The translations under genes were made by a program, and so were the position numbers. Shown here piece after piece: positions 1-64,000 of a DNA stretch of 64,000 nucleotides. The stretch spans positions 1 through 64,000 of IMG/VR virus record IMGVR_UViG_3300046171_000193; one strand, 5' to 3'. The notes under the pieces are model-generated. The model was not told where the DNA came from. It did not search any database and saw nothing but the letters and a program-made list of their open reading frames with translations. Source of the stretch: a virus. Each line of letters starts with the position of its first letter. The stretch's first letter is position 1.

Positions 1-4
1 TCAG

Positions 5-385
5 ATGATTTTATTTAATTTTGTGTTTGATGGAGATAATCCTGTTTTAATGTCAGGATGCCAGAAGATTACAAAGGATGTCGTGAGAGTGTTTTCTCGA
101 TACTATCATTTTAAAGATTATAGAACTGATGGTTCTAATATGTTTGAGAAGGTAGACGATTTTATGGAATTGCAATATAGTTTAGATTTTTTATCTGGCT
201 ATGCTGGCGTAATATGGACGAGAGATAAATCACCAGGATTTTTTAAAAAGTTAAAAAATGCAAGGGCAGATATATTTAATGATTGGAAAGTTTATCCAGA
301 TAAAGTAAAAATATTATATCCAGATAATTACCAATACGTATTTTATACTGGAGATATTTCTTCACTAACACATCCTACAATATGA
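5..385 (+). CDS. Hypothetical protein, possibly cut by the window edge
   Basis: The frame is already open at the left edge, so the real start may lie outside; the first ATG is at 5. The product (126 residues from that ATG) is rich in aromatic and charged residues and carries no motif I recognise. Its last 43 bases overlap the end of the leftward hydroxylase-like gene, so the two are convergent. Gene-like composition is the only support. Confidence 0.6.
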   Translation: MILFNFVFDGDNPVLMSGCQKITKDVVRVFSRYYHFKDYRTDGSNMFEKVDDFMELQYSLDFLSGYAGVIWTRDKSPGFFKKLKNARADIFNDWKVYPDKVKILYPDNYQYVFYTGDISSLTHPTI

Positions 386-795
386 AGTCTGTCTTCAAAT
401 GATGCATTAACAAACGTGTGTATCTTTCGAGTATCAATTAAATAGTGATTGCCGTCCGCAGGAAGTCTAATCACTTCATCATCGACTACAAAGAAACAAT
501 TCTCATTTGTAATAAGAGGAATATGCATTCTTGGCGTAGGATCTTTGTGATAGCTATAACAATACTTTGGTGGCATATTCATCAACCTGCTTCTGTACAT
601 TTTTAAATCTGACAAAACAGAATTAGTGTATGGTAAATCATATGCAAAGATATTAAAGTCTTCTTCTTTGTAATCTAACTTCGATAATTGACCTTCTCCT
701 CCAGTACCTTGATCTGTTATTTGCAAAGATAATTGTTCTTTATATTTCGGTAAAGACTTTATCTCATCTAAAATTAAATCTATGTTCACGGACAT
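343..795 (-). CDS. Aspartyl/asparaginyl beta-hydroxylase-like 2OG-Fe(II) oxygenase
   Basis: This 150-residue protein resembles the double-stranded beta-helix Asp/Asn hydroxylase family, which uses 2-oxoglutarate, O2 and Fe(II). Visible features are YHKDP (H83, D85) for the proximal iron ligands, IHTFVN (H126) for the distal histidine, and DRLH (R136) as a likely 2-oxoglutarate contact. I chose the ATG at 795, which overlaps the end of the upstream gene by 10 bases; the frame continues to a TTG at 837 but that adds an unlikely extension. It is the last gene of a three-gene leftward operon. The substrate is unknown. A clear paralogue lies at 7023-7610. Confidence 0.72.
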   Translation of the reverse strand: MSVNIDLILDEIKSLPKYKEQLSLQITDQGTGGEGQLSKLDYKEEDFNIFAYDLPYTNSVLSDLKMYRSRLMNMPPKYCYSYHKDPTPRMHIPLITNENCFFVVDDEVIRLPADGNHYLIDTRKIHTFVNASFEDRLHIVGCVSEEISPV

Positions 796-1214
796 ACTGT
801 TATATCTTTCACTCTGTGAGGTTGTTGTAAAATCCAATCAATTACTTCACAACAGTATTCTATACTCATTTTTTTATCTTTTACTAATTCTACTCTTGGA
901 CTATCAAAATATCCAAATCGTACAATTGTAGTTGCAACTCCTTGATAAAATAATTGTTCGTTAGCTTTGTCGAGAGCAGCTTTTTGCACTTGATATATGT
1001 GTGGTTCGTATTTGCTTTGATCAGGTGAATTAGATCCTATGTTTATAATTCTTTTATCCATAGCTGCAGCTTTATATAGAAGATCTACTTGATTGAATCC
1101 ATCGTGCTTACAGTTAATAAACACATCGCAATGATCTAGTGAACCGATATTGCCGTATTTCCAAGCAAGCGCTTTACCCAGACCTCGCCTGGTTCCTGTT
1201 ATATAGTAATTCAT
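786..1214 (-). CDS. Short-chain dehydrogenase/reductase-like protein
   Basis: The 142-residue product starts with a Rossmann-type TGTRRGLG motif (residues 6-13) for NAD(P) binding and has a YQVQK sequence (Y74, K78) matching the catalytic YxxxK of SDR enzymes, with a candidate catalytic serine in GSNSP (S61/S63). It is much shorter than ordinary SDRs (about 250 residues), so substrate-binding parts are missing or reduced. The start at 1214 follows a GGGG ribosome-binding site and overlaps the QueC-like gene by about 40 bases. The middle gene of the leftward operon, it may act on the same small molecule as its neighbours; that is inference. Confidence 0.62.
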   Translation of the reverse strand: MNYYITGTRRGLGKALAWKYGNIGSLDHCDVFINCKHDGFNQVDLLYKAAAMDKRIINIGSNSPDQSKYEPHIYQVQKAALDKANEQLFYQGVATTIVRFGYFDSPRVELVKDKKMSIEYCCEVIDWILQQPHRVKDITVCP

Positions 1215-1776
1215 AACCCCATTTCTTTTCCATGCATTGCCAGCATTTTCCACACTCTTTCTCTGTAGATGCAATACAACTCATTGTATCTGACAAATCT
1301 ATTTTTTCCTGTCGAGCTAGATCGATTATATGATACTTATATAGATGTAGAAAAGGAAGTCTTAGTTTATATTTTTCATGGTCTATATACCATGGCCTTT
1401 TTGGTCTATCTGGCGTATCAAATTCAGGAAAGTATGCTAAAGGTGGAGTATGATTTGTTCCAGCATATATCTCGTCATAGTCGTATTCTTCAATTATTTG
1501 ATAGATAGAATGCTCTATTCTTGTAGCAGAATCTGTTGTCAGCTCGTTAACTATATTTACTTTTTTACCGGTTAGTCGTTCTACTCTTTTATAGTTATCA
1601 AAGCCGTCTTGTCTATTAACATTAAAAACATCTACATCAGATACTAGATTTAATAAATTAAACAATACGAAACTATCTATGCCTCCACTCATAATAATAG
1701 CACAACGACCTTTAGGATTTATTTCTACAACCCTTTGATCCCATTTTGGACCGCATATGTACGTCATTGTTTTCAT
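1174..1776 (-). CDS. QueC/ExsB-like PP-loop ATPase
   Basis: The protein (200 residues) has the PP-loop pyrophosphatase signature SGGIDS at residues 30-35, which binds ATP to adenylate a substrate. Near the C-terminus C167, C175, C178 and C181 form a C-x7-C-x2-C-x2-C zinc site like that of QueC, the 7-cyano-7-deazaguanine synthase. It is slightly shorter than typical QueC (about 220-230 residues) and no QueD, QueE or FolE partner is visible here, so it may instead be a PP-loop relative with another amidation or ligation role. It is the first gene of the leftward operon with the SDR-like and hydroxylase-like genes. Confidence 0.65.
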   Translation of the reverse strand: MKTMTYICGPKWDQRVVEINPKGRCAIIMSGGIDSFVLFNLLNLVSDVDVFNVNRQDGFDNYKRVERLTGKKVNIVNELTTDSATRIEHSIYQIIEEYDYDEIYAGTNHTPPLAYFPEFDTPDRPKRPWYIDHEKYKLRLPFLHLYKYHIIDLARQEKIDLSDTMSCIASTEKECGKCWQCMEKKWGYELLYNRNQARSG

Positions 1777-1780
1777 TGTA

Positions 1781-1802
1781 AACTATTTTTCAAAAAACCG
1801 CA
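1781..1802 (+). repeat. 22-bp promoter-upstream repeat, copy 1
   Basis: The 22 bases here (beginning AACTATTTTTC and ending AACCGCA) recur identically at 41781-41802. Both copies end 8 bases before a TGTACA -35 box, so this A/T-rich block may serve as an UP element contacted by the RNA polymerase alpha subunit. Confidence 0.6.
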
Positions 1803-1810
1803 TTTTTTTA

Positions 1811-1839
1811 TGTACATTATCTTTTAAACAGTGTATAGT
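1811..1839 (+). promoter_or_regulatory. Early-type promoter
   Basis: TGTACA at 1811-1816, a 17-nt spacer and TATAGT at 1834-1839. It is preceded by a run of seven T and lies 25 bases before the start of the gene at 1865. Confidence 0.75.
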
Positions 1840-1864
1840 GTATATATCAAATGAGGAGAATACT

Positions 1865-2074
1865 ATGTTACTACCAAATGGCGCAATGATCAAAAACGAC
1901 GTAATCGAGTCGTTTAATAAAGCTTGTGGCAATTCAGAGAACTGGAACGCTAATGGTTCAATGAACTGGAACTTTGTTGATGCGGATATGAATCTTGATC
2001 TAGGAGCATTCTACTCATCTGATTATCTTTATGAATGCTTTAAAGTTTTGGGTGAAAATGAGCAGTGGGTATGA
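1865..2074 (+). CDS. Small hypothetical early protein
   Basis: This 69-residue acidic protein begins at an ATG preceded by GAGGAGAA at good spacing, directly downstream of an early-type promoter; the frame is open further upstream but the promoter excludes that start. It has an N/W-rich middle segment (ENWNANGSMNWNF) and no recognised domain. Its stop overlaps the next gene's start (ATGA), so the two are translationally coupled. Confidence 0.8.
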   Translation: MLLPNGAMIKNDVIESFNKACGNSENWNANGSMNWNFVDADMNLDLGAFYSSDYLYECFKVLGENEQWV

Positions 2075-2217
2075 TAAGCAAAGATGATATAGAAGCTATG
2101 GCCGAAACTAAAGAACAGAAAAAGTTTTGGGATATAGATAGTAATGGCGAAGACGGCCAGCCTAGCAATTTCGCTAAAGAGCCGTCAAAAAAGCCTAACC
2201 GCGGTAATCCTACGTAG
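2071..2217 (+). CDS. Small charged hypothetical protein (48 aa)
   Basis: A 48-codon gene whose ATG overlaps the stop of the preceding gene (ATGA), implying translational coupling. The product begins MISKDDIEAMAETK and ends with a lysine- and proline-rich tail. No domain is recognised. The last codons fall inside a hairpin-forming segment (2194-2228). Confidence 0.6.
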   Translation: MISKDDIEAMAETKEQKKFWDIDSNGEDGQPSNFAKEPSKKPNRGNPT

Positions 2218-2316
2218 GGCGGTTTAGGTCGGTATAAGCACTGGTACCGTAAACCCAGTCGGTTGCTGCACACGTGAAGTGCAGATAGAAGGGGAGGCAC
2301 TGCAGAAAGCCTCCCC
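2194..2316 (+). ncRNA. Structured RNA segment upstream of the tRNA
   Basis: Four potential hairpins follow each other: CCTAACCGC (2194-2202) with GCGGTTTAGG (2219-2228) enclosing the palindrome CCTACGTAGG; ACTGG (2240-2244) with CCAGT (2255-2259); CTGCAC (2266-2271) with GTGCAG (2279-2284) and a 7-nt loop; and GGGGAGGC (2291-2298) with GCCTCCCC (2309-2316). The density of stems suggests a small RNA or a processed tRNA leader. It does not fold into a tRNA cloverleaf by eye. Confidence 0.4.
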
Positions 2317-2319
2317 TTT
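2291..2319 (+). terminator. Terminator-like hairpin before the tRNA
   Basis: A perfect 8-bp GC-rich stem GGGGAGGC/GCCTCCCC with a 10-nt loop is followed only by TTT, so it could terminate transcription weakly or instead mark an RNA-processing site just ahead of the tRNA. Confidence 0.45.
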
Positions 2320-2325
2320 GAATTA

Positions 2326-2402
2326 GGTTCCTTAGCTCAGCTGGATAGAGCAACTGCCTTCTAAGCAGTAGGTCATAGGTTCGAATCCTATAGGGACCGC
2401 CA
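2326..2402 (+). tRNA. tRNA-Arg (anticodon UCU)
   Basis: A full 77-nt cloverleaf is visible: acceptor stem GGTTCCT/AGGGACC (one G-U pair), D-arm GCTC..GAGC, anticodon stem ACTGC/GCAGT with loop CTTCTAA giving anticodon TCT, T-arm ATAGG TTCGAAT CCTAT, discriminator G and an encoded CCA (2400-2402). It reads AGA codons, which are frequent in this AT-rich genome and often rare in hosts, so it probably supports phage translation. Confidence 0.95.
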
Positions 2403-2425
2403 GATATTATAATGATAGGTGACGC

Positions 2426-2722
2426 ATGAGTGAAGCAATCAAAAGAAAAATCGTACAATTAGGAATTGAACAGGAAAGACGTAACAGGATACGGCTCTCA
2501 GTAGCAGCATATGCTTATGAGTACAAGGACGATCCTATTATGTCTGATGGAGATTTTGATGAGCTGTCAAAGCAGATTGATATTACAGTCAAGACTGGCA
2601 ATCGTAAGATCGACAATTTCTTTAAGAAGCATTTTGCACCTGAGACAGGGATGTGGATCCGTAAGCATCCAGAAAAAAATAAGTTAGACTACATCTATAC
2701 GAACTATTACTCTCAGTCGTAA
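2426..2722 (+). CDS. Small protein resembling the N-terminal (Ia) domain of NAD-dependent DNA ligase
   Basis: The 98-residue product contains AAYAYEYKDDPIMSDGDFDEL, split here as YAYEYKDDPIMSD followed by GDFDEL, resembling the Y-x8-SDxEYDxL element by which domain Ia of NAD ligases binds nicotinamide mononucleotide. The adenylation domain is absent, so it is not a ligase by itself. It lies directly after tRNA-Arg and converges with the leftward gene at 2713, overlapping by 10 bases. Its role is unknown. Confidence 0.6.
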   Translation: MSEAIKRKIVQLGIEQERRNRIRLSVAAYAYEYKDDPIMSDGDFDELSKQIDITVKTGNRKIDNFFKKHFAPETGMWIRKHPEKNKLDYIYTNYYSQS

Positions 2723-2961
2723 CCTAGCCTTGCTACTTTAGACATCTCTTCGTTGAGTATTTCTGCTTCTCTTGCTTTGTAAGCTTGCTCAAATCCAATT
2801 TCGTATTCGTCTAAACACTGCGATTCGTTATTCCATAATCTTTTAAAATAACTTTCATAGTAGCCTTCAACGATATCATCTGGTTCACTTCTAGGAATGA
2901 GATGGCCTTTAACTAACCAGACCATTCGATTGGCTTCTTTACGTTTCCATGGACTGCACAT
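2713..2961 (-). CDS. Small hypothetical protein, leftward
   Basis: An 82-residue protein with a basic N-terminus (MCSPWKRKEANR) and an acidic, helix-prone C-terminal half. The ATG is preceded by AAGGGGTGTG, a plausible ribosome-binding site. It is an isolated leftward gene between rightward early genes. I recognise no family. Confidence 0.6.
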   Translation of the reverse strand: MCSPWKRKEANRMVWLVKGHLIPRSEPDDIVEGYYESYFKRLWNNESQCLDEYEIGFEQAYKAREAEILNEEMSKVARLGYD

Positions 2962-3047
2962 TTTGTCACACCCCTTATTTGATGTAGGTACTTATAAAAT
3001 GTTAGTGCTAACAAAATAAAAAAAATTAAAAAAAGTGAAATTAACTG

Positions 3048-3076
3048 TGTACATCTGATAAGTAATGTGCTATAAT
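3048..3076 (+). promoter_or_regulatory. Early-type promoter
   Basis: TGTACA at 3048-3053, a 17-nt spacer and a perfect TATAAT at 3071-3076, preceded by AAATTAACTG. It drives the small gene at 3108 and the DUF932 gene. Confidence 0.82.
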
Positions 3077-3107
3077 AGTCTTATCAAATGAATGAAAGGA
3101 ATCATTA

Positions 3108-3269
3108 ATGTTATATATTAAAGACATCATGGCGCTACTAAACTGCGATATAGAAAAAGCAAATAAAGTATTCGATAATATGGTACTTGATTTTTCACAA
3201 GCAAGTACAATGCAATTTAATAATGAAGTATTAATGGTTAACGAATTAATGGAACAAGGAGTTATATAA
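3108..3269 (+). CDS. Small hypothetical early protein (53 aa)
   Basis: A 53-codon gene directly downstream of a strong early promoter, with GAAAGGA 8 bases before the ATG. The protein is helix-prone (ALLNCDIEKANKVFDNMVL). Its stop TAA shares the A of the next ATG, so it is coupled to the DUF932 gene. Confidence 0.7.
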   Translation: MLYIKDIMALLNCDIEKANKVFDNMVLDFSQASTMQFNNEVLMVNELMEQGVI

Positions 3270-3991
3270 TGTCACATGAAGTAGAAACAATGGCTTACGC
3301 AGGTGAGCTTCCATGGCACGGTCTTGGAACAGAAGTTAGCAATGAATTAACACCATTGCAAATGATGCAAAAAGCTGGAGTCGACTGGGAAGTCGAACAG
3401 CAAAAAATCGTTACCGAATCTGGTCTCGAAATCAATGACAAGGTTGCTCTTGTCAGAACCTCAGACAATACTTTGCTTGACGTAACTGGCAAAGATTGGA
3501 AGCCAGTACAGAACGAAGAAGCATTTACTTTCTTCTCAGAGTTTGTTGCTGCTGGTGATATGGAAATGCATACAGCAGGATCTTTGAAAGAAGGTCGTAA
3601 TGTGTGGGCTTTGGCAAAAGTCAAAGAGTCTTTTGATGTGTTCGGTGAAGATCGTGTTGACTCATATCTGCTCTTCTCAAATCCACATCAGTATGGAAAA
3701 GCAGTAGACGTACGGTTTACTCCAATTCGTGTTGTATGTAATAACACATTGACTTTCTCTTTACAGTCTGCTTCAAAGAATTCTGTCAAAGTTGGTCACC
3801 GTACAGCATTCGATGCTGATACTGTAAAAGAAACTCTTGGTCTTGCTTCTGAAAAGTTTGCTAAGTACAAAGAGATGGCTCAGTTCTTAGGCTCTCGTAA
3901 AGTTACCGCAGAGGCTCTTATCCAATATTACAACGATGTGTTTCCAACTACATCTCGTAAAGAAGAGAAAACTCCGGTTGTAGGTTTATGA
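3269..3991 (+). CDS. DUF932 (phage/plasmid TIGR03299-like) protein, N-terminal part
   Basis: The 240-residue product begins with MAYAGELPWHGLG, the usual opening of DUF932 proteins found on phages and plasmids, and continues with the family core (RFTPIRVVCNNTL). It stops at TGA 3989-3991, just before the conserved C-terminal region, which is found in the +1 frame at 3996-4220. Any shift must happen between 3984 and 3991 because the +1 frame has a TAG at 3981-3983. The family's function is unknown. Confidence 0.85.
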   Translation: MSHEVETMAYAGELPWHGLGTEVSNELTPLQMMQKAGVDWEVEQQKIVTESGLEINDKVALVRTSDNTLLDVTGKDWKPVQNEEAFTFFSEFVAAGDMEMHTAGSLKEGRNVWALAKVKESFDVFGEDRVDSYLLFSNPHQYGKAVDVRFTPIRVVCNNTLTFSLQSASKNSVKVGHRTAFDADTVKETLGLASEKFAKYKEMAQFLGSRKVTAEALIQYYNDVFPTTSRKEEKTPVVGL

Positions 3992-3995
3992 CGAC

Positions 3996-4220
3996 ATGTC
4001 AAAAGCTGCGAAGATGTGTTACGATGCTCTTGAGGTTCAGCCAGGTGCACAGTTTGCCGCAGGTACATGGTGGCAAGCATTCAACAGTGTAACTTACTAC
4101 ACTGATCACTTACAAGGACGAAACTCTGAGAATCGTCTTCACAATCAGTGGTTTGGTTACAATCAAGCCAAAAAAGTAACTGCGGCGGAGAAAGCAGTGG
4201 CATACGCCACTGCTGCCTAA
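3996..4220 (+). CDS. DUF932 protein, C-terminal part in the +1 frame
   Basis: The 74 residues from the ATG at 3996 contain AAGTWWQAFNSVTYYTDH, the hallmark C-terminal region of DUF932/TIGR03299 proteins. It is displaced by +1 relative to the upstream part, five bases after that part's TGA. It could be made separately, be the product of a +1 frameshift, or reflect a one-base insertion in a T-run (GGTTTATG). There is no obvious ribosome-binding site before 3996. Confidence 0.75.
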   Translation: MSKAAKMCYDALEVQPGAQFAAGTWWQAFNSVTYYTDHLQGRNSENRLHNQWFGYNQAKKVTAAEKAVAYATAA

Positions 4221-4223
4221 ATC

Positions 4224-4697
4224 ATGTCGAACCAAAAACTTTGGAAGAAGGTAAAGAAAATGGATCTAGGAAATCCCGTAATTACCGCTCTCGTTGGACT
4301 GGTAATTTTTTATATTGGCCTCAAAACTTTCTCAGGAGGTATGAAGTCGATGGGTAATATGGACCACCTACAATTCTTTTTAGGTAATCCAATATACATG
4401 TTTATCGGCGGAATAGTCATGACTCTCTTATGGCAATCGTCATCACTATCAACCACTGCGATCATTGCATTAGTTGCTTCAGGAGCGTTACCGCTGCCAG
4501 CTGCAGTTGCTGCAGTTCTCGGAGCTAACATTGGAACGACTGGAACCATATGGCTTGCAGGATTCTTTGTATCTGATGGTTGGCCAAAAGGTGATACCTT
4601 ACGAATAGCTATGGCACACACTGGAATGAATCTGACAATGGCATTAATGTTACTGCCTTTTGTTGGACATATAGCAAAGTTTCTCGGTAAGTTCTAG
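4224..4697 (+). CDS. Single-repeat Na+/phosphate cotransporter-like membrane protein
   Basis: The 157-residue hydrophobic protein shows the Na/Pi cotransporter (PF02690) hallmarks QSSS (71-74) followed by TTAII, and GANIGTTGT (100-108). Full-length NptA/YjbB-type transporters contain two such repeats and are at least 300 residues, so this has one repeat and would need to dimerise, or to act on the host transporter. Several membrane segments are evident (about 17-35, 57-70, 80-105, 130-150). It lies directly after the DUF932 gene and before a strong terminator. A role in phosphate uptake during infection is inference. Confidence 0.78.
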   Translation: MSNQKLWKKVKKMDLGNPVITALVGLVIFYIGLKTFSGGMKSMGNMDHLQFFLGNPIYMFIGGIVMTLLWQSSSLSTTAIIALVASGALPLPAAVAAVLGANIGTTGTIWLAGFFVSDGWPKGDTLRIAMAHTGMNLTMALMLLPFVGHIAKFLGKF

Positions 4698-4722
4698 TAA
4701 CATAAATGTAACACTCTAAATT

Positions 4723-4747
4723 AATGCGGCTTCGGTCGCATTTTTTT
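4723..4747 (+). terminator. Rho-independent terminator
   Basis: An 8-bp stem AATGCGGC/GTCGCATT closed by a TTCG tetraloop is followed by seven T. It ends the DUF932 and transporter transcript and its T-run abuts the next promoter. Confidence 0.92.
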
Positions 4748-4748
4748 A

Positions 4749-4777
4749 TGTACTTCTTCTTGAAAGTATGGTACAAA
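4749..4777 (+). promoter_or_regulatory. Early-type promoter (variant)
   Basis: TGTACT at 4749-4754, a 17-nt spacer and TACAAA at 4772-4777. It starts immediately after the T-run of the terminator and serves the G-depleted gene. Confidence 0.65.
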
Positions 4778-4805
4778 GGTTATATCAGTCAAAAAGGAGA
4801 AATAT

Positions 4806-5021
4806 ATGACTTATACACTTATTAACCACACTAACTACAACCAACCACTATCTTTTAATACTATTCCTCAAATCATTAAACATATCAAATCACTTAAACT
4901 TCCATCTACTACCGATTTTCTAATCTTCCCTCCTCATAACCCTCAAACATCTATCTTTTTCAATCTAACACTTTCACAACTAATCGACTTATACAATAAC
5001 CATCCAAACGAATTATTATAA
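4806..5021 (+). CDS. G-depleted small hypothetical protein
   Basis: The 71-residue protein starts after AAAAAGGAGAAAT and lies behind its own promoter. The 216-base coding strand contains only four G (in the start codon and in codons at about 4913, 4985 and 5010), although C is abundant. The protein accordingly has no Gly, Ala, Val, Arg or Trp, one internal Glu, two Asp, Lys only as AAA, and no G-ending codons after the start. No domain is recognised. The composition is unlike every neighbouring gene and looks selected. Confidence 0.75.
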   Translation: MTYTLINHTNYNQPLSFNTIPQIIKHIKSLKLPSTTDFLIFPPHNPQTSIFFNLTLSQLIDLYNNHPNELL

Positions 5022-5081
5022 TATAATTCTAACACATTTTTTTATGTACAAACCCTTTAAAATGTGTTAGAATTGTATTAT
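5018..5081. repeat. 23-bp inverted repeat enclosing a promoter
   Basis: Bases 5018-5040 pair with 5059-5081 over 23 bp with a single T-G wobble (5024/5075), leaving an 18-nt loop that contains the -35 box. The left arm begins inside the stop-codon region of the G-depleted gene; the right arm carries the -10 box. Read-through RNA would fold it into a long hairpin ending just before the ribosome-binding site of the gene at 5097. Confidence 0.85.
5045..5073 (+). promoter_or_regulatory. Early-type promoter inside an inverted repeat
   Basis: TGTACA at 5045-5050, a 17-nt spacer and TAGAAT at 5068-5073. The -35 box lies in the loop and the -10 box in the right arm of the inverted repeat 5018-5081. 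Confidence 0.8.
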
Positions 5082-5096
5082 GAAAAGGAGAATAGC

Positions 5097-5282
5097 ATGA
5101 TTATAGTTAGAGATATACAAGACGCAATGACAATGAAAAAGAAATTGTCTAGTCTAGCTCGCAGAGCTCATAATTACAACAAGACTCGTACTTCGATTGT
5201 CATCGAATTGTATGAGCTTTGTGAAGAACTGGAAAAGAATATTGAACGCGAAGAGCGTAACATAGAAGCGGAGGTAATATAA
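5097..5282 (+). CDS. Small helical hypothetical protein (61 aa)
   Basis: The start at 5097 follows AAAAGGAGAATAGC; an upstream in-frame ATG at 5064 lies inside the promoter and is rejected. The protein is highly charged and helix-prone (EELEKNIEREERNIEAEVI), suggesting a coiled coil. The stop overlaps the next start (TAATG). No family is recognised. Confidence 0.7.
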   Translation: MIIVRDIQDAMTMKKKLSSLARRAHNYNKTRTSIVIELYELCEELEKNIEREERNIEAEVI

Positions 5283-5530
5283 TGTACACGACCCGGACAT
5301 CCGATTCGTATATAGCAACTTTTAGTGATCGTCAAGATCCTCAGATTGCAGACCTTAGATCTTTTGTATCTAAATGTAACCGAATGTTGAAAGAAGATGG
5401 TAAGTACCAACGGTACTATATCAAACTTCAAGCACGTGGTCATAGGCGAGGCGTTCGCCGGTACAATCAGTCACTACCTCTTAAGTATGCTGACAGAGTC
5501 GATGCATACATTTATGAGAGACGTGACTAA
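5282..5530 (+). CDS. Small basic hypothetical protein
   Basis: The 82-residue, Arg- and Tyr-rich protein (RGHRRGVRRYNQSLPL) shares its start with the stop of the preceding gene. Its positive charge would suit nucleic-acid binding, but no domain is recognised. It is the last gene before a strong terminator. Confidence 0.7.
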   Translation: MYTTRTSDSYIATFSDRQDPQIADLRSFVSKCNRMLKEDGKYQRYYIKLQARGHRRGVRRYNQSLPLKYADRVDAYIYERRD

Positions 5531-5565
5531 ACGCCGTTTTTTCTCCCCACCCATCTTGGGCTCCT

Positions 5566-5592
5566 AGGACGGCTTTATGCCGTCCTTTTTTT
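5566..5592 (+). terminator. Rho-independent terminator
   Basis: The stem GGACGGC/GCCGTCC with a 5-nt loop (TTTAT) is followed by seven T. It separates the early genes from the TATAAATA-driven block. Confidence 0.92.
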
Positions 5593-5593
5593 A

Positions 5594-5601
5594 TATAAAT
5601 A
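5594..5601 (+). promoter_or_regulatory. T4-type late promoter
   Basis: TATAAATA at 5594-5601 followed by G, 25 bases before the ATG at 5626. The octamer is the T4 late -10 element read by sigma gp55 with gp33 and the sliding clamp. Confidence 0.82.
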
Positions 5602-5625
5602 GAGATAAGTTTCTATGAGGTAAAT

Positions 5626-7005
5626 ATGGCTACGTTTAAAGATATGAGTAGGCGCGAATGGGAAAAAACCGTAAGCGGAAGCTCTGTTTCAAGAAGAGAT
5701 GTATTTGTAGATGCAATAAAAGCTGGAGATCCTGTCAGTGATATAGATGGTAACGATGTTATTATTGCAAACACAAAAGATAATATTGATGCATTAGATT
5801 TCTATTTACAATCAGAACCTGGAAAAAGAGGTAAAGACTTCTTTATTTTAAGTAAAAAAGACGGTGGAGTAATACAGTCTAATAAAATTGGTAAATCGCC
5901 TTTGTTTGGTGGTGCTGGAACTGGAGGAGGCGCAACAGGAAAGACTGCTCAGGCAGAATCATTGCAATGCATTTATATAGCTGCTATGCTAGGAGAAGGA
6001 AGTAGAAATGAGTTTTCTCATTTTACTTATGAAACATTAAAAGGTTATTCAACAAATGTTTCAGTAGACGTATCCTTTGACGATTATATGTCTCTTGATG
6101 GCGATTGGCATATGTCATCTTATCTTATTGCTAAAGCATTAATCAAAGCAAAATATGTAACTAGTCGTCATACTATTCACCGCGGTGATGCCTTAATGGA
6201 ATCTATTTACAAAGAAAAAGATAGAGTCAGAAAATTAGAAGGTAAACCACGTCTAGATAATGATAAATGGAATCCAGGTGATATATGGGCAGTTAAGTCT
6301 GGAACAAATCCGAAGATAATTTTTTCGAAAGCAAAAACTTTAGAAGAACTTAATGTCTTAATTAAAAAACATTTTATCGATAGATCTATTGTTGGTATTT
6401 CTCTCAAAAAGGTTGCAGCAAATAAACGAGTAAAAATCTCTGAATATAATATAGAAGTCAAAGAACAAGATAAACATACGTTTACAGGTATAACTCTTGA
6501 TACTGCAGGAAAAGGAGTATTCTCATCTAAATATGGATTCTTTATTTTTGATAGAACTAAGAAGGCTGAAGTTAGATCACCTAATGTTTTCTCTGCTTTA
6601 AATATGGAATTAAAAGGAGTTAGAGCAAAAGGCGGTAGAACCGGATATGGACAATTAATATATTCTGCAGGTGTCCATTTAAAAAAGGTTTTACCACCAA
6701 ACACAGATCTTGTGACTAAAGCAAAAATATTAGGAGGAGCTAAACCTCCTAATATGATGGTAAATGATTTTTTTAATCTTATTAAAAAGATACATCCGAA
6801 TACGGAGCGAGTAGAATTTGAGTCTCAAATGAAATCAAAAAACGCAGGATTCATTCACGCTCTTTACGCTGCAGCTCATGTTGGTGCAGCACTAATGGCA
6901 GCTACTAAAACACAAAGAGATAATTTTACATCAGAAATAGTAAGTGTTATGGCAGCAAAAACAGCAGAATCTTCTGCTTATGTAAAAGCAGAAGAAAAAG
7001 GATAA
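5626..7005 (+). CDS. Hypothetical late protein, possibly nuclease-like
   Basis: The 459-residue protein starts after TATGAGGTAAAT and follows a late promoter. Residues around 215-270 contain WNPGDIWAV and, further on, IVGISLKKV, an arrangement seen in some PD-(D/E)XK nuclease-like phage proteins (DIW as acidic strand, SLK as lysine strand); this is a weak resemblance. A Gly-rich linker (GGAGTGGGATGK, about 95-106) separates an N-terminal segment, and the C-terminus is Ala-rich. It could equally be a virion protein. Function is unassigned. Confidence 0.6.
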   Translation: MATFKDMSRREWEKTVSGSSVSRRDVFVDAIKAGDPVSDIDGNDVIIANTKDNIDALDFYLQSEPGKRGKDFFILSKKDGGVIQSNKIGKSPLFGGAGTGGGATGKTAQAESLQCIYIAAMLGEGSRNEFSHFTYETLKGYSTNVSVDVSFDDYMSLDGDWHMSSYLIAKALIKAKYVTSRHTIHRGDALMESIYKEKDRVRKLEGKPRLDNDKWNPGDIWAVKSGTNPKIIFSKAKTLEELNVLIKKHFIDRSIVGISLKKVAANKRVKISEYNIEVKEQDKHTFTGITLDTAGKGVFSSKYGFFIFDRTKKAEVRSPNVFSALNMELKGVRAKGGRTGYGQLIYSAGVHLKKVLPPNTDLVTKAKILGGAKPPNMMVNDFFNLIKKIHPNTERVEFESQMKSKNAGFIHALYAAAHVGAALMAATKTQRDNFTSEIVSVMAAKTAESSAYVKAEEKG

Positions 7006-7022
7006 AGATAAAGGATAATATA

Positions 7023-7610
7023 ATGCAGTGGATAAGTGAACATGATCCTATCGAGGAACACGATTTAAATATAGACGTCGATCTTCTATATATGGACTAT
7101 ATCAGATTTATAAAACAAAACGAACACGTAACAGACGACGCTCGCAACATTGATTTTAATGCAGTATGCGTCAATAGAATACCTGGTGATCCTAACTCGG
7201 TCACTGGTGGAAATGTCAGAGGTAAGTATTGGACTTATCCAACTGACGAAGATAAAGAAGAAGAACGTCTGCCATACGTAGATGAAGCCGCATACACCGA
7301 AATTTGTCCAGAATTTGAGGACACATATACTGAAGAGGTATTTAGTTTATTAAGTTTAAAGTGGAATATTGGTAGACTCAGGTTCTTGATGAAACCCCCC
7401 AGATCGTGCCTGTCTTGGCACAGAGATCCAGAGCGGAGAATCCATATTCCACTTTACACCAACAAAGGTTGTAGAATGATTATTGAAGATCGTGCATATT
7501 ATATGCGTGCAGATGGTACAGTTTACATTACGGACAATACTGTATATCATAACTTCTTTAATGGCGGTGAGGAAAATAGAGTGCATTTAGTTGCAACAAA
7601 ACTAGAATAA
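7023..7610 (+). CDS. Aspartyl/asparaginyl beta-hydroxylase-like 2OG-Fe(II) oxygenase
   Basis: The 195-residue protein shows the same iron-binding pattern as the gene at 343-795: SWHRDP (H133, D135), YHNFFN (H176) and NRVHLV (R186, H188). The catalytic halves of the two are clearly homologous, while the N-termini differ. Family members hydroxylate Asp/Asn side chains or related substrates with 2-oxoglutarate; the target is unknown. It lies at the end of the probable late transcript started at 5594, and its stop codon touches the next early promoter. Confidence 0.75.
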   Translation: MQWISEHDPIEEHDLNIDVDLLYMDYIRFIKQNEHVTDDARNIDFNAVCVNRIPGDPNSVTGGNVRGKYWTYPTDEDKEEERLPYVDEAAYTEICPEFEDTYTEEVFSLLSLKWNIGRLRFLMKPPRSCLSWHRDPERRIHIPLYTNKGCRMIIEDRAYYMRADGTVYITDNTVYHNFFNGGEENRVHLVATKLE

Positions 7611-7614
7611 ACTG

Positions 7615-7643
7615 TGTACATTCGATTAGAAATGTGATATAAG
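7615..7643 (+). promoter_or_regulatory. Early-type promoter close to the start codon
   Basis: TGTACA at 7615-7620, a 17-nt spacer and TATAAG at 7638-7643. The -10 box ends 6 bases before the ATG at 7650, so a transcript started here would have virtually no leader. Confidence 0.75.
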
Positions 7644-7649
7644 GGTTAT

Positions 7650-8879
7650 ATGGAAAATTTTAAAACAAGCATAACCGAAAACAAAAATACGCATATGACC
7701 CATATCGAAGATAAGGTTATATACGGCGGTGTCAATGGAACACGAGATGCGATTATGGCCTTACGTTCTTTGAGAGATATGTTGGCAGGTCAACACGAAG
7801 GTAATGTGTCAGTTAAGTGGGATGGAGCTCCAGCAGTATTTGCTGGTATCGATCCGACTGACGGAAAATTCTTTGTAGCAAAGAAAGGTATCTTTAACAA
7901 GAATCCTAAAGTGTATAAAACACCTGCAGATGTTGATGCTGATACCTCTGGCGATCTCTCTGACAAACTGAAAGATGCTCTTAAGTTTTTGCCAGATCTT
8001 GGTATCAAAGGAGTTATACAAGGAGACTTCTTATTCGGCCGTGGTGATTTAAGCAAAACAAAAATAAACGGTGAACAATATACCACGTTTCATCCTAATA
8101 CTATTGTATATGCAGTACCAAGTAAATCTCTAGCTGCAGCTGCTGTAAGAAAAGCAAAGATGGGAATTGTTTGGCATACAACATATACCGGTAAAACATT
8201 TGAAACTATGAGAGCTTCTTATGGTGTAGATGTTTCTAAATTAAAAAAATCTAATGCAGTCTGGTCTCAAGATGCTATGCTAAGAGACTTGACTAATATA
8301 ACAATGTCAAAACGTGATACGGAGGAAGTGAATGAATATCTATCAACTGCTGGTAAAATTTTTAACAGGATCTCAGGAACAACACTTAGGGAGCTCGAAA
8401 AACAGGAAGAGTTACAGAGGCTCATTGAAACCTACAACAACTCCTTTGTCAGAGCAGGCACAGTCATTGGAAATACAAGAGGACATGTATCTGGGCTCAT
8501 TCGTTTCATCTCTCAAAGATACAAAAAAGAAATAGATAAACGCAAAACTGAAAAAGGTAAGACCGCTCAGCAGCAAAAATTAGATACAATATTGTCATTT
8601 TTTAGCGTACAAAACAAAAAAAGTTTAGAACAACTATTTGAATTGCAAAAAGTTATTGTTCTGGCAAAATTAAAACTTATAAATATACTAAACAAGCTAG
8701 CGAAGGTGAAGACCTTCGTAAAGACACAAAATGGATACAAGGTAACTGGAGAAGAAGGTTACGTTGCAATTGATAAACTTGGTGGTGATGCTGTTAAGAT
8801 TGTTGATCGAATGGAATTTTCGTACAACAACTTTAGCAAGGATATATTAAAGGGATGGGATAAACCGGGAAGAAGTTAA
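7650..8879 (+). CDS. KxDG ligase-like nucleotidyltransferase (DUF6267-type), capsid-targeted
   Basis: The 409-residue protein has KWDGAPA at 56-62, matching motif I (KxDG, lysine nucleotidylation site) of ATP-dependent DNA/RNA ligases, then FFVAKKG (about 74-80) and QGDFLFG (124-130), similar to later ligase motifs. It resembles a family common in marine T4-like phages that I know as DUF6267. The N-terminus MENFKTSITE matches the T4 capsid-targeting sequence with the Ile8-x-Glu10 cleavage motif, so the protein may be packaged. The stop overlaps the next start. Ligase activity is inferred, not shown. Confidence 0.72.
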   Translation: MENFKTSITENKNTHMTHIEDKVIYGGVNGTRDAIMALRSLRDMLAGQHEGNVSVKWDGAPAVFAGIDPTDGKFFVAKKGIFNKNPKVYKTPADVDADTSGDLSDKLKDALKFLPDLGIKGVIQGDFLFGRGDLSKTKINGEQYTTFHPNTIVYAVPSKSLAAAAVRKAKMGIVWHTTYTGKTFETMRASYGVDVSKLKKSNAVWSQDAMLRDLTNITMSKRDTEEVNEYLSTAGKIFNRISGTTLRELEKQEELQRLIETYNNSFVRAGTVIGNTRGHVSGLIRFISQRYKKEIDKRKTEKGKTAQQQKLDTILSFFSVQNKKSLEQLFELQKVIVLAKLKLINILNKLAKVKTFVKTQNGYKVTGEEGYVAIDKLGGDAVKIVDRMEFSYNNFSKDILKGWDKPGRS

Positions 8880-9412
8880 TGTATAGTTTTAAAGAACTAA
8901 TGGTAATGCCTGTTGAAGCAGGCGAAGACGAGTACTTAAAGTACCGTGCGATGAAGCGTCGTAAGCACATGTATGAAGCTACGATTCCTGATGGCCAAAC
9001 AGCCATGACAAAGAAACCTGATCTTACCAACAAAGATAAGAAAACTATGGGTAAGATTGCAGATCTCATGAAGCGTGCTAATGAGGACAATGAGGAATCT
9101 ACAGACGAAGCGTTATCAATGAAAACACGGATGAAACGTTCCCGTGACATGAAAAGAAATAAAAACAAATTAGGTATGGCGCGGAAGCGTATGATGAAGC
9201 GTGTAGCAAATCCTGCACGAATCAAGAAGCGTGCACGTAAGCAAGCCAGAGACATGATATATAAGAAGCTGACAAAAGGTATTCCACGGTCTGATCTGAC
9301 GCCAGCAAAGAAAAATGAACTTGAAAAAAGAATTGACAAAATGAAGCCAAGAGTAAATAGACTTACGCGCAAAATAATGCCAAAAGTAAGACAGAGAGCT
9401 CATGGTAAATGA
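8879..9412 (+). CDS. Very basic hypothetical phage protein
   Basis: The 177-residue protein begins MYSFKELMVM, an imperfect match to the capsid-targeting pattern, then turns strongly basic: MKTRMKRSRDMKRNKNK and long Arg/Lys-rich helices from about residue 80 to the end. Such charge suits DNA condensation inside the capsid. Similar basic proteins occur in marine T4-like phages without known function. It overlaps both neighbours by 1-4 bases, so is co-translated. Confidence 0.7.
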   Translation: MYSFKELMVMPVEAGEDEYLKYRAMKRRKHMYEATIPDGQTAMTKKPDLTNKDKKTMGKIADLMKRANEDNEESTDEALSMKTRMKRSRDMKRNKNKLGMARKRMMKRVANPARIKKRARKQARDMIYKKLTKGIPRSDLTPAKKNELEKRIDKMKPRVNRLTRKIMPKVRQRAHGK

Positions 9413-10542
9413 TCAATAGATTTAGTGAGTATTTAGTAGAGGAAGAACGTATTGGTTATTTGGTCTTTGGCCGAATGAATCCTCCTACTATTGGACATGG
9501 TAAATTATTAGATAAGCTTGCAGCAACAGCTGGTCGGGCACCTTATCGCATCTATCTGTCGCAGTCAAATGATGAAAAAGATAATCCGCTTACGTATTCT
9601 GAGAAGGTTAAGTTCGCACGTAAAATGTTTCCAAGGCATGCAAGATCTATTATTATTGATAAAAAAGTTATAACTCCCTTTCATGCATTGTCAGCAATGT
9701 ATAACGCAGGATTTAAAAAGGTTGTCTTGGTTGCTGGCTCAGATCGTGTAAAAGAATACGATTTGCGTCTCAACAAATATAATGGCAAAAAGGGTTCTCA
9801 CGGCTTTTATAATTTTGAAAACGGCGTAAAGATAGTTAGTGCAGGTCAAAGGGATCCTGATGGTAAAGGCGCAGAAGGTGCATCTGGTACAAAACAAAGA
9901 GGCTATGCAAAGAGTAATGATTTTACAGGATTTTCTCAAGGGCTAAGTAAAGCCATGTCAAATCCTGATGCGAAGAAGATGTTCAATGCTGTACGCAATG
10001 GTATGGGATTAAAAGAAGAACATGAATTTAAAAGACATATTCAACTTAAGTCCGTATCAGAAACTAGAGAAGCTTTTGTTAAAGGCGAACTCTTCGAACT
10101 CGGAGAGCAAGTCATTATCAAGAAAACATCTGAGGTTGGTAAAATCACACTCATCGGATCGAACTACGTCATTGTAGAAACTTCTGATAAGACTACGAGA
10201 CAGTGGTTAGATGCTGTTGAGAAGATTGTAGAAGAAGCAAAGTACGATTATGGAACTGATGCTTCAGTAAAATATATGAAAAAGACCACGCCTGGTCAAA
10301 ACGAGGACAGTACTCCTCAGGACTCTGATATTAAAGATCGTAAAGGATCACAACCAAAAGATTATCATAGAGGCCTGAAGAAAGCAACAAAAGTAGCAAG
10401 AGACCGCCACTTTAAGAAACACGGTAAAAAAGCAGATAACGATTCTAGTGCATATAAGCCAGCACCAGGTGACAAAAAGAATAAAGGTAAAACTAAACAA
10501 TCGACTTGGACTACTAAGTTTAAGCAGATGTATGGGGATTAA
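9409..10542 (+). CDS. Cytidylyltransferase/NMN adenylyltransferase-like protein, capsid-targeted
   Basis: Residues 15-30 contain GYLVFGRMNPPTIGH, the nucleotidylyltransferase signature with a TxGH version of HxGH, placing the first 150 residues in the CTP/NMN adenylyltransferase superfamily (AMP or CMP transfer from a nucleotide triphosphate). LVAGSDRVKEY near 105-116 fits the second half of that fold. The C-terminal 200 residues are a Lys-rich extension with YDYGTDASVKYMKK, a motif seen in marine phage virion proteins. The N-terminus MINRFSEYLVE has a Leu9-Val-Glu11 cleavage motif, so it may be carried in the capsid. Substrate unknown. Confidence 0.75.
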   Translation: MINRFSEYLVEEERIGYLVFGRMNPPTIGHGKLLDKLAATAGRAPYRIYLSQSNDEKDNPLTYSEKVKFARKMFPRHARSIIIDKKVITPFHALSAMYNAGFKKVVLVAGSDRVKEYDLRLNKYNGKKGSHGFYNFENGVKIVSAGQRDPDGKGAEGASGTKQRGYAKSNDFTGFSQGLSKAMSNPDAKKMFNAVRNGMGLKEEHEFKRHIQLKSVSETREAFVKGELFELGEQVIIKKTSEVGKITLIGSNYVIVETSDKTTRQWLDAVEKIVEEAKYDYGTDASVKYMKKTTPGQNEDSTPQDSDIKDRKGSQPKDYHRGLKKATKVARDRHFKKHGKKADNDSSAYKPAPGDKKNKGKTKQSTWTTKFKQMYGD

Positions 10543-10782
10543 ATGATAAACTTCAAAGAATATATCACAGAAGATAAAGCAGGTAGCTCACTTGCCGATA
10601 AATCTAAAAAGTCAGGTATCTCTACAGGTACTTTGCGTAAAGTATTTAATCGTGGCGTTGCTGCATGGAAAACCGGTCACAGACCTGGCACCACGCCAAC
10701 TCAGTGGGGACATGCACGAGTCAATGCTTTTATTGTCAAAAAGAAAAAAGGTGGGCTTAACCATGATAAGGACCTAGCATAA
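10543..10782 (+). CDS. DUF5824-like small basic protein, capsid-targeted
   Basis: The 79-residue protein begins MINFKEYITE, aligning with T4 internal-protein targeting peptides (Ile8-Thr-Glu10). The rest, GVAAWKTGHRPGTTPTQWG and ARVNAFI, matches a small domain (DUF5824, to my knowledge) widespread in marine T4-like phages. It begins at the base after the previous stop. The function of the domain is unknown. Confidence 0.75.
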   Translation: MINFKEYITEDKAGSSLADKSKKSGISTGTLRKVFNRGVAAWKTGHRPGTTPTQWGHARVNAFIVKKKKGGLNHDKDLA

Positions 10783-11129
10783 TGAAATCTTTTATTCAAA
10801 TAAGGCAGGAACTAAATGAATCTCCTTACGGTGATCCATATAGAACTGTTCAACGAACAAAAGATGCTATGTCTAGTCATACTGCTGCTATAAAAAAACA
10901 TGATACAGCTATGCAATCTCATATAAACAAAGCTGATGCTGCAGAGAAAAAGGGTTTAAATACCAAAGCTGATAACCATAGAGAAGCTGCTAATGCACAC
11001 CACCTTGGAAAAGAAGATCACGATCACGCTAAAAGCTTATTAAAAAAACATGGACCAGATCATAATGGATATGAATCAGCTGCAAAAAGTGCACATTCAA
11101 GTTCAGATCGTATTCATAAAGATAACTAG
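10782..11129 (+). CDS. His-rich candidate internal protein
   Basis: The 115-residue protein has N-terminus MKSFIQIRQELNE with a possible cleavage after Glu13 (Leu11-Asn-Glu13). The remainder is a His/Ala/Lys-rich helical sequence (ANAHHLGKEDHDHAKSLL). Composition resembles the genes at 12862 and the C-terminus of 11139, suggesting one family of packaged helical proteins. Role unknown. Confidence 0.7.
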   Translation: MKSFIQIRQELNESPYGDPYRTVQRTKDAMSSHTAAIKKHDTAMQSHINKADAAEKKGLNTKADNHREAANAHHLGKEDHDHAKSLLKKHGPDHNGYESAAKSAHSSSDRIHKDN

Positions 11130-11138
11130 GGGTTAAAA

Positions 11139-12839
11139 ATGAAAACATTCAAAGACTTAAGAGAAGCCTCAAGCGTTTCATCAAGCAATGCACAGCACAT
11201 GCTTAGTAATGATGCTGAGAAAAAAGCACATTCAGCTCTCATGCAAAAGAAGCATGACGTTAAAACAACTTATCATGGCAGCGATGAACTAAAATATCAC
11301 GGTTCTCAAAAGAATGTAAAGAAAGCTCTTGGTACTCATTATGGCGGTGATCATGATCATGCAAAAGATGATCATCCACACATTTATAAAGAAAACGTCA
11401 AAACCGCTGATAGAAAACCTGAAATCTATACAAAGCCTGATGGAAAAAAGGGTACACGTATGGTGCCTGTGGATAGAGAAGTTATCAAGCAGGAAAAAAC
11501 TCTTGAATGGCTAAAGGCATCGCTTGCAAGAGAAGCAAAGAAAGTTAAACCACGTCAAGACGATATGGAAGAAGCTTACGAGAACACAATGTACTGTAAA
11601 AAGTGTGGGTGTGAGAGAGGTAATCCAGATCCTGACTGTTCATGCAAAATGGAAAACGCTTCATTGACAGATGCACAATGTTATTCAGAACAATCTAAAT
11701 GTGGATCTTTACGTAAAGAAGACGTTAACGAGCTAACAATTGCTGATGTCCAAAAGGCTACTGCGATGGCAAAGAAACGTCAAGCAAAAGAACGTGAAGC
11801 CGGAAAGAAAAGTGTATCAACCACTGATCTTGGAGCACGTATGCCTAAAAAAGAAACATTTGAGCCTCATATGATGTATGATCCAAAAACAGGCAAGGGC
11901 TATAAAGCTGATAAAGAAGCCGATCATCTTCGCATGAAGAAAATGGGATACACGCATGACAAACCTAAGAATGAAGCCCACGATCCTAAGCACGTCAAGC
12001 AGGCAGTCGGCATTGCGTCTGATCCCAGATACAAGGGCGGAAATATGACAGGCGCAACTAAGGTGATTAATAAACTTTCAAAAGGTTTGTCAGATCATCC
12101 TCAAGTTAAAGCCGTACTAAAACGTCAGAACGAGGGCCTTAAAACTTTTGCCGAGATTTCAAAAGGTATGGCAGGTCGTTATATTAAAAAGGCGCAAGTA
12201 AGTACAGCAGATGCTGCAAAGAGTACTGAGCGTGGATACACTGACTCTCGTTCTCAAGATCGTGATATTTCTAAAGCAGGAAAAGATCAAGCTAAAAAAG
12301 GTATTAAGACGTTTATTAATCGTAATAAAGGTACATCTACTGCAGTTAATAAATTAACTGGTAAAGCTAAAGTACCTGCAAAAGAAGGTATGGCACAAGG
12401 CATTGTAAAACAAAAAATATCTAGAGAAAAGGATATGGATGCCAAGAGACATGACCGAATGATGGACCGTGCAAGAACATCAGATACTAAAAAGAAAAAT
12501 ATGAGTGAAACTTTGGATCATCATAAAAAAGCATTAGATCACCATCGGAAAATGAGAGATGCACATATGCATGCTGATGATCATGATCCAGGCGATACTC
12601 CTCATTATAAATCAGCCGAACATCATGGAGATGCTGCGATTCAACATTCATATATTATCGATCGAATGAAAAAAGATAAAAATCATCCTGAGTTAAAAGA
12701 TCGTGTGGCGAATGCACATAAACAATCTATTAAAGCTAATAAACATACATCTACGTCACATTCAAGATCAAAGCACGATCCTAAGTTTAGAAGCCGGTTC
12801 GACGATCATTTAAAGAATAACGGCGGAACTAGTAAATAA
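11139..12839 (+). CDS. Large modular candidate internal/virion protein
   Basis: The 566-residue protein begins MKTFKDLREA, a targeting-peptide look-alike with Leu7-Arg-Glu9. It is built of modules: a His-rich part (about 20-90), a four-Cys knot MYCKKCGCERGNPDPDCSC (about 149-167) that could bind zinc, PHMMYDPKTGKGYKA (about 243-257), a helical segment ASDPRYKGGNMTGATKVI, an ISKGMAGRYIKKAQ module, and a His-rich C-terminus (DHHKKALDHHRKMRDAH). Several modules recur in unrelated arrangements in marine phage virion proteins. It may be a polyprotein processed by the prohead protease. Confidence 0.65.
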   Translation: MKTFKDLREASSVSSSNAQHMLSNDAEKKAHSALMQKKHDVKTTYHGSDELKYHGSQKNVKKALGTHYGGDHDHAKDDHPHIYKENVKTADRKPEIYTKPDGKKGTRMVPVDREVIKQEKTLEWLKASLAREAKKVKPRQDDMEEAYENTMYCKKCGCERGNPDPDCSCKMENASLTDAQCYSEQSKCGSLRKEDVNELTIADVQKATAMAKKRQAKEREAGKKSVSTTDLGARMPKKETFEPHMMYDPKTGKGYKADKEADHLRMKKMGYTHDKPKNEAHDPKHVKQAVGIASDPRYKGGNMTGATKVINKLSKGLSDHPQVKAVLKRQNEGLKTFAEISKGMAGRYIKKAQVSTADAAKSTERGYTDSRSQDRDISKAGKDQAKKGIKTFINRNKGTSTAVNKLTGKAKVPAKEGMAQGIVKQKISREKDMDAKRHDRMMDRARTSDTKKKNMSETLDHHKKALDHHRKMRDAHMHADDHDPGDTPHYKSAEHHGDAAIQHSYIIDRMKKDKNHPELKDRVANAHKQSIKANKHTSTSHSRSKHDPKFRSRFDDHLKNNGGTSK

Positions 12840-12861
12840 TAAATTATATGGGAGACAATAA

Positions 12862-13209
12862 ATGAAAACCTTTTTGCAATTACAAGAAGATATGGATAAA
12901 ATAAAGAAGCCAAGTGCTTCAGAGAGACATGTGATGGTATCACAATCTGGTAGATGGAGCCAATATCACGGTTATGCAGGCAAGGGCTCCACCACTCATG
13001 ATATGCATAATCATGTCAAAGAGACATTGAAACAGTATCCTGACCATAAACCACTGCACGATCATGCCAAAAAGCATGTAGAACATATTACTGCGCTTCA
13101 TCATGCACATATGGCTTTAAAAACTGCTGAGGATAATATGATGAATAGTAAATATAAATTAGATGAACACGAACGAAATGCCTATGGGCGTAAACATAGT
13201 GGTAAATAA
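12862..13209 (+). CDS. His-rich candidate internal protein
   Basis: The 115-residue protein opens MKTFLQLQED with Leu7-Gln-Glu9 as a possible cleavage site. The body is rich in His, Lys and Ala (ITALHHAHMALKTAED) and resembles the C-terminal region of the preceding large protein. A ribosome-binding site GGGAGA precedes the start. No enzymatic motif is seen. Confidence 0.68.
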   Translation: MKTFLQLQEDMDKIKKPSASERHVMVSQSGRWSQYHGYAGKGSTTHDMHNHVKETLKQYPDHKPLHDHAKKHVEHITALHHAHMALKTAEDNMMNSKYKLDEHERNAYGRKHSGK

Positions 13210-13255
13210 TTAATATGGATAAAATCAACCATAACAGATTGTTTGGAAGACAGGG

Positions 13256-13498
13256 ATGACAACTACACGAGAACACCTAATGCAAATATGGGGTATTGAA
13301 CAGGTCGCAGATCCACACGCTGCAACTGCCGGAGATGAAGTAACAGAAGGTCCGGCAAGAGATCGTCTCCTAAAGCAAATGGATAAAGCTAGTGGTAGAA
13401 CACAAGCCGATCGTGAAGCTGATGCAAAGAAAGCTGCGGAACGACGTAAGGCTGCAGATAAAGACTTAGCTGATTTTAAAAAGAAAATGGGATCATGA
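13256..13498 (+). CDS. Small charged helical hypothetical protein
   Basis: The 80-residue protein is Ala/Lys/Asp-rich and strongly helical in its second half (KKAAERRKAADKDLADFKKK). Its ATG overlaps the stop of a 14-codon reading frame at 13215-13259 (ATGA), which may act as a coupling leader peptide. It lacks the targeting N-terminus of its neighbours and overlaps the next gene by 4 bases. Confidence 0.65.
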   Translation: MTTTREHLMQIWGIEQVADPHAATAGDEVTEGPARDRLLKQMDKASGRTQADREADAKKAAERRKAADKDLADFKKKMGS

Positions 13499-13728
13499 TA
13501 AAGTTTAAGCAATTCATATCTGAAAAAAAATCAGAGTCTTGGGAAGCAGGATATAAACGTAGAGTTGTGAAAACTACAAGTGCAGAACATAAGGCTAAAG
13601 GTTACAATTGGAGAATCAAAGGTAAAGAACGTCCTGAGATTTCTATTAAATTATATAAATCTAAACCAAATCAGGCCGAGTTTAATCGCCAGATGAAAAG
13701 AGTAGCGGGGCATGAGTTCGGTGGATAG
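13495..13728 (+). CDS. Small basic protein, capsid-targeted
   Basis: The 77-residue protein begins MIKFKQFISE, matching the T4 internal-protein pattern with Ile8-Ser-Glu10. The remaining basic sequence (GYKRRVVKTTSAEHKAKGYN) has no recognised fold. It overlaps both neighbouring genes by 4 and 17 bases. Confidence 0.7.
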   Translation: MIKFKQFISEKKSESWEAGYKRRVVKTTSAEHKAKGYNWRIKGKERPEISIKLYKSKPNQAEFNRQMKRVAGHEFGG

Positions 13729-14011
13729 GTTTAAGACTTTCGTAGAAAAAGACTCAAAGGGTCATTTTCGTGCAACCGATAAGGGTGCAGGTATGACACA
13801 AAAAGGAGTCGATGCTGAAAATAGAAGGACTGGTGGCAACCTAAAGACTGCGGTTACTACTAAACCTAGTAAACTAAAAAAGGGATCTAAAGCAGCTAAT
13901 AGGCGTAAATCATATTGCGCTCGCAGTGCTGGACAAATGAAAAAGTTTCCGGCTGCAGCCAAAGATCCTGATAGTCGACTTCGTCAGGCGAGGCGGAGGT
14001 GGAATTGTTAG
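13712..14011 (+). CDS. DUF6321-like basic protein
   Basis: The 99-residue protein carries SYCARSAGQMKKFPAAAKDP and ends RLRQARRRWNC, a motif set seen in many marine T4-like phages (DUF6321, to my knowledge). The N-terminus DRFKTFVE resembles a targeting peptide with Phe instead of Ile/Leu at P3. The GTG/ATG choice is uncertain, but the ATG at 13712 keeps the conserved N-terminal region. Function unknown; the basic charge fits a virion-internal protein. Confidence 0.72.
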   Translation: MSSVDRFKTFVEKDSKGHFRATDKGAGMTQKGVDAENRRTGGNLKTAVTTKPSKLKKGSKAANRRKSYCARSAGQMKKFPAAAKDPDSRLRQARRRWNC

Positions 14012-14014
14012 GCT

Positions 14015-14323
14015 ATGCGACAAACTCTAGAATTAACTACGGAAATGAAAATGACTACTAATGCTAGATTAGACAGAATTGAAGAGAAGCTTGATAACCT
14101 CACCGAGGCTATGATTGCTTTAGCGCGCGCTGAAGAAAAGATCGCCGGTATTAAACAAGCCCAAGATAGTGGTTGGGAACGTATGAATAGATTTAGTGAG
14201 AAGTTAGATAGCATAGAGCGACAGGTTGGGGAGAATGCCAACACTGTAAAAATAATAAATAAATTATTCTGGGTAGCAGTTATAGCTGTGGCCGGATCAA
14301 TCGCAGCCCAAATGTGGATGTAA
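14015..14323 (+). CDS. Coiled-coil protein with C-terminal membrane anchor (XhlA-like)
   Basis: Residues 15-75 form a heptad-rich coiled coil (RLDRIEEKLDNLTEAM) and residues 82-101 a transmembrane segment (LFWVAVIAVAGSIAAQMWM). This topology matches haemolysin XhlA-type phage proteins, which associate with holins, but it also suits a tail-anchored virion protein. It lies 20 bp before the next gene and close to the spanins. Confidence 0.65.
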   Translation: MRQTLELTTEMKMTTNARLDRIEEKLDNLTEAMIALARAEEKIAGIKQAQDSGWERMNRFSEKLDSIERQVGENANTVKIINKLFWVAVIAVAGSIAAQMWM

Positions 14324-14334
14324 AGGAAACTAAA

Positions 14335-15150
14335 ATGAAAACACAAGACATAAGAAATATGGGCCTCGCTTTGCAATCGGTCCAAGAGAAAATATTAACA
14401 CAGAAAGACAAAGAAAAAGCTTTGGCTAAAGCTGCACGTTCAGCAAAGCCAAAAGACCAAGTATCTTTGAAACCTATGCCAACATCCTTAGCTAAGAAAA
14501 TGGCTAAAGACGAAGGCTATAGTGGTATGGTTTCTCCAGAAAAGAGAGCTGAGATTAAGAAAAAAGTAGATGCTAATATGGATTCAATAAGGGCAAAAGG
14601 TGGACAAGCCGCTGTTGATAGAGCCACTGATATAACCAGAGTAAAAGGATATAGCGGACCTAAAAAAGCCAAATCAGAAGCATTGAAAGGTGATCAACAT
14701 AAACTAGATCACGATAAAGATGGCGACATCGATGCAGCTGACTTTAAGAAATTGCGCAGTAAGAAAAAAGGCGAAAAGTCTGAAGTGAAACCACGTCAAG
14801 AACCTGATACCGAAAAAGGAAAGGGTGATGCACCAATGGAAAAAACTGAATCTACACGCTGGCCAGTATACGCTCGTATCATGGAAAAGCAAGATCGAGG
14901 AGAGCATTATAAAAGTGCTACGGATGCTGAGAAGATGGATTCAAAAGAAAATCCAGGTGGCAAAAAAATGAGAAAAGATATGAAAGCTGATAATCCTGAT
15001 GTAGATGATACAGAATCTAAAAGTCATCAGGATGCAGCAGATGCTGGTCGTAAAGGACCTGGCATGAAAGCTCGCTCTAATGATAACATGAAAGGCGATA
15101 AAGCAATTGTAAACCCAGTAAAAGGAGCAGTGACAAGTGGCAGCAATTAG
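14335..15150 (+). CDS. Acidic/basic virion-type protein with an EF-hand-like loop
   Basis: I chose the ATG at 14335 because GTAAAGGAAACTAAA precedes it. The 271-residue protein contains LDHDKDGDIDAADFKKL (about 122-138), a canonical EF-hand calcium-binding loop (D-x-D-x-D-G-x-I-x3-D), in a Lys/Asp/Glu-rich low-complexity context. MKTQDIRN and SVQE (residues 15-18) resemble a targeting peptide less closely than the neighbours. Similar proteins in marine T4-like phages are of unknown function. The 3' end overlaps the next gene by 14 bases. Confidence 0.65.
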   Translation: MKTQDIRNMGLALQSVQEKILTQKDKEKALAKAARSAKPKDQVSLKPMPTSLAKKMAKDEGYSGMVSPEKRAEIKKKVDANMDSIRAKGGQAAVDRATDITRVKGYSGPKKAKSEALKGDQHKLDHDKDGDIDAADFKKLRSKKKGEKSEVKPRQEPDTEKGKGDAPMEKTESTRWPVYARIMEKQDRGEHYKSATDAEKMDSKENPGGKKMRKDMKADNPDVDDTESKSHQDAADAGRKGPGMKARSNDNMKGDKAIVNPVKGAVTSGSN

Positions 15151-15493
15151 TCCTCCAGGTTGGGCGAAGAACGCAACTCCAACCTTAAATGGTTGGAAAG
15201 ATCCTCGAACCAATGAATTATTAAAATCACAAAACATTTCCCAGGAAGCTATTGATGCGTATATGGGTGTAAGCAAAACAGTATCTAGTAGGCCGGTTAA
15301 ACCTGCAAGAGAGGAAGTTGCTCCACCGCCTAAACCTATGCAGCTCAATGAAGCACCTGCCAATCATAAAAGTCTAGATGACATGAATAAAATGGAACTT
15401 GAAGCTCATGGCAGAACAATGGGTGTTGAGTTAGACCGCAGAAAAAACAAAGACACATTAATTGAAGAATTAAAAGAGATTGTAGACGACTAA
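15137..15493 (+). CDS. SAP/HeH-like helical-motif protein
   Basis: The 118-residue protein has a Pro-rich linker (PPPKPM) and a C-terminal helix-extended-helix pattern SLDDMNKMELEAHGRTMG followed by RRKNKDTLIEELK, typical of small SAP/Rho-N-like nucleic-acid-binding modules in phage proteins. The N-terminal 45 residues are unassigned. It ends right at a near-match late promoter. Confidence 0.62.
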   Translation: MAAISPPGWAKNATPTLNGWKDPRTNELLKSQNISQEAIDAYMGVSKTVSSRPVKPAREEVAPPPKPMQLNEAPANHKSLDDMNKMELEAHGRTMGVELDRRKNKDTLIEELKEIVDD

Positions 15494-15499
15494 TAAATA
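15492..15499 (+). promoter_or_regulatory. Near-match late promoter
   Basis: AATAAATA at 15492-15499 differs from TATAAATA in the first base and lies 28 bases before the ATG at 15528. Confidence 0.45.
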
Positions 15500-15527
15500 A
15501 GTCAAAGTACTTATTATTGGAAGCACA

Positions 15528-15893
15528 ATGAAATTTGATAATGTAACAGAAAGCAATTTGCTTTTGTATGCGGCCCAAAACTATCATAATCCTCTGGTCG
15601 CAAGCTCAGAGGATTTTTACGAAGATCTGAAAAGATTTAAATATATTAAAAGATTAGTAAACCGTTATTTATCTACTAGTGAATTATCTGAAAGACTAAT
15701 ACTAAATCATCTTATTATTATTTTTAATATGTTTGGTATTGAAGCAGGATGTAAGATATTGGAATTAAAACTCGATGAGCGCCATTGGCCAGTCATCAAG
15801 CCGTTTCTAATATTTTTGCGTTATATTACAAATACTGAATACACTCAGTACGAAATGGATAATGTAGTAGTAGAAGCGTTAAGGAAAATATAA
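15528..15893 (+). CDS. Conserved T4-like hypothetical protein
   Basis: This 121-residue protein (MKFDNVTESNLLLYAAQNY) resembles a small conserved protein that I recall from marine T4-like phages, of unknown function. It is hydrophobic-helical in the centre (RLILNHLIIIFNMFGIEAG). It is coupled by a shared base to the next gene. Confidence 0.7.
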   Translation: MKFDNVTESNLLLYAAQNYHNPLVASSEDFYEDLKRFKYIKRLVNRYLSTSELSERLILNHLIIIFNMFGIEAGCKILELKLDERHWPVIKPFLIFLRYITNTEYTQYEMDNVVVEALRKI

Positions 15894-16459
15894 TGGGTGT
15901 TATTAAGAGAGCAGCCGATTTAGTATATACATTTAGGTTCCTCAAGTTGTTAGTAACTCCTTTTGAGAAGACAGACGCGTACCGCTTAGGAATTATTGAC
16001 GAAAAAGGTAAAAAGCTTCGTAGGGCAAAGACTGAAGAAGAAAAGAATATATACACTCCTTTTCATAGATTAGTGTATAATATTAAGAAGCTAATACCTG
16101 GTGGTAAAATAGGTTCATATGCTTCCGCTCTTTATTTAATTAAAGAAGATGGAAACTTATCAGATAAATCTATTGAAAAGATTATGGAAGAATTAGGTTT
16201 AGACTCTGAGGAGTTTATGCTATCAGAAAATAAATGGTTTGTGTGCGAAGACAAAATGTTATCACCTGGAATTTACAAAGTGCAAGGTGAAAAGATGCTA
16301 AGCACGTCATATGAAAATATAGTAAAGGCTAAAGATCAAATACGAGTATTAGAAAATGCATATCCCATTGATGAAATATATGGTATTGATATTTACGAAG
16401 CTATTCATATGAACACAAATCAATTAATACACATAACTTCTATGGAGCTGATTAAATGA
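15893..16459 (+). CDS. Conserved T4-like hypothetical virion-type protein
   Basis: The 188-residue protein contains LVTPFEKTDAYRLGIIDEKG, a stretch I recognise from T4-like marine phage genomes but to which no function is attached. It starts on the stop of the preceding gene and overlaps the next by 4 bases, making a three-gene translational unit (15528-16716). Confidence 0.7.
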   Translation: MGVIKRAADLVYTFRFLKLLVTPFEKTDAYRLGIIDEKGKKLRRAKTEEEKNIYTPFHRLVYNIKKLIPGGKIGSYASALYLIKEDGNLSDKSIEKIMEELGLDSEEFMLSENKWFVCEDKMLSPGIYKVQGEKMLSTSYENIVKAKDQIRVLENAYPIDEIYGIDIYEAIHMNTNQLIHITSMELIK

Positions 16460-16716
16460 AAGAAGCAGGATTATGGGCAAATATCTGGGCTAAACGCCGT
16501 GCCGGCAAAAAGATGCGTAAAAAAGGTGAGAAGGGTGCACCTACCGCTGATGCAATTAAAAAGGCCCAGGAAATGGCAGGCGGAACTTCAACCGCATCTG
16601 TTGTAGGTGCAGGAGACAATCCTTCTGGCACTGTTGTTATAGATAAACGTAGACGTAAGGATAGAGATCCTAGAGTACTAAAACGTTTTAGGACACACTC
16701 AGAACAAAATGCTTAG
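16456..16716 (+). CDS. Conserved small basic phage protein
   Basis: The 86-residue protein begins KEAGLWANIWAKRRAGKKM and continues with EKGAPTADAIKKAQ, a pattern repeatedly seen in marine T4-like phages. It has a Gly/Ser-rich middle and a basic C-terminus. Function unknown; it precedes and overlaps the spanin genes by 8 bases. Confidence 0.7.
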   Translation: MKEAGLWANIWAKRRAGKKMRKKGEKGAPTADAIKKAQEMAGGTSTASVVGAGDNPSGTVVIDKRRRKDRDPRVLKRFRTHSEQNA

Positions 16717-17134
16717 AGTTTATTTATTTTTATTTTTGATGGCTACATTAGGTGGCATCGGTTACACTGCATATTCATATTATGAGATCTCTGAAGCTGA
16801 GAAGATACAGCTAAGAAAAAATAATGTTATGCTACAAGGAGCAACCGAGACATTAGAAAAAACAGTGAGCGAATTAAGAGATGAAGCTAGTAGTAATGCT
16901 TTAATGATTGTAGACTTACAAGAGGCATTACAAAAGTCAGAAGCCGGACTTGATAGGCTTAGAAAAAGATTTAGTCAAATTGATATAACAAGAGAAGCTC
17001 TCGAAGATCCAGCAGATCTCGAGCGGAGGATTAATCGTGGCGTGGACCGACTCATACAAAATATTTTATCTGATACCTCTCCTTCTATTACTGACGAGTT
17101 GCGCGAAGACGCCGGAACCGATAGTAGTAACTGA
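16709..17134 (+). CDS. Inner-membrane spanin (Rz-like)
   Basis: The 141-residue protein has one N-terminal transmembrane segment (residues 4-24, VYLFLFLMATLGGIGYTAYS) followed by a long periplasmic coiled coil (AEKIQLRKNNVMLQGATETL and onward), the topology of i-spanins that span the periplasm to fuse inner and outer membranes at lysis. Assignment rests on topology and on the overlapping lipoprotein gene at 17037, as in Rz/Rz1. No sequence similarity to lambda Rz is claimed. Confidence 0.75.
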   Translation: MLRVYLFLFLMATLGGIGYTAYSYYEISEAEKIQLRKNNVMLQGATETLEKTVSELRDEASSNALMIVDLQEALQKSEAGLDRLRKRFSQIDITREALEDPADLERRINRGVDRLIQNILSDTSPSITDELREDAGTDSSN

Positions 17135-17405
17135 GAAAGAATACATTTATCCAACCATTCCTTTACAGGCAGCACCGAAACCGGTTGATATGCCTGACGT
17201 TGAGTGGTTTGTTATCAATGAAGATAACCTAGAAGAATCTATTGCAAGGATTAAAGAAGCCGGTGGTGTTGCCGCCTTCATGGCTATTACGCCAAAAGGA
17301 TATGAAAACCTATCATTAGGCATATCAGATATACGCAGATATATACTTCAGCAAAAAGAAATTATTGCGTACTATGAGACACAAATTAAAGAAATAAAAA
17401 AATAA
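17037..17405 (+). CDS. Outer-membrane spanin lipoprotein (Rz1-like)
   Basis: The start is a GTG at 17037 preceded by a strong GGAGG. The signal peptide (IFYLIPLLLLLTSC) ends in a lipobox with the cysteine at about residue 22, after which AKTPEPIVV follows, so the mature protein would be an outer-membrane lipoprotein. A Pro-rich segment and a C-terminal helix (about 95-122) could bind the i-spanin. It overlaps the i-spanin gene by 98 bases in another frame. At 122 residues it is longer than lambda Rz1 (60 residues). Confidence 0.75.
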   Translation: MAWTDSYKIFYLIPLLLLLTSCAKTPEPIVVTEKEYIYPTIPLQAAPKPVDMPDVEWFVINEDNLEESIARIKEAGGVAAFMAITPKGYENLSLGISDIRRYILQQKEIIAYYETQIKEIKK

Positions 17406-17411
17406 AATAAT

Positions 17412-17430
17412 TACAATATGTTGTATTTTT
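17412..17430 (+). terminator. Weak terminator candidate
   Basis: A 5-bp stem TACAA/TTGTA with a TATG loop is followed by five T after the o-spanin gene. The stem is AT-rich and weak. Confidence 0.35.
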
Positions 17431-17456
17431 ATCACTAAATATAGTACATATTGCTA

Positions 17457-17485
17457 TGTACAAGATCGTGGTTTTGATATATAAT
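17457..17485 (+). promoter_or_regulatory. Early-type promoter for the reductase gene
   Basis: TGTACA at 17457-17462, a 17-nt spacer and TATAAT at 17480-17485, 39 bases before the RNR start. Confidence 0.78.
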
Positions 17486-17524
17486 ACCACATAAGAGAAA
17501 ATCATTTATATAAAGGAAATTGCA

Positions 17525-19741
17525 ATGGCAACAGCTTCTGTTGACACACGTAGACTTTTATCCGAAACAAAGTTCTACGATAGTTACTCACGCTTTAACG
17601 ACGAAAACGAACGATACGAAACATGGGAGGAAGCTGTAGATCGCGTGATCGAAATGCACGCAAGTCAATACAAAGAAAATGATAACGGATTAAAATCTTA
17701 TTTAGAAGAAGCTAGACAGGCTTATAAAGAACAAAGAGTGTTAGGTGCTCAACGTGCTCTTCAATTTGGTGGAGATCAATTACTTAAGCACCAAATGAGA
17801 ATGTATAACTGTACTTCTTCATATGCAGACCGTGCAGCATTCTTTGGCGAAATCTTTTATATTCTATTATGTGGAGCAGGTGCAGGATTTTCTGTTCAAG
17901 AACACCACGTTGCAAAACTACCTAATGTCATTGCTAGAACTAAGCCAGCAAAAACTCACGTAGTCACAGATGACATTGAAGGATGGGCAACCGCTGTTGA
18001 TATTCTTATGTCGTCTTATTTTATAGATGGTGGCAAATATCCAGATTATGCCGGCCGTCGAGTTTACTTTGACCTATCAAACATTCGACCAAAGGGTTCT
18101 AAAATCTCTGGTGGATTTAAAGCGCCAGGTCCTGATGGCCTACGTCGTGCTCTTGATAAGATTGAACATCTATTACAAGACATTGTGATTGATTTAAAAG
18201 AGTCTATTCCTTTGCGTCCAATTAATGTATATGATATTTGTATGCATACTGCTGATGCTGTACTATCAGGCGGCGTTCGTCGTTCAGCAACTATTTGTCT
18301 ATTCTCACCTAACGACGAAGAAATGATGTCAGCTAAAACCGGCAATTGGTTTGTTGATAATCCACAGCGTGGTCGATCAAATAACTCTGCTGTCATAGTT
18401 CGAGATAAAACTACGCCTGAACAGTTTGGTAATATAATGACAAAGGTAAAAGAGTTCGGTGAACCAGGCTTTGTGTTTGTAGAATCAACAGAACATACGA
18501 CTAATCCATGCGTTGAGATCGGAATGTTCCCACAGATAGACGGGCAGTCTGGATGGCAGGGATGTAACCTTACAGAAATTAACGGTGGTAAATGTGTAAC
18601 TAAAGAAGATTTCTTTCTTGCATGCCGCGCTGGTGCGATCTTAGGTACCCTTCAGGCAGGATACACTGACTTTAAATTCTTACCGGACACAACAAAAGAT
18701 ATTTTTGACCGTGAAGCTTTGCTTGGCGTATCAATTACAGGATGGATGAATAATCCCGATATTCTATTTAATGCAAAAATACTTGAGGAAGGGGCAAATA
18801 TTGTCAGACAAGTCAACAGAGAAGTTGCAGAAGTTATTGGAATCAACGCAGCGGCTAGAACGACTTGTGTCAAGCCAAGCGGCAACGCTTCGGTTCTATT
18901 GCAAACTGCTAGCGGTATTCACGCTGAGCATTCTAGTATGTACATACGTAATGTTCAAATGAATAAAGAATCTGAGGTAACTCAGGCAATACAAAAAACA
19001 AATCCACATATGGTCGAAGAATCAGTTTGGTCTTCGGGTGGGACAGACGTAGTTGTGTCATTTCCAATTCTTCCAAAAGAAGGATCTATGCTCAAAGACG
19101 ATTTGATCGGCGTAGATCATTTAGAAAAAGTCAAGCTGGCTCAAGAGCATTGGGTAAATGCTGGCACAAATGAAGAACTATGTGCAGACAAAGGTATCCG
19201 TCATAACGTATCAAATACTATTATCGTTAAAGACTGGGACGAAGTAGAAAGCTATGTATTTAAGAATCGACATAGCTTTGCAGGTATTTCTTTCCTATCT
19301 TCTATGGGTGACAAAGATTTTAATCAGGCTCCAAACACTGGTGTCATCGATGCTGAAACTATGGTAACTAAATACGGAGCGGCTGCAATCTTCTCTAGTG
19401 GTCTTGTAGTAGAAGCTCTTAATACGTTTGATAATCTATGGACTGCTTGTTCGACTGCTCAAGGTATGGGTGACGATCTTTCTGTTGAGTCATCTCAAAA
19501 TGCTTTAAAGAAAGATTGGATTCGCAGATTTAATAATTTTGCAAATAACTATTTAAGCGGAGATATTAAACAAACGGAATATTGTTTAAAGGATTCTTAT
19601 TTGCTTCATAAGTGGAATAAGATCAATGCTAACTTTAAAGATATGAACTGGGAGCACGACCTAACCGAGAAGAAGTACACTGACGTCGATACGTTAGGTG
19701 CCGCAGCTTGTGCAGGCGGATCTTGCGAGATAGACTTTTAA
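17525..19741 (+). CDS. nrdJ: Class II (adenosylcobalamin-dependent) ribonucleotide reductase
   Basis: This 738-residue enzyme would make deoxyribonucleotides using a B12-generated thiyl radical. It matches the monomeric ribonucleoside-triphosphate reductase type in length (about 739 in Lactobacillus leichmannii). Visible residues are MYNCTSS (C96, redox partner), NPCVEI (C329, thiyl radical site, with the catalytic Glu), GCNLTEI (C347), GGVRRSA, PSGNAS and a C-terminal CAGGSC (C729, C734) reduction pair. T4 itself uses a class I NrdA/NrdB enzyme, so this is a replacement that ties dNTP supply to host cobalamin. It has its own early promoter and AAAGGAAATTGCA ribosome-binding site. Confidence 0.95.
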   Translation: MATASVDTRRLLSETKFYDSYSRFNDENERYETWEEAVDRVIEMHASQYKENDNGLKSYLEEARQAYKEQRVLGAQRALQFGGDQLLKHQMRMYNCTSSYADRAAFFGEIFYILLCGAGAGFSVQEHHVAKLPNVIARTKPAKTHVVTDDIEGWATAVDILMSSYFIDGGKYPDYAGRRVYFDLSNIRPKGSKISGGFKAPGPDGLRRALDKIEHLLQDIVIDLKESIPLRPINVYDICMHTADAVLSGGVRRSATICLFSPNDEEMMSAKTGNWFVDNPQRGRSNNSAVIVRDKTTPEQFGNIMTKVKEFGEPGFVFVESTEHTTNPCVEIGMFPQIDGQSGWQGCNLTEINGGKCVTKEDFFLACRAGAILGTLQAGYTDFKFLPDTTKDIFDREALLGVSITGWMNNPDILFNAKILEEGANIVRQVNREVAEVIGINAAARTTCVKPSGNASVLLQTASGIHAEHSSMYIRNVQMNKESEVTQAIQKTNPHMVEESVWSSGGTDVVVSFPILPKEGSMLKDDLIGVDHLEKVKLAQEHWVNAGTNEELCADKGIRHNVSNTIIVKDWDEVESYVFKNRHSFAGISFLSSMGDKDFNQAPNTGVIDAETMVTKYGAAAIFSSGLVVEALNTFDNLWTACSTAQGMGDDLSVESSQNALKKDWIRRFNNFANNYLSGDIKQTEYCLKDSYLLHKWNKINANFKDMNWEHDLTEKKYTDVDTLGAAACAGGSCEIDF

Positions 19742-19884
19742 TGAAGGAACGTAGTTTTTTAGTCGAGTGTCATTATTGTGACGTTGAAGTAGAAATATAT
19801 TGTGAAACAGAAATGACGGTTGATTACTGTCCATTTTGTGGTGAAGAAAATAATGCACTCGAATTAGACTCAGACGAATACTAA
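19741..19884 (+). CDS. Small zinc-ribbon protein (47 aa)
   Basis: A 47-codon gene whose start overlaps the RNR stop. ECHYCDVEVEIYC and DYCPFCGEEN give two CxxC pairs typical of a zinc ribbon, followed by an acidic tail. The partner is unknown; co-expression with RNR is indicated by the overlap. Confidence 0.72.
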   Translation: MKERSFLVECHYCDVEVEIYCETEMTVDYCPFCGEENNALELDSDEY

Positions 19885-19897
19885 GATATATAACCCT

Positions 19898-20293
19898 ATG
19901 TGGGTTTATAATGATAAAGAATTTAACGAAACCCCTGATGAATTTCAGGGGTTTGTTTATATGGTAACCGAGAAAGATACTGGTAAAAAATATATCGGTA
20001 AGAAATTCTTCTGGAAACCAAAAATCTTGCCTGTAACTAAATCACGCAAACGTAGAGTCCGCACAAGAGTCGAATCTGATTGGCGTACGTATTATGGTTC
20101 AAATAAAGAAGTACAAGCTTTAGTTGAATCAAAAGGCAAAGATAATTATCAGAGAGAAATCTTAAGACTTTGTAAGACTAAGGGCGAATGCTCTTATTAC
20201 GAAGCAAAACTACAATTTCAATACGATGTGTTATTATCTGATAAATTTTATAATGAATTTATCGGCTGTAAAATACATTCCAAGCATATATAA
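19898..20293 (+). CDS. GIY-YIG-like endonuclease-family protein
   Basis: The 131-residue protein has GFVYMVTEKDTGKKYIGKK (18-36), the GIY-YIG core with YM in place of IY, and a conserved Glu in YYEAKLQFQYDVL expected to bind the catalytic metal. WRTYYGSNKEVQALVE is typical of a phage subfamily. It is a stand-alone nuclease domain; there is no adjoining intron or interrupted gene, so homing is unproven and a repair or host-DNA role is possible. Confidence 0.72.
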   Translation: MWVYNDKEFNETPDEFQGFVYMVTEKDTGKKYIGKKFFWKPKILPVTKSRKRRVRTRVESDWRTYYGSNKEVQALVESKGKDNYQREILRLCKTKGECSYYEAKLQFQYDVLLSDKFYNEFIGCKIHSKHI

Positions 20294-20307
20294 TATATGA
20301 GGATAAT

Positions 20308-20730
20308 ATGGTAAGACCAGTTTATGAAGTGATTCGTCGTACTAAGAACCGGCGTAACAAAGAAGAAAAAGTTAAAGAGTTACAAGAAAACGAATCTTGG
20401 GCTTTAAAAGATATTTTACGCGGTTCGTACGACAGTACCGTAGCATTTAACTTTCCCGAAGGAGATCCACCCTTCACTCCTAATCAACAACACAATTCGC
20501 CATCTAACCTTCTCAAGGAACACAAAAGATTTGTGTACTTTGTAGTCGGAGGTCCAGGCGATGAATTACCTCCATACAAAAGAGAAAGAATTTTATTTGA
20601 AATCTTGGAAGGTATACATCCAGATGATGCTAAACTAGTTGTGTCAATGATTAATAAAAAGAAATTAGAAGGCATTTCGAGGCCGGTAATCGAGGAAGCA
20701 TTTCCTGGATTATTGCAGGATATATCATGA
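20308..20730 (+). CDS. DUF6433-like conserved phage protein
   Basis: The 140-residue protein contains ALKDILRGSYDSTVAFNFPE, PPFTP, and EGIHPDDAKLVVSMINKKK with a terminal EEAFPGLL, a set I associate with a conserved marine T4-like family (DUF6433). No function is known. AGGATAAT precedes its start. Confidence 0.75.
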   Translation: MVRPVYEVIRRTKNRRNKEEKVKELQENESWALKDILRGSYDSTVAFNFPEGDPPFTPNQQHNSPSNLLKEHKRFVYFVVGGPGDELPPYKRERILFEILEGIHPDDAKLVVSMINKKKLEGISRPVIEEAFPGLLQDIS

Positions 20731-20767
20731 TCATGTGATTATTTTTACTTTTAGGAGACAATTATAC

Positions 20768-20920
20768 ATGTCAGAAAATCAGCTAGAACGTCTTAGACAA
20801 GATTCGCTTGAACTACAGGAATATGCCCAAAAACTTGAACGGAAAGGCAAGATCTCACTAATGCAAAAAATTCTGGCTAAGCGAAAATATTTAGACAATC
20901 GTATAAAAGAAGCTTCATAG
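20768..20920 (+). CDS. Small coiled-coil protein (50 aa)
   Basis: I chose the ATG at 20768 because TAGGAGACAATTATAC precedes it; an upstream in-frame start lacks such a site. The 50-residue product (MSENQLERLRQDSLELQEYA) is one long charged helix. Function unknown. Confidence 0.65.
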   Translation: MSENQLERLRQDSLELQEYAQKLERKGKISLMQKILAKRKYLDNRIKEAS

Positions 20921-20932
20921 TAAAAAAAGGAG

Positions 20933-20961
20933 TGTACTTCCCCCTCAAGTCGTGGTATAAT
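20933..20961 (+). promoter_or_regulatory. Early-type promoter (variant)
   Basis: TGTACT at 20933-20938, a 17-nt spacer and TATAAT at 20956-20961, 33 bases before the gene at 20995. Confidence 0.72.
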
Positions 20962-20994
20962 AAAGTATCATTACTTAGAGGGGGATAGTATACC

Positions 20995-21558
20995 ATGAAT
21001 ATCTTTATCCTAGACACAAATCCAATCGTAGCAGCTCAATGGCAATGCGACAAACATGTCGTAAAAATGATCGTCGAGTCTGCTCAAATGCTTTCAACAG
21101 CCCATCGTATGCTTGACGGTGATCAGACTCGCCGGCCATCAAAGTCCGGCAAGACCATGGTCAAATACTGGGTACATCCAAACCAAGAACTAGAAGACAC
21201 GTTGTACAAAGCCGTGCACGTCGGTCATCCATGTACAGTATGGACTATGGAAACTAATGCTAATTATGAATGGCACTATCAACACTTCAAAGCATTATGT
21301 ATAGAATACAGATTTCGTTATGGTAAAACTCACAGCACAGAAACGTTATTGACTGATGCATTACGACGCGCGCCTACTCATACAAAGTGGTCAAATCTAC
21401 GTACACCATTTGCTCTTGCAATGACACACGAACCACAATGTATACACAAAGACGATCCTGTTAAATCCTATCAAGAATATTATCACACAAAACAAGATCG
21501 GTTTAAAATGGTATGGACTCGGCGCGAAACTCCGGAGTGGTTTAATGTTGCAGCTTAA
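20995..21558 (+). CDS. Conserved T4-like hypothetical protein
   Basis: The 187-residue protein has a striking conserved opening, CDKHVVKMIVESAQMLSTAH, followed by HPNQELEDTLYKAVHVGHPC and many His, Trp and Cys residues. I recognise the family from marine and enteric T4-like phages but not its function; annotations as a pyrimidine-dimer glycosylase exist in memory and I cannot support them from motifs here. It follows AGGGGGATAG and its own promoter. Confidence 0.75.
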   Translation: MNIFILDTNPIVAAQWQCDKHVVKMIVESAQMLSTAHRMLDGDQTRRPSKSGKTMVKYWVHPNQELEDTLYKAVHVGHPCTVWTMETNANYEWHYQHFKALCIEYRFRYGKTHSTETLLTDALRRAPTHTKWSNLRTPFALAMTHEPQCIHKDDPVKSYQEYYHTKQDRFKMVWTRRETPEWFNVAA

Positions 21559-21586
21559 TATATACTATTGTAACAAGAGGTAAGAC

Positions 21587-21823
21587 ATGCCAACATATAC
21601 AGTCAAAAAAGATAATCCCAAATCTACAAAAACATGGGAAGTCAATTGTTCATGGAAAGAACTACAAGACATTCTACTTGAATATAGATTAGTACAAGTG
21701 CTATCAGCACCTAAGATTGTATCATCCACTGGCGGAGTTTTATCTAAAACGCCTGATAGTTGGAAAGAACATCTTGGTCGCATAAAGAAGGGAGCGGGTC
21801 GAGGAAACACAGTTAGCACATGA
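21587..21823 (+). CDS. Conserved small phage protein
   Basis: The 78-residue protein begins MPTYTVKKD and contains LSAPKIVSSTGGVLSKTPDS and WKEHLGRIKKGAGRGNT, a pattern common in T4-like phages where relatives sometimes carry an FmdB-like zinc ribbon. No Cys pairs remain here, so no zinc site is expected. Its end overlaps the phoH start by 4 bases. Confidence 0.7.
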   Translation: MPTYTVKKDNPKSTKTWEVNCSWKELQDILLEYRLVQVLSAPKIVSSTGGVLSKTPDSWKEHLGRIKKGAGRGNTVST

Positions 21824-22515
21824 AAAGAAATAAGCAACCAAATAATTCTATGACGGTTCGTATAGATGATTTGTTAGAATATGATCCGTTAACTGAAACC
21901 CAAAAAACAGCATTTGATTCATGGGATGATGATAACAATATGGTATTGGCCGGGTCGGCTGGCACAGGTAAAACATTTGTTGGAATGTATCTTGGTTTAG
22001 AAGCAGTCCTAGATCCCAATAGTTTACAAGACAGATTAATTATTATAAGATCTATGGTTCCAACAAGAGACATGGGATATTTACCGGGTACTAAAGCTGA
22101 AAAAGAAGAAGCATACATTGCGCCATACAAAGCAATTGCATGTGATCTATTTGGAGACAGAGGCTCATGGAGTAAAGCTATCTCTTCAAGTAAAATACTA
22201 TTTGAGTCCACCTCTTTTATTAGAGGTGTAACTGTAGATAACGCTGTGATATTAGTAGACGAAATGCAGAATCTAAATTTTCATGAACTAGACTCTGTTA
22301 TAACGCGCGTTGGTAGAGATTCACGTATTATATTTAGTGGTGATCATCTGCAAACAGATTTTAAATATGATGACGATAAACAAGGAATATATAAATTTCT
22401 TACTATCGTTGAACAACTAAAGAACTTTGATATAATCAATTTTGGATGGCAGGATATTGTGCGATCTGATTTTGTAAGAGACTATATTATGACAAAAGAA
22501 ATGCTTAACCTATAG
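21820..22515 (+). CDS. phoH: PhoH-like P-loop ATPase
   Basis: The 231-residue protein has Walker A GSAGTGKT (45-52), Walker B ILVDEMQNL and the FSGDHLQTD sensor typical of PhoH proteins. These are ATP-binding proteins linked to phosphate limitation or RNA metabolism in bacteria and are common in marine phages; their exact role is not settled. It is co-translated with the preceding small gene and sits ahead of the endolysin. Confidence 0.93.
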   Translation: MKRNKQPNNSMTVRIDDLLEYDPLTETQKTAFDSWDDDNNMVLAGSAGTGKTFVGMYLGLEAVLDPNSLQDRLIIIRSMVPTRDMGYLPGTKAEKEEAYIAPYKAIACDLFGDRGSWSKAISSSKILFESTSFIRGVTVDNAVILVDEMQNLNFHELDSVITRVGRDSRIIFSGDHLQTDFKYDDDKQGIYKFLTIVEQLKNFDIINFGWQDIVRSDFVRDYIMTKEMLNL

Positions 22516-22524
22516 GAGGATTAT

Positions 22525-22992
22525 ATGGCATTTAATCTATCAAACCGATCAAAAGGTAAACTCGAAGGAGTTCATCCTGATATGGTAGCCGTAGTCGAAC
22601 GTGCAATTGAATTAACTAAAGTCGATTTCGGTGTTACGTACGGAGTACGTACTGTAGAAGAACAAGAGAAGCTGGTTGCTGCCGGCAGATCTCAAACAAT
22701 GAAATCAAAACATCTTGTACAAGATTCAGGTTATTCTCATGCCGTTGACGTTGTAGCATATGACGGGTCTGATGTCGTATGGGAAATTAATGTGTATGAC
22801 GATATTGCTGATGCATTTAAAGCAGCTGCCGAAGAATTAGGTGTTGCTGTTAAATGGGGAGCAGCTTGGTCTGAAGGTGATATTCGTACATATGGAGGCA
22901 CAGCTGAAGATGCTATGATGGCTTATGTAGATTTACGTCGATCACAAGGACGTCGACCATTTATTGATGGACCTCATTTCGAATTAATGTAA
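22525..22992 (+). CDS. Endolysin, M15-family L,D-type peptidase
   Basis: The 155-residue protein matches phage L-alanyl-D-glutamate/VanY-type peptidases: GVRTVEEQEKLVAAGRS, KSKHL..GYSHAVDVVAYDG (zinc-binding H and D) and DGPHFEL (third zinc His). It would cut peptidoglycan stem peptides at lysis. AGGAGGATTAT precedes the ATG. No signal peptide is visible, so release needs a holin. It is encoded 5 kb from the spanins, in the early/middle-gene region. Confidence 0.92.
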   Translation: MAFNLSNRSKGKLEGVHPDMVAVVERAIELTKVDFGVTYGVRTVEEQEKLVAAGRSQTMKSKHLVQDSGYSHAVDVVAYDGSDVVWEINVYDDIADAFKAAAEELGVAVKWGAAWSEGDIRTYGGTAEDAMMAYVDLRRSQGRRPFIDGPHFELM

Positions 22993-23000
22993 ATTAACTG

Positions 23001-23029
23001 TGTACAAACACATCAATTCGTGTTAGAAT
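23001..23029 (+). promoter_or_regulatory. Early-type promoter at a probable leaderless gene
   Basis: TGTACA at 23001-23006, a 17-nt spacer and TAGAAT at 23024-23029, ending 6 bases before the ATG at 23036. Confidence 0.8.
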
Positions 23030-23035
23030 GTTATT

Positions 23036-23713
23036 ATGAATTATATACATGAAAAAATTGACTTAGGCTATGAAACTCTTAAAAGAGAAGATGGCGAGAA
23101 ACGTAGATATGTCACACCTGATGGCGTGGCATATCCTAGCGTTACAACTGTAACCTCTATTCTTAACGAAGATAAGATCGCTGCATGGCGAGCTCGTGTT
23201 GGTGAAGAAGAAGCCAATAAGATCGGTAGCAAAGCCGCTACTCGTGGCACTGCGGTACACAATCTTGTAGAGAAATATCTACTAAACGATCCGGACTATG
23301 GTAAAGACGTAATGCCTCACGTTATGCAAAGTCTAACTAATATGAAACCTATTCTTGAAAAGCGTATGAATATTATTTACGATCAAGAAGTTCCATTGTA
23401 TAGTGATCATCTTAAATTAGCCGGCACATGTGATTGTGCTTGCAAGTTCGATAATGTAAACAGTATTGTCGATTTTAAAACTTCTCGCTTTCCTAAAAAG
23501 AAATCTATGCTTGATCATTACTTCATTCAAGCATGTGCCTACTCAATTATGTGGGAAGAACGTACAGGTATGGCAATGCCTAATCTAGTAATTCTCATGG
23601 ATGTTGATAACGGTAGAGCTCTAACTTATAAAGAGCATCGTGATAATTGGACAGAAAAGCTTCATGATACTATTGAACTGTATCATAAAAGAAACAGGCA
23701 GAGAGTAATATAA
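23036..23713 (+). CDS. PD-(D/E)XK exonuclease (RecB/Cas4-like)
   Basis: The 225-residue protein carries GTAVHNLVEKYL (about 75-86), LAGTCDCACKF and IVDFKTSRF, the acidic and lysine strands (D..DxK) of RecB-type nucleases, plus IQACAYSIMW (QxxxY motif). Such proteins act in DNA processing or recombination in T4-like marine phages. The ATG is at the predicted transcript start, with no leader or ribosome-binding site and no other Met nearby. Confidence 0.85.
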   Translation: MNYIHEKIDLGYETLKREDGEKRRYVTPDGVAYPSVTTVTSILNEDKIAAWRARVGEEEANKIGSKAATRGTAVHNLVEKYLLNDPDYGKDVMPHVMQSLTNMKPILEKRMNIIYDQEVPLYSDHLKLAGTCDCACKFDNVNSIVDFKTSRFPKKKSMLDHYFIQACAYSIMWEERTGMAMPNLVILMDVDNGRALTYKEHRDNWTEKLHDTIELYHKRNRQRVI

Positions 23714-23722
23714 TTTTTCTTA

Positions 23723-23751
23723 TGTACATTTCTAATGAAATGTGGTAGTAT
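23723..23751 (+). promoter_or_regulatory. Early-type promoter
   Basis: TGTACA at 23723-23728, a 17-nt spacer and TAGTAT at 23746-23751, preceded by TTTTTCTTA. It heads the HAD phosphatase gene and possibly the glycan-modification cluster. Confidence 0.78.
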
Positions 23752-23771
23752 ACAATATGAAAGGAAATTAT

Positions 23772-24374
23772 ATGAATAATTTAAATAATCTAAATAAAGT
23801 AATACTAACTGACTGTGACGGCGTTCTCATGAATTGGGAATACGCCATGAACGTCTGGATGCAAACTCAGGGATATGAGATTGTAAATGATGGTCAGGAA
23901 TATTACGATATGGGTGATCGTTATAATCTAACCCATTTTGACAAGAAAAAACTTGTCAGACAGTTTAATGAATCTGCTGCTATGGGGTTTTTACCGCCTC
24001 TTCGAGATGCTATGTATTATGTGGATCTTCTACATCGTAAACATGGTTACACTTTCCATATGATTACATCTCTCTCAAAAGACGAGCATGCGCAAAAGCT
24101 TCGTATTCAAAATACTAAAAAGCTTTTTGGCGAAACTGCCTTTACGCAATTTATCTTCGAAGATACTGGTGCTGACAAAGACGATGTGCTTGAACCATAT
24201 CGAGATACCGGTCTTATTTGGATCGAAGATAAATTCGAAAACGCTGAGCTTGGTAACGATCTCGGTCTTGAATCAATTTTAGTCGAACATGCACATAATA
24301 TGCATAATACTACATTCCCAACCTTTGCTAGATGGAAGGACATCTATGAGTATATCACTGGCGAGTCTGCTTAG
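23772..24374 (+). CDS. HAD-superfamily phosphatase (nucleotidase-like)
   Basis: The 200-residue protein has the HAD motif I DCDGVLMNW (D14-x-D16) as nucleophile and acid/base, motif II in MITSLS, and motif III/IV in WIEDKFENA. The arrangement resembles 5'-deoxyribonucleotidases, which would trim nucleotide pools. The ATG at 23772 follows AAAGGAAATTAT; the earlier ATG at 23757 lies within the promoter start region and lacks a site. Confidence 0.8.
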   Translation: MNNLNNLNKVILTDCDGVLMNWEYAMNVWMQTQGYEIVNDGQEYYDMGDRYNLTHFDKKKLVRQFNESAAMGFLPPLRDAMYYVDLLHRKHGYTFHMITSLSKDEHAQKLRIQNTKKLFGETAFTQFIFEDTGADKDDVLEPYRDTGLIWIEDKFENAELGNDLGLESILVEHAHNMHNTTFPTFARWKDIYEYITGESA

Positions 24375-24606
24375 TTTACGTTCTGAATATGAAGAGATAA
24401 TTAAAAGATATCGCATTCCTGAAGAGCATAAGAATAGTTGTATAGATAACCTTGTATGGTTTAAAGCTAATGGTAAGGGATCTAATCGTCTAAGATCTCG
24501 ATATAAACGTGCTATTGAAATTGCAGATATTATTTTAGAAGAATATGAATATGAAAAAAAGAGTCATATATCAGGTATACGTGGGGAGAAGGTCGCGACT
24601 TTATGA
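24346..24606 (+). CDS. Conserved small phage protein
   Basis: The 86-residue protein begins MSISLASLLSLRSEYEEII and contains RIPEEHKNSCIDNL, a helical pattern seen in marine T4-like phages. The start at 24346 follows GGAAGGACATCT and lies inside the 3' end of the HAD gene (29-base overlap). Its own 3' end overlaps the next gene by 56 bases. Function unknown. Confidence 0.65.
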   Translation: MSISLASLLSLRSEYEEIIKRYRIPEEHKNSCIDNLVWFKANGKGSNRLRSRYKRAIEIADIILEEYEYEKKSHISGIRGEKVATL

Positions 24607-25345
24607 TCATTGCGTAGAATCTGTTAAAGATTATTGTAAAGCACACAACATAGAACATGTTGTGCAGAAACAACCAATCCTAAAAATTAAACCTGACGTC
24701 TTCTCTACAAATCGTAGTAAAGAGTCATACGAAAAGCATGGCGGATTTCTTCCAATCTTTGAGAAGGAAAACGCCTTTACTTATTTAAAGACTAATGATC
24801 AGGTTGCAATTATTGATGCTGACATCTGGGTACGTCCAGGCGCATCAAACATCTTTGACAAAGTTCCAGAGGAATATGATTTTGGCGGAGTACTTGAAAG
24901 AGAGATGCCAATAACTGAGGCGTACACCCGCAAGATTGCAAACTACACGCGTATGCAATATGGTATGAATCAGCTTAGTACTTTATTCGATTGGAAGCAT
25001 CCAGGTGGTGCTAACTTTTATAATATGGGAATGATGGTTTTAAATAAAAGTTTTGGCCAATATCTTAAAGGTCAAACTCCTATGCAGTTTCTCATGCGAC
25101 CAGAGTTTAAAGTTTTTATAGATGGTATGGGTAACTGGAAATGGTCAACAGATCAAACGCTCCTTAATGTATTTGTAAAAGAAAGCGGAATGAGTGTAAA
25201 GAATCTGTCATTTCATTGGAACGGATTATTCACTGCAATACATCCCACGTACGCCCGTGAAGCCAACTTTGTTCACTTCTTTCTGAAAGATAAGTTGCCT
25301 AACGGTGGTGAAAACGTAGAGGAGCTTATGACATATGTTACTTGA
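24551..25345 (+). CDS. Glycosyltransferase-like protein (GT-A fold)
   Basis: The 264-residue protein has IIDADIWVRP (near residue 90), a DxD-type metal/nucleotide-sugar motif, with FYNMGMMVLNKS and STDQTLLNVF as in retaining GT-A enzymes. It would transfer a sugar to an unknown acceptor. I chose the ATG at 24551, spaced 9 bases from AGAAG, over the ATG at 24545. It opens a run of seven overlapping genes. Confidence 0.75.
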   Translation: MKKRVIYQVYVGRRSRLYDHCVESVKDYCKAHNIEHVVQKQPILKIKPDVFSTNRSKESYEKHGGFLPIFEKENAFTYLKTNDQVAIIDADIWVRPGASNIFDKVPEEYDFGGVLEREMPITEAYTRKIANYTRMQYGMNQLSTLFDWKHPGGANFYNMGMMVLNKSFGQYLKGQTPMQFLMRPEFKVFIDGMGNWKWSTDQTLLNVFVKESGMSVKNLSFHWNGLFTAIHPTYAREANFVHFFLKDKLPNGGENVEELMTYVT

Positions 25346-26027
25346 TAGCAGAAAAAGAATATTTGTTCACATACCAAAAAACGCGGGTATGACAATTAGA
25401 CACAGTACCTTTTTAAAAGATAGGATACTGGTAAATAATGCTGGAACACACAAGAGTAAGCAATATACTCAAGAACTTTTAGAAACTATGAATGCTATAG
25501 GAGATCACCATGGAATCGAGCACGCTCGTTGGAGAGATCTTGATGTATCGTATAGGCAACAATACCGAGCATTTGCTGTTATTCGTAATCCTTGGGATCG
25601 TGTTGTATCTCGTTATTTCTTTGCTAAAAAAGTAATTGAAGTAGAAAAAAAGGTAGATCCGAGTTATGCAGATGTTTCGTCATTTGAAGCGTTTTTGGAA
25701 GAACGTCACCAGTGGGGGTCTCAAAAATTTATGTGGCATCGTGCTGTCCGTGGATGGTTTCCTGCTCTTGATCATGTTACTGATGACACTGGGATTGTTA
25801 GGTGTGATATAATTAGATTTGAGAATCTAAACGAAGACTTAATTAAATATTTTAATATACCGATGATGTCTAGAGCTCGTAATGTTACAGCTTTAAATAA
25901 AGGCACATACATGGATGTATATAACGATAAGACACGACAAATAGTTGCTGATTGGTATGCAAGAGATATCGATTATTTTGGATATGATTTTGATACTGGT
26001 CCAACAAAGAACTACTGGGGAATGTAA
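25335..26027 (+). CDS. Sulfotransferase
   Basis: The 230-residue protein has RIFVHIPKNAGMT (8-20), the 5'-phosphosulfate loop, and FAVIRNPWDRVVSRYFF, the 3'-phosphate-binding motif of PAPS-dependent sulfotransferases (Sulfotransfer_2 type). It would place sulfate on a carbohydrate. It overlaps its neighbours by 11 and 1 bases, placing sulfation in the same pathway as the flanking glycosyltransferases. PAPS would come from the host. Confidence 0.85.
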   Translation: MLLDSRKRIFVHIPKNAGMTIRHSTFLKDRILVNNAGTHKSKQYTQELLETMNAIGDHHGIEHARWRDLDVSYRQQYRAFAVIRNPWDRVVSRYFFAKKVIEVEKKVDPSYADVSSFEAFLEERHQWGSQKFMWHRAVRGWFPALDHVTDDTGIVRCDIIRFENLNEDLIKYFNIPMMSRARNVTALNKGTYMDVYNDKTRQIVADWYARDIDYFGYDFDTGPTKNYWGM

Positions 26028-26653
26028 TGGGTGAACTAGGAAATCTATTTAATAAGTACGGATGTGATAAAACAAAAAAGCATATGTACGATCGTATATA
26101 CGAACCAGCTTTAGAAAAGTTTAAAGATAAAGAAATCAATATTCTTGAGATTGGCGTATTTAACGGACATAGTACTGAAGCCTTTCATGAATATCTACCA
26201 AAAGCAAATCTATATGGGTTAGATATTTTTACTCGCACAAAAGCTGAAGACTTGGCGTGTTATAAGAAAGATCGTACGCATTTTCTAAAAGCAAGTAGTA
26301 TTGAGCCATCAGTTAAAACACAACTTATGCAAAAGTTTGGTAATGTAAAGTTCGATGTTATCATTGATGACGGCTTGCATACTCCTCAAGCGAACAAGAT
26401 GACATTTAGATATTTGTCTACATTTCTAAAAGAAGGCGGAACGTTTTTTATCGAGGATGTGTTTCCACTTGAGTCTATGACATTTGAAGAACTTAAACAC
26501 CCATGGTTATTACAGCATCCTGACAGATATAATGCATTAGATAATAATATGTTCCTTGCAGAGATTGAGAAATCAGGAATGAAAATTATCAGGCACGACA
26601 ACCGTAAGTTAACAAGAGAACCAGATAGCTACATAATAGAGTTACAAAAATGA
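26027..26653 (+). CDS. SAM-dependent methyltransferase
   Basis: The 208-residue protein has ILEIGVFNGHST (motif I, SAM binding), DVIIDDGLHTP (motif II/metal) and FFIEDVFP, resembling small-molecule or sugar O-methyltransferases of the Methyltransf_24/CmcI type. It starts on the sulfotransferase stop and ends 4 bases inside the next gene. Confidence 0.82.
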   Translation: MGELGNLFNKYGCDKTKKHMYDRIYEPALEKFKDKEINILEIGVFNGHSTEAFHEYLPKANLYGLDIFTRTKAEDLACYKKDRTHFLKASSIEPSVKTQLMQKFGNVKFDVIIDDGLHTPQANKMTFRYLSTFLKEGGTFFIEDVFPLESMTFEELKHPWLLQHPDRYNALDNNMFLAEIEKSGMKIIRHDNRKLTREPDSYIIELQK

Positions 26654-27339
26654 AGGCGTTCGTCATAAATCTTGACGGCAATACTGTATCAGAAGCAGGA
26701 GCTGCTGAATGCATACGGTCATCTCATGCTGTAGGAAATGATTTTGTTGTACAATCATTCAGAGCCATACGGCCAGAAAATGCCTGGGATAATTTAGCTA
26801 AAGAAGGATTAAAATGGACATATCCATGGAATACTCCAAAGCTAGACTTTGCAACCGGATTAGAATTATCACCATATCAAACGGCCGACAAGCGAAAGCG
26901 AGTCGGCTGTTTCATGAGCCACTATATGTTATGGAAAATTGCAACTAAAGAACCTATATTAGTTTTAGAGCATGACGCAGTCTTTACTCAAAAGCTTGAG
27001 TATGAGACAATGATAACATCTAATCATGGAATTATTGGAATAAACGATCCACGTGGAGCAACGCGTAAGTCTTCAGTTTATCATACAATGATCGGTGAGA
27101 GCCGTTGGCCTATTCAGCCAGTACCTCATATAGATGACATAAAGATTCCACAAGGACTAGCCGGAAACTCGGCATATATAATTAAACCATGGGCAGCCAA
27201 GAAGGTAATAGAAAAAGTAAAAGAAATCGGAGCGTGGCCAAATGATGCCTTGCTTTGTTATCAGCTTTTTAATTTTCTTGGAGTAACAAAGAAACATTAT
27301 ACAAGGGTGCAGGGTCTTCCCTCTACAACTACATTATGA
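26650..27339 (+). CDS. Glycosyltransferase family 25-like protein
   Basis: The 229-residue protein shows KAFVINLDGN at the N-terminus, VGCFMSHYMLWKIA, LVLEHDAVF (ExD motif) and AGNSAYIIKPWAAKKVIE, all typical of GT25 LPS glycosyltransferases, which act on cell-surface glycans. It overlaps its neighbours by 4 bases on both sides. A homologue follows immediately. Confidence 0.83.
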   Translation: MKAFVINLDGNTVSEAGAAECIRSSHAVGNDFVVQSFRAIRPENAWDNLAKEGLKWTYPWNTPKLDFATGLELSPYQTADKRKRVGCFMSHYMLWKIATKEPILVLEHDAVFTQKLEYETMITSNHGIIGINDPRGATRKSSVYHTMIGESRWPIQPVPHIDDIKIPQGLAGNSAYIIKPWAAKKVIEKVKEIGAWPNDALLCYQLFNFLGVTKKHYTRVQGLPSTTTL

Positions 27340-27989
27340 AAAATTATGTAATTACTATAATGGATAATGAGAAGTCCATCTTAGTTGCTAATAGATGTAT
27401 TAAGTCAGGACTATCTACTGGTGGTTTAGAAATAGAACATTGGAAAGCCACTACACCTGCAGATGATCTTGATGATTTTATTAAATCTGAAAAGATTAAT
27501 ATATCTGCGATGAACGAAGTTTATTCCCGAACATCAAATTGTGTAGCTGCATTCATATCTCACTATAAACTATGGAAGTTGTGTGCCGGAAGTAAAGTAG
27601 AATTTACAATCTTTGAACACGACGCAGTATGCGTAAATAATATTCCAACAAATATAAATTACAACGGAGCGATATCTCTCGGTAAACCATCCTATGGGAA
27701 GTATAACACCCCCTTGGGATTTGGAGTTAATAAGCTTACTTCAAAACGATATTTTCCTGGAGCTCATGCATATAGAATTAAACCAAATGCAGCAAAGATG
27801 TTAGTTCAGCAAGCCAGGTTTGAGGCAAAACCTACTGATGTATTTTTAAACCTAGAGAGTTTTGCGTTCTTACAAGAATTTTATCCTTGGCCTGTTGAAG
27901 CAAAAGATAGTTTTACTACCATTCAAAGTGAACGTGGTTGTTTAGCTAAACATAACTTTAACAATAATTATGAGATTATAAATGTCTAA
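27336..27989 (+). CDS. Second glycosyltransferase family 25-like protein
   Basis: The 217-residue protein aligns with its upstream neighbour at AAFISHYKLWKLC, FTIFEHDAV and GAHAYRIKPNAAKMLVQQA, suggesting an old tandem duplication with strong divergence. It keeps the ExD-type acidic pair (EHD). It probably adds a second sugar to the same glycan; acceptor unknown. Confidence 0.78.
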   Translation: MKNYVITIMDNEKSILVANRCIKSGLSTGGLEIEHWKATTPADDLDDFIKSEKINISAMNEVYSRTSNCVAAFISHYKLWKLCAGSKVEFTIFEHDAVCVNNIPTNINYNGAISLGKPSYGKYNTPLGFGVNKLTSKRYFPGAHAYRIKPNAAKMLVQQARFEAKPTDVFLNLESFAFLQEFYPWPVEAKDSFTTIQSERGCLAKHNFNNNYEIINV

Positions 27990-28632
27990 GCCCGATTTAA
28001 CTAAGGCCGTATTAACAGGCTCAGATGAAAATACAGAATGGATGTTACCTTGGTTTATAGAAAACTATAAGAAACATAATGATACACATCTTTCAGTTGT
28101 AGATTTTGGCATGACAGAAAAAATGCTAGAATGGCTAGAAAAGAATATTGATTCAATGGGTGACATGAGGGTTGAAACTCCGCATGCATGGTTCCTCAAA
28201 CCATTTGCTATGATGAATTCTCCATTTAAAAATACTATATGGTTAGATGCCGACTGTGAAGTATTAGGAGATGTCTCTCCAATATTCTCTATGACAGTGC
28301 CAAGCAAAATAAGCATGGTTGTAGATAGGCCGTGGTCAAAAAGATTTAATACTACTATGTACAACAGCGGAGTTGTAGCATTTCAAGGTCGACCAAAAAT
28401 TTTAGAGATGTGGTGCGACAGAATAAAACAAAAGCCATCTCGAGGAGATCAAGAAACATTGCACGAGATGATGGATCCTCTGCAACAAATGATGTATATT
28501 AATGAAATAGAAAACAAGTGGAACGTATTAAGATTACAGCATATTGAAGGACCAAAGGTTCCTGATTCTGTTATTAATCACTGGACTGGACAAAAAGGAA
28601 AAGACCATATTCGGAGTTTAATGAATGAGTAA
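27982..28632 (+). CDS. Glycosyltransferase-like protein with DxD motif
   Basis: The 216-residue protein has HAWFLKPFAMMNSPF, TIWLDADCEVLGDV (DxD) and MYNSGVVAFQG, the signature order of GT8-like GT-A enzymes. It overlaps both neighbours by 8 bases. Confidence 0.78.
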   Translation: MSKPDLTKAVLTGSDENTEWMLPWFIENYKKHNDTHLSVVDFGMTEKMLEWLEKNIDSMGDMRVETPHAWFLKPFAMMNSPFKNTIWLDADCEVLGDVSPIFSMTVPSKISMVVDRPWSKRFNTTMYNSGVVAFQGRPKILEMWCDRIKQKPSRGDQETLHEMMDPLQQMMYINEIENKWNVLRLQHIEGPKVPDSVINHWTGQKGKDHIRSLMNE

Positions 28633-29224
28633 AGTAGCACATTTAATTGGTAATGGCGATAGCCATCACTTGTATAGACCAGCAAAAGGTATTATTATGA
28701 CTTGTAATCTTCCTCCGATTACAGGTATTCAAAACGTTTATGCGACAGCTATTGTTGATTTTAAAATGTGTAAAGCTATGCATGAAGGTTCTGTTGATTT
28801 ACGTGCTTATGATTGGGTTATGGGAGCAAGACCCAAAAAATACACTGAAATGAAAACAGATTTCTATATGAAGTTTGCACCGCACATAAAAGAATTCTAC
28901 ACAGTGTTACCTAGATATGCACATAACTATACAGACTTTAATTGCGGACACATGGCCGCACACTATCTTGCTAACAGATTAAACTGTGATGAGATTCATA
29001 TGTATGGTTTTGACTCTATATTTGATTTTAATCTTGTCAGTACTACTGATCTTGTGCTGATGTCAAATAGAGATCATAGTAACACACATAGATTAGCTGA
29101 GAACTGGAGACCTATTACTGAAGGTATTTTTCATGAGTTTCCTAATATTCAGTTTGTAGTACATCATACACACGATAGAGCAAAAATAACTTTGCCAAAA
29201 AATGTTGAAGTTCGTATACATTAA
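28625..29224 (+). CDS. Rossmann-like protein of the glycan cluster (DUF115-like)
   Basis: The 199-residue protein begins AHLIGNGDSHHLY, a nucleotide-binding GNGxS turn as in DUF115/sialyltransferase-like proteins, and has FNCGHMAAHYLANRL and IHMYGFDSIF. Family members process or transfer activated sugars or make the activated donor. It closes the seven-gene run and ends just before an early promoter. The exact reaction is unknown. Confidence 0.6.
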   Translation: MSKVAHLIGNGDSHHLYRPAKGIIMTCNLPPITGIQNVYATAIVDFKMCKAMHEGSVDLRAYDWVMGARPKKYTEMKTDFYMKFAPHIKEFYTVLPRYAHNYTDFNCGHMAAHYLANRLNCDEIHMYGFDSIFDFNLVSTTDLVLMSNRDHSNTHRLAENWRPITEGIFHEFPNIQFVVHHTHDRAKITLPKNVEVRIH

Positions 29225-29227
29225 CTG

Positions 29228-29256
29228 TGTACATTTGATATGTTTTGTGTTAGAAT
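29228..29256 (+). promoter_or_regulatory. Early-type promoter at a probable leaderless gene
   Basis: TGTACA at 29228-29233, a 17-nt spacer and TAGAAT at 29251-29256, ending 6 bases before the ATG at 29263. Confidence 0.82.
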
Positions 29257-29262
29257 GTTTTC

Positions 29263-29679
29263 ATGATTATTGAATTTACTGGACATGTGAAAAAGTCAAT
29301 TCGCGAGGAATCCGAATTAGCTATATGGTTTGCTAAAGAGCAGCTTATGCCACGTTATCGAAAAATAGACATCAGCGTAAAATTCATCCGAAACCTAAGA
29401 GCCAAAGAAGGAATTCATGGCGACGTATTAGACGAGGATGACAGAGAATATACAATAAGAATAGACTCTAGCCAAGCCCGAAAAGAAATCATTGCTACTA
29501 TATTACATGAGATGGTTCATGTGTATCAGTATGCCACACGTAAGATGACACAACCGTCTGGCGACATAATAGTATATAACAAGACTGAATATCCATGGGA
29601 TATGGCATATGACCATAAACCTTGGGAAATAGAAGCTCACACTTTAGAACGCGATTTATATGCTAAGTTTTATAAATAA
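29263..29679 (+). CDS. Zincin metallopeptidase (SprT-like)
   Basis: The 138-residue protein has ILHEMVHVYQY, the HExxH zinc/catalytic motif (about residues 88-92), and KPWEIEAHTLE providing a downstream Glu/His ligand. Size and layout resemble SprT-like and other minimal phage metallopeptidases. No signal peptide is seen, so the target is cytoplasmic. The ATG lies at the predicted transcript start. Confidence 0.78.
   Translation: MIIEFTGHVKKSIREESELAIWFAKEQLMPRYRKIDISVKFIRNLRAKEGIHGDVLDEDDREYTIRIDSSQARKEIIATILHEMVHVYQYATRKMTQPSGDIIVYNKTEYPWDMAYDHKPWEIEAHTLERDLYAKFYK
29671..29678 (+). promoter_or_regulatory. Late promoter overlapping the metallopeptidase 3' end
   Basis: TATAAATA at 29671-29678 overlaps the metallopeptidase stop region and lies 30 bases before the ATG at 29709. 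Confidence 0.6.
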
Positions 29680-29708
29680 TACTGAGTTTAACAACAACAG
29701 GATTTTAT

Positions 29709-29894
29709 ATGGACGAAGAGGAGAGGCTAATGCCTGACGATCCTTGCGACCATATTACAGATATTACAGGATGGATAAACAGTGACAAAGAAAAACGATC
29801 CGGAACCGGAGAGATACTACGAGTGGATGCTATGGAAAATGCGCCAAGAAGATCTCAAAGAAAAAAATATGTCGGATTCGGATTAAGTGATTGA
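29709..29894 (+). CDS. Small hypothetical protein with a possible overlapping frame
   Basis: The 61-residue frame begins MDEEERLMPDDPCDHITDIT. Its first half looks protein-like, but its second half is Arg/Lys-rich and unlike a folded protein, whereas the frame starting at 29782 looks better over the same bases. Either the two overlap or the first gene is truncated in practice. Internal start at 29730 is possible. Confidence 0.45.
   Translation: MDEEERLMPDDPCDHITDITGWINSDKEKRSGTGEILRVDAMENAPRRSQRKKYVGFGLSD
29782..29886 (+). CDS. Possible overlapping 34-aa gene
   Basis: A GTG-started frame inside the preceding gene encodes ERYYEWMLWKMRQEDLKEK, an aromatic helix that reads like real protein. 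It has no clear ribosome-binding site, so translation could depend on coupling with the overlapping gene. Confidence 0.35.
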   Translation: MTKKNDPEPERYYEWMLWKMRQEDLKEKNMSDSD

Positions 29895-29935
29895 TCTGTA
29901 ATAAAACTTTTTTTACATAAAACCGCAATTAACTG

Positions 29936-29964
29936 TGTACAAACCCTTTTGAATGTGATATAAA
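29936..29964 (+). promoter_or_regulatory. Early-type promoter
   Basis: TGTACA at 29936-29941, a 17-nt spacer and TATAAA at 29959-29964, preceded by ACCGCAATTAACTG, the same upstream block as the promoter at 41811. Confidence 0.82.
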
Positions 29965-29989
29965 GGTTATATCAAAAGGAGATTATGAC

Positions 29990-30286
29990 ATGACAAATAC
30001 AGCTAAAGCTTTCTGGAATAACCAACTAAACGAAGTAAAGACTCTTTGTGATCGTACATTCAGCTACTTTGTAGAAGCTGAAGAAGATATGAAAAATCTT
30101 TACCACGAAGATCTAGAAGGTTTTCAAAATGCAATCGAATTGTTCAAGCAATCAGATGCAGAAGCATTAGCTACTCTTGTGTCAGAAATGGACACTGAAC
30201 CACGTGAGCAAATAGTTGTTGCTTTCAATCAAGATTGTGGTTCAGTATTTGTAAAAGAAATTCTTGGCTATGAGGTGTATGCATAA
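29990..30286 (+). CDS. Hypothetical early protein
   Basis: The 98-residue acidic, helical protein (FWNNQLNEVKTLCDRTF) follows AAAAGGAGATTATGAC behind a strong early promoter. No family is recognised. It begins a chain of short overlapping genes running to 31558. Confidence 0.75.
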   Translation: MTNTAKAFWNNQLNEVKTLCDRTFSYFVEAEEDMKNLYHEDLEGFQNAIELFKQSDAEALATLVSEMDTEPREQIVVAFNQDCGSVFVKEILGYEVYA

Positions 30287-30429
30287 TGTGGTTTGTTGAA
30301 GTAAGGTTCGATATGAAAGGCAGAGAACGTTGGGAGGGCTTGACCTATGATCAAGCTCACTCAGTTTATGGCAGATATTCAGGACGCAAAGCTGGTGCGT
30401 GGTATGTACGCATGGGTGAAATGTCATGA
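30286..30429 (+). CDS. Small hypothetical protein (47 aa)
   Basis: A 47-codon gene starting on the stop of the preceding one. The product MWFVEVRFDMKGRERWEGLT is aromatic and basic and ends in AWYVRMGEMS. The stop overlaps the next start by 4 bases. Function unknown. Confidence 0.65.
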   Translation: MWFVEVRFDMKGRERWEGLTYDQAHSVYGRYSGRKAGAWYVRMGEMS

Positions 30430-30773
30430 GTATGCATATGATTAGAGGAGTTCAGGTTCATGGTGTAGGTAAGCGCCGTAAGGCGAAACGAAAATCACAT
30501 AAACTATTGAAGGCGGAAGCCGAACATAATAAGTTTCTAGAGAAGCTTGGTGTGGGTAAGTCAATATCGGATTATCGATATGACTTGCCCGACTTAGATT
30601 GTGGTCCTCGTGTTACATCAGATAAGATCTGTTCAAATGGCGCAAAGAAAGAAGCTGTCAAATATACAGGTAACGAAATTGCTGGCATAGTCGTTACTCA
30701 TAAATCAAACCTAATGCCAGTACGCAAAGATAATAAGCAAGCTGCAGTCGATGCTGCAAATATGAGGCGATAA
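30426..30773 (+). CDS. Conserved T4-like hypothetical protein
   Basis: The 115-residue protein is basic at the N-terminus (GKRRKAKRKSHKLLKAEAEH) and ends EIAGIVVTHKSNLMPVRKDN with a terminal AANMRR, a tail that I recognise from marine T4-like phages. Function unknown; co-translated with both neighbours. Confidence 0.7.
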   Translation: MSMHMIRGVQVHGVGKRRKAKRKSHKLLKAEAEHNKFLEKLGVGKSISDYRYDLPDLDCGPRVTSDKICSNGAKKEAVKYTGNEIAGIVVTHKSNLMPVRKDNKQAAVDAANMRR

Positions 30774-30928
30774 TGGGTAAGCATTTAAAAACTAAAATAG
30801 ACTATGAGATGATCTATTCTCTTGCAAAGGAAGTAAAGAGACTTGAACCAGATAATTCTGTACTCGAAAAATATCTCTCTATGGATAACTTTGAAGGCGC
30901 TGAGCTTAGAAAACAGTTAAAAGAATGA
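30773..30928 (+). CDS. Small hypothetical protein (51 aa)
   Basis: A 51-codon gene whose ATG uses the last A of the previous TAA. The product (MGKHLKTKIDYEMIYSLAKE) is a charged helix. Its TGA overlaps the next ATG. No family is recognised. Confidence 0.62.
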   Translation: MGKHLKTKIDYEMIYSLAKEVKRLEPDNSVLEKYLSMDNFEGAELRKQLKE

Positions 30929-31170
30929 AATTTATGATAGTGGTCATAATGCAATTTCTTCCACAAGAAGATGCTACTGACTTTTATATATTTACGGAAC
31001 CTAACTTTGAAAGCTACACTGAGTGTACACTCTTTTTAAGAGAGCCAGAAAATGCACAGAAGATTGGAATTAAACTTATAGAAGAGTTTGGTTTTAGAAT
31101 GATTGACAATGTGTTTTGTGCACCGGAATCTAAAGTTAACAGATATATTCTAGAACAGGAAATGACGTAG
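30925..31170 (+). CDS. Small protein with hydrophobic N-terminus, paralogue 1
   Basis: The 81-residue protein begins MKFMIVVIMQFLPQE and has YTECTLFLREPEN and a later FCAPES. The pattern hydrophobic start, eC-helix, second Cys recurs in the next two genes and at 33091, suggesting tandem divergence of one small secreted or membrane family. Confidence 0.6.
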   Translation: MKFMIVVIMQFLPQEDATDFYIFTEPNFESYTECTLFLREPENAQKIGIKLIEEFGFRMIDNVFCAPESKVNRYILEQEMT

Positions 31171-31370
31171 TGTGGGTTTTAGTCTATATCTTTATTAATG
31201 GTGGTGCAGTAGTATCTGCAATAAATGCATCTGGTAACGGGCATAAATATGATAATATGTATGAGTGTTTCGAAGCAAGAGAAGAACTAGGTAAAACCTT
31301 AAGCGGAAGAGCTGGTTATTTCGACGTAGGCACTCAAGCAATTTGTGTGCACGTAGGAGACTCAGCATGA
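31170..31370 (+). CDS. Small protein with hydrophobic N-terminus, paralogue 2
   Basis: A GTG start overlaps the preceding TAG. The 66-residue product begins MWVLVYIFINGGAVVSA and has MYECFEAREELGK and GTQAICV. It shares the two-Cys pattern of its neighbours. Such short proteins are frequent in phages but uncharacterised. Confidence 0.6.
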   Translation: MWVLVYIFINGGAVVSAINASGNGHKYDNMYECFEAREELGKTLSGRAGYFDVGTQAICVHVGDSA

Positions 31371-31558
31371 TATGGATATTAGTTTGGTTACAGATGATAG
31401 TAGGTGAAGATGTACCTAGTACTATGAGATACTATCATCTCGATACATTTACTACTAAAGAGGCATGTTTAAGAGAATTAAAAGAGGCGAGGATATTAGT
31501 TACTTCGCCAAGTGAAACTATGGATTGTATTATGATTGATCGAAGACAAGGAGGATAA
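31367..31558 (+). CDS. Small protein with hydrophobic N-terminus, paralogue 3
   Basis: The start at 31367 overlaps the previous stop (ATGA). The 63-residue protein begins MIWILVWLQMIVGED and has KEACLRELKEA and a late MDCIMID. It is the third member of the run. Confidence 0.6.
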   Translation: MIWILVWLQMIVGEDVPSTMRYYHLDTFTTKEACLRELKEARILVTSPSETMDCIMIDRRQGG

Positions 31559-31559
31559 T

Positions 31560-32336
31560 ATGATATTTGCAGGTGGTCAGATTGCTGTAACTAAAGATCG
31601 CAATCAAAATGTAAAAAACATTAAAGAATTAATTGATTATGCAGTTGAAATGAAAGCTGATTATTACGTAACTCCTGAATATTCTGTATCTGGTTGGACT
31701 GATGACGCTGATGTTTATAGTCCTCCAACCGAAGAAGTTGCAGAATTAGTAGACTACGCTGCTAGTAAAAATGTAGGATCTATGTTAGCAACTCTATGGA
31801 CAGATGAAGAAGATAAAGTTAGAAATCAAATTAGGGTTTATGATAGAGATGGTACCTTTCAAGATTCTGCAAATAAGTTAAGAACATGGGGTCCATTAGA
31901 AGTAGGTGATCATTCTACTGAAGCTATTGGCAATAACGTTATCGTAATGGGTAATGGCAACAAAATTGGATTAATGCTTTGTAATGATTTGTGGGGTGGC
32001 GGCCTAGAAGGTGGACCTTGCGTATGGAAAGAAATGTTACATCATTTTTCAGCACATTATTTTGTGCACGCTACAAACGCTCGTCGAGGGCATAATAGAT
32101 TTCAAGATGAAGTATTTTCAGAATATCATAACGCATGGATGAGGATGTTAGCTTTAGATTATGATTTGCTTACAGTTGATAACGCAATCAAAATGGAAGG
32201 TGATCCTTATTACGGAGAAACCGCTAGTCAATCTGGAATTTTAAGGGATGGATATTGGGTAGAAAAACCGCCGCGGAATGGAGTGGCGTATTTTGCTAAC
32301 ACTATGGGATCACCATATGAAAAGAAATCTAATTAG
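31560..32336 (+). CDS. Carbon-nitrogen hydrolase (nitrilase superfamily)
   Basis: The 258-residue enzyme shows the Glu-Lys-Cys triad of amidases and nitrilases: TPEYSVSGW (E40), SANKLRTWGPLE (K106) and LMLCNDLWGG (C141). The start at 31560 follows AAGGAGGATAAT. Members hydrolyse non-peptide C-N bonds such as amides and carbamoyl groups; the substrate here is unknown. It is an unusual gene for a phage and may remodel host nitrogen metabolism or a small-molecule signal. Confidence 0.85.
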   Translation: MIFAGGQIAVTKDRNQNVKNIKELIDYAVEMKADYYVTPEYSVSGWTDDADVYSPPTEEVAELVDYAASKNVGSMLATLWTDEEDKVRNQIRVYDRDGTFQDSANKLRTWGPLEVGDHSTEAIGNNVIVMGNGNKIGLMLCNDLWGGGLEGGPCVWKEMLHHFSAHYFVHATNARRGHNRFQDEVFSEYHNAWMRMLALDYDLLTVDNAIKMEGDPYYGETASQSGILRDGYWVEKPPRNGVAYFANTMGSPYEKKSN

Positions 32337-32347
32337 AGGAGTATAAT

Positions 32348-32848
32348 ATGAAACTTTTATCAACAGTAGCGCTAGCTGCAATAATCGGATGTTCGCCAGC
32401 AATGGCGGAAACATTTAGGGCAACTATTACAAAGGTAGAACCAAACTGGGCATACAGAGATGTATCTGTTCCAACTACGCATTGTCAAAATATAGAAGTT
32501 CCTGTATACGGAAATGTACAAGGTGGTGCAACAGGCGGTGATGTGCTTGGTGGAATGATACTTGGCGCATTGCTAGGTAAAGGTATCACGAATAAAGATA
32601 ACGGAGCTGCAGCTGGTGCAGTTCTTGGCGGCGTAATCGCTGCGGATAAGAATAACTCAAGACAACGAATTGTTGGATATAAGACAGAAAGACAGTGTCA
32701 ACAAGTTGTGTCATATGAGACAGAACGTTATCTTAAGAATAATAAAATCTATTTTACATGGAATGGCATTAACGGTTCTGCATACACATATAACAATTAT
32801 AACGTAGGTACACAGATACCAATCACAATTAGTATACAGGCAAAGTAA
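32348..32848 (+). CDS. Secreted glycine-zipper protein
   Basis: The 166-residue protein has a Sec signal peptide (MKLLSTVALAAIIGCSPAMA, cleavage after residue 20) and a glycine-zipper membrane hairpin GGDVLGGMILGALLGKG..GAAAGAVLGGVIAAD (about 64-100), as in 17-kDa/SlyB-type outer-membrane proteins. TTHCQNIEV and ERQCQQVV provide a possible disulfide. It would be exported to the periplasm or outer membrane during infection; superinfection exclusion or envelope modification are plausible roles. Confidence 0.75.
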   Translation: MKLLSTVALAAIIGCSPAMAETFRATITKVEPNWAYRDVSVPTTHCQNIEVPVYGNVQGGATGGDVLGGMILGALLGKGITNKDNGAAAGAVLGGVIAADKNNSRQRIVGYKTERQCQQVVSYETERYLKNNKIYFTWNGINGSAYTYNNYNVGTQIPITISIQAK

Positions 32849-33087
32849 TGTCAGATATGTTTGATTTTGGCTTTACCGCCGTAAATGAAGAAGAGTTAGA
32901 AGCCGTACAGAAAGTATCTGTAGAGGCTTCTTCTACCGAGGAAAGGCTGCATAACTTATATAATGCAATTATACCTTTGCTTAATAATTTAAAACAAAAT
33001 CCTGAAAAGGATTATATCTTGTGGCCAAACCGATTAGAAAAAGTGGAACAGTTTGAAAGTCATTTGCAATCCATTTATAAAGGATAG
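32848..33087 (+). CDS. Conserved T4-like small protein
   Basis: The 79-residue protein (FDFGFTAVNEEELEAVQ and YNAIIPLLNNLKQNPEKDYI) matches a family I recognise in marine T4-like phages, of unknown function. Its start is on the preceding stop. Confidence 0.72.
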   Translation: MSDMFDFGFTAVNEEELEAVQKVSVEASSTEERLHNLYNAIIPLLNNLKQNPEKDYILWPNRLEKVEQFESHLQSIYKG

Positions 33088-33090
33088 AAT

Positions 33091-33312
33091 ATGAATACAT
33101 TATTTACTGCACTTTTACTCGTATGCGATCCAAGCTCTGCAGTACCAGACTGCAAAAGCATGGCAAATCCTGCACTTTATGATAATGTACAGATATGCCT
33201 ACAAAGCGTTGCTGAAGGAATACAGGCGTTTGAGGTAAATGGTTTTAAAGTTGTCCGCTATACATGTTATGAATGGACTACTGATCGAGATTTAAAATCT
33301 CTGGGTCTATAA
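33091..33312 (+). CDS. Small Cys-containing protein, paralogue 4
   Basis: The 73-residue protein has a short hydrophobic start (MNTLFTALLLVCDP) and four further Cys, with NVQICLQSVAEG similar to the eC-helix of the genes at 30925-31558. AAAGGATAGA precedes the start. It converges with the nuclease gene, overlapping by 35 bases. Confidence 0.6.
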   Translation: MNTLFTALLLVCDPSSAVPDCKSMANPALYDNVQICLQSVAEGIQAFEVNGFKVVRYTCYEWTTDRDLKSLGL

Positions 33313-33748
33313 CTTTAGCATCAATTAATCTTTGACGGTTCGCAAGGTGCGCTTCTTTGAGCTCCTCTTTTGATTGTCCGTGGTATGGTACTCCATAACC
33401 CTCTTCAATGAGAATCTGAGTACAGCCAACCTCCGCATCTTTAATATCATAGTATACGTGGAAGTCCCCAAGGATTCTTCCAAATTTGCCCTTCGCATCT
33501 TCTCCGCTTTTATCAATTTCTGTTTTAAGGCGCGCTGTCGATCCAATAGGCAAGAGATCTTTGAGTCGTTCTTTTGCTGCGAGTCCAAATGCTTTCTCCG
33601 TTAAATCACGAGTACGAGATTCTGGTGTGTCAATACCCATCATTCGTACACGTTCTCGGTTTAAGGAGATGCCAAATCCTAAATCTATATCCACGTCAAC
33701 AGTATCACCGTCAACGATTCTTAATATCTTTGCTTTATATTCATACAT
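33278..33748 (-). CDS. Staphylococcal-nuclease-like thermonuclease
   Basis: The 156-residue protein has IVDGDTVDVDID (calcium-binding Asp), RVRMMGIDTPES (catalytic Arg) and GRILGDF, the SNase fold signature. Without a signal peptide it would act in the cytoplasm, for example on host DNA or RNA. It is the last gene of a leftward block (35924 down to 33278) and its start overlaps the preceding membrane-protein gene. Confidence 0.88.
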   Translation of the reverse strand: MYEYKAKILRIVDGDTVDVDIDLGFGISLNRERVRMMGIDTPESRTRDLTEKAFGLAAKERLKDLLPIGSTARLKTEIDKSGEDAKGKFGRILGDFHVYYDIKDAEVGCTQILIEEGYGVPYHGQSKEELKEAHLANRQRLIDAKVIDPEILNLDQ

Positions 33749-33944
33749 TGTTTCTACCCGTTACGTAACCTGCTACAATACCAACAACACCTACTAATGC
33801 GTTATTCAATAAAGCAAGTATGCCTTGATCAAATTCTCCGCCATGTTCTGATGCTATCATAAATTCATCTATTACAATAATTCCTAATAAAGTCATAAGT
33901 CCTACTGCTAATATTAACACGGTAATATCTTTAATATATTTCAT
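33741..33944 (-). CDS. Small two-helix membrane protein (holin-like candidate)
   Basis: The 67-residue protein has membrane segments at about 6-26 (ITVLILAVGLMTLLGIIVI) and 43-61 (LLNNALVGVVGIVAGYVTG). Size and hairpin topology suit a class II holin, but many phage membrane proteins share it. It follows the next membrane protein by a shared stop/start base. Confidence 0.55.
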   Translation of the reverse strand: MKYIKDITVLILAVGLMTLLGIIVIDEFMIASEHGGEFDQGILALLNNALVGVVGIVAGYVTGRNNV

Positions 33945-34300
33945 TAAAATTCCTCTACTACAAATTCACCCCACGCTTGGCCGAATATCCATATAAAAAT
34001 TAGTATGAGTGCAGTTGCAATTAATAATGATGGTATGACAATAACCTGCACCCAGCGTGGCTTGCCTTTTACCCAATGAATTATTTTCTTTACTTTTGTT
34101 TTTAGTCCATCTAATATGTATGTGCCCACTGTCCAGCGAATCATTCTCATTATTATTAAAATAGGTGAAGTGATTACATCAAAGAGTACTAGAAAAAGAT
34201 CTACACAAGCATCGACAATATTGTCAAGGCTAAATACTTTTTTTAGTTTTTCTTTATTAAACGCCAAAGCTCTCTCCGCATCCACAACTTGCTGTTGCAT
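33944..34300 (-). CDS. Membrane protein of unknown function
   Basis: The protein (118 residues from the ATG at 34300) has hydrophobic segments at about 33-50 (DLFLVLFDVITSPILIIM) and 86-107 (VIVIPSLLIATALILIFIW). The ATG start overlaps the IscA-like gene by 44 bases; a TTG at 34267 would reduce this to 11, so the start is uncertain. Confidence 0.55.
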   Translation of the reverse strand: MQQQVVDAERALAFNKEKLKKVFSLDNIVDACVDLFLVLFDVITSPILIIMRMIRWTVGTYILDGLKTKVKKIIHWVKGKPRWVQVIVIPSLLIATALILIFIWIFGQAWGEFVVEEF

Positions 34301-34544
34301 TAGGATTAACCACTTTTAAGAATGATCCTCCCAATTCTTCAACATAATCAATTGTGCATCCGAAGATAAACATTTCAGCCATAGGATCTAACCATAGGTT
34401 TTCTATTGTGGGCTCAGCATCTGTTACGCCCCACTCATATTGAAAGCCTGCGCATCCCCCGCCTTTAACGGCAAGAGACACATTTGGTTTACCGACAGTT
34501 TTTAAATATTCTTTTGCGCTGTCAGTGACCTGAATATTCGTCAT
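34257..34544 (-). CDS. A-type iron-sulfur cluster carrier (IscA/ErpA/HesB-like)
   Basis: The 95-residue protein has GGGCAGFQYEW (C31) and a C-terminal SCGCGESF (C87, C89), the three cysteines that hold an Fe-S cluster in A-type carriers. Length is slightly below the usual 105-120. It would deliver clusters to apo-enzymes; this window encodes four radical SAM enzymes that need [4Fe-4S] clusters. It sits in the leftward late block with membrane proteins. Confidence 0.92.
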   Translation of the reverse strand: MTNIQVTDSAKEYLKTVGKPNVSLAVKGGGCAGFQYEWGVTDAEPTIENLWLDPMAEMFIFGCTIDYVEELGGSFLKVVNPNATASCGCGESFGV

Positions 34545-34843
34545 TTTTTGTATACCGTTGCTTTTAAATATTCTAATTCAAGTCTTAACAGTTCTATTTC
34601 TGTCTTTAACTTTTGAACATCTTTTGTGGTTTGTTGAACACTTGGTGGCGGTGACCATTCATCAATCCATGTATCATTTTCTTCAATCTCTACTAACATC
34701 AGATCTTGAGTGTGCTCAATAAAGGTAAGCCGTTCTGTAATACCAAAATATCCCCAAACACCAATAGCAGTAAAAGCAATGAGTGCTATTAGGTTCTTTA
34801 GCGGTATTGTGAATTCGCTACCTTCGTTCAGTTTATTTGCCAT
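34541..34843 (-). CDS. Conserved membrane-anchored coiled-coil protein
   Basis: The 100-residue protein has one transmembrane segment (about 16-33, NLIALIAFTAIGVWGYFGI) and a C-terminal coiled coil (KLKTEIELLRLELEYLKA). Similar proteins occur in T4-like marine phages. An i-spanin-like topology is possible, but the spanin pair at 16709 is a better candidate. Confidence 0.62.
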   Translation of the reverse strand: MANKLNEGSEFTIPLKNLIALIAFTAIGVWGYFGITERLTFIEHTQDLMLVEIEENDTWIDEWSPPPSVQQTTKDVQKLKTEIELLRLELEYLKATVYKK

Positions 34844-35033
34844 TTCGACTCTCTAACACTTTCTTACATTGATCACTAGCATATGTAGTGAACCAACGAG
34901 GAGCAAAGGCATGGAGAAAGACAGCGTATGCTGCCTTCTCTAATTGCCATGAAACCCACATCGCATGTTTAAAATGCTGCCAACGGGTTTCGCCTACTTC
35001 CTCTAAATGTAATTTACATTTTTTACTAAACAT
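34833..35033 (-). CDS. DUF6356-like small protein
   Basis: The 66-residue protein contains LHLEEVGETRWQHFKHAMWVS and LHAFAPRWFTTYAS, matching a small family (DUF6356, to my knowledge) of unknown function found in phages and marine alphaproteobacteria. Overlaps both neighbours. Confidence 0.68.
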   Translation of the reverse strand: MFSKKCKLHLEEVGETRWQHFKHAMWVSWQLEKAAYAVFLHAFAPRWFTTYASDQCKKVLESRNGK

Positions 35034-35431
35034 TATCTGTTATCTACCACTGTTTTCTTTTGTACTGCTGTTACACTGTTTTTCTTTTGTGCAGTAATAG
35101 CTTCCTTACCATAGAAGGCTGCGACTATCGCTGCGACTGACACAAAGTAAACCGCTGCCATATCACCAAGGATTTCACCAGCCTGTGTAAGTTTTAACCA
35201 TATTGCTAATACGACTGAGAAAGGATATAGCAGCATTCCGAATAATGCAAACCATGCCATGTTTCTCTGTGCGTCTTGCTTCTTGTCTTCATTTTCCATA
35301 TCACTTCGCATATCTGCGAGTTCAATCATTCTTTCTTCCATTGCAATCTCTTCATCAGTTATAATTCCATCACCGTCACGATCTAAATGAGCCCATTGAC
35401 TCTCTGGTTCTAATTTCTTGGCAGCTGCCAT
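35033..35431 (-). CDS. EF-hand membrane protein
   Basis: The 132-residue protein has an EF-hand loop DRDGDGIITDEE (17-28), a charged helix and two membrane segments (about 60-79 and 88-106). The family is recurrent in T4-like marine phages; the role may be in the virion or the membrane, possibly calcium-responsive. Confidence 0.68.
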   Translation of the reverse strand: MAAAKKLEPESQWAHLDRDGDGIITDEEIAMEERMIELADMRSDMENEDKKQDAQRNMAWFALFGMLLYPFSVVLAIWLKLTQAGEILGDMAAVYFVSVAAIVAAFYGKEAITAQKKNSVTAVQKKTVVDNR

Positions 35432-35441
35432 TTAACTCTCC

Positions 35442-35924
35442 TTACCACGCTCCGTTTGATTTGCCTAAAAGGTAAACTATGAATCCTATTACACCAGACA
35501 TTGCAAGTGCTAAAGCGATACCCACAAGCCATTCAATAATTAATTGTTTACGCTCTTCAGCTTTATATATCGCTTCTTTTCGTTCTTTTCTCATTTGCGC
35601 TTCTATGTGCACAATCTCTTTCCAAGCTGATGGTCCATAAAATAAACTGATATGAGATCGTAATTCTTCTCTCATCTCTTTTGCTTTTTGTTTATGTCCC
35701 CAAGTCTCTAAAGCCTTTTGTTCAACTTGACTTGCACCAAATAGTTTTTTAAACATAGGCGGGTTTTCAGCCTGCTTATGAGAAAAGTCTAAGTCTGACA
35801 TAGCACCTGCCCACTGATTTAGGGTAGATCCCATATCATGCAAGTCCTTGCCAACAGCAATAGCCTTTTTCAGACCTTTGTATGCAGCTGTAGCCCCAGC
35901 TATAGCCGTTACTGGATCGATCAT
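35442..35924 (-). CDS. Conserved T4-like membrane-anchored protein
   Basis: The 160-residue protein begins MIDPVTAIAGATAAYKGLKK and contains LRSHISLFYGPSAWKEI and a C-terminal membrane segment (about 129-153). I recognise close relatives in cyanophages, without function. It is the first gene of the leftward block and starts 31 bases from a minus-strand late promoter. Confidence 0.75.
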   Translation of the reverse strand: MIDPVTAIAGATAAYKGLKKAIAVGKDLHDMGSTLNQWAGAMSDLDFSHKQAENPPMFKKLFGASQVEQKALETWGHKQKAKEMREELRSHISLFYGPSAWKEIVHIEAQMRKERKEAIYKAEERKQLIIEWLVGIALALAMSGVIGFIVYLLGKSNGAW

Positions 35925-35954
35925 CTCGAGCCCTCGTTACTTTGTTCCTGAAGG

Positions 35955-35966
35955 TATTTATAAATA
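35955..35966. promoter_or_regulatory. Overlapping divergent late promoters
   Basis: The 12-base sequence TATTTATAAATA contains TATAAATA on the minus strand (35962-35955) for the block ending at 33278 and on the plus strand (35959-35966) for the SGNH/radical SAM block. The two elements share four bases. Confidence 0.82.
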
Positions 35967-35989
35967 AAACGTAATTTAGAGGAATAATT

Positions 35990-36934
35990 ATGTCATCAGG
36001 TCTATCACGATTTAATAAAAAACCTATTATTATTTCAGCTGGCTGTTCTTTTACAGATCCAGATTTTATTTCTAGTTTAGAAGATCTGCCTAGTGAGAGG
36101 CGTGGAGGCTGGCCGATATGGTCAGATAGATTTTGGTGGAAGCTAGAAAAGTTTCATGACAAAAAATATAGAATTATACACACCGGAAAGTCAGGTGGTA
36201 GTATGGACTATGCCTATGAACAGATAATTAAAAACATTTCAGTTTTTGGAAAAAAAATTGACTACGTTTTATGGGGAGGAACTACATGGGAAAGATGGAA
36301 CGATACTCATTCATCTTTTTGTATCAATCCAATGCAATATTTTGCTGATCGAAAACCTATAAAAATAGATGAAAAAGTTGAACGTTACCCTCTTGAGGAA
36401 TGGGAAATGTTTGGAGATATATCTATTGCATTAATGTCAAAATATTATGGCACAAAAGATGGAAAAATCAGAATAATGAACGAAGGTCTCCGTAAAATGT
36501 GGACTATACTTAAATTATGTGAACAATATAATATTACTCTTTTATATTATCAAATACTCGCACCTATAGCAGGTAGTAACTATATTAAAAAATGTATACA
36601 AAGACATTATAATATAAGTGATGATTCTCCTCATATGGATTGGCGTACCCCGATTTCAGTAAGATGCGAACTAGATGCAGATTATGAATGGGAAATGTCA
36701 GAATCTCAAAAGTCTCCTTATTTTAGAGATTTACTACAATACAATAAGCATTTTCTTGGTGTATATTATTTAGAACCAGATAGCAGACCGTGGAATTGGG
36801 ACAATACAACTGATGAAAATGTAATTGATAATACTAAAAATTCGCACGGCGTTAGAGATGGACATCCAAATATGTATGGCCATAAAAATATAGCAAACTG
36901 CTTATGGAGACATTATGAAGCTAATTTTACATAG
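35990..36934 (+). CDS. SGNH/GDSL-like hydrolase-family protein
   Basis: The 314-residue protein has IISAGCSFTDP (block I Ser near residue 21), KSGGSMDYAYEQI (block II Gly) and DGHPNMYGHKNIA (block V Asp-x-x-His) as in SGNH esterases, which remove acyl groups from carbohydrates or lipids. The middle is diverged and many Trp residues are present. AGAGGAATAATT precedes its start and a late promoter lies 23 bases upstream. It heads the transcript of the radical SAM cluster. Confidence 0.7.
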   Translation: MSSGLSRFNKKPIIISAGCSFTDPDFISSLEDLPSERRGGWPIWSDRFWWKLEKFHDKKYRIIHTGKSGGSMDYAYEQIIKNISVFGKKIDYVLWGGTTWERWNDTHSSFCINPMQYFADRKPIKIDEKVERYPLEEWEMFGDISIALMSKYYGTKDGKIRIMNEGLRKMWTILKLCEQYNITLLYYQILAPIAGSNYIKKCIQRHYNISDDSPHMDWRTPISVRCELDADYEWEMSESQKSPYFRDLLQYNKHFLGVYYLEPDSRPWNWDNTTDENVIDNTKNSHGVRDGHPNMYGHKNIANCLWRHYEANFT

Positions 36935-37019
36935 AATAAAAATATTTTTAATGCGATTTAAAAAACGTAAAAGACCTGAAGATCAAATATTTGTATACGA
37001 AGAAGATAACGATAATTAA
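36915..37019 (+). CDS. 34-aa small protein ahead of the radical SAM genes
   Basis: This 34-codon frame overlaps the end of the SGNH-like gene and its TAA shares a base with the ATG of the first radical SAM gene. The product starts hydrophobic and basic (MKLILHRIKIFLMRFKKRKR) and ends in an acidic tail (YEEDNDN). An internal ATG at 36951 would give 22 residues. It could be a coupling peptide or a modification substrate; neither is proven. Confidence 0.5.
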   Translation: MKLILHRIKIFLMRFKKRKRPEDQIFVYEEDNDN

Positions 37020-37633
37020 TGTATAACTTTCATCTTGATATTAGTAACACATGTACGTTAAAGTGTGGTGAGTGTATAAGGCAGATCTTACCAGGTAAAA
37101 TGGATAAGCCATCAATGGGTGGTAAAAATTTGCCATTAGAAGATTTTAAAAAAATTGCAGACGCTTGTGATTGGTTATCTTTTAATGGTCAAGTATCTGA
37201 TCCTATTTTTAATCCAAATTTTATCGATATGCTAAGATACTTAAACGATCACACTGATCCGAAATGGCATAGATATAATACTATCTACACATCTGCTACT
37301 ACTAAAAAACGCAGCAGAGATTGGTACAAAGAAGCGTTCGAAGTTAATAAAGATTTTAAGTGGTTCTTTGGCATTGACGGTTTACCTCATCAGAGTCATC
37401 AATATAGGCAGGGTCAAGATGGAGTCTTCTTATTTGAAATGATGTGCATAGCTGCAGAAATGGGTAATAATACTTGCTGGCAATATATAATATTTAACTA
37501 TAATGAAGATTCTATCGAAGATGCAAAAATTCTAGCTGACACTTTTGATTTAAATTTGCAGCTAGTTAAATCAAATCGTTGGGATCATGTTCCACATTTA
37601 AAACCATCTAAGGGTAATTATAGAGATGACTAA
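37019..37633 (+). CDS. Radical SAM enzyme 1 (GDP-type core, no SPASM)
   Basis: The 204-residue protein has SNTCTLKCGEC (C12, C16, C19), the CxxxCxxC motif that binds a [4Fe-4S] cluster to cleave S-adenosylmethionine. In place of GGEP it has NGQVSDPIFNP, similar to the fourth enzyme (GTWGDP). It is short for the superfamily and its auxiliary Cys-rich domain appears as the separate gene at 37626, overlapping by 8 bases. Substrate unknown. Confidence 0.85.
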   Translation: MYNFHLDISNTCTLKCGECIRQILPGKMDKPSMGGKNLPLEDFKKIADACDWLSFNGQVSDPIFNPNFIDMLRYLNDHTDPKWHRYNTIYTSATTKKRSRDWYKEAFEVNKDFKWFFGIDGLPHQSHQYRQGQDGVFLFEMMCIAAEMGNNTCWQYIIFNYNEDSIEDAKILADTFDLNLQLVKSNRWDHVPHLKPSKGNYRDD

Positions 37634-37967
37634 ATTATCTCCTCTATGTTTACATAATAATACCGGTCGAGCTTTAGTCAACAGTGGTTGGATTTTACCC
37701 TGTTGTTTTATTGATTATGATTTTAGATATTATCTAGATACACTACCAAAAGAATTTCAAAATTTAGTAGATGAAGAATTAAAGCTTTCTAATGTCGAAA
37801 GTGTAGAAAAGCTTTTTGAAAGTAAACAATGGAAACAATTCTTGCAGTATATGCAAGATGCACATGATGGTAAAATTGTGTGTAAAGTAAAAACGTGTAA
37901 TGAGTTTTGCACAAAGAATTTTGATCAAGATCCAACCGCACATAGAGAGCGCGCCAATGTTTTGTAA
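37626..37967 (+). CDS. Stand-alone SPASM-like Cys-rich protein 1
   Basis: The 113-residue protein has GWILPCCFIDYDF and CKVKTCNEFC with an early LCLHN, a Cys pattern like the SPASM/twitch domains that carry auxiliary clusters in peptide-modifying radical SAM enzymes. It directly follows radical SAM enzyme 1 and likely completes it in trans. Confidence 0.72.
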   Translation: MTKLSPLCLHNNTGRALVNSGWILPCCFIDYDFRYYLDTLPKEFQNLVDEELKLSNVESVEKLFESKQWKQFLQYMQDAHDGKIVCKVKTCNEFCTKNFDQDPTAHRERANVL

Positions 37968-39072
37968 AGCCTTTAATAAGTCTCTTGTTGTAGAACCCGG
38001 AAAAACACTAGCAGTGTGTTGTTCTGATGGAAGTAGAATGTTAAAGTCATCTTTAGCAGATATAACAAGTCTTAGTGATTTTTTCTATAATAGTAAAAGA
38101 TATAATGATATAAGAGAAGAAGTTAAAAACTTAACTAGCCCTACTCAGTATGATAATTGTCTGTCCTGTCAACGAGCTGACCAAGGATATGATACTGAAA
38201 TGAAGGTAATGAATGAAATTAAGTTTCCAAGCTGGAAAGGATATAATAATTCAATCGATTTAAAATTCCTTGAAGTTACTACAAGTAATATATGCAAACA
38301 ATCATGCGTTATGTGTGGAGCAAAGTACAGTAGTACTCATGCCAAATTACAAGGTGAGCTTGGACATATTAGTTTTATGGACGAACGTGAAATGGAAATG
38401 ATATATCAAGTTTTACCTGATATTGACTATCTCTGTCTAAAAGGTGGAGAACCATTCGCAGATCAAAACAATCTAAAGATTTTAACTAGGTTATACGAGT
38501 GCAATCCTGACATAAAAGAAATAGTAATTGTGAGCAATGGTCAAAATATATCACTTCCATTTATACGCATCTTAAATAAATTTTCACCTCAGCAATTAAC
38601 ACTAGGGTTTAGCTTAGATGGTGTTGATGAGGTGTATAACTGGCAAAGAGGATCAGAGTACAGTAAAACTGTCGATACATTAAATCAGCTAACTAAAGAC
38701 ACGGATTTAGTATATTCCATATTAAATACTGTAACGGTATATTCTTTACCGTCGTTGCTTGATACATTTGAAATGCATTGTAGTGATTTAAGAGGTGTTA
38801 ACCATGTCACAAGCTCAAACATAGTTTGGACTCCTGCCTATACAAGTTGTGCCTTATATACACAATCACAAATAGATGATATGATTGGGCCAATAATGGA
38901 ATTTAAAGATACGCCTGAAGTTACCTGGAATAGAAATGGCGTAGATAAAATAAAGTCATTTGGCAATAATAATTTAGTTGAGGCTTTTAGTCGCCACACT
39001 GAAAAATGGAATAATATTCGTAAATTAAATATATACGATCATGTACCCGAACTTTCGTGGATTGGAAAATAA
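37957..39072 (+). CDS. Radical SAM enzyme 2 with N-terminal SPASM-like domain
   Basis: I chose the ATG at 37957 because it gives a Cys-rich domain start (MFCKAFNKSLVVEPGKTLAV then CC at 21-22, and CLSCQRADQG). The radical SAM core follows with NICKQSCVMCG (C113, C117, C120) and LCLKGGEPFAD. At 371 residues it fuses the two domains that enzyme 1 keeps separate, in permuted order (Cys-rich part first). It overlaps the previous gene by 11 bases. Confidence 0.85.
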   Translation: MFCKAFNKSLVVEPGKTLAVCCSDGSRMLKSSLADITSLSDFFYNSKRYNDIREEVKNLTSPTQYDNCLSCQRADQGYDTEMKVMNEIKFPSWKGYNNSIDLKFLEVTTSNICKQSCVMCGAKYSSTHAKLQGELGHISFMDEREMEMIYQVLPDIDYLCLKGGEPFADQNNLKILTRLYECNPDIKEIVIVSNGQNISLPFIRILNKFSPQQLTLGFSLDGVDEVYNWQRGSEYSKTVDTLNQLTKDTDLVYSILNTVTVYSLPSLLDTFEMHCSDLRGVNHVTSSNIVWTPAYTSCALYTQSQIDDMIGPIMEFKDTPEVTWNRNGVDKIKSFGNNNLVEAFSRHTEKWNNIRKLNIYDHVPELSWIGK

Positions 39073-39073
39073 A

Positions 39074-39661
39074 ATGATAATTGATATGCAAGACAGCATA
39101 ATAATGAATAAAACTAAAATCGTAGTAAAAAACGGTGATTATGTAGATGTTAAATTTTTAATTAACACACCAGATCAACTTAAAAAACTTCAACATCAAC
39201 CGAAATATTGTTGGAGTAGAAAAGACCCTCAGTTTGTAGAAGCTAATTTGATATGGGAAAAAGTTCATCCTGATTTAATAGTTGAGCAAGGTTGGAATGA
39301 AGAAAAAAATGTTTACACTGTTAGAACAAATTACATAGAACCACTTTTAGTAGATAAAAAATCTTGGGAAAAAGATGCAAAATTATATCTTGACCTAATA
39401 GACGTAATGGGATTTGAAAAAACAAAAGACGATCAAGCTTATTGGAATGTTTATCATGGCCTAAAAGACGGAGAGGAAGTATCTTATATCATAGACTGGG
39501 ACGAATTAATTCAACTAGGTTCAGAAGAGAAGGCATATAATTTTTATAAAGAAGAATTATGTAGGTACCAACATAGTAGAGTATATTTTAAAGATGCTCA
39601 AGCATCTATGCCAGAAATAGAAGAGATGTTCGATAAGTTGTGGAAAGCAAAAGTCGGATAA
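39074..39661 (+). CDS. Hypothetical protein inside the radical SAM cluster
   Basis: The roughly 195-residue acidic protein has no Cys motif and no recognised fold; it is rich in Trp, Tyr, Asp and Lys (YCWSRKDPQFVEANLIWE). The ATG at 39074 is 1 base after the previous stop. Its placement makes it a candidate substrate, chaperone or recognition protein for the enzymes. Confidence 0.65.
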   Translation: MIIDMQDSIIMNKTKIVVKNGDYVDVKFLINTPDQLKKLQHQPKYCWSRKDPQFVEANLIWEKVHPDLIVEQGWNEEKNVYTVRTNYIEPLLVDKKSWEKDAKLYLDLIDVMGFEKTKDDQAYWNVYHGLKDGEEVSYIIDWDELIQLGSEEKAYNFYKEELCRYQHSRVYFKDAQASMPEIEEMFDKLWKAKVG

Positions 39662-40665
39662 TGATCTGCAAAGCCCCATCTAATAACATGTATTTTAATG
39701 TATCAGGCCAGGTATCTCCTTGTTGGAAATTACCGGGATACGTTGACAATTGGTCTCATGAAAGAAGTATTAAAGATATATGGTTTGGAGAACATTTTAA
39801 AAAATATCGAGATGCATTATCAAAAAATATATTTCTAGATAGATGTAAGGAATGTGAGAAAGAGATAAAGTCTGGCGTCTGGCCATTAGCTAAGGCATAC
39901 GAAGAGTTTCCTGTTCAAAAATATCCTAGCCTTCTTGAATTAGAGTTAAGCAATCGTTGTAATTTAGAATGTGTTATGTGCTCGCCTAAATTAAGCAGTG
40001 GTCTTGCTAAAAAGATGGGTTTACCTTTACTTGAACCATACGATGATACATTCAGAGAACAACTTAAAGAGTTTTATCCGCATCTAACTGAGCTGAGATT
40101 TAACGGAGGAGAACCATTTGCACAACAAATCGTATTAGACATATGTGAAGATATTGCAAAGATTGCACCCGACCTGCCTATTAGTATTGCAACTAACGGA
40201 ACTGTTATGAATAAGGTTGTACGTCACTTAATGGACGTGTGTAATTTAAAAATAAATATTAGTATAGACAGCCTTATACCAGAACGATATGCAAAGATAC
40301 GTGTAAATGGAAATCTAAATAAAGTCTTAAAAAACTTTGAAGTATTTAAAGAATACTGTACAAAATATAATAGAAACCTATGTATTATGGTAAATCCCAT
40401 GAGAAATAACTGGGAAGAAATGCCACACTTTGTAGACTTCTGTCAAGAAAATAACGTAAACTTATGGTATAATACCGTACTCTATCCAGCAGCATATGCA
40501 ATACATAATTTGCCAAAAGAAGAATTAAGTCACATATACGATTCTCTTAGACTACAAGTACAAAAGAGAAAAAACCTGGGACAAATAGAGTGGTATAAAT
40601 TAGAACATCTTGTAGAAGATCAAATAAAGAATTGGGTGCTAGACAGCTATGAAAAAGACATTTAA
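39661..40665 (+). CDS. Radical SAM enzyme 3 with N-terminal SPASM-like domain
   Basis: The 334-residue protein starts MICKAPSNNMYFNVSGQVSP with C21 and RCKECEKEI, a Cys-rich N-terminal domain, followed by LSNRCNLECVMCS (C100, C104, C107) and LRFNGGEPFAQQ. The layout matches enzyme 2, suggesting duplication. The start shares a base with the preceding TAA. Confidence 0.87.
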   Translation: MICKAPSNNMYFNVSGQVSPCWKLPGYVDNWSHERSIKDIWFGEHFKKYRDALSKNIFLDRCKECEKEIKSGVWPLAKAYEEFPVQKYPSLLELELSNRCNLECVMCSPKLSSGLAKKMGLPLLEPYDDTFREQLKEFYPHLTELRFNGGEPFAQQIVLDICEDIAKIAPDLPISIATNGTVMNKVVRHLMDVCNLKINISIDSLIPERYAKIRVNGNLNKVLKNFEVFKEYCTKYNRNLCIMVNPMRNNWEEMPHFVDFCQENNVNLWYNTVLYPAAYAIHNLPKEELSHIYDSLRLQVQKRKNLGQIEWYKLEHLVEDQIKNWVLDSYEKDI

Positions 40666-41443
40666 AGGTCTAGTGAATAAACAAAGATTAGTTATCTCTT
40701 TGGATCTCTCTACTTATTGCAATGCAGCGTGCCCTCAATGCCATAGAACAGATCCTAATGGCTTGGATAAAGTTGACTGGTTACCGCTTATCAAATGGTC
40801 GTTAGAAGATTTTAAACGCCAATTTCCTATAGGTTCCATGAACTCCATAAAATCATTTAACATATGTGGTACATGGGGTGATCCGATTATGAGTAAGGAT
40901 ATCGGTAAAATATGTAAATATATTATTGATAATTCACACGCGTACATACAGATCAATACAAATGGAGGCATGAGAACTCCAGCATTTTATGAGGATCTTG
41001 GAAATTATTGCAAAAATAGATTAACTGTATATTTTGATGTAGATGGAATTACTAATGAGATGCATCAAAAATATCGCAGAGGTGTAGATCTACAAACTGT
41101 TCTAGATAATATGGAAGCGCTATCTTCTACGCCGGCTGATACACGAGCATTTATAATTCTATTTAAACATAATGAAAGCTATGTGTATGATATAAAAAAT
41201 ATGTGTACGATGTATGGCGCAAAAAGTATTCATGTAATTAAGTCAGACAGGTTTTTAGTAAACAATAAATTCGAGTTTATTAACGAAAACGGGAATACAG
41301 AAGTCTTAGAAGAAATAACAAAAAATCTAAATCATATTATTGAAAATCCTTGGATTGATAATGCGTCAGATAATTTGTTAGAAGAAATAGGTAAAAAAGA
41401 TAAAACTGTAATGTCAGACTATGTAGGTGCAAATGACAGATAA
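40649..41443 (+). CDS. Radical SAM enzyme 4 (GDP-type core)
   Basis: The 264-residue protein has STYCNAACPQCHRTD (C24, C28, C31) and FNICGTWGDPIMSKD, then INTNGGMRT typical of SAM binding. It lacks a terminal SPASM domain, which is again supplied by the following small gene. It overlaps enzyme 3 by 17 bases and the next gene by 11. Confidence 0.86.
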   Translation: MKKTFKGLVNKQRLVISLDLSTYCNAACPQCHRTDPNGLDKVDWLPLIKWSLEDFKRQFPIGSMNSIKSFNICGTWGDPIMSKDIGKICKYIIDNSHAYIQINTNGGMRTPAFYEDLGNYCKNRLTVYFDVDGITNEMHQKYRRGVDLQTVLDNMEALSSTPADTRAFIILFKHNESYVYDIKNMCTMYGAKSIHVIKSDRFLVNNKFEFINENGNTEVLEEITKNLNHIIENPWIDNASDNLLEEIGKKDKTVMSDYVGANDR

Positions 41444-41762
41444 ACCACGCATAACGTGTAAATGGCTAGAAGACGATAATATTCTTATCAATCCAGACGG
41501 TCAAGTTCTTCCATGTTGCTACTTAGGAAACACTAACTTTTTAAACGATTTAGACAGCAGTGAAGGTAGATCATGGAACAACCATGAAGTATTAATTAAA
41601 TATAAGGAAAATAAAAAACTATTTAATTTAAATCATAAAACATTAGATGAAATATTAATGTCAGAATGGTTCAATGTTGATCTTCCAAAATCTTGGGAAA
41701 GCTATGATACGCTGGCTTTACCTTGTAAAACGTTTTGTGATGGCTTTGAAAAAAAATTATAA
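41433..41762 (+). CDS. Stand-alone SPASM-like Cys-rich protein 2
   Basis: The 109-residue protein has ITCKWLEDDNILINPDGQVL followed by PCCYLGNT, and a late LPCKTFCDGF, paralleling the small protein after enzyme 1. It closes the cluster before an early promoter. Confidence 0.72.
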   Translation: MTDKPRITCKWLEDDNILINPDGQVLPCCYLGNTNFLNDLDSSEGRSWNNHEVLIKYKENKKLFNLNHKTLDEILMSEWFNVDLPKSWESYDTLALPCKTFCDGFEKKL

Positions 41763-41780
41763 GTGATTGATTTTCAACAA

Positions 41781-41802
41781 AACTATTTTTCAAAAAACCG
41801 CA
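41781..41802 (+). repeat. 22-bp promoter-upstream repeat, copy 2
   Basis: Identical to 1781-1802 over 22 bases and placed at the same distance (8 bases) before the TGTACA box. Confidence 0.6.
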
Positions 41803-41810
41803 ATTAACTG

Positions 41811-41839
41811 TGTACAAATGCTTCTGAATAGTGTAGGAT
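41811..41839 (+). promoter_or_regulatory. Early-type promoter
   Basis: TGTACA at 41811-41816, a 17-nt spacer and TAGGAT at 41834-41839, preceded by CAATTAACTG. It opens the early run 41865-43054. Confidence 0.8.
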
Positions 41840-41864
41840 GGTTACATCAAATGAGGAGATAACC

Positions 41865-42194
41865 ATGAAAGTTACAGTTTATCATAAAGATTTCGATACA
41901 AGCAGCTTCACAAAAGTTGCCATTGTTAATGTTCCAAAAGAACATGCTAGCATAAAGAAAGCTGCTCTTGAGTATGCTTATCGTTGGACTCAGAATATTG
42001 CTGATAGCTGGAGCCATCCTCAAGGCGTTACCGATAAGAACGAGAACGTTGAGATTGTTGCCGATCTTCCTGTACATAATGGACGTACTATGGGTCTTCG
42101 TTCTTCTATGATGTTTGACCGCATGGATTTTGGCGGTGATGATGTATATGAAGTTGCAATGTGTGGCTTCGATAGAGTAAAGGAGGCAGCGTAA
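41865..42194 (+). CDS. Hypothetical early protein
   Basis: The 109-residue protein starts at 41865 after GAGGAGATAACC. It has an N-terminal beta-rich part (KVTVYHKDFDTSSFTKVAIV) and a conserved-looking end (VYEVAMCGFDRV), but no domain I recognise. Its stop is shared with the next start. Confidence 0.72.
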   Translation: MKVTVYHKDFDTSSFTKVAIVNVPKEHASIKKAALEYAYRWTQNIADSWSHPQGVTDKNENVEIVADLPVHNGRTMGLRSSMMFDRMDFGGDDVYEVAMCGFDRVKEAA

Positions 42195-42589
42195 TGTATA
42201 CTTTTGAAGATAACCTTTTTTCTGATCTGCACAAAGAAGTGTATGGTTTTCGTCCTCGCTATCACCGTTATTATGAATCTTCTAATGATGAAAAGCAAAA
42301 GATCTGGGATGATCTTGTAGACGAGATGGATCAGGCTGTAGCTGATGCTCGTCAAATAGTCAAAGAAGCAATTGGCAGATTTGAAGATCGTATCGCAGAT
42401 GTTATCAAGATTGGTGCTGGTGATCGTAAGACAGCTCTTCGTTGGATCACAGCTAACGAGAAGTTTTTTCACGAACAGAGTGTTGAGCATTTTGTTTGGG
42501 AACAAGGGCTCTTAAACTCTGACTATGGTAAGGCTCTTATAAAAGAGCTTGTAAACTTAGTTGAATACGAAGACATGGAATGGGCATAA
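42194..42589 (+). CDS. Conserved hypothetical early protein
   Basis: The 131-residue acidic protein (MYTFEDNLFSDLHKEVYGFR) resembles a phage family I recognise by its opening but without known role. It is co-translated with both neighbours through shared stop/start bases. Confidence 0.7.
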   Translation: MYTFEDNLFSDLHKEVYGFRPRYHRYYESSNDEKQKIWDDLVDEMDQAVADARQIVKEAIGRFEDRIADVIKIGAGDRKTALRWITANEKFFHEQSVEHFVWEQGLLNSDYGKALIKELVNLVEYEDMEWA

Positions 42590-42819
42590 TGGAAGGAATT
42601 GAATTTGATGGAAAAGTTTACGACGATAGGCACGGAGGCCCTTTTGATCGTGGAGCGGCTGATTCGTATTACCGTAGGGGTTCTAATCCTCATTATTATA
42701 TCGGTTCAACTTATCAATCTCCTATCATAAAAGAAGATGAGATGACTAATGAGCAATTGGATGCATATCAAGCAGGCTATAGATATAATCAAGAGCAAGG
42801 CGATTTTAAAGAGTGGTGA
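42589..42819 (+). CDS. Conserved small phage protein (YYxRGxNPHYY family)
   Basis: The 76-residue protein contains PFDRGAADSYYRRGSNPHYY and ends YNQEQGDFKEW, a pattern widespread in tailed phages, function unknown. Start at 42589 shares the A of the preceding TAA. Confidence 0.72.
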   Translation: MEGIEFDGKVYDDRHGGPFDRGAADSYYRRGSNPHYYIGSTYQSPIIKEDEMTNEQLDAYQAGYRYNQEQGDFKEW

Positions 42820-42820
42820 T

Positions 42821-43054
42821 ATGTTTACAAATGAAATTGATTGGGATGAAACCGTAACAACAGTTATGGACGAAACAGGAAGAGAAGAGGATGTAGTCTT
42901 ATTTGTCGGAGACACTGGTGTCTACATTCGTCAGTGGAATGAGAGGAATAATAACCATGATCTTATTTCGATGAATCACAAAATGTTTACCGAGTTGTTA
43001 CAAGCGGTAAAACACGAAGAAGGATTCTTTCGTACTGTTGTAAAAAGGGTGTGA
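42821..43054 (+). CDS. Hypothetical early protein
   Basis: The 77-residue acidic protein begins MFTNEIDWDETVTTVMDET, one base after the preceding stop. An upstream in-frame start would overlap the preceding conserved gene extensively. No family is recognised. Confidence 0.62.
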   Translation: MFTNEIDWDETVTTVMDETGREEDVVLFVGDTGVYIRQWNERNNNHDLISMNHKMFTELLQAVKHEEGFFRTVVKRV

Positions 43055-43092
43055 TAAAAATATTACACCTAAAAACTAAATATATTTAACTG

Positions 43093-43121
43093 TGTACATT
43101 CGTGTATTTTCAGTGTAGTAT
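43093..43121 (+). promoter_or_regulatory. Early-type promoter
   Basis: TGTACA at 43093-43098, a 17-nt spacer and TAGTAT at 43116-43121, preceded by TATTTAACTG, 25 bases before the gene at 43147. Confidence 0.8.
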
Positions 43122-43146
43122 AGGATTATAACATGAGGAGAAATGT

Positions 43147-43416
43147 ATGACTAATCAAGAAAAAGCTGACCGTTTAGCAACTATTACTAAAATCGCTGAA
43201 AGACAAAAGCGTGAAAAAGCAACTGCGTTGCGTATGGCTAAGCTCAAAGCTAGTTCTAAAACTTTTACAAAAAGAGCGCCAAAGAAAAAGCGCGACTTCA
43301 TGGAGATTCCAAAAGAGTCTAACATGTACCAGTGGACTGATGCTAGTAAGTACGCTAAAGAATACTATGGAGAAACCATGTATGAAACAACCAGATACGA
43401 CAATGACTGGGATTAA
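43147..43416 (+). CDS. Small basic hypothetical early protein
   Basis: The 89-residue protein is Lys-rich in its first half (RQKREKATALRMAKLKASSK) and aromatic/acidic at the end (YYGETMYETTRYDNDWD). GAGGAGAAATGT precedes the start. Possibly nucleic-acid-binding; no domain recognised. Confidence 0.68.
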   Translation: MTNQEKADRLATITKIAERQKREKATALRMAKLKASSKTFTKRAPKKKRDFMEIPKESNMYQWTDASKYAKEYYGETMYETTRYDNDWD

Positions 43417-43741
43417 TGGAATAGAAGTCGAGTTAATGCTGAATCCATTAAAGGCTCAGCTTGACAAACTCGAGCAAACCACGACAAACATCAGTATCAA
43501 GTTAGATTCCTTGATACATGTTACTCTTGCGTGGAATGAAAGTATCGACAATATTAATGAGCATTTAAAAGAAAGCATGGGCGTAATTAAGGATCATGTT
43601 GGTCTCATAGAAGACGATAATATGCAAATTGATATTGAAGAGTTTATTTTAAAAAGTTCTTATGAAAAAGACGAAGAGGATGATAAGGTAATACACCTGA
43701 GTCCTGATTTATTTAATGGAGGCGAAAGCAGTGATAAGTGA
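43382..43741 (+). CDS. Acidic coiled-coil hypothetical protein
   Basis: I chose the ATG at 43382, 9 bases after GGAGAAACC, inside the preceding gene's end; 43403 is an alternative. The 119-residue product is a helical, coiled-coil-like protein (LDKLEQTTTNISIKLDSLI) with an acidic C-terminus. It overlaps the next gene by 26 bases. Confidence 0.58.
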   Translation: MKQPDTTMTGINGIEVELMLNPLKAQLDKLEQTTTNISIKLDSLIHVTLAWNESIDNINEHLKESMGVIKDHVGLIEDDNMQIDIEEFILKSSYEKDEEDDKVIHLSPDLFNGGESSDK

Positions 43742-43997
43742 AATTGAAATGGAGATTACGGTGGACCGTAGTGAGATGATGCAAGAGTTACGTGATCGTA
43801 ACTGTGAAGTTATCTTTCGTAAAGTTGATGGTACTGAACGTACTATGATTTGTACTCTGAATGAGAGTGCGATTGATAATGGAGATACAGCAAAACGTGA
43901 AGTCAAATCGCGTAACGATAATGTTCTTGCTGTATGGGATGTAGAAAATAAAGGATGGCGATCTTTCCGGATCGACTCTGTCATATCTTTTACATAG
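43716..43997 (+). CDS. DUF2693/WYL-like small SH3-type protein
   Basis: The 93-residue protein contains NCEVIFRKVDGTERTMICTL, then a late NDNVLAVWDVENKGWRSFR, the pattern of the DUF2693 phage family, related in style to WYL domains that bind nucleic acids or ligands. A start at the later internal ATG (43749) is possible. Confidence 0.75.
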   Translation: MEAKAVISEIEMEITVDRSEMMQELRDRNCEVIFRKVDGTERTMICTLNESAIDNGDTAKREVKSRNDNVLAVWDVENKGWRSFRIDSVISFT

Positions 43998-44005
43998 TAT
44001 AAATA
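43998..44005 (+). promoter_or_regulatory. Late promoter immediately before a start codon
   Basis: TATAAATA at 43998-44005 followed by G; only 5 bases separate it from the ATG at 44011, placing that ATG at the expected transcript start. Confidence 0.7.
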
Positions 44006-44010
44006 GATAA

Positions 44011-44214
44011 ATGTTTATACCGTTAGAATACCTTTTTGCTATTACTACAACAGTTGTAGCATACTTGACTTATCGTCTTGGCAAAAAAGATGATGCTGAC
44101 TTTAGAGACGATGTAGTTAACTCAACTATAGATTATCTTATTCAAGAAAATATGGTAAAATGGAAACGTCACAGTGACGGCGAGATAGAATTATTTCCTC
44201 TCGACGAAAAATAA
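44011..44214 (+). CDS. Small membrane-anchored protein
   Basis: The 67-residue protein has an N-terminal transmembrane segment (about 4-22, PLEYLFAITTTVVAYLTYRL) and a charged cytoplasmic tail. It would be late-expressed and leaderless if the promoter above is used. Function unknown. Confidence 0.6.
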   Translation: MFIPLEYLFAITTTVVAYLTYRLGKKDDADFRDDVVNSTIDYLIQENMVKWKRHSDGEIELFPLDEK

Positions 44215-44217
44215 CTG

Positions 44218-44246
44218 TGTACATTTCTGTTTTTTCGTGTTAGAAT
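44218..44246 (+). promoter_or_regulatory. Early-type promoter
   Basis: TGTACA at 44218-44223, a 17-nt spacer and TAGAAT at 44241-44246, starting 4 bases after the preceding stop. Confidence 0.82.
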
Positions 44247-44271
44247 AGTATTATATTATGAGGAGTATATT

Positions 44272-44754
44272 ATGGAACAAGTGAAAAAGATTCGTAAGAA
44301 ACGTAAGCCAATGTCAGAAGAGCAGCGAGCAGCTGCAGCTGAACGACTTAAGGTAGCACGAGAAAAACGTATGAAAGCAAATCCGCCTACGTACAAGAAT
44401 ATACATCCTGACGTATTAGCTGTACCAGAAAATCAGCCTATGTCTTTAAAGAGTGTACGACAGTGGATTAAAACACAAAAGGATCTGATGTCAGCCGAGC
44501 GTAAAGCTATGCGAGCTGATACAAATAATAAAACTGGTGCCTATAGTAGATTTCATAATCATCAATCATACATTAGAAACCTAGAACGCTATTTACGTGA
44601 TGGCGTATATGCTGATGATTTCTATGGTGAGTATGGTACATCTAAAATTAAATGGCATTGCTTAGTACCTGCCTATGATAAAGACGGTGAAATCAAACGT
44701 ACGCATGGCGTGTTCTATGATGATATAGGTACTGTATGGAGCGATTATGATTGA
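44272..44754 (+). CDS. Conserved marine T4-like hypothetical protein
   Basis: The 160-residue protein is Lys/Arg-rich at the start (KIRKKRKPMSEEQRAAAAER) and contains QWIKTQKDLMSAERKAMRAD and NHQSYIRNLERYLRDG. It resembles proteins near gp33 and gp32 in marine T4-like phages. Nucleic-acid binding is possible. GAGGAGTATATT precedes the start. Confidence 0.72.
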   Translation: MEQVKKIRKKRKPMSEEQRAAAAERLKVAREKRMKANPPTYKNIHPDVLAVPENQPMSLKSVRQWIKTQKDLMSAERKAMRADTNNKTGAYSRFHNHQSYIRNLERYLRDGVYADDFYGEYGTSKIKWHCLVPAYDKDGEIKRTHGVFYDDIGTVWSDYD

Positions 44755-44977
44755 ATCAAAGTTTTTAACTAAATCTAAGTTCAGCATTCTTATCGAGAAT
44801 GCTGTCCTTAAAAAGAAAATGTCATACATGGATGCTGTTCTCGACGTCTGTGATAGGAATGACATTGACCCTGAGGATGTAAAGAAGTTTATATCCACAC
44901 CAATTCGAGACAAAATCGAAGCCGAAGCAATGAGGCTTAACTTTCTTCCGAAAGGAAACACACTACTTTTTGAATAG
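44747..44977 (+). CDS. gp33: gp33-like late transcription co-activator
   Basis: The 76-residue protein (FSILIENAVLKKKMSYMDAV and IEAEAMRLNFLPKGN) matches the small gp33 proteins of marine T4-like phages. In T4, gp33 bridges RNA polymerase beta-flap and the sliding clamp so that sigma gp55 can fire TATAAATA promoters. The position just before gp32 supports the call. It overlaps the preceding gene by 8 bases. gp55 and gp45 are not in this window. Confidence 0.75.
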   Translation: MIESKFLTKSKFSILIENAVLKKKMSYMDAVLDVCDRNDIDPEDVKKFISTPIRDKIEAEAMRLNFLPKGNTLLFE

Positions 44978-44986
44978 GAGAATAAA

Positions 44987-45136
44987 ATGACTACGACTCG
45001 TGACGAACGTATGGCAAAATCTGCAGCAGCCCGAATCAAACGTAGAGGACTGAAGCAAACCTTACTATCAAAGACCGACAGGTTTTTTACGAGAATGAGA
45101 AAACTCCGAAGAAAGAAACAAAAGAGTGTACACTAA
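44987..45136 (+). CDS. Small very basic protein (49 aa)
   Basis: A 49-codon gene with TAGGAGAATAAA before its ATG. The product (RIKRRGLKQTLLSK and RMRKLRRKKQKSVH) is strongly basic, as expected for nucleic-acid binding. The -35 box of the gp32 promoter lies within its last codons. Confidence 0.65.
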   Translation: MTTTRDERMAKSAAARIKRRGLKQTLLSKTDRFFTRMRKLRRKKQKSVH

Positions 45137-45155
45137 CGCATGTATAGTGTATAAT
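45127..45155 (+). promoter_or_regulatory. Early-type promoter for gp32
   Basis: TGTACA at 45127-45132, a 17-nt spacer and TATAAT at 45150-45155, 37 bases before the gp32 start. Confidence 0.8.
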
Positions 45156-45192
45156 AATACAGTAATATTTCAGCAAATACAAGGAAAAATAT

Positions 45193-46095
45193 ATGTCTTT
45201 TGCAAATCTAAAACGTAACAAAGATAACATCTCTAAACTCATCAAAGCAGCCGAAGCAACTGGCGGCGGCGGTGAAAAGAAATCTTATGCAGATGATCGA
45301 ATCTGGAAACCAACAGTCGATCAAGCTGGTAACGGTTACGCTATTCTACGATTCCTTCCTGCCCGTGAAGGAGCCGAACTACCTTGGGCAAGATACTGGG
45401 ACCACGGTTTTAAAGGACCAACAGGTCAATGGTATATCGAAAAATCCCTCACATCAATCGGTCAGAACGATCCAGTCGGTGAACTCAATTCTAGACTATG
45501 GAATACTGGTATCGAAGAAGACAAAGAGGCTGCACGTCGGCAGAAGCGTCGGTTGCATTATGTAACTAACGTCTATGTTGTATCTGATCCTGCTAATCCT
45601 GAACGTGAAGGCAAAGTCTTCTTGTATCAGTTTGGTAAGAAAATCCATGATAAGATTATGGATATGATGCAACCAGAATTTGCAGACGAAGATGCAATTA
45701 ATCCATTTGATATGTGGGAAGGTGCGGACTTTAAATTAAAGATCCGTAACGTTGAAGGCTATCGTAACTATGATAAGTCTGAGTTCGCAAAACAAAAACC
45801 TCTTTTAGATGGTGATGATGCGCAACTCGAAACGGTTTATGATCAGATGTATGATCTATCTGAATGGACAGATCCTACTAGCTATAAAACATATGATGAG
45901 TTAAAAACAAAACTAATGACAATTCTAGGCGAATTTGCAAATGCAGGTGAACCGACTATTGCTCAGACTCGCCAGATGAATGATCCTGAACCAGCACCTG
46001 AACCTCAGCGTGCACCAGTGACTGCTGAGAATGTCAAAGTCGAAGACGATGACGATACTCTAAGCTATTTTGCAAAGCTTGCAGAAGCCGACTAA
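45193..46095 (+). CDS. gp32: Single-stranded DNA-binding protein gp32
   Basis: The 300-residue protein has the gp32 core (YAILRFLPAREGAELPWARY, NVYVVSDPANPE, GKVFLYQFGKKI) and an acidic C-terminal tail (VEDDDDTLSYF) used to contact replication proteins. The N-terminal basic segment (NLKRNKDNISKL) would mediate cooperative binding. It contains no cysteine at all, so the zinc site of T4 gp32 is missing, as in other marine relatives I recall. Its TAA is directly followed by the stop of the convergent tape-measure gene. Confidence 0.95.
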   Translation: MSFANLKRNKDNISKLIKAAEATGGGGEKKSYADDRIWKPTVDQAGNGYAILRFLPAREGAELPWARYWDHGFKGPTGQWYIEKSLTSIGQNDPVGELNSRLWNTGIEEDKEAARRQKRRLHYVTNVYVVSDPANPEREGKVFLYQFGKKIHDKIMDMMQPEFADEDAINPFDMWEGADFKLKIRNVEGYRNYDKSEFAKQKPLLDGDDAQLETVYDQMYDLSEWTDPTSYKTYDELKTKLMTILGEFANAGEPTIAQTRQMNDPEPAPEPQRAPVTAENVKVEDDDDTLSYFAKLAEAD

Positions 46096-48114
46096 TTAAG
46101 GTTGAACAGGTTGATTTAAATTAAAGCCATCGGTGGCACCACCGGTGGCTACATACGTTCTACGGTCTGTAGTAGCGTTGGTATTTGTTGAACGATTATC
46201 TTGATTAATAATTATTGGTTGCAGGCCTTCCATTAAATTAGCTCGAGCTGCTTCGGCTTCAGCTAGCGCGTCTGCGGTTTGGCTATTACGATTTCTAATC
46301 CTATTATGCATTTTTGCATTACGACTATCAACTCTATTTGCGGCAGCTGATCTGGTCTCTGCATTACCTAAGCCTAAACTAAATGCCGGCATAATTTGTA
46401 CTGGAAAGTCTATACCAAGCTTGTCTAAAGCTTTACCTGTTAATCCAGCAGGTTGTTGTAATGTTACTCCTGGAAAATTAAATTGTAATGCCTCGGACAT
46501 CATAATATAGAGATTATCGCCAAGGTTACGAATAAACGTAGCTACTCTATCAAAGGCGTTTTTAAAGCCATTAATAACTGCTTTAATTTCAAATTCTACT
46601 TGTGTGGCTATCACATCTCCCATGCCACTGAATATATGACTTATATTTGAAAACAAGGTTGATACAGCAGTTAGAATACCATCTAACTTATTTGTTACAC
46701 TATCAGCCATATTTTTAACAAATTCTATTGGCCCATCAAAAAGACTTGCCACGGAAAACCCTTTACTTTCTTGTGATGGATCTTCTTTGAATATTCCTGT
46801 AATCCAATTCCATGCCGGCATTACTAAGTTATCAAAAATATATTCTCCAAATTTAAAAAGACCTGGAGCAATACCAGTTAAGTTTGTCCAAAGATTCTTA
46901 AATGCTTCTTTCGGATTTGTAAATAAATCTTTTACAAACAAATATGCAGCTTCTATTACTTTAAATGGTGCAGCAACTAAATTTCCAATAGTTTCTTCAA
47001 AACTAAATTCTGACATTTTAGTAGATGCCCAGCTTGCCCATCCTTCAGTAGTTACTTTTCCATTTTCATCTCTTTTCACGCCAAATATTTTGTCAAAGAT
47101 CCAATTAATTCCTGATTTCAAAAGATCGAATGGTGCACCGATAAAGTCACCAACAAAGCCGCCGATGCCTTCACCTAATTTACCAATTACAGTTTGCGCA
47201 TCGCTTTCCATATAAGCTTTTATACCATCAAATGCAGCAAACACCAGGCCGATTGGGTAGAATACTTTTTTGAATACAGCAAGAATTAATCTACCGCCTG
47301 CACCAACAAATTTTGAGATGCCTTTAAATATGTCGCCTTTAAAGAAACCACCGATTGCACTAGTAAAAGATCGTATCGGCCTAAACAAACTGTTTAGTTG
47401 TATTCCAACTCTACCAATTACTCTTGCTATAGGTGATGCATCTTCAGCAGCGTCTCCTGTTAATTTAAGCATTTTACCGGTTGCTGGATCAATACCAAAT
47501 TTTGTCAAGATGCTTGATCTAAATAAATCAAAGGCTTCACCTATTATTTGAGTAAAACCTTTTGGATATGCCACCTTAGGAATAAATCCTTTTGGCCCAA
47601 CTCTAGAACCATTTGCTAAAAGTTTTCCATTCATTGGATCTATGCCAAAAAATCTAGCAACGCTTACTCTTAGAAGATCCATAGCATCGCCGATTCTTGT
47701 AGCAATAGCTCCAGGAAATAATCCTCTTAATCTTGTCCCTACAGATTTTATGTTTTTAATAGCGTCAAGTTCCCATCCTCTAATTCCTTCAAAGGCAAGA
47801 AGAACTCCTGCAACAGCAGCAGTAAGTCCGGCAACCATTTTAGCAAGGTTCCCGGCCATCATAACCAGCGAATTGACACCACTAGTTAAGTCATCTAATC
47901 CTGGAAATGCCATTATCTTGCTTAGATCAAATTCACCAGAGCCTGCTTTTTTGGCTTCACGTTCAGCTTCCATTCTATCTGGAGCTCCGCGTTCGTCTTT
48001 TAGAAATTGTTTCTTAAAAACACGTCCTAAGTCGTTAATAGCAGAAGTTGTATCATCCTGCTTTTGCTCTTGCGAGAGCATGACTCGCATGACGTCATCT
48101 AATGTTGCTGACAT
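46096..48114 (-). CDS. gp29: Tail tape-measure/baseplate hub protein (gp29 counterpart)
   Basis: The 672-residue protein is long, helical and has hydrophobic segments (LVMMAGNLAKMVAGLTAAVA), features of tape-measure proteins. Two approximate repeats, FFGIDPMNGKLL and KFGIDPATGKML, lie near residues 155 and 215. The C-terminus is Asn/Thr-rich. It follows the tail-tube-like and chaperone genes in the order conserved across long-tailed phages. Sequence similarity to T4 gp29 is not visible by eye; the call rests on length, composition and synteny. Confidence 0.75.
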   Translation of the reverse strand: MSATLDDVMRVMLSQEQKQDDTTSAINDLGRVFKKQFLKDERGAPDRMEAEREAKKAGSGEFDLSKIMAFPGLDDLTSGVNSLVMMAGNLAKMVAGLTAAVAGVLLAFEGIRGWELDAIKNIKSVGTRLRGLFPGAIATRIGDAMDLLRVSVARFFGIDPMNGKLLANGSRVGPKGFIPKVAYPKGFTQIIGEAFDLFRSSILTKFGIDPATGKMLKLTGDAAEDASPIARVIGRVGIQLNSLFRPIRSFTSAIGGFFKGDIFKGISKFVGAGGRLILAVFKKVFYPIGLVFAAFDGIKAYMESDAQTVIGKLGEGIGGFVGDFIGAPFDLLKSGINWIFDKIFGVKRDENGKVTTEGWASWASTKMSEFSFEETIGNLVAAPFKVIEAAYLFVKDLFTNPKEAFKNLWTNLTGIAPGLFKFGEYIFDNLVMPAWNWITGIFKEDPSQESKGFSVASLFDGPIEFVKNMADSVTNKLDGILTAVSTLFSNISHIFSGMGDVIATQVEFEIKAVINGFKNAFDRVATFIRNLGDNLYIMMSEALQFNFPGVTLQQPAGLTGKALDKLGIDFPVQIMPAFSLGLGNAETRSAAANRVDSRNAKMHNRIRNRNSQTADALAEAEAARANLMEGLQPIIINQDNRSTNTNATTDRRTYVATGGATDGFNLNQPVQP

Positions 48115-48124
48115 TACGTTCTAC

Positions 48125-48256
48125 CTAATTTCGTTTTTGTTGTTTAGCTTTATCGTTTTCTTCTCTGATATGTTCTATCAATAATGTTAAGTAAATCTCC
48201 CTTTCCCACGGCATCATGTTTTCTATTTCACTTAACGAATAATGATGATGTTGCAT
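48125..48256 (-). CDS. gp51: gp51-like baseplate hub assembly protein (C-terminal/-1 frame)
   Basis: From the ATG at 48256 the frame encodes MQHHHYSLSEIENMMPWERE and ends REENDKAKQQKRN (43 residues), the conserved end of gp51 proteins that help assemble the T4 baseplate hub. No purine-rich ribosome-binding site precedes this ATG. The same frame stays open upstream to the gp26 slippery site at 48313-48319 with protein-like sequence (LSHESLVGHYKTNFSL), so the main product is probably a gp26-gp51 fusion made by -1 frameshifting. Confidence 0.75.
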   Translation of the reverse strand: MQHHHYSLSEIENMMPWEREIYLTLLIEHIREENDKAKQQKRN

Positions 48257-48309
48257 CAAACTAAAATTCGTTTTATAGTGTCCAACCAAGGACTCGTGAG
48301 AAAGGCATA

Positions 48310-49011
48310 CTACAAAAAATCCTGCATACCTTGTAATTCAACATTATTATCATGGCCACATTTTCCACACTTAAATTCTAATGTATGTTTCATTTGTGGC
48401 ATTGCTTCCATAAATTCTCTTAGCTTTGTAAATTGATCACCAGATAGTGATTCAATGAAAGCTTGTCTATCAGCTGCAGATTCATCCTTAAACATAATCT
48501 TTTCTTCTGCGGTTTCAACTGATTCAATACATCGTTCTATCATAGCAAATGTCATTTCGGTTTGACTTTTAAAATCACTTAAATCTGTAATATCATTATA
48601 TCTTGGCCATCTCATAACTAAATTGATATTATCAGCAATCTCTAATTTATTATCAATATCCGGAACATCTATTGTAACCTCTTCAATCGGAATCACCATT
48701 TCATTTGGATGTTCACAACTTTCACATTTTAAACCGGCCTTTACTGTTTCACCAACCGACTTAGCTCTAATTCTTGTAAAAAGATATTCTACGTCAAATG
48801 TTGTTAATTTATTTTTTTCAATTGGATCCGACACACAAGCTTCTATAGTATCAACTACCGCAGCCATTGCTTGCTTTTGGTCTTGTGTTTCCATTGCCAT
48901 CATTAAAACCTTTTCTTCCTTTACGAGATAAGGTCTAAATCTCACTGTTTGTTTCGTCGACGGAACTACCGCTTCATATTTGGGTGCCGTGTTTATTTTT
49001 GGTAAAGCCAT
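48310..49011 (-). CDS. gp26: gp26-like baseplate hub/tail assembly protein
   Basis: The 233-residue protein begins MALPKINTAPKYEAVVPSTK and has TVRFRPYLVKEEKVLMMAME, the signature of the T4 gp26 family (baseplate protein PF12322). Two CxxC pairs (CESCEH and CGKCGHD) suggest a zinc ribbon. It ends GMQDFL at a TAG directly after the heptamer T TTT TTG. Lying between tail-tube-like and tape-measure genes, it occupies the position of tail assembly chaperones in other phages. Confidence 0.88.
   Translation of the reverse strand: MALPKINTAPKYEAVVPSTKQTVRFRPYLVKEEKVLMMAMETQDQKQAMAAVVDTIEACVSDPIEKNKLTTFDVEYLFTRIRAKSVGETVKAGLKCESCEHPNEMVIPIEEVTIDVPDIDNKLEIADNINLVMRWPRYNDITDLSDFKSQTEMTFAMIERCIESVETAEEKIMFKDESAADRQAFIESLSGDQFTKLREFMEAMPQMKHTLEFKCGKCGHDNNVELQGMQDFL
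48313..48319 (-). promoter_or_regulatory. Slippery heptamer T TTT TTG (-1 frameshift site)
   Basis: On the minus strand the gp26 codons GAT TTT TTG TAG contain X XXY YYZ = T TTT TTG. A -1 slip lets ribosomes bypass the TAG and read 62 further codons before the stop at 48127-48125. The -1 frame is closed by a TGA nine codons upstream of the site and has no ATG until 48256. Confidence 0.72.
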
Positions 49012-49028
49012 TATATAACCTCATAAGC

Positions 49029-49628
49029 TTAAATTTCAAACCAGTCTTTATACGATAACTGGACATTCAGTTCAACTAATCCGTTCGGATCATTGTTTAA
49101 TTGTATTGCATTCATAGTAGTGCAAAATGCATCTACTAGTTTACAACTATATATCTTCTGTTCGTCAGAATACACATCAGCATCAAGGCTAATGTTAAAA
49201 GGACCAAAAGAAAATGATTGATCAAAAAACCCTGGTATATCATATGCTAAGCCGTGCTTTAACTGATGTATAGTTACGTCACGCGTATATGTAGTCGGGT
49301 AATTCAATTCTTTTGTAATATGATTTGCAGCAAGTTCTTGCCAGTGTTCAAAATACGTCTTTACGCCATAATCATTTGTGACTAAGAATGTCATTGAAAC
49401 ATCTTCAGCAGCATAACCATATGCTACTTTGATTTGTTTCATTCCGATTACGCGTTCGTTTGATAGTACTTGTCTACCAGGTAATTGTATATCTCTACAC
49501 AGAAGGTTAAGACCTCGAGTATCTGCCTGAGCCAGTCCAGGCAACGCCGGCAGGTTAACCTGAAACATATTACTTCTGGCTGGACCGCTGCGTACTGCAC
49601 CTTTTAAGTCATCAACTGATAATGGCAT
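49029..49628 (-). CDS. Tail-tube-type protein (gp19/gp54-like)
   Basis: The 199-residue protein contains RSNMFQVNLPALPG, LLCRDIQLPGRQVLS and a final ELNVQLSYKDWFEI, the pattern of the T4 tail-tube fold proteins (gp19 and the tube initiator gp54). Its place next to gp26, gp51 and the tape measure favours gp54 or the tube itself; I cannot separate these by eye. Confidence 0.75.
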   Translation of the reverse strand: MPLSVDDLKGAVRSGPARSNMFQVNLPALPGLAQADTRGLNLLCRDIQLPGRQVLSNERVIGMKQIKVAYGYAAEDVSMTFLVTNDYGVKTYFEHWQELAANHITKELNYPTTYTRDVTIHQLKHGLAYDIPGFFDQSFSFGPFNISLDADVYSDEQKIYSCKLVDAFCTTMNAIQLNNDPNGLVELNVQLSYKDWFEI

Positions 49629-50212
49629 TAAATCATACTCCTAGAATCTTTGTATACTTTAGATCTACCAGCTTTCTGAAAATCAGCGGTTGGTAAAAAC
49701 GTTGCGATCTCCCACTCAGGTGGAGGTACATATGCAAATCTACTTCGTACGTTAGAATTTAAATAGTGTTTGTAACACGGCTTAAAATGTTTTAACGAAG
49801 ATGTTTGTTTTAGAGTATTATATGTCACTTGAAATTTTGTTGTTTCATCAAACTTTTTATTGCTTGCAATATCCATTAGTGCATCAAGTAATTTTGCACG
49901 AAGTGTTGCAGGAAGATAATGTAGATTTAAACCGTAAAATCCACCTGGCGCAGGACCTACAACAACTGTTAATGGAAAGCTATCATAGTACGGTAGCTTT
50001 TCTTTTGTCTTAGGATCGTAGAAATACATGTACATGTTTCCTGCAATACCACGGCTTTTTAATTCAACCGGTTCTTCTTTCATCAGCGCATTACGATTTA
50101 CTCTGCCCATAGCCTGAGCCTTCTGGCGAAACCAGTTCATTGACTCTTTACTACGTGGCGTGATACCTGCTCGAAATGCTTCGAACTCTAGCTTTTGAAA
50201 TATATTACTCAT
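49628..50212 (-). CDS. Conserved T4-like virion protein
   Basis: The 194-residue protein has YFYDPKTKEKLPYYDSFPL and GFYGLNLHYLPATLRAKLLD, a highly recognisable pattern in marine T4-like phages; the T4 counterpart is uncertain (possibly the DNA-end protector or a tail-completion protein). A late promoter lies only 5 bases before the ATG, and the next gene's start shares its stop. Confidence 0.7.
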   Translation of the reverse strand: MSNIFQKLEFEAFRAGITPRSKESMNWFRQKAQAMGRVNRNALMKEEPVELKSRGIAGNMYMYFYDPKTKEKLPYYDSFPLTVVVGPAPGGFYGLNLHYLPATLRAKLLDALMDIASNKKFDETTKFQVTYNTLKQTSSLKHFKPCYKHYLNSNVRSRFAYVPPPEWEIATFLPTADFQKAGRSKVYKDSRSMI

Positions 50213-50217
50213 AGCAC

Positions 50218-50225
50218 TATTTATA
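50218..50225 (-). promoter_or_regulatory. Late promoter immediately before a start codon
   Basis: TATAAATA on the minus strand followed by GTGCT and the ATG at 50212; the same 5-base spacing as at 43998-44011. Confidence 0.72.
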
Positions 50226-50227
50226 TA

Positions 50228-50710
50228 CTATTTTTTCTTTTTTCTCACGGGCCCGAGAGGTTTTAGCGGCTTAATATATTTTGGCATGATCTTCATTTCC
50301 TGCAAAGTCTTTTCAGTCCATATCTGAAACTGCCAGCCACGATCCACAGAATACTTTTGTGCAGCTTCCCACTTATTCATATTCTTTACATAAGTAAAAG
50401 CTTCGTTAATATATTTCTTTGTACGCTTCTGTCCCTTTGGAGGTCTAGTCTCTTTATCAGGTTTAATCTCAACCAATAGAGTTTGATTCTCCATTACAAT
50501 TTTAAGGTCTGGAAAGTACCTATGATACCGCTTATCACCATCGTAATAGTATGGAACCACGACCTCTTCACTCGACCAAGACTTTACTTTTGGATTTTCA
50601 TCACACCATTTAAAGCAATGTCTTTCCCACATTGATCTAAATATAACACCGGTATGATCTCCAGCGTACTTCTTTGGGTTTTTAACTTTGTATTTTCCTG
50701 AATAAGCCAT
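50228..50710 (-). CDS. gp4: Head completion protein gp4
   Basis: The 160-residue protein has YSGKYKVKNPKKYAGDHTG, FRSMWERHCFKWCDEN and HRYFPDLKIV, matching the T4 gp4 (gp50/gp65) family, which has a nuclease-like fold (WER..E, PD..VEIK: LLVEIKPDKE) and is needed to finish DNA-filled heads before tail attachment. A near-match late promoter (50741-50734) lies upstream. The C-terminus is basic (RKKKK). Confidence 0.9.
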   Translation of the reverse strand: MAYSGKYKVKNPKKYAGDHTGVIFRSMWERHCFKWCDENPKVKSWSSEEVVVPYYYDGDKRYHRYFPDLKIVMENQTLLVEIKPDKETRPPKGQKRTKKYINEAFTYVKNMNKWEAAQKYSVDRGWQFQIWTEKTLQEMKIMPKYIKPLKPLGPVRKKKK

Positions 50711-50717
50711 ATAAATA
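50710..50717 (+). promoter_or_regulatory. Late promoter for the baseplate genes
   Basis: TATAAATA at 50710-50717, 33 bases before the gp48 start and overlapping the gp4 start codon on the other strand. A minus-strand AATAAATA at 50741-50734 faces it, so the two transcripts start within each other's leaders. Confidence 0.8.
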
Positions 50718-50750
50718 GTTCTAACTTTCTTTGTATTTATTGGAAAAAAT

Positions 50751-52001
50751 ATGTCACTATCACAGCCAAAATATAAATATCCGATCGAAGATCAAAACGA
50801 TTATAAGGCCAGGGTATATTTTACAACTATTATCGAAGAACCTCCCACAATAGATCCATCAGCATTCGAGAATGAAGGTAATGATATTGGTTTAATTAGC
50901 GCAGCACAATTTTTAGGTAATGCTGTCACTGCAGGTATCCGTGCAGGTAAGAGTACTAAAGGTGAAACAGTTAAACTTTATTTGCCTCCTGCTATTCAGG
51001 TACAAGATGGTGTAAATTTTGAAGGAGCCGAATTAGGTGTGCGTGGTGGTGCTGCTCTTTCAGCTGCACAAGGCGGAGATGAAACGACTTTGGCCGAGAT
51101 TGCATCAAATACTTTAGGCTTAGGTACAGTTGATAAATTGATGACTGCAATCAAAGATCCAGAAGTTGCTAGGGCAGTAATATCAGGTGTTGCGGGCGTG
51201 AGTGGTAGAGGTCAAAACGTTGTTAATTCAGCAACACAAACCACATTAAATCCTAATATACGAGCTGTCTTTAAATCGGTTAATTTAAGAGAACATAGTT
51301 TTGCATTTAAATTTATACCACGATCTCAAGAAGAAGCTCAAGAGGTAAGAGCAATTATTGATTGGTTTAGAATGGAGCTTTATCCAGAACCAACTGCAGA
51401 TATTGGTGGTCTAAAAGTAGCATATAAGTTTCCAAACAAATTCTTAATTCGTATGAGATATGGTGCAAATACTCCTATCGTAACACAATACATACGGTCT
51501 CATTTAATTAATATGACAACTAACTATAACCCTTCTAATATGTCTTTTTATTATGATGGAGAATTTCAAGAGATCGATCTTACATTAAACTTTAGAGAAT
51601 ATAGAACATTAAGTAAGGAAGACATTCGAGCAGGATACGACGATCTTGATGATCCAGATAAAGTTATAGCTCAAAACTATGACTTTACTAATTTTCCAAC
51701 ATATGCTCCTCCTGGTTCGTCGCCATCTCCAGCATCTTCTGCTTCGCAAGGCTATCCACAGTATACAGCGCCTGCAACACGGGACTTTATTAATAGTTAT
51801 TCAAAGGGTGCACCGGCCTGGAATCAAGCTCAATACGAAGAAGCATCGGGCATTCGTAATGCTACTTGGGGAACTACAAATCCACCAGCATTTGCAGGTG
51901 AACCTGGAGGACCACCTTTAGGAGACCCACTTAATAGAGGTTATAGTCCTTATTATGGTGGACCTTACAATAACTACGATAAGAAAACAGGACCGTTCTA
52001 A
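50751..52001 (+). CDS. gp48: Baseplate tail-tube cap protein gp48
   Basis: The 416-residue protein has the gp48-type core FKSVNLREHSFAFKFIPRSQ, DWFRMELYPEP and FKFPNKF-like YKFPNKFLIRMRYG, and FREYRTLSKEDI. In T4, gp48 sits on the baseplate hub and starts the tube. Residues 330-416 form a Pro/Gly/Tyr-rich tail. It heads the rightward baseplate operon. Confidence 0.85.
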   Translation: MSLSQPKYKYPIEDQNDYKARVYFTTIIEEPPTIDPSAFENEGNDIGLISAAQFLGNAVTAGIRAGKSTKGETVKLYLPPAIQVQDGVNFEGAELGVRGGAALSAAQGGDETTLAEIASNTLGLGTVDKLMTAIKDPEVARAVISGVAGVSGRGQNVVNSATQTTLNPNIRAVFKSVNLREHSFAFKFIPRSQEEAQEVRAIIDWFRMELYPEPTADIGGLKVAYKFPNKFLIRMRYGANTPIVTQYIRSHLINMTTNYNPSNMSFYYDGEFQEIDLTLNFREYRTLSKEDIRAGYDDLDDPDKVIAQNYDFTNFPTYAPPGSSPSPASSASQGYPQYTAPATRDFINSYSKGAPAWNQAQYEEASGIRNATWGTTNPPAFAGEPGGPPLGDPLNRGYSPYYGGPYNNYDKKTGPF

Positions 52002-52729
52002 TGAGTAATTATTTCAGAAATTTTCCGGTTCAAGCTTATTCATTTGGCTCTAGCTTACCTGCTGTTGCTTTTCAAAATTTAACTGCATACGTTGATGTAA
52101 TCGACCACATAAAAGATAATTCTTCTTTTTATGGTTATTACTACATTCAAGAAGGCGATAGAGCAGATCAAGTATCTCAGTACATGTATGGTGATATGAA
52201 ATACTATTGGACGTTCTACTTGTTAAATGATCATATTCGTGAACAAGGTTGGCCTTTATCTTATCCAGAACTTATAAAGATGATTCAAAAACTGCATCCA
52301 AATACTGTTCTAGAAACAAAAGATGTTTTAACTGGAATATTTAAAGTAGGTCAAACTGTACAAGGATCGTCGTCAGGTGCAACTGGAACAATCGCACACA
52401 GAAATCTTGATCTTGGTCAAATCGTGATTGAAGGTACGCATTCTTTTAATTCAACAGAAACTATTACATCTCAAGTTGGTGATGTTGTACAGTCAGTACA
52501 GTTAATTAGTGCAGTTGACGAACCTAACTCTACAAGATATTATATTGACGGCGACTCAAAACATTGGGATATAAATCCATATGATGATAGACCTGCTCTA
52601 TACACGCCTGTTACTCATTACGAATATTATGCTCAACAAAATGATGGATTAAAAAGAATAAAAATGTTTAAACCCAGTCAGGTAGAAAACATTGCAAGAG
52701 AGTTTCAGGAAATAATCAGAAATGTCTAG
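52001..52729 (+). CDS. gp53: Baseplate wedge protein gp53
   Basis: The 242-residue protein has YYYIQEGDRADQVSQYMYGD and YYWTFYLLND, the LysM-like N-terminal region of gp53, and WDINPYDDRP and ITHYEYY-like VTHYEYYAQQN later on. gp53 joins baseplate wedges around the hub in T4. Its start shares the last base of the gp48 stop. Confidence 0.88.
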   Translation: MSNYFRNFPVQAYSFGSSLPAVAFQNLTAYVDVIDHIKDNSSFYGYYYIQEGDRADQVSQYMYGDMKYYWTFYLLNDHIREQGWPLSYPELIKMIQKLHPNTVLETKDVLTGIFKVGQTVQGSSSGATGTIAHRNLDLGQIVIEGTHSFNSTETITSQVGDVVQSVQLISAVDEPNSTRYYIDGDSKHWDINPYDDRPALYTPVTHYEYYAQQNDGLKRIKMFKPSQVENIAREFQEIIRNV

Positions 52730-54170
52730 CTATACTCCTAAGGATCCTAGGGAATATAAGTTATATTCTATATTCTTATTAAATCCGAGAACTACTCATC
52801 AGGTTAATATTACCCAGGGATTAATAAGCTTTAATATATTTGAGCATTTAGATAAGCCTTATCTGACTGGTGTTCTTACCTTTGCAGATACAAGTCGAAT
52901 ATTAGAGATGACAGACTTTAAAGGCACTGAACGTATTATTATAAAAATGGGTTTACACCAAAGTGACAAAATATTAGAAAAACAGTTTATTGTTAGAAAT
53001 GTAAAAGAAGCGATTCCGTCAACAGATACTGATAATGTTATTACTATTAATCTTATTGAGTATGATGGATTTGTTGGTACCTTACGAATATTAAATAAAG
53101 CATATGATGGTAAGCCTGGTGTTATTATTAATGATATGCTTAGAGACGTATATGGAAATAAGAAAATTGCTGTTCGAGGTGAAGGCGCAGAAATACTACA
53201 AGAAGAAAACTGGAATGTTGCAAATGATGTTCCAACAGAAGTATTAAGCGCAATAACAGAAGCAAACTCTAACGAACTACAAGCTGCGATTCGATATATA
53301 GCTCCGAATGTAAATATATTTGAAGCAATAGAATTTATTACAGCAAGAGTAACAGGCCTAACTGGTACACCATTTTATTGTTATGCATGTTTAGCCGATG
53401 AGAATTTGAGATTTTATGATTTATTTAATTTGATCCGTCGTCCAAGTGTAAATTATCAAACACCATTTTTATATTCTGGTAATATTACACAGAACGCTAA
53501 TATCAATACTGATGTCACACGATTAGCTTCAGAATTAACAATGTCAGAAAATGACAATACGCTTGAGATGATTTTAGCCGGTAATTTAGGATCTACATAT
53601 GAATTTGTAGATCCGACTCATGGATTAGAATACACTTTTAATTTTGATTTAGATGAGGTTTTTAAAAATATATTAGGACCAACATCACATCCAGTAGCAG
53701 ACACGCGTGCATATTTTGGTGACAGACCATTAAGTAAATATCAAAGCAAAAGAATTAATTTAATGGCTCCATCATTATTATACTATGATCAAAAGAATCC
53801 TTACGAAGAATATAACACTGCAGCACATACCTCTAAAGCAGTACAAAAGGTAGTAAGAGGATTATTAGGTCAAGAGGCAATTACGATAACTGTACCGGGT
53901 GTACACACTATGCCTCAAGGAAATAACGGTAATAAAACAATCGGTCGTGTTATTACATTTGTATCACTAGGTGATATGCAACAGCACGATCAACCTTTAG
54001 ATAGACGAAGATCAGGTGACTATTTGGTATATGCGGCATGCCATTCTTTTACTAATGATGCTTACAACTGTAAAATGGATTTAGTGAAGCTATCGAATTA
54101 TGAAGGCAATACAAAAGTATACGATGAACCGCCAGCTATGAGCGAAAATGCAGGAGCTGGCCCACAATGA
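52722..54170 (+). CDS. gp27: Baseplate hub protein gp27-like
   Basis: The 482-residue protein (ITQGLISFNIFEHLDKPYLT and FADTSRILEMTDFKGTERI) follows gp53 and precedes the gp5-like gene, the usual location of the hub. It is longer than T4 gp27 (391 residues). The C-terminal part (VITFVSLGDMQQHDQ, YLVYAACHSFTND) resembles hub proteins that bind the spike. Confidence 0.75.
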   Translation: MSSYTPKDPREYKLYSIFLLNPRTTHQVNITQGLISFNIFEHLDKPYLTGVLTFADTSRILEMTDFKGTERIIIKMGLHQSDKILEKQFIVRNVKEAIPSTDTDNVITINLIEYDGFVGTLRILNKAYDGKPGVIINDMLRDVYGNKKIAVRGEGAEILQEENWNVANDVPTEVLSAITEANSNELQAAIRYIAPNVNIFEAIEFITARVTGLTGTPFYCYACLADENLRFYDLFNLIRRPSVNYQTPFLYSGNITQNANINTDVTRLASELTMSENDNTLEMILAGNLGSTYEFVDPTHGLEYTFNFDLDEVFKNILGPTSHPVADTRAYFGDRPLSKYQSKRINLMAPSLLYYDQKNPYEEYNTAAHTSKAVQKVVRGLLGQEAITITVPGVHTMPQGNNGNKTIGRVITFVSLGDMQQHDQPLDRRRSGDYLVYAACHSFTNDAYNCKMDLVKLSNYEGNTKVYDEPPAMSENAGAGPQ

Positions 54171-55063
54171 TGGAATTTTACGGAGATAATGTTAGATGGT
54201 GGATTGGCATTGTTGTTAATGTATTAGATCCTTTACAACTTGGTCGTGCACAAGTGAGAATCTTTGGTATACATTCTAGGGACAATCAGCAAATTCCTAC
54301 CGGAGCATTACCATGGGCCACTGTATTGACGCCTAATGTAGGCGGTGTATCTGGCATAGGGTTTACACCACAATTACTTCCTGGTGCACAAGTATTTGGA
54401 ATATTTTTAGATGGTAAATCATCGCAAGCTCCTTGTGTGATTGGAGCCATGCCACGTATTGAAATACCATCAGAACAACAACTTGCTTCTGAGCAGTGGA
54501 AAGCCGGTGCACAAGGGCAAGAGTCAATGGCGGATCCTGGTAATAGAACAGATGGTGGTGTAGATTATCAGCCATTACCGGTATTAGGATCTAATCAAGA
54601 TAGAATTACACAAGCCTATGATTATTTTAGAAATCAAGGCTACACAAAAGAACAGGCAGCTGGAATTGTTGGCAATCTTATGGTAGAATCACGATTCAAC
54701 GGTCAAGAATTAAACATTAACGCGGTTAATTATAATGATCAAGGACAAGGACAGCACTCTCGTGGCCTTGCACAATGGGGTCCAGGTCGCAGAACTATTT
54801 TTGAACAGTGGTCTGGTAAGGGATGGAATACTGCAACATTTGAAGATCAATTGGGGTTTGTTGTACATGAGTTAAATAACGCTGATAATTATAATGGAGC
54901 GTTAAATGTAAAAGCAAATACGAATCTAAAATCTGCTAAAACCATAGATCAAGCTGCTACTATATTTGATCAACAATATGAAAGAAGTTCAGGAGAGCAT
55001 ACCGATAAGCGAATACGAGAAGGGTATCGAGTACTGCAACTGGCTGAAGGAACTGCAATTTAA
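54167..55063 (+). CDS. gp5: gp5-like OB-fold protein with tail lysozyme domain
   Basis: The 298-residue protein starts with a gp5-type OB domain (WWIGIVVNVLDPLQLGRAQV, VRIFG) and continues from about residue 145 with AAGIVGNLMVESRFNG and RGLAQWGPGRRTIF, typical of the phage tail lysozyme family (E as catalytic acid). It would cut peptidoglycan at infection. The beta-helix needle of T4 gp5 is missing here and is found in the gene at 56613. Confidence 0.83.
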   Translation: MMEFYGDNVRWWIGIVVNVLDPLQLGRAQVRIFGIHSRDNQQIPTGALPWATVLTPNVGGVSGIGFTPQLLPGAQVFGIFLDGKSSQAPCVIGAMPRIEIPSEQQLASEQWKAGAQGQESMADPGNRTDGGVDYQPLPVLGSNQDRITQAYDYFRNQGYTKEQAAGIVGNLMVESRFNGQELNINAVNYNDQGQGQHSRGLAQWGPGRRTIFEQWSGKGWNTATFEDQLGFVVHELNNADNYNGALNVKANTNLKSAKTIDQAATIFDQQYERSSGEHTDKRIREGYRVLQLAEGTAI

Positions 55064-56616
55064 TGGTAACATTTACAAAAACAAATAGCTATCTTTCTAC
55101 ATTAAATCAAAGGTTGTCGTCAGACGAGTTTGTACGTAACAGACCTGCTATTGCAGGTGAGTATGATGCATATAACTCATCACCTCTTGGTCAGTCTGCA
55201 GGCCAAATATTAAATGGATTTTTAGGTCTCAACGCATTGGTTGATTATCCAGGCCAGGGTGGAAATGCACTTTTTGGAATTGGAATGGCAAAACTTACTG
55301 AGACTGTTGCCGGGTTTGCAGCAGATTTAGTAGAAGAAATTGATGGTGCATTTGATGGAGTTGCTTCGGGGAACGCTAATTTTACTGATGTGCTGACTGT
55401 TTTAGGTACTCTTGGAGTTTTAACTGGAGAAAATACGGTCGCAAAAGGGTTTCTTTTAAGTTATTATGGAGCAAGCTCAGCAAATGGTATGCAAGGTTTA
55501 TTAGGTACAGCAACAAATAAACCTTCAGCTCAAATTGTAAATGCGGTACGTGTGGCACAAGATACTAGTTTGCAATCGTTTATGACTCAGGCATTTACTC
55601 GTTCAATATCTCAGGTTCTTGGACCTATTATTACAGAGTTTAATAAAAAGGTAGATTTAACATTAGGTACTGCAATATCTCCTATTATGCAGGCCGTAGT
55701 TGATATTATCGATACTCCTATTGGATTAACAATAGATGCATTAACTGGCGGCAATTTATCAGCAGCAGCAAGAAGTGGGATTATAACTCTTTTAGCAAAT
55801 GGACAATATGCGCAAGCGATTGCAGTAGTAGCTGCAAATTCAAATCAACCAATCGGTGCAATTGAAAGTCAACTCTATGGAGTTGATACTCGGTTTACTA
55901 CACGGGTGACGTATTCTGCATCTGTAACACTTCCTAATTTTCAGATAGGTTCTAACGCTGTTGGATGGGAAGGACAATTTACTCCGTCGAATAGATATGG
56001 AGGATCTGGTGGTGGAGCTGGAAATGTTCCATATAAATTTACAACAGTAGGTGGAGCAGAAGAATTAGAAGCCGACTTTGCTTCAGCGACAAGAGATATA
56101 ACTGAGACAGTCGTGCACTGGACAGGAACTTATACAGATCAAGATATTGGTGTTGAAGAGATACATCAGTGGCATCAGGCACAAGGATGGTCAGGTATTG
56201 GTTATCACTATGTGATTAGACGTGACGGTTCTATTGAACGTGGTCGACCAATAAACTATGTAGGAGCACACGCCAAAACAAATGGCCATAACGAAAATAG
56301 TATTGGAGTGTCATTTGTCGGTGGTTACACTACGCCAAGTACAGGAGTTACAGGCGGAGGCGCCTCGACAGGTCCAGAATCATTTACTGCTGCACAACAC
56401 ACTAGTTTTAAAATGTTTATGAAAACCTTTTATGATGTATTCCCAGGCGGGCAAGCATTCGGGCATATGGATACTGATCCACTCAATAAGATAGATCCAG
56501 GATTTAGTGTGACTGATTATGTACTTACTAATTTTAATAAGAGCAATGTTACAGAACCAACAGCTTCACCTTTAACTGTAGCACAACTACAAGCTTATAC
56601 GGAACCAACAGCATGA
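55063..56616 (+). CDS. Baseplate protein with N-acetylmuramoyl-L-alanine amidase domain
   Basis: The 517-residue protein has a hydrophobic, Gly/Ala-rich N-terminal 300 residues with no recognised fold and a C-terminal Amidase_2/PGRP domain: ETVVHWTGTYTD (zinc His), GIGYHYVIRRDGSIERGRP, VGAHAKTNGHNENSIGVSF and FGHMDTDPLNKIDPGF (second His and an Asp in the usual Cys/Asp position). Sandwiched between the lysozyme and spike genes, it likely adds a second wall-cutting activity to the tail tip. Confidence 0.83.
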   Translation: MVTFTKTNSYLSTLNQRLSSDEFVRNRPAIAGEYDAYNSSPLGQSAGQILNGFLGLNALVDYPGQGGNALFGIGMAKLTETVAGFAADLVEEIDGAFDGVASGNANFTDVLTVLGTLGVLTGENTVAKGFLLSYYGASSANGMQGLLGTATNKPSAQIVNAVRVAQDTSLQSFMTQAFTRSISQVLGPIITEFNKKVDLTLGTAISPIMQAVVDIIDTPIGLTIDALTGGNLSAAARSGIITLLANGQYAQAIAVVAANSNQPIGAIESQLYGVDTRFTTRVTYSASVTLPNFQIGSNAVGWEGQFTPSNRYGGSGGGAGNVPYKFTTVGGAEELEADFASATRDITETVVHWTGTYTDQDIGVEEIHQWHQAQGWSGIGYHYVIRRDGSIERGRPINYVGAHAKTNGHNENSIGVSFVGGYTTPSTGVTGGGASTGPESFTAAQHTSFKMFMKTFYDVFPGGQAFGHMDTDPLNKIDPGFSVTDYVLTNFNKSNVTEPTASPLTVAQLQAYTEPTA

Positions 56617-58106
56617 CAACAGATAATGATGAATTACCAGACCGCGCTTTAATATTCGGCAAACAAATCTACACCCAAGGTGTATTTCCAGTAGGATTTC
56701 AGGATCCTAGTGGAACATTTCCAAAAGTTGAATACGCATATAAATCAACTGTGAACAGAGCCGCTAGAAACCAAAAGCGTAATGATATTCTCACAAACGG
56801 TGGTATACCGACGTTGCCACAAAATGCTACGCCAACGCAAAAAAAGCTTCCACTATATCCATACAACCAAGTATTTGAAACTGCTGGTGGTCACATCTTA
56901 GAATTAGATGACACGATGGGTAATGAAAGAATATTAATTCGCCATCAGACCGGTGCAGGTATTGAGATTTCGCCAGACGGTACAGTAAAGATTAGTTCGG
57001 GTGGTGATACACATATCATGACTGGAGCAGATCAACACGTAGTCGTTGAAGGTAATGCACATATGACATATCAAGGTGATCTCAACGTTGATGTAGCAGG
57101 AGATTATAATCTAACGTGTGGTAATTTTAATCAATTAATTAACGGTGATAAGATACAACAGGTTGATGGTGCAAAGAGAGTTACAGTTGAAAAGAACTTT
57201 GGTGAAACTGTCAAAGGTGAATACTCTACTACTATTACTAAATCAAAAGCCGAAATGGTTCTTGGTGGAAGTACACAAGCTGTTAAAGGCGATATGGAGA
57301 TTGCATGCGAAGGCAACCAAGGAATTTTTGCATCAGGAACTCAGCGTATTACTGCAGAAGTAGGACAACAACTTACATCAGATAATACAAATATTGTAGC
57401 TAATGATATATCGGTCTTTGGACATAAAGGAACGATCGGCGGAGAAGAGATGGTTATGTATGCTCATAATCTTCATGCAGGCCATACCCTTTGGGTTGGC
57501 GATGGTGAAGGCGGAGCTGGTACAATTAACGTTGATACAATAAGAGCATTACGGATTGATGTAACGGGTGATATAACAGCGACAAATAGTATGACTGCTC
57601 CAACATTTCATGGAGATTTAAATGGCACTGCAGCAACAGCGTTAAGCTCAAACGAAGCAGGCTTACACAGCGCTTCTTCTGGTGGATTTATTCCACACCC
57701 GGGTGCAAGCTTAGGATATACGACTAATATTCAAGATATTAATACCGAACCGCTTGCAGATGACTTAAAAGCTACGGCTTTGCCTACCGCAAGTGTGGCA
57801 AGTACATATACAAAAGGTAATTTTGGTATTCAGAAAGTCAAGATCGATCCGAATGATGCCATGCTAGAAGGATTAAACCGAGAGACTGCGACCGGTGGAG
57901 TTACTAAAAGAAAATTGACTGCCGAAGAAGTAAGATCAAAAATGAGAGAGAATCGAACTTTAAATAATACTGACTTCACTGCTACGCAGATTGCTGAAGG
58001 TAAATTAAGTGAAAAGTATTCATCGCCAAATCCAAGTAAGATAGGACGATCCGCAAGTAGTAGTCCTACTGTTGGAGAAAATTCTATTCCGTTTGATGGT
58101 AGCTAA
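56613..58106 (+). CDS. Central spike protein with gp5-type beta-helix
   Basis: The 497-residue protein has LELDDTMGNERILIRHQTGA and repeated short strands (VEGNAHMTYQGDLNVDVAGD and LTCGNFNQLINGDK), the VgrG/gp5 C-terminal triple beta-helix that forms the membrane-piercing needle. The last 150 residues are low-complexity. With the gene at 54167 it makes up a split gp5. Confidence 0.83.
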   Translation: MTTDNDELPDRALIFGKQIYTQGVFPVGFQDPSGTFPKVEYAYKSTVNRAARNQKRNDILTNGGIPTLPQNATPTQKKLPLYPYNQVFETAGGHILELDDTMGNERILIRHQTGAGIEISPDGTVKISSGGDTHIMTGADQHVVVEGNAHMTYQGDLNVDVAGDYNLTCGNFNQLINGDKIQQVDGAKRVTVEKNFGETVKGEYSTTITKSKAEMVLGGSTQAVKGDMEIACEGNQGIFASGTQRITAEVGQQLTSDNTNIVANDISVFGHKGTIGGEEMVMYAHNLHAGHTLWVGDGEGGAGTINVDTIRALRIDVTGDITATNSMTAPTFHGDLNGTAATALSSNEAGLHSASSGGFIPHPGASLGYTTNIQDINTEPLADDLKATALPTASVASTYTKGNFGIQKVKIDPNDAMLEGLNRETATGGVTKRKLTAEEVRSKMRENRTLNNTDFTATQIAEGKLSEKYSSPNPSKIGRSASSSPTVGENSIPFDGS

Positions 58107-58108
58107 CT

Positions 58109-58738
58109 ATGAGAAACGATTATTTTACTCCTAACCCTGGCCAAAAACAAATTATACCGGATTCTTTATTTAATCCGAACAATGCAAGAGTCATAACTGC
58201 AGGTACTAAACTTGCAAAAGGTATAACGATTGGAAAGTTTTTAGGCGGAACTGGTGAAAAAACAAACTTAAATCATATTCAATCTCAATCAGAAAGATTA
58301 CAAATAGCTCGCAACTTATATCCTCAAGCCGTTGCTATGAACCGTATTAATACTTCTCTAGGTAAATTTGTAAACCATCGGCTTATCGTAATCGAGGGAC
58401 TATATACAAAAGGGGCTAATGAACAGCTTACAGAGAACGGTTTAAACGACTTAGCAACAAAAGGTCGGGCTGTTGTATATCAGCTGATTGATGAAACCGG
58501 TACGCCTGATCATGCAATGATGTTTGACTTAGCAGTGTATTGGAAAGATACAATACTTTATGATAAACTAATATTAGATTATGATAGGTTTTCTCCTGAT
58601 GGGCATTTAGAATGTCATGTGATTCTAACTATGCCACAAATACCACAAAATTTTAAAACAACATATAAAAAAGAATTATCAACGACGTTCAACGGTAATG
58701 TGCAAACAAACGGCGAACTTCTGGAAATTCTTGCGTGA
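58109..58738 (+). CDS. Conserved baseplate-region protein
   Basis: The 209-residue protein contains NHRLIVIEGLYTKG, NDLATKGRAVVYQLIDE and FSPDGHLECHVILTMPQIPQ. It lies between the spike and gp25. GRAVVY and DGHLECHV vaguely recall M15 peptidases, but the HxxxxxxD spacing is not clear, so no enzymatic call is made. Confidence 0.62.
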   Translation: MRNDYFTPNPGQKQIIPDSLFNPNNARVITAGTKLAKGITIGKFLGGTGEKTNLNHIQSQSERLQIARNLYPQAVAMNRINTSLGKFVNHRLIVIEGLYTKGANEQLTENGLNDLATKGRAVVYQLIDETGTPDHAMMFDLAVYWKDTILYDKLILDYDRFSPDGHLECHVILTMPQIPQNFKTTYKKELSTTFNGNVQTNGELLEILA

Positions 58739-58743
58739 TAACA

Positions 58744-58751
58744 TATAAATA
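58744..58751 (+). promoter_or_regulatory. Late promoter for gp25
   Basis: TATAAATA at 58744-58751 followed by G, 21 bases before the gp25 start. Confidence 0.78.
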
Positions 58752-58772
58752 GATTAAAATATTGGATCGACT

Positions 58773-59216
58773 ATGGCACTTAGAGCTTTTGCACTTGAAG
58801 ACGGTAATTTATCTACTGGAAGTTTAAACGCTTCCCGTGAAAGAAATTATTCTGATATCGATCTTACATTTAGTGCAAATCCTACGGGTGATGTATATAA
58901 GAAGACTGACGCAGCTGCGGTTAAGCAGTCTATTAAAAATCTTCTAATGACAGGATTTCACGAGAAACCATTTAACTCTGGTTTTGGCGGAGGTCTAGGC
59001 ACATTATTATTTGAGCCAATTAATGAAGACACAGAGCCTGAAATAGAGCTAGCAATTAAACTGGCTGTACAAACATATGAACCACGTGCAATTATTAGAA
59101 AAGTAAATGTAACAGTTGATGAGCAGCAAAATGGAATACACGTCACGACTCGCTTCGCCATTCGTAATACTGGTGAAGACGTGGTAGTAGAAACGAACTT
59201 ATCGAGGTTAAGATAA
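58773..59216 (+). CDS. gp25: Baseplate wedge protein gp25
   Basis: The 147-residue protein has YSDIDLTFSANPTGDVYKKT, KPFNSGFGGGLGTLLFEPIN and EPRAIIRKVNV, the gp25 signature shared with type VI secretion baseplates, where it links wedges to the sheath. Length matches T4 gp25 (132) closely. Confidence 0.93.
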   Translation: MALRAFALEDGNLSTGSLNASRERNYSDIDLTFSANPTGDVYKKTDAAAVKQSIKNLLMTGFHEKPFNSGFGGGLGTLLFEPINEDTEPEIELAIKLAVQTYEPRAIIRKVNVTVDEQQNGIHVTTRFAIRNTGEDVVVETNLSRLR

Positions 59217-59217
59217 T

Positions 59218-61131
59218 ATGGCTACAACAGTACAAAATACTCAACTTGATTTTGACGCAGTTAAAAATAGTCTCAAAACCTTTTTTCAAGAAAAAGGTGA
59301 ATTTGCAGATTTTGATTTTGAAGCCTCTGGTCTTTCTAATGTTCTTGATGTTCTTGCTTATAATACTCATTACAATGCACTAACTGCTAACTTTGCTTTG
59401 AACGAAGCATTCCTTACAACGGCACAATTAAGAAGTTCAGTAGTATCTCATGCCGCAACATTAGGTTATGTACCAAGATCTCGTATTGCATCACGAGCCA
59501 CTGTGAATTTAAGTGTAAACCTATCAGGTGCTATCAATAGACCTTCGGCCGTCGTTCTCGAAGCAGGTAGTATTTTCACAGCTCCTGTTGGCGAAACAAC
59601 ATATACGTTTAGAACACTATCTGATATTACAGCAACAGATAACGGCGTTGGAGTATATAACTTTTTAAACAGTGATGGTACACGTGATATTTTAATATAC
59701 GAAGGCTCTATGACAAGAAAAAGATTTATTGTCGGCGAGAAAGGTGAACGTCAGCTTTATGTAATTCAAGATAATTCTATTGATACAACGACTGCAGACG
59801 TACGAGTATATGATACGCCAAGCAGTTCAAATTATGTTAACTATGCTCCTGTTACAAATGCTGTTACAGTTAACTCAAATTCTCGTTACTTTCAAATATC
59901 AGAAGCACCAAATGGTTTTTACGAATTAAACTTTGGTGATGGCATATCTTTTGGTAAGGCCCCTGAATCAGGTCAAATGATTCAAGTGCAATATTTGAGT
60001 TGTCTTGGCGCTGCTGCTAATGGTGCTGCCGTGTTTTCCCCAGGAGACACTGTAACAGTTAATGGCATTCAATACCTACTACAAGTAACTACTATTTCTT
60101 CGGCTGGTGTCGGTGGTCCTAGACAATCTTTAGAATCAATACGATTAAATGCGCCAATTGCTTTTGCTGCACAACAAAGACTTGTTACTGCCGATGACTA
60201 TAAAGCTGTGATACAAAGAAACTATCCAACAGTAACTGACTCTATTGCATGGGGTGGAGAGGATAACGTACCTGCAGATTACGGTAAAGTTTATTTGTCT
60301 CTTGTGTTTGAAAATGGTACAACCGAAAATCAAAAACAGGCTGTAAAAGATGCTATTGTTAGTGATGTGGCTTCTAATCTTTCCATTCTATCAATCGATA
60401 CTGCATTTCAAGATCCAGTTACTACATTTTTAGAAATTATTTTGACATTTAACTTTGATCCAAGTTTGACAGGACAAACAATTAAAGCGACAGAGGGAAA
60501 TGTATTTAACTCACTTGTAACTTATATTAATGAAGAATTAAAACAGTTTGGTGGTGTGTTTAGACGATCTGAGCTTTTAACTCGAATTGATGATATTAGT
60601 GAAGCAATTCTAAACTCTAAAGCTACTGTAAAGATGCAACAAAGATTTATACCTGATATGACTCAAAGCGCGACATATAACATGTACTTTCCTGTTGAAA
60701 TTTCTTCGCCATCTACAACTGATAATATTATTACATCATCTACGTTTATTTTTAATAATAAAGTTTGTTCTATCAAGAATGCTTTGTCGTTAACTAAACT
60801 ACAAATTGTAGATAATGTTGGTACAGTTGAAGTTGATAATATAGGATCTTATGATGCATTAAAAGGCACTGTAACATTAACCGGATTTAATCCATTCAGT
60901 ATTACAGCAGGAGTTAACTTTCTGAAAATTTCTTGTACGCCTGCAAACCAAGCAACTATTCGACCCTTACGTAGTTATATTTTAGATATTGACGAAGGTC
61001 CATCGTTTGCTTCAGCACAAGTTGATAGACAAGATACTGATGTTGTTTTAGGCGGATCAGGTAATACAGGAACTGGTATTACTGTTAGTTATGGTACCGG
61101 CAGTGGCGGTGGAGCTGGCGGAGGCTATTAA
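59218..61131 (+). CDS. gp6: Baseplate wedge protein gp6
   Basis: The 637-residue protein has LAYNTHYNALTANFALNEAF, VVSHAATLGYVPRSRIASRA and VTADDYKAVIQRNYPTV, features of gp6/J-type baseplate proteins that form the inner ring. T4 gp6 is 660 residues. It ends in a Gly-rich tail (GTGSGGGAGGGY). It starts 1 base after gp25 ends. Confidence 0.92.
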   Translation: MATTVQNTQLDFDAVKNSLKTFFQEKGEFADFDFEASGLSNVLDVLAYNTHYNALTANFALNEAFLTTAQLRSSVVSHAATLGYVPRSRIASRATVNLSVNLSGAINRPSAVVLEAGSIFTAPVGETTYTFRTLSDITATDNGVGVYNFLNSDGTRDILIYEGSMTRKRFIVGEKGERQLYVIQDNSIDTTTADVRVYDTPSSSNYVNYAPVTNAVTVNSNSRYFQISEAPNGFYELNFGDGISFGKAPESGQMIQVQYLSCLGAAANGAAVFSPGDTVTVNGIQYLLQVTTISSAGVGGPRQSLESIRLNAPIAFAAQQRLVTADDYKAVIQRNYPTVTDSIAWGGEDNVPADYGKVYLSLVFENGTTENQKQAVKDAIVSDVASNLSILSIDTAFQDPVTTFLEIILTFNFDPSLTGQTIKATEGNVFNSLVTYINEELKQFGGVFRRSELLTRIDDISEAILNSKATVKMQQRFIPDMTQSATYNMYFPVEISSPSTTDNIITSSTFIFNNKVCSIKNALSLTKLQIVDNVGTVEVDNIGSYDALKGTVTLTGFNPFSITAGVNFLKISCTPANQATIRPLRSYILDIDEGPSFASAQVDRQDTDVVLGGSGNTGTGITVSYGTGSGGGAGGGY

Positions 61132-62141
61132 TGTCACATATCGCTGATTATAATCGGATAGTTCCTAACTTCAGAAACTATAGCGTTGCAGAAGTTTTAC
61201 CGCAATACTTTAGAGAAGAATATCCTAATCTCATTGCTTTTATGGAAGCGTATTACGAATACGTAGACTCTGATGAATCAATTAGTGCAATACAAGATTT
61301 GTTTAGTGTATATGATATTGAAAGTACATCATTAGCCAATTTAGAATATATCTTTGGTACAATTGCTGATGGAGCTAACTCAACGTATTTTAGCGAACCG
61401 CGTGAAGTACTTCGCAACTTTGCTAATTTTTATAGAGTTAAAGGTACAAAGTATTCTGCCGAAGGTTTCTTTCGTGCATTCTTTGGTATTGATGTTGAGG
61501 TAGATTATCCGAAACAAAGAATATTTAAACTCAATCAGTCTCAGTCAACAATCGGTACTGAGTCATTGCATTTTATACAAGACGGTGCATTATATCAAAT
61601 ATTCTCAGTACTTGTTAAATCGGCTATTCCGCTCAATACGTGGAGAGATCTATATAAAAAGTTTGTACATCCGGCTGGATTCTTTTTAGGCGGTGAGGTT
61701 GTTCTAGAACTACCGTCTACAAACTCTGAACTCTTGGTTATGCCAGATAATATTGATGAACCGCCACCACCATTATTTGTTGAGGGTACGGCAAATTATG
61801 ATATACCATTTGGATTAGTAGAGCCTATTGGTTATCTACCTGACGATGCAGATTCTGATAGCGTTATTGAACGTATTAGCTTAAAAGCAACAGTTGATCG
61901 GTTTAAAGATATGCCTGCTGATGTATTTGCTGCATCATATGGTAGAATTGACCAGGCAAAAGATATTAACTCGCCGACGATGGATGACTCGGCAAAAGAC
62001 GCTGTATATGCATACGGTGTGAGAATGAGCAACGACATCGAAAGAATGGATAGAAATAGATGGTTCTATGATTCCGACGCTGGTAACCCAAGATATATGG
62101 CTCTTGGATATGTCGACTCAAATTACGTAGAACTTACTTAG
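61131..62141 (+). CDS. Baseplate wedge protein (gp7 N-terminal or P2 gpI-like)
   Basis: The 336-residue protein has PQYFREEYPNLIAFMEAYYE, NFANFYRVKGTKYSAEGFFR and VHPAGFFLGGEVVL, a pattern of tail protein I-like wedge proteins that sit next to gp6. The T4 homologue is probably part of gp7; I did not see gp8 similarity. Its start shares a base with the gp6 stop. Confidence 0.72.
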   Translation: MSHIADYNRIVPNFRNYSVAEVLPQYFREEYPNLIAFMEAYYEYVDSDESISAIQDLFSVYDIESTSLANLEYIFGTIADGANSTYFSEPREVLRNFANFYRVKGTKYSAEGFFRAFFGIDVEVDYPKQRIFKLNQSQSTIGTESLHFIQDGALYQIFSVLVKSAIPLNTWRDLYKKFVHPAGFFLGGEVVLELPSTNSELLVMPDNIDEPPPPLFVEGTANYDIPFGLVEPIGYLPDDADSDSVIERISLKATVDRFKDMPADVFAASYGRIDQAKDINSPTMDDSAKDAVYAYGVRMSNDIERMDRNRWFYDSDAGNPRYMALGYVDSNYVELT

Positions 62142-62150
62142 AGGTAAAAC

Positions 62151-63734
62151 ATGGCAATCACATTAAGAAATTCTAAAGGGACGGCATTGACCCACGTCGA
62201 ACTCGATGCCAACTTTACCACACTGCAAAATGCTGACTTAGATTCGGCAGCGGTTACGTCTATTGCGCAAGCTTTAGATAATGCGCAGGTTATTCCTTCA
62301 CATATCAATACACTTGCTGGCGATTCAGATGTAGATTTTGGGTCTAAAAAAATCTATTATGCCAATATGTGGGATTCTGAAGGAGCTCTTCCAAATGCTA
62401 CGACGTATCATGGTATGTTTGCTCACGTTCATGCAACCGGAGCAGGATACTTTGCTCATGGCGGAGCCTGGGTAAAGCTTGCTAATAACGCAGATCTTGG
62501 AACCGGTATTGACTCGGCCAAGACTATTGCGCTCATTGATAGTGCATACGTACAAGCAAGAGAAGGCATTGACAGTATCGGTGAATTATCTAACGTTAAC
62601 ATGTCTGGTATTGCAAACAACAAAATCCTTAAATGGGATTCAGGAACTCAACACTTTATTGTTGCTTCTGATGTAAGTGGCGGTGGAGGCGGTGGAGGTC
62701 TAGCATATGCAGACTTTAGTGTATCAGTCGCTGCAGCAGGTTCTGCTAACTTGGCATATAATAACGCAACAGGTGTGACTACTTACACTCCACCAGACTT
62801 ATCAAGCTATTTACAAAGCTATACTGTAACTGAAAACGATGTAACGAACCATCAAGCTGCATTGTCAATTACTGAATCTCAAATAAGTAACTTACAGGCT
62901 TATCTAACAAGTGAAACATCTCATGCTGATGTACTTGTAGATGGAGACTTTGCAAGTGCAGGATTTATGAAAACTAATGGATCCGGAACATATTCGATAG
63001 ACAATAGTACATACATTTCTCAGGGTCAATCGATTGATATGAACGGTACTGAGTTAATACTAGATCAAAATGGTAATACAAGTTTTCATGCAAGTACTGA
63101 TGATCAGATCGATATTAAAATAGGTGGTACAGATGTAGGATATTTTAATTCTACCGGACTTGTTGTTGATAATATTACATCTCAGGCAACAGGTACTCCT
63201 ACTCTCACTGCATCAACTGATATTAATATGGTCACAGGTGGCTCTGTTACAGTAAGTCAAAACAGTGGTGCAGGCGGTGGATTCAGGGTTGGTAGTATGA
63301 CAACGTCACAGCGTAATGCATTGTCAGCATCTAATGGTGAAATCATTTATAATACTACTAACAGTCAAATGGAAATTTATGAGCATAGCGCATGGCATCC
63401 GATGACAAAAGGTTCTAATGTATTTAATGTCACAAGTAGCGGTTCTAGCGATTATGTTTTTAATGATCCAGAGAGTCATTGGTTTACTTCATCAACAAAT
63501 GATCCTGTTCTCTATTTGCGTAGAGGCGAAACATATTACTTTGTTGTTAATGCTTCTGGCCATCCATTTCAAATTCGTGTAAGTAATGGTGGGTCTGCAT
63601 ATGCTGATGGTATAACAGGAAATACACAGGCCGTAGGAACGGTCGTATTTAAAGTTCCGATGGGTGCACCATCTACATTGTACTATCAATGTACTGCACA
63701 CTCGGGTATGGGTAACACAATAAACATAGTGTGA
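62151..63734 (+). CDS. Tail fibre/baseplate fibre protein with cupredoxin-like C-terminus
   Basis: The 527-residue protein opens with ITLRNSKGTALTHVELDANF, the usual start of phage fibre/collar proteins, and has Gly-rich and collagen-free repeats (SGGGGGGGLAY, YISQGQSIDM). The C-terminal 100 residues look like a cupredoxin: HPFQIRV (H471) and LYYQCTAHSGMGNTI (C514, H517, M520) supply the four type-1 copper ligands. It likely binds a host receptor; metal binding is inferred. AGAGGTAAAAC precedes the start. Confidence 0.78.
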   Translation: MAITLRNSKGTALTHVELDANFTTLQNADLDSAAVTSIAQALDNAQVIPSHINTLAGDSDVDFGSKKIYYANMWDSEGALPNATTYHGMFAHVHATGAGYFAHGGAWVKLANNADLGTGIDSAKTIALIDSAYVQAREGIDSIGELSNVNMSGIANNKILKWDSGTQHFIVASDVSGGGGGGGLAYADFSVSVAAAGSANLAYNNATGVTTYTPPDLSSYLQSYTVTENDVTNHQAALSITESQISNLQAYLTSETSHADVLVDGDFASAGFMKTNGSGTYSIDNSTYISQGQSIDMNGTELILDQNGNTSFHASTDDQIDIKIGGTDVGYFNSTGLVVDNITSQATGTPTLTASTDINMVTGGSVTVSQNSGAGGGFRVGSMTTSQRNALSASNGEIIYNTTNSQMEIYEHSAWHPMTKGSNVFNVTSSGSSDYVFNDPESHWFTSSTNDPVLYLRRGETYYFVVNASGHPFQIRVSNGGSAYADGITGNTQAVGTVVFKVPMGAPSTLYYQCTAHSGMGNTINIV

Positions 63735-63738
63735 TAAA

Positions 63739-64000
63739 ATGAGCGAAAAGTATTACGTACTAACAACATATACAAAGGAACAATTTGATGAAATAAGCGC
63801 AGAGCTTATAACATCTGATTCAACTCCGGAGACAATACCCGATCGATCAGTTGATTGTACTGATACGAAAGAACACAGCGATGTACGTGGTGAATTTTCA
63901 TTAACAGAAGAAGAGTCAGCCGCTTTACAATCCGATGATCGTGTTAAAATAATTAATGAAAGTCCAAACAGATACCCTGAAACATATATGCCACCTCCTG
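63739..64000 (+). CDS. Virion-type protein, truncated by window end
   Basis: The first 87 codons (MSEKYYVLTTYTKEQFDEIS and LTEEESAALQSDDRVKIINE) resemble the N-terminal propeptide-like segment of large structural proteins in marine T4-like phages. The rest lies outside the window. Confidence 0.65.
   Translation, partial: MSEKYYVLTTYTKEQFDEISAELITSDSTPETIPDRSVDCTDTKEHSDVRGEFSLTEEESAALQSDDRVKIINESPNRYPETYMPPP

Follow-up and report, generated by a model that had tools for sequence, protein, structure and literature searches.

A small gene of marine T4-like phages that stays nearly free of guanine across wide divergence

Transcribed DNA without G is familiar from the G-less cassette, which is an artificial tool for in vitro transcription and not a natural gene, and we know of no natural gene that stays free of one nucleotide across wide divergence. 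Our literature searches for G-free genes, which had partial coverage with most subscription journals outside it, returned nothing relevant.

Several described systems resemble this gene in part. T4-type phages have shuffling cassettes named PeSL, for promoter early stem-loop (Arbiol 2010, Comeau 2014, cited in PMC4503421). Their early genes are, like the present one, short optional ORFs between recurring terminator-promoter junctions that occur at several genomic places, are present or missing at the same site and are exchanged between identical flanks. They are not known to lack a base, whereas here G is nearly absent from the ORF and, in one clade, also from the beginning of the gene that follows. 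A reduction of mRNA structure near the starts of genes has been reported for bacteria and dsDNA viruses (PMC3072339). It is alike in pointing to selection for an open message, but is limited to the surroundings of the start codon, while here the whole ORF is involved and the protein is altered. Transcripts without the motif of an mRNA interferase, such as messages recoded to lack ACA under MazF, are comparable in that a message may be spared by a missing nuclease feature; in those a short motif is missing, while here it is a whole base, and no matching nuclease was found. The rut sites of Rho are C-rich, G-poor and unstructured (C>G bubbles, PMC9160355), as is the RNA considered here, but this ORF is translated, with its protein under purifying selection and its fourfold sites without clear C enrichment.

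A shuffled cassette in a T4-like phage

The window, that is, the whole stretch of DNA that was analysed, is the first 64 kb of a virus record of 151,681 bp. The closest matches to the DNA polymerase of this record come from phage C48C1 (57% identity) and from T4-like cyanophages. The source of the gene is a marine T4-like phage. One member of its family, also G-poor, was found on a phage contig in a Hellea MAG, which is no more than a hint at the host. The gene lies in a compact cassette with the following features.

4723-4747, plus strand: intrinsic terminator AATGCGGC-TTCG-GTCGCATT followed by a T-run (terminator scan, alignment)
4749-4777, plus strand: putative early promoter, with -35 TGTACT (4749-4754), a 17-nt spacer and -10 TACAAA (4772-4777), read from the sequence
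4794-4799, plus strand: Shine-Dalgarno sequence AAGGAG, conserved in sequence
4806-5021, plus strand: the G-depleted gene, 71 aa, predicted beta-alpha-beta-beta-alpha fold, dN/dS 0.07-0.34 in its family
5020-5079, plus strand: 21-bp inverted repeat directly after the stop, with arms 5020-5040 and 5059-5079
5045-5073, plus strand: next promoter copy, TGTACA-17-TAGAAT, which precedes a small gene (5100-5282) of normal G content

The terminator ends the upstream gene and abuts the promoter, forming a PeSL-like terminator-promoter junction. The corresponding hexamers in homologues are TGTACA (-35) and TAGAAA or TATAAA (-10). The consensus promoter scan listed only the copy at 5045-5073 and not the one at 4749-4777, and promoters of the same kind stand before other genes of normal G content (1807, 5041 and 41811). 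If transcription starts near 4784, the predicted start, the leader is about 22 nt long. The inverted repeat is the only strong RNA hairpin of the message (z -4.4), overlaps the promoter-like element of the next gene, holding both of its hexamers, and is kept after the stop in L002, at another genomic place. From this arrangement the gene would be separately transcribed, with early timing.

The cassette was observed at at least four genomic places and is G-free at each of them. In L019, a near-identical phage, it is absent, and a single terminator-promoter junction connects the same flanks. L025 shows an exchange confined to the ORF: its promoter, leader and terminator are nearly identical in sequence to those of L005, and a remnant of the old ORF, its final bases (CTATTGTAA), was left behind the new stop codon. 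Thus, as in cassettes of the PeSL type, a promoter of early type (by its predicted timing) directly follows an intrinsic terminator and precedes the gene, and the gene is shuffled among places and phages through such junctions. A Na+/Pi cotransporter-like membrane protein gene (4224-4697; PF02690, E 8e-16) lies upstream in the window and is kept beside the cassette site in L019 and L025.

Searches of Pfam, PHROGs, NCBIfam and PDB with the protein gave nothing above cut-offs. A match to the FNIP repeat (E 0.004) fell below the curated cut-off and is likely due to composition, and a match of the L086 homologue to phrog_718 (E 0.14) was treated as noise. Fold searches for this family, here called family A (70-71 aa), returned weak matches only (ERH, GYF and AcrIF9, Z at most 4.6). 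The 60-aa protein exchanged into L025 belongs to another family, B, for which fold searches also gave weak matches, to common ferredoxin-like arrangements. Profile comparison of the two families found no significant similarity; both have the same predicted order of elements, beta-alpha-beta-beta-alpha. The family A product is predicted to be a small folded phage protein under purifying selection.

Guanine depletion in the gene and its homologues

The 216-nt ORF contains 80 A, 61 C, 4 G and 71 T. One G is in the start codon and the other three are the first bases of GAT (D37), GAC (D61) and GAA (E69), so that codon positions 2 and 3 hold no G after the start. Across the whole 64 kb, windows of 216 nt contain 43 G on average (sd 8), and the next-lowest window that does not overlap the gene contains 18. 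Among 201 non-overlapping ORFs of the full record, the gene has the lowest G content (1.4%, where the mean is 20.5%, sd 2.8). Third-position G, which averages 14% (sd 4) over the ORFs of the record, is 0 in this gene. Only 3 codons have G at position 1 or 2 where 29 were expected. Given the amino acids that are used, 6.0 NNG codons were expected from synonymous usage and none was observed (P about 10^-2.9). C is not merely retained but raised, to 28% compared with 16.6% in coding sequence. Strand skew was excluded because the neighbours on the same strand have 19-25% G, and an assembly artefact was ruled out, as the same gene occurs in many independent contigs from many metagenomes. The claim of the earlier note that the depletion is real and does not reflect AT bias is supported, and per-gene G content over the record, a check that the note had proposed, showed no other gene sharing it by simple strand bias.

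The rarity of such a sequence was also evident outside the record. Windows of 180 nt with at most 5 G and at least 12% C, searched in 220 loci (2.56 Mb), were found, among the matches listed, only in these genes and in one pyrimidine-rich tandem repeat (L180). The pattern of GGAG, 3-9 bases, ATG and 98 bases without G occurred in none of 385 genomes of the bacterial class of the MAG that bears a family member. A 63-base version of the pattern recovered only family members from 40 phage records, and other G-free genes were found neither in these 40 records nor in 150 kb of phage C48C1.

About 20 loci in IMG/VR carry homologues, which form two clades with 55-60% amino acid identity between them; this is a small set with few independent lineages. 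All members that were read over their full length contain between 1 and 5 G beyond the start codon (0.5-2.4% G; a single one in L086), with 0-2 G at third positions. Between clades dS is 1.6-2.2, near saturation, and dN/dS is 0.14-0.24, while within clades dN/dS is 0.07-0.34; therefore the protein is under purifying selection, and substitutions have struck its third positions repeatedly. These changes avoided G. The 27 variable third positions of the nearer clade comprise 14 of C and T, 7 of A and T, 4 of A and C, one of A, C and T, one of C and G, and none of A and G, whereas 32-34% of the synonymous third-position differences in flanking genes of the same phages involve G. Homologues with normal G content, which the earlier note had named as what would overturn its view, were found neither in five family-directed scans of IMG/VR nor by tblastn in the phage collection; the depletion is thus kept despite drift, at near-saturated dS. 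These results strongly support that something selects against G in this message.

Two further observations show at which level the selection acts. The family B ORF that replaced the gene in L025 has 2.3% G and no third-position G, where 5.7 were expected. In L184-L189, the depleted stretch continues beyond the gene: only 2-3 G occur in the spacer behind it, of which two belong to the Shine-Dalgarno sequence, and the next ORF has 1-2 G in nucleotides 4-66 and is normal in the rest. In L184 itself, this second gene of the operon (6239-6430) is G-free only in its first approximately 20 codons. From the depleted third positions, the G-poor swapped ORF and the continuing stretch, it follows that selection acts on the RNA or the coding strand, and not only on the protein. 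Family B relatives elsewhere (L193-L198) have 5-7% G and are structured, with 3 third-position G where 5.4-5.8 were expected. Because they use third-position G near expectation, the full depletion is tied to the cassette and the phage group and not to the family B protein, and their combination of low-G amino acids with near-normal third-position G is perhaps a relaxed or ancestral state.

Message structure and candidate causes

RNA without G forms neither G-C nor G-U pairs, and the computed structure of the message is correspondingly slight. Folded over its full length, the ORF has a minimum free energy between 0.0 and -1.1 kcal/mol in the window, L086, L182 and L184, compared with -8 to -15 kcal/mol for recodings with genome codon usage. 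In a comparison of 190 ORF starts, that of the window ORF has the least structure. An unusually unstructured message, which had been offered as one reason for the depletion, is a computed consequence of it. When synonymous codons were shuffled with fixed codon counts, z was +0.05 for the window, -0.84 for L007, -1.23 for L086, +1.75 for L182 and +1.83 for L184, that is, additional avoidance of pairing beyond codon counts was not consistent across the five family A members shuffled. NNY codons end in C in 52% of cases, compared with 46-70% in the major capsid gene and 27% in the genome; this bias, shared with the capsid gene, suggests strong translation.

We consider selection for an early mRNA that is always open to be the most likely mechanism, and favour it tentatively. 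Without G the message would stay open along its whole length, with no hairpin within it. The start codons ATG, GTG, TTG and CTG all contain G, and a G-free message would therefore lack start codons and ribosome-binding sites in its interior, leaving ribosomes a single site at which to begin. A message of this kind would load and run on ribosomes at once, even while structured messages are handicapped early in infection, and G would be retained only where function demands it. The observed distribution agrees: G persists in the Shine-Dalgarno sequence and the start codon, in the codons of a few acidic residues, and in the stems of terminators or hairpins, among them the 3' hairpin. We infer that open structure would be the selected trait. 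Against this, the same promoter also stands before other early genes that show no depletion, complete absence of G would not be needed for open structure alone, and the low structure is possibly a by-product of losing G because shuffles with fixed codon counts show no consistent extra effect. The structured family B relatives with near-expected third-position G (L193-L198) also speak against it.

More broadly, there may be a natural class of protein-coding genes from which one base is excluded, in which a phage marks or shields a chosen early message by omitting G and keeps it as the sole readable one while a G-dependent process (a nuclease, an RNA modification or a structure-dependent shut-off of translation) disables other RNA; we regard this as possible, though doubtful. 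The G-free gene is a ready-made probe for a process in infected cells that targets either G in RNA or the structure of RNA, strongly enough to reshape a protein. It would also provide a natural rule for designing messages that can still be translated in a hostile cell.

The depletion could also reflect escape from an attack on RNA that requires G, by a ribonuclease of host defence or phage or by an RNA-modifying toxin, which a message nearly free of G would survive. The product would be needed just while the enzyme acts, or could serve as an antidote to it or even be that enzyme. G is shunned at every codon position and also in the spacer, with no consistent selection against pairing, as a base-specific enzyme predicts, and ribonucleases with base or motif preference exist: RNase Y prefers cutting after G (PMC4608709), T4 RegB cuts GGAG (PMC3014915) and MqsR is reported to cut GC (PMC9636575). 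The removal of MazF sites by recoding is reported to protect a gene (PMC5414051). No relatives of RegB (PF10715) or of RelE/ParE (PF05016) were found in the phage record, and none of 41 genomes of the suspected host class, which is the class of the one MAG that bears a member, contained RNase Y. Most Shine-Dalgarno sequences of the family keep GGAG, so an enzyme with that cleavage site would not spare the message. For RelE and YoeB, cleavage falls between the second and third bases of the codon in the A site and gives no call for the loss of first-position G. No partner gene is constant across the loci. Escape from a G-specific ribonuclease, as the earlier note had proposed, stands as a candidate, and we judge an attack of this kind to be unlikely as the cause.

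It is improbable that the G-free, C-containing RNA is selected as the ligand of a single-strand RNA-binding protein, above all Rho, serving as a decoy or as a translation-coupled switch. With 25-31% C and 0.5-2.4% G over about 210 nt, the RNA fits the description of rut sites, as a C-rich, G-poor and unstructured stretch of at least 70 nt. Rut sites are untranslated or poorly translated, with termination downstream, whereas this ORF is translated under purifying selection, and translation of the region would shield the RNA from Rho. Moreover, C is not clearly enriched at fourfold sites (1 of 28 in the window, 0-20% in other members, 8% in the genome), and its excess sits in NNY codons, as in other strongly expressed genes.

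A cause at the level of DNA seems quite improbable. G depletion of the message is equivalent to a template strand nearly free of C, and such a template could make transcription indifferent to modified or damaged C; alternatively, a strand-specific process of G-to-A mutation could act here. A carbamoyltransferase-like ORF (92557-94389, our own reading) and a QueC-like gene could join in DNA modification, and the related phage C48C1 has an annotated carbamoyltransferase. However, G-to-A mutation would lift third-position A, which is 33% here and 35% genome-wide, and would not lift C; the promoter just upstream and the hairpin downstream keep their G, and the depleted state persists at different places and in different phages. 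Selection on the complementary C-free strand, another reason put forward earlier, found no support, as the antisense strand has no long conserved frame and its folding is not unusual.

Chance or ordinary composition (AT richness, strand skew or unusual amino acid content) has a negligible probability and is already refuted, for although low-G amino acids explain part of the depletion through the scarcity of codons with G at positions 1-2, the gene ranks first of 201 ORFs, lacks third-position G, has kept this state through saturated synonymous divergence, and has no counterpart to its GGAG-spaced ATG and 98 G-free bases in the 385 genomes of one bacterial class.

Several minor observations were made on the surroundings. 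The QueC-like protein is short, is encoded at 1174-1776 on the minus strand of the window, carries the PP-loop SGGIDS and a Cys-rich motif, and is possibly a 7-deazaguanine-related enzyme. The tRNA-Arg gene (anticodon TCT) at 2326-2402 is the only tRNA gene found in the record, and also the only near-identical DNA match to cultured phages when the first 20 kb of the record were searched. The DUF932 gene at 3269-4220 has one extra base at 3982 that splits its frame and that may be an error of sequencing or a mutation that arose recently in this record; intact copies of 316 aa are present in L001 and L008. The major capsid gene (G000, 110764-112097; L014) is represented by two ORFs with overlapping partial matches, a pattern that suggests a frameshift, an insertion or a local duplication. 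In L184, an ORF downstream of the second gene of the operon (about 6435-6830) encodes an HELVH motif, typical of zinc proteases.

Follow-up and report, generated by a model that had tools for sequence, protein, structure and literature searches.

A radical SAM gene cassette with putative detached twitch domains in a marine T4-like phage and its possible role in surface-sugar tailoring

Organisation of the cassette

The window analysed here is a 64,000-nucleotide stretch from the 151.7-kb contig of a marine T4-like myovirus. Between positions 35990 and 41762 it carries nine coupled ORFs, which encode an SGNH-like hydrolase, a 34-residue microprotein, four radical SAM proteins (rsA to rsD), two small Cys proteins and one unknown protein. 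All nine lie where a preliminary description, made from the letters alone, had placed them, and the operon coupling it reported is also seen: adjoining ORFs share 1-32 nt. The features are:

34257..34544, minus strand: A-type Fe-S carrier (IscA-like) in the divergent operon upstream (PF01521, E 2e-10)
35955..35966, both strands: divergent T4-late-type promoter motif TATAAATA, recognised by its position relative to ORFs
35990..36934, plus strand: SGNH-hydrolase-like protein, 314 aa, with GCSFT ... D-x-HPN blocks
36915..37019, plus strand: microprotein, 34 aa, N-terminal half basic and hydrophobic, acidic tail with FVYEED
37019..37633, plus strand: rsA, radical SAM protein without its own twitch, 204 aa (CTLKCGEC, SDP)
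37626..37967, plus strand: spA, putative detached twitch-type protein, 113 aa (C8, C26/C27, C91, C95)
37957..39072, plus strand: rsB, putative N-terminal twitch plus radical SAM, 371 aa (CKQSCVMC, GGEP)
39074..39661, plus strand: 195-aa protein, weakly APH/LPS-kinase-like (DDQAYWN ... IIDWD); ORF open from 39041
39661..40665, plus strand: rsC, N-terminal twitch plus radical SAM, 334 aa (CNLECVMC, GGEP)
40649..41443, plus strand: rsD, radical SAM protein without its own twitch, 264 aa (CNAACPQC, GDP)
41433..41762, plus strand: spD, putative detached twitch protein, 109 aa (111 from GTG 41427; PF13186, 29.9 bits)

The likely start of spD is the ATG at 41433 rather than the GTG at 41427, because MTDKPR matches a relative (locus L007). 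The late-promoter motif said to precede the run is present on the plus strand at 35959, 31 bp before the SGNH gene. On the minus strand it occurs at 35955, 31 bp before the ORF at 35442-35924, and the site thus also serves minus-strand genes. Copies of the motif in the contig are not above chance in number (27 seen, 27.5 expected); 16 of the 27 are placed 24-50 bp ahead of an ORF on the same strand, against a chance level of about 2%. From this motif, which is the basis of the assignment, the cassette is predicted to be expressed late. Homologues of the IscA-like carrier lie directly beside rsB/rsD or SGNH genes at four loci (L041, L045-L047), and the carrier is a possible cluster donor for the cassette.

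Radical SAM enzymes and their twitch domains

The CxxxCxxC motif can be read directly in all four rs proteins. The curated PF04055 cut-off is passed by rsB (30.9 bits), rsC (50.8 bits) and rsD (46.1 bits) and missed by rsA, which is linked to the radical SAM superfamily through the rsD family profile (hhalign E 6e-22) and is 39% identical to a protein of Pelagibacter phage Mosig. GGEP is present in rsB, which falls in PHROG 14086, and in rsC. The GDP-type variant ascribed to the other two enzymes is found in rsD, whereas rsA has SDP and fits that description loosely.

The Cys-rich domains are arranged as first described, separate in spA and spD and N-terminal in rsB and rsC. Their designation as SPASM-like holds in that the PF13186 cut-off is passed by spD and by the rsC N-terminus (residues 3-66, E 1.1e-8; rsB is sub-threshold), but the domains appear to hold one cluster, so "twitch" is the better label. 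Both spD-type and spA-type proteins have the cysteines expected of a single auxiliary cluster (C, GxxxPC(C), CxxxC): 59/60 distinct spD-type and 30/30 distinct spA-type sequences retain C...PCC...CxxxC, which occurs in 0/1461 size-matched controls. Cysteines for the two auxiliary clusters of a full SPASM domain were not found among these proteins, which have five conserved Cys positions only, two of them adjacent. Profile comparisons tie the domains together: spA matches spD (hhalign 5.5e-6), the rsC N-domain (hhalign 5.5e-5) and the SPASM region of TIGR04311 (E 0.0014), and spD matches the C-terminus of fused homologues (hhalign E 8.3e-8). An AlphaFold2 model of spD was too poor to use (pLDDT 48). 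The small Cys proteins are thus putative detached single-cluster twitch (half-SPASM) domains.

A BtrN-like N-terminal twitch is clearly predicted in rsC, whose residues 1-66 match that of BtrN (phmmer 6e-4), and less clearly in rsB. Their layout, with the twitch at the N-terminus, is that of NF033640 (N_Twi_rSAM), and both score below its 170-bit cut-off (rsB 130.9 bits, E 6.1e-38; rsC 145.4 bits). BtrN is a cyclitol dehydrogenase, and we counted the resemblance for a sugar reading. Like BtrN, MoaA and the NF033640 enzymes, the cassette proteins combine a core with a domain for one auxiliary cluster and C...PC...CxxC ligands; in contrast to them, rsA and rsD have the twitch as a separate protein. 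To our knowledge, SPASM and twitch auxiliary clusters have so far been studied as fused domains. The role of these clusters is debated.

Relatives of rsD are encoded on 166 viral contigs. Among 61 nonredundant homologues, 50 are followed immediately by the small gene, 6 carry it as a fused domain and 5 lack it in either form; in the rsA family, spA follows in 22 nonredundant cases and is fused in 5. For both enzymes, relatives with a fused twitch carry it C-terminally. This comparison of predicted proteins shows that rsA and rsD have each given up their putative C-terminal twitch to the gene that follows (spA and spD, respectively), and the catalytic-domain tree is essentially consistent with a single fission. 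Pattern scans returned no close relatives of rsA, rsB or the 195-aa protein. A genome scan with the rsD profile for a cellular origin gave three loci: a Rhodobacteraceae bin (L058) was rejected as a source, its sequence being itself phage-like; a Bacteriovoracales locus (L060) has a fused rsD homologue and no sugar cluster; and the third (L059) has no match to the profile among its called ORFs.

None of the characterised homologues of the cassette enzymes is close. In fold comparisons the sugar-nucleoside decarboxylase BlsE came out on top for a fused homologue, with RiPP maturases scoring about equally; MoaA models also hit both rsC and rsD, and models of PqqE and RiPP maturases hit rsC. PADLOC pVip models match rsC (1.4e-12) and rsB (6.9e-8), as would be expected if the cassette carried out viperin-like nucleotide chemistry in phage-phage competition. 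We regard this as extremely improbable: the match is limited to the generic radical SAM core, the NF038283 equivalog cut-off is missed (best 38.6 versus 180 bits), and the N-twitch and the operon are at odds with viperins.

The SGNH-like protein, the microprotein and the 195-residue protein

In the SGNH-like protein, G18, S20, G69, R102, D290, H292 and P293 are invariant in our alignment, and across 15 relatives GCSFT, G69 and D290-x-H292-P show little or no variation. No block III (GxND) could be recognised, a Pfam search gave no match, and matches to the PDB are weak (6hfz, GDSL-like, E 0.098).

The 34-residue peptide is a member of a previously unrecognised microprotein family, with 45 nonredundant copies of which 36 adjoin an SGNH gene and 14 a radical SAM gene. 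Its C-terminal motif [FY][IV]YE is highly conserved. An amphipathic helix was considered for the N-terminus and discarded: the hydrophobic moment is not above that of composition-matched shuffles, and we therefore describe this half only as basic and hydrophobic.

The position of the microprotein directly before rsA here, and before a radical SAM gene in those 14 cases, makes it appealing as a RiPP precursor whose Tyr/Glu tail would be crosslinked or oxidised by the twitch enzymes, giving a bioactive peptide or cofactor. The conserved tail motif would fit, peptides are frequent substrates of SPASM enzymes (PMC9012708), and SkfB, SuiB and EpeE are among the top fold matches. However, a scan anchored on SGNH genes weakened this reading: the microprotein occurs in 46% of SGNH loci with or without radical SAM genes (41/89 versus 28/61), but where radical SAM genes occur without SGNH it is present at 5% of loci (4/79). 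Its distribution follows SGNH rather than the radical SAM genes, which is evidence against its being a RiPP precursor. Cysteine is found in 0/22 aligned core members, ruling out thioether RiPPs, and an RRE-type leader-binding protein, a peptidase or an exporter was not recognised in the cassette, where divergent forms could be missed. The SPASM RiPP maturases (SkfB, SuiB, EpeE, PqqE) resemble the cassette enzymes in the fold of the radical SAM core, but the number of cysteines in the cassette proteins points to a single auxiliary cluster where the maturases have two, and no confirmed precursor peptide accompanies them. A RiPP-like pathway is, in our judgement, distinctly unlikely.

A relative of the 195-aa protein directly follows the microprotein at two loci (L078/L085; phmmer 1.5e-17, tblastn 8e-19). 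The motif of the 195-aa protein, and that only, weakly suggests a kinase (profile E 0.025).

Genomic context and a proposed role

The genes are not scattered in relatives: in dozens of related phages, and at several sites in the genome, rsD-spD, rsA-spA, rsC and SGNH are repeatedly found together. The six-gene order, for which a search in other phages had been proposed, is not conserved, and what recurs are the submodules rsD-spD, rsA-spA, rsC and SGNH-peptide. Their recurrent neighbours include carbamoyltransferase, glycosyltransferase-like, methyltransferase-like, KDO-synthesis and other sugar genes, with matches to carbamoyltransferase (1.5e-47), DegT aminotransferase (1.5e-15), the phosphomannomutase family (3.5e-30), GT25 (1.2e-13), KdsB (7e-39) and KdsA (2e-96). 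DxD or SAM-binding motifs can be seen in the glycosyltransferase-like and methyltransferase-like neighbours, which gave no significant match to a family; profile searches of the glycosyltransferase-like families against the PDB gave weak matches only. SGNH, carbamoyltransferase, glycosyltransferase-like, methyltransferase-like or KDO genes lie within 6 kb of rsD at 50 of 61 nonredundant loci, compared with an estimated one third or so of 12-kb windows drawn at random from this contig. In the cassette's own phage, GT25 and sulfotransferase genes are on the same contig, which speaks for a sugar role, but the carbamoyltransferase, KDO and glycosyltransferase-block genes lie 35-95 kb from the cassette, which speaks against one.

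The preliminary description favoured peptides or proteins as targets. Two observations make another reading preferable: the genes nearby belong to sugar metabolism, and the occurrence of the small peptide is linked to SGNH rather than to the radical SAM genes. Action on a virion protein such as a tail fibre, or on a host surface protein, during late assembly would be consistent with the late-promoter motif, with the rsD module being flanked, in many relatives, by small virion-region genes on one side and the long-fibre gene on the other, and with nearby 2OG-oxygenase and Asp/Arg-hydroxylase-like genes, which could modify proteins. We nevertheless consider it rather unlikely, as the module also occurs at replication-gene sites (gp46/gp47, uvsW) and, as here, away from fibres, and the most secure neighbour annotations are sugar-acting. 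It is quite improbable that the cassette serves auxiliary metabolism or makes a cofactor for the infected cell, with no connection to the surface, for instance by a MoaA- or PqqE-like route: rsC and rsD match MoaA models well and Mosig homologues carry molybdenum-cofactor annotations, but the MoaA matches are far under equivalog cut-offs (rsC 79.6 versus 284 bits), and other cofactor genes do not recur where surface-sugar genes do.

Sugar tailoring is favoured over peptide modification because the rs modules recur beside sugar genes. We put at about even the chance that the cassette is a late-expressed, exchangeable unit that tailors surface sugars, either host LPS or capsule or virion glycans. 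In such a scheme, rsA with spA and rsD with spD would form two-subunit enzymes. The predicted radical SAM cluster would cleave SAM, and the 5'-deoxyadenosyl radical would take a hydrogen from a sugar carbon; the twitch cluster might accept an electron or bind substrate, as proposed for BtrN, and the outcome could be dehydrogenation, epimerisation or deoxygenation. The SGNH protein would add or remove an acyl group, most likely assisted by the microprotein through docking or membrane placement, and the 195-aa protein might phosphorylate. The phage could benefit from an altered cell surface late in infection, through superinfection exclusion or easier release, or from decoration of its tail fibre.

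Clusters of 5-12 radical SAM genes without established function have been described in phages CP220/CPt10 (PMC2853527), in a marine T4-like genome (PMC5332604) and in pelagimyophages, where the cassettes lie in a glycosyltransferase-rich host-recognition island (PMC7029224). The Campylobacter phages CP220/CPt10 are T4-related and have an exchangeable five-gene radical SAM block with sugar-transferase-like neighbours, but rsD is only ~29% identical, an amidinotransferase stands there where SGNH and carbamoyltransferase genes do here, and their annotation holds no detached twitch genes. Pelagimyophages and Mosig are likewise marine and T4-like, with cassettes among glycosyltransferases and fibres, and in Mosig an SGNH-like gene comes after an rsA-spA pair; they differ in gene content, and the published description (PMC7029224) is brief and without domain analysis. 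The initial statement that no such phage pathway had been described therefore stands in part: radical SAM cassettes in T4-like phages are already published, while the split twitch architecture and the microprotein, of which no description was found in the literature searched, appear to be new.

The fuller proposal, that marine T4-like phages use two-subunit radical SAM enzymes with a released, possibly exchangeable twitch, together with SGNH and a dedicated microprotein, for radical chemistry on surface sugars during infection, is tentative and has somewhat less than an even chance of being right. The natural split form would allow the two clusters to be prepared and altered separately. The cassette belongs to a widespread phage module with a defined core (rsD-spD, rsA-spA, rsC, SGNH-microprotein), located in islands that hold the host-surface genes of marine T4-like phages, and it turns phage radical SAM genes of unclear use into a testable hypothesis of sugar remodelling.

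The cassette and the phage that carries it

The full virus record is 151,681 bp, with the window as its first 64 kb. The large terminase shares 75% identity with the Phage C48C1 protein and about 50% with its cyanophage counterparts, and these identities place the phage among the T4-like myoviruses near Kyanoviridae. The nine ORFs of the preliminary description are real and run in one direction, with neighbours overlapping by 1-32 nt. The architecture, homologies and linkage of the cassette are shown by sequence:

34257-34544: A-type Fe-S carrier just upstream of the cassette (PF01521, 2e-10)
35990-41762, + strand: SGNH-like hydrolase, 34-aa microprotein, radical SAM rsA, small Cys protein spA, radical SAM rsB, 195-aa weakly kinase-like protein, radical SAM rsC and rsD, small Cys protein spD

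A-type carriers also adjoin the module in four related loci (L041, L045-L047), and in a marine T4-like genome they co-occur with many radical SAM genes (PMC5332604). The motif TATAAATA is not in excess in the contig (27 observed, 27.5 expected); of these 27, 16 precede a same-strand ORF start by 24-50 bp (chance about 2%), and the cassette's site is half of a divergent pair. Because of this placement, late expression of the cassette is likely, as judged from the motif by itself.

Split and fused twitch domains

The Pfam radical SAM cut-off is passed by rsB, rsC and rsD; rsA falls below it, keeps CxxxCxxC and is clearly related to rsD (profile comparison, E 6e-22). Both rsB and rsC resemble NCBIfam NF033640 (titled “twitch domain-containing radical SAM protein”), with an N-terminal twitch, and score under its cut-off. 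In a plain PDB sequence search, rsC residues 1-66 align with BtrN's twitch domain at E 6e-4; BtrN is a 2-deoxy-scyllo-inosamine dehydrogenase.

The small proteins had been called SPASM-like. A Cys-rich auxiliary-cluster domain is indeed present, and spD passes the Pfam SPASM cut-off, but the Cys pattern is that of a one-cluster twitch rather than a two-cluster SPASM (as defined in PMC9012708): spA and spD are very probably detached twitch domains. Their C...PCC...CxxxC pattern occurs in 59/60 spD-type, 30/30 spA-type and 0/1461 control proteins. Distant rsD homologues (L011-L033) of about 365 aa have the same pattern at the C-terminus, a region that matches spD (E 8e-8, profile comparison). 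Among 61 nonredundant members of the closer rsD family, spD lies directly downstream in 50, is fused in 6 and is neither in 5; the rsA family has 22 split, 5 fused (assigned partly from protein length), 5 with none and 2 at contig ends. The catalytic-domain tree needs two split/fused label changes versus 18.6 in shuffles, consistent with rsD having split a single time, long ago, and perhaps having reverted once. AlphaFold2 gave a low-confidence model of spD (pLDDT 48) and an acceptable one of a fused rsD homologue (pLDDT 72); the latter's fold matches (BlsE, SkfB, SuiB, EpeE and MoaA) do not discriminate between sugar and peptide substrates.

The microprotein tracks the SGNH gene

The 34-aa peptide is no orphan: it belongs to a conserved family with 45 nonredundant copies. 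Most are 32-46 aa long, and some are longer. The N-terminal half is basic and hydrophobic, the linker after it varies, and the C-terminus bears a [FY][IV]YE motif. Cys is absent from 22/22 aligned core members. Direct neighbours of the 45 genes include SGNH (36) and radical SAM (14). Counting redundant loci and partial gene contexts, the microprotein occurs in 41/89 loci with SGNH and radical SAM and in 28/61 with SGNH alone, versus 4/79 with radical SAM alone; it tracks SGNH. The same phage has a second copy, before a second SGNH gene and two genes ahead of a carbamoyltransferase:

G000 (full contig) 90625-94389, equivalent to L053 6625-10389: microprotein paralogue ending ...DPFIYEYYK, SGNH-like gene, unannotated 306-aa gene, carbamoyltransferase-family gene

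The reading of the peptide as a RiPP precursor, the strongest rival before these locus counts, is weakened by this second copy and by the family tracking SGNH. An operon of carbamoyltransferase, SGNH, microprotein and phosphomannomutase-family protein recurs at L156 5620-8577 and similar loci, with no radical SAM genes in the stretches examined.

Sugar genes around the module and a proposed function

The rsD-spD pair recurs at several genomic sites (about 55 loci), often with rsC and sometimes with rsB or rsA-spA:

Site 1: same place as in the window, next to the EF-hand-like gene and gene 35442-35924
Site 2: between the long-fibre gene and small virion-region genes
Site 3: beside gp46/gp47 or uvsW

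Within 6 kb of the 61 nonredundant rsD genes are rsC (33), SGNH (25), carbamoyltransferase (17) and each member of a GT-like/MT-like block (23-27), whose families are identified from DxD and SAM-binding motifs alone. Securely annotated neighbours are carbamoyltransferase, KdsA, KdsB, DegT aminotransferase, GT25, phosphomannomutase-family protein and 2OG oxygenase. At least one sugar-type gene lies within 6 kb of 50/61; the enrichment is real but moderate, since about one in three 12-kb windows drawn at random from this contig would also hold one.

In this contig a GT-like/methyltransferase-like/GT-like block (G000 76145-78303) adjoins the long-fibre gene; many relatives have the rsD module inserted at that position. 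Tandem rsD genes, fused in L096 (6910-9098) and split in L109 (7180-9129) and L132 (5586-9108), suggest duplication of the module. A detached twitch protein in L065 (8770-9321) and L066 (8782-9336) carries an added tail, GVRHGFWNVKTKEEIKEKYEKYK, that is also the end of a kinase-like protein in L007, L009 and L064, which suggests recombination inside cassettes.

The phage has further sugar genes, and with those of the KDO and heptose types it may encode a large part of a pathway to LPS-sugar precursors:

Window 24545-29224: glycan-type run including GT8-like (weak), sulfotransferase (PF03567, 3.4e-8), methyltransferase and GT25 (7.7e-11)
G000 130627-132052: KDO synthesis genes, KdsA-type and KdsB-type
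G000 95311-99597: heptose-type sugar kinase/nucleotidyltransferase genes, judged by eye only

The cassette had been thought unlike any described phage pathway. Radical SAM clusters of T4-like phages are already published (PMC2853527, PMC5332604, PMC7029224). What appears new is the detached twitch genes and this microprotein family, of which we found no description in the literature searched, mostly outside subscription journals.

We put the chances that the cassette serves sugar tailoring at about even. The radical SAM enzymes, with their twitch domains split off or fused, would oxidize or rearrange a sugar, and the SGNH, perhaps with the kinase-like protein, would add or remove substituents. 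We infer that rsA/spA and rsD/spD form complexes, and likewise the chemistry, the substrate and a benefit to the phage.
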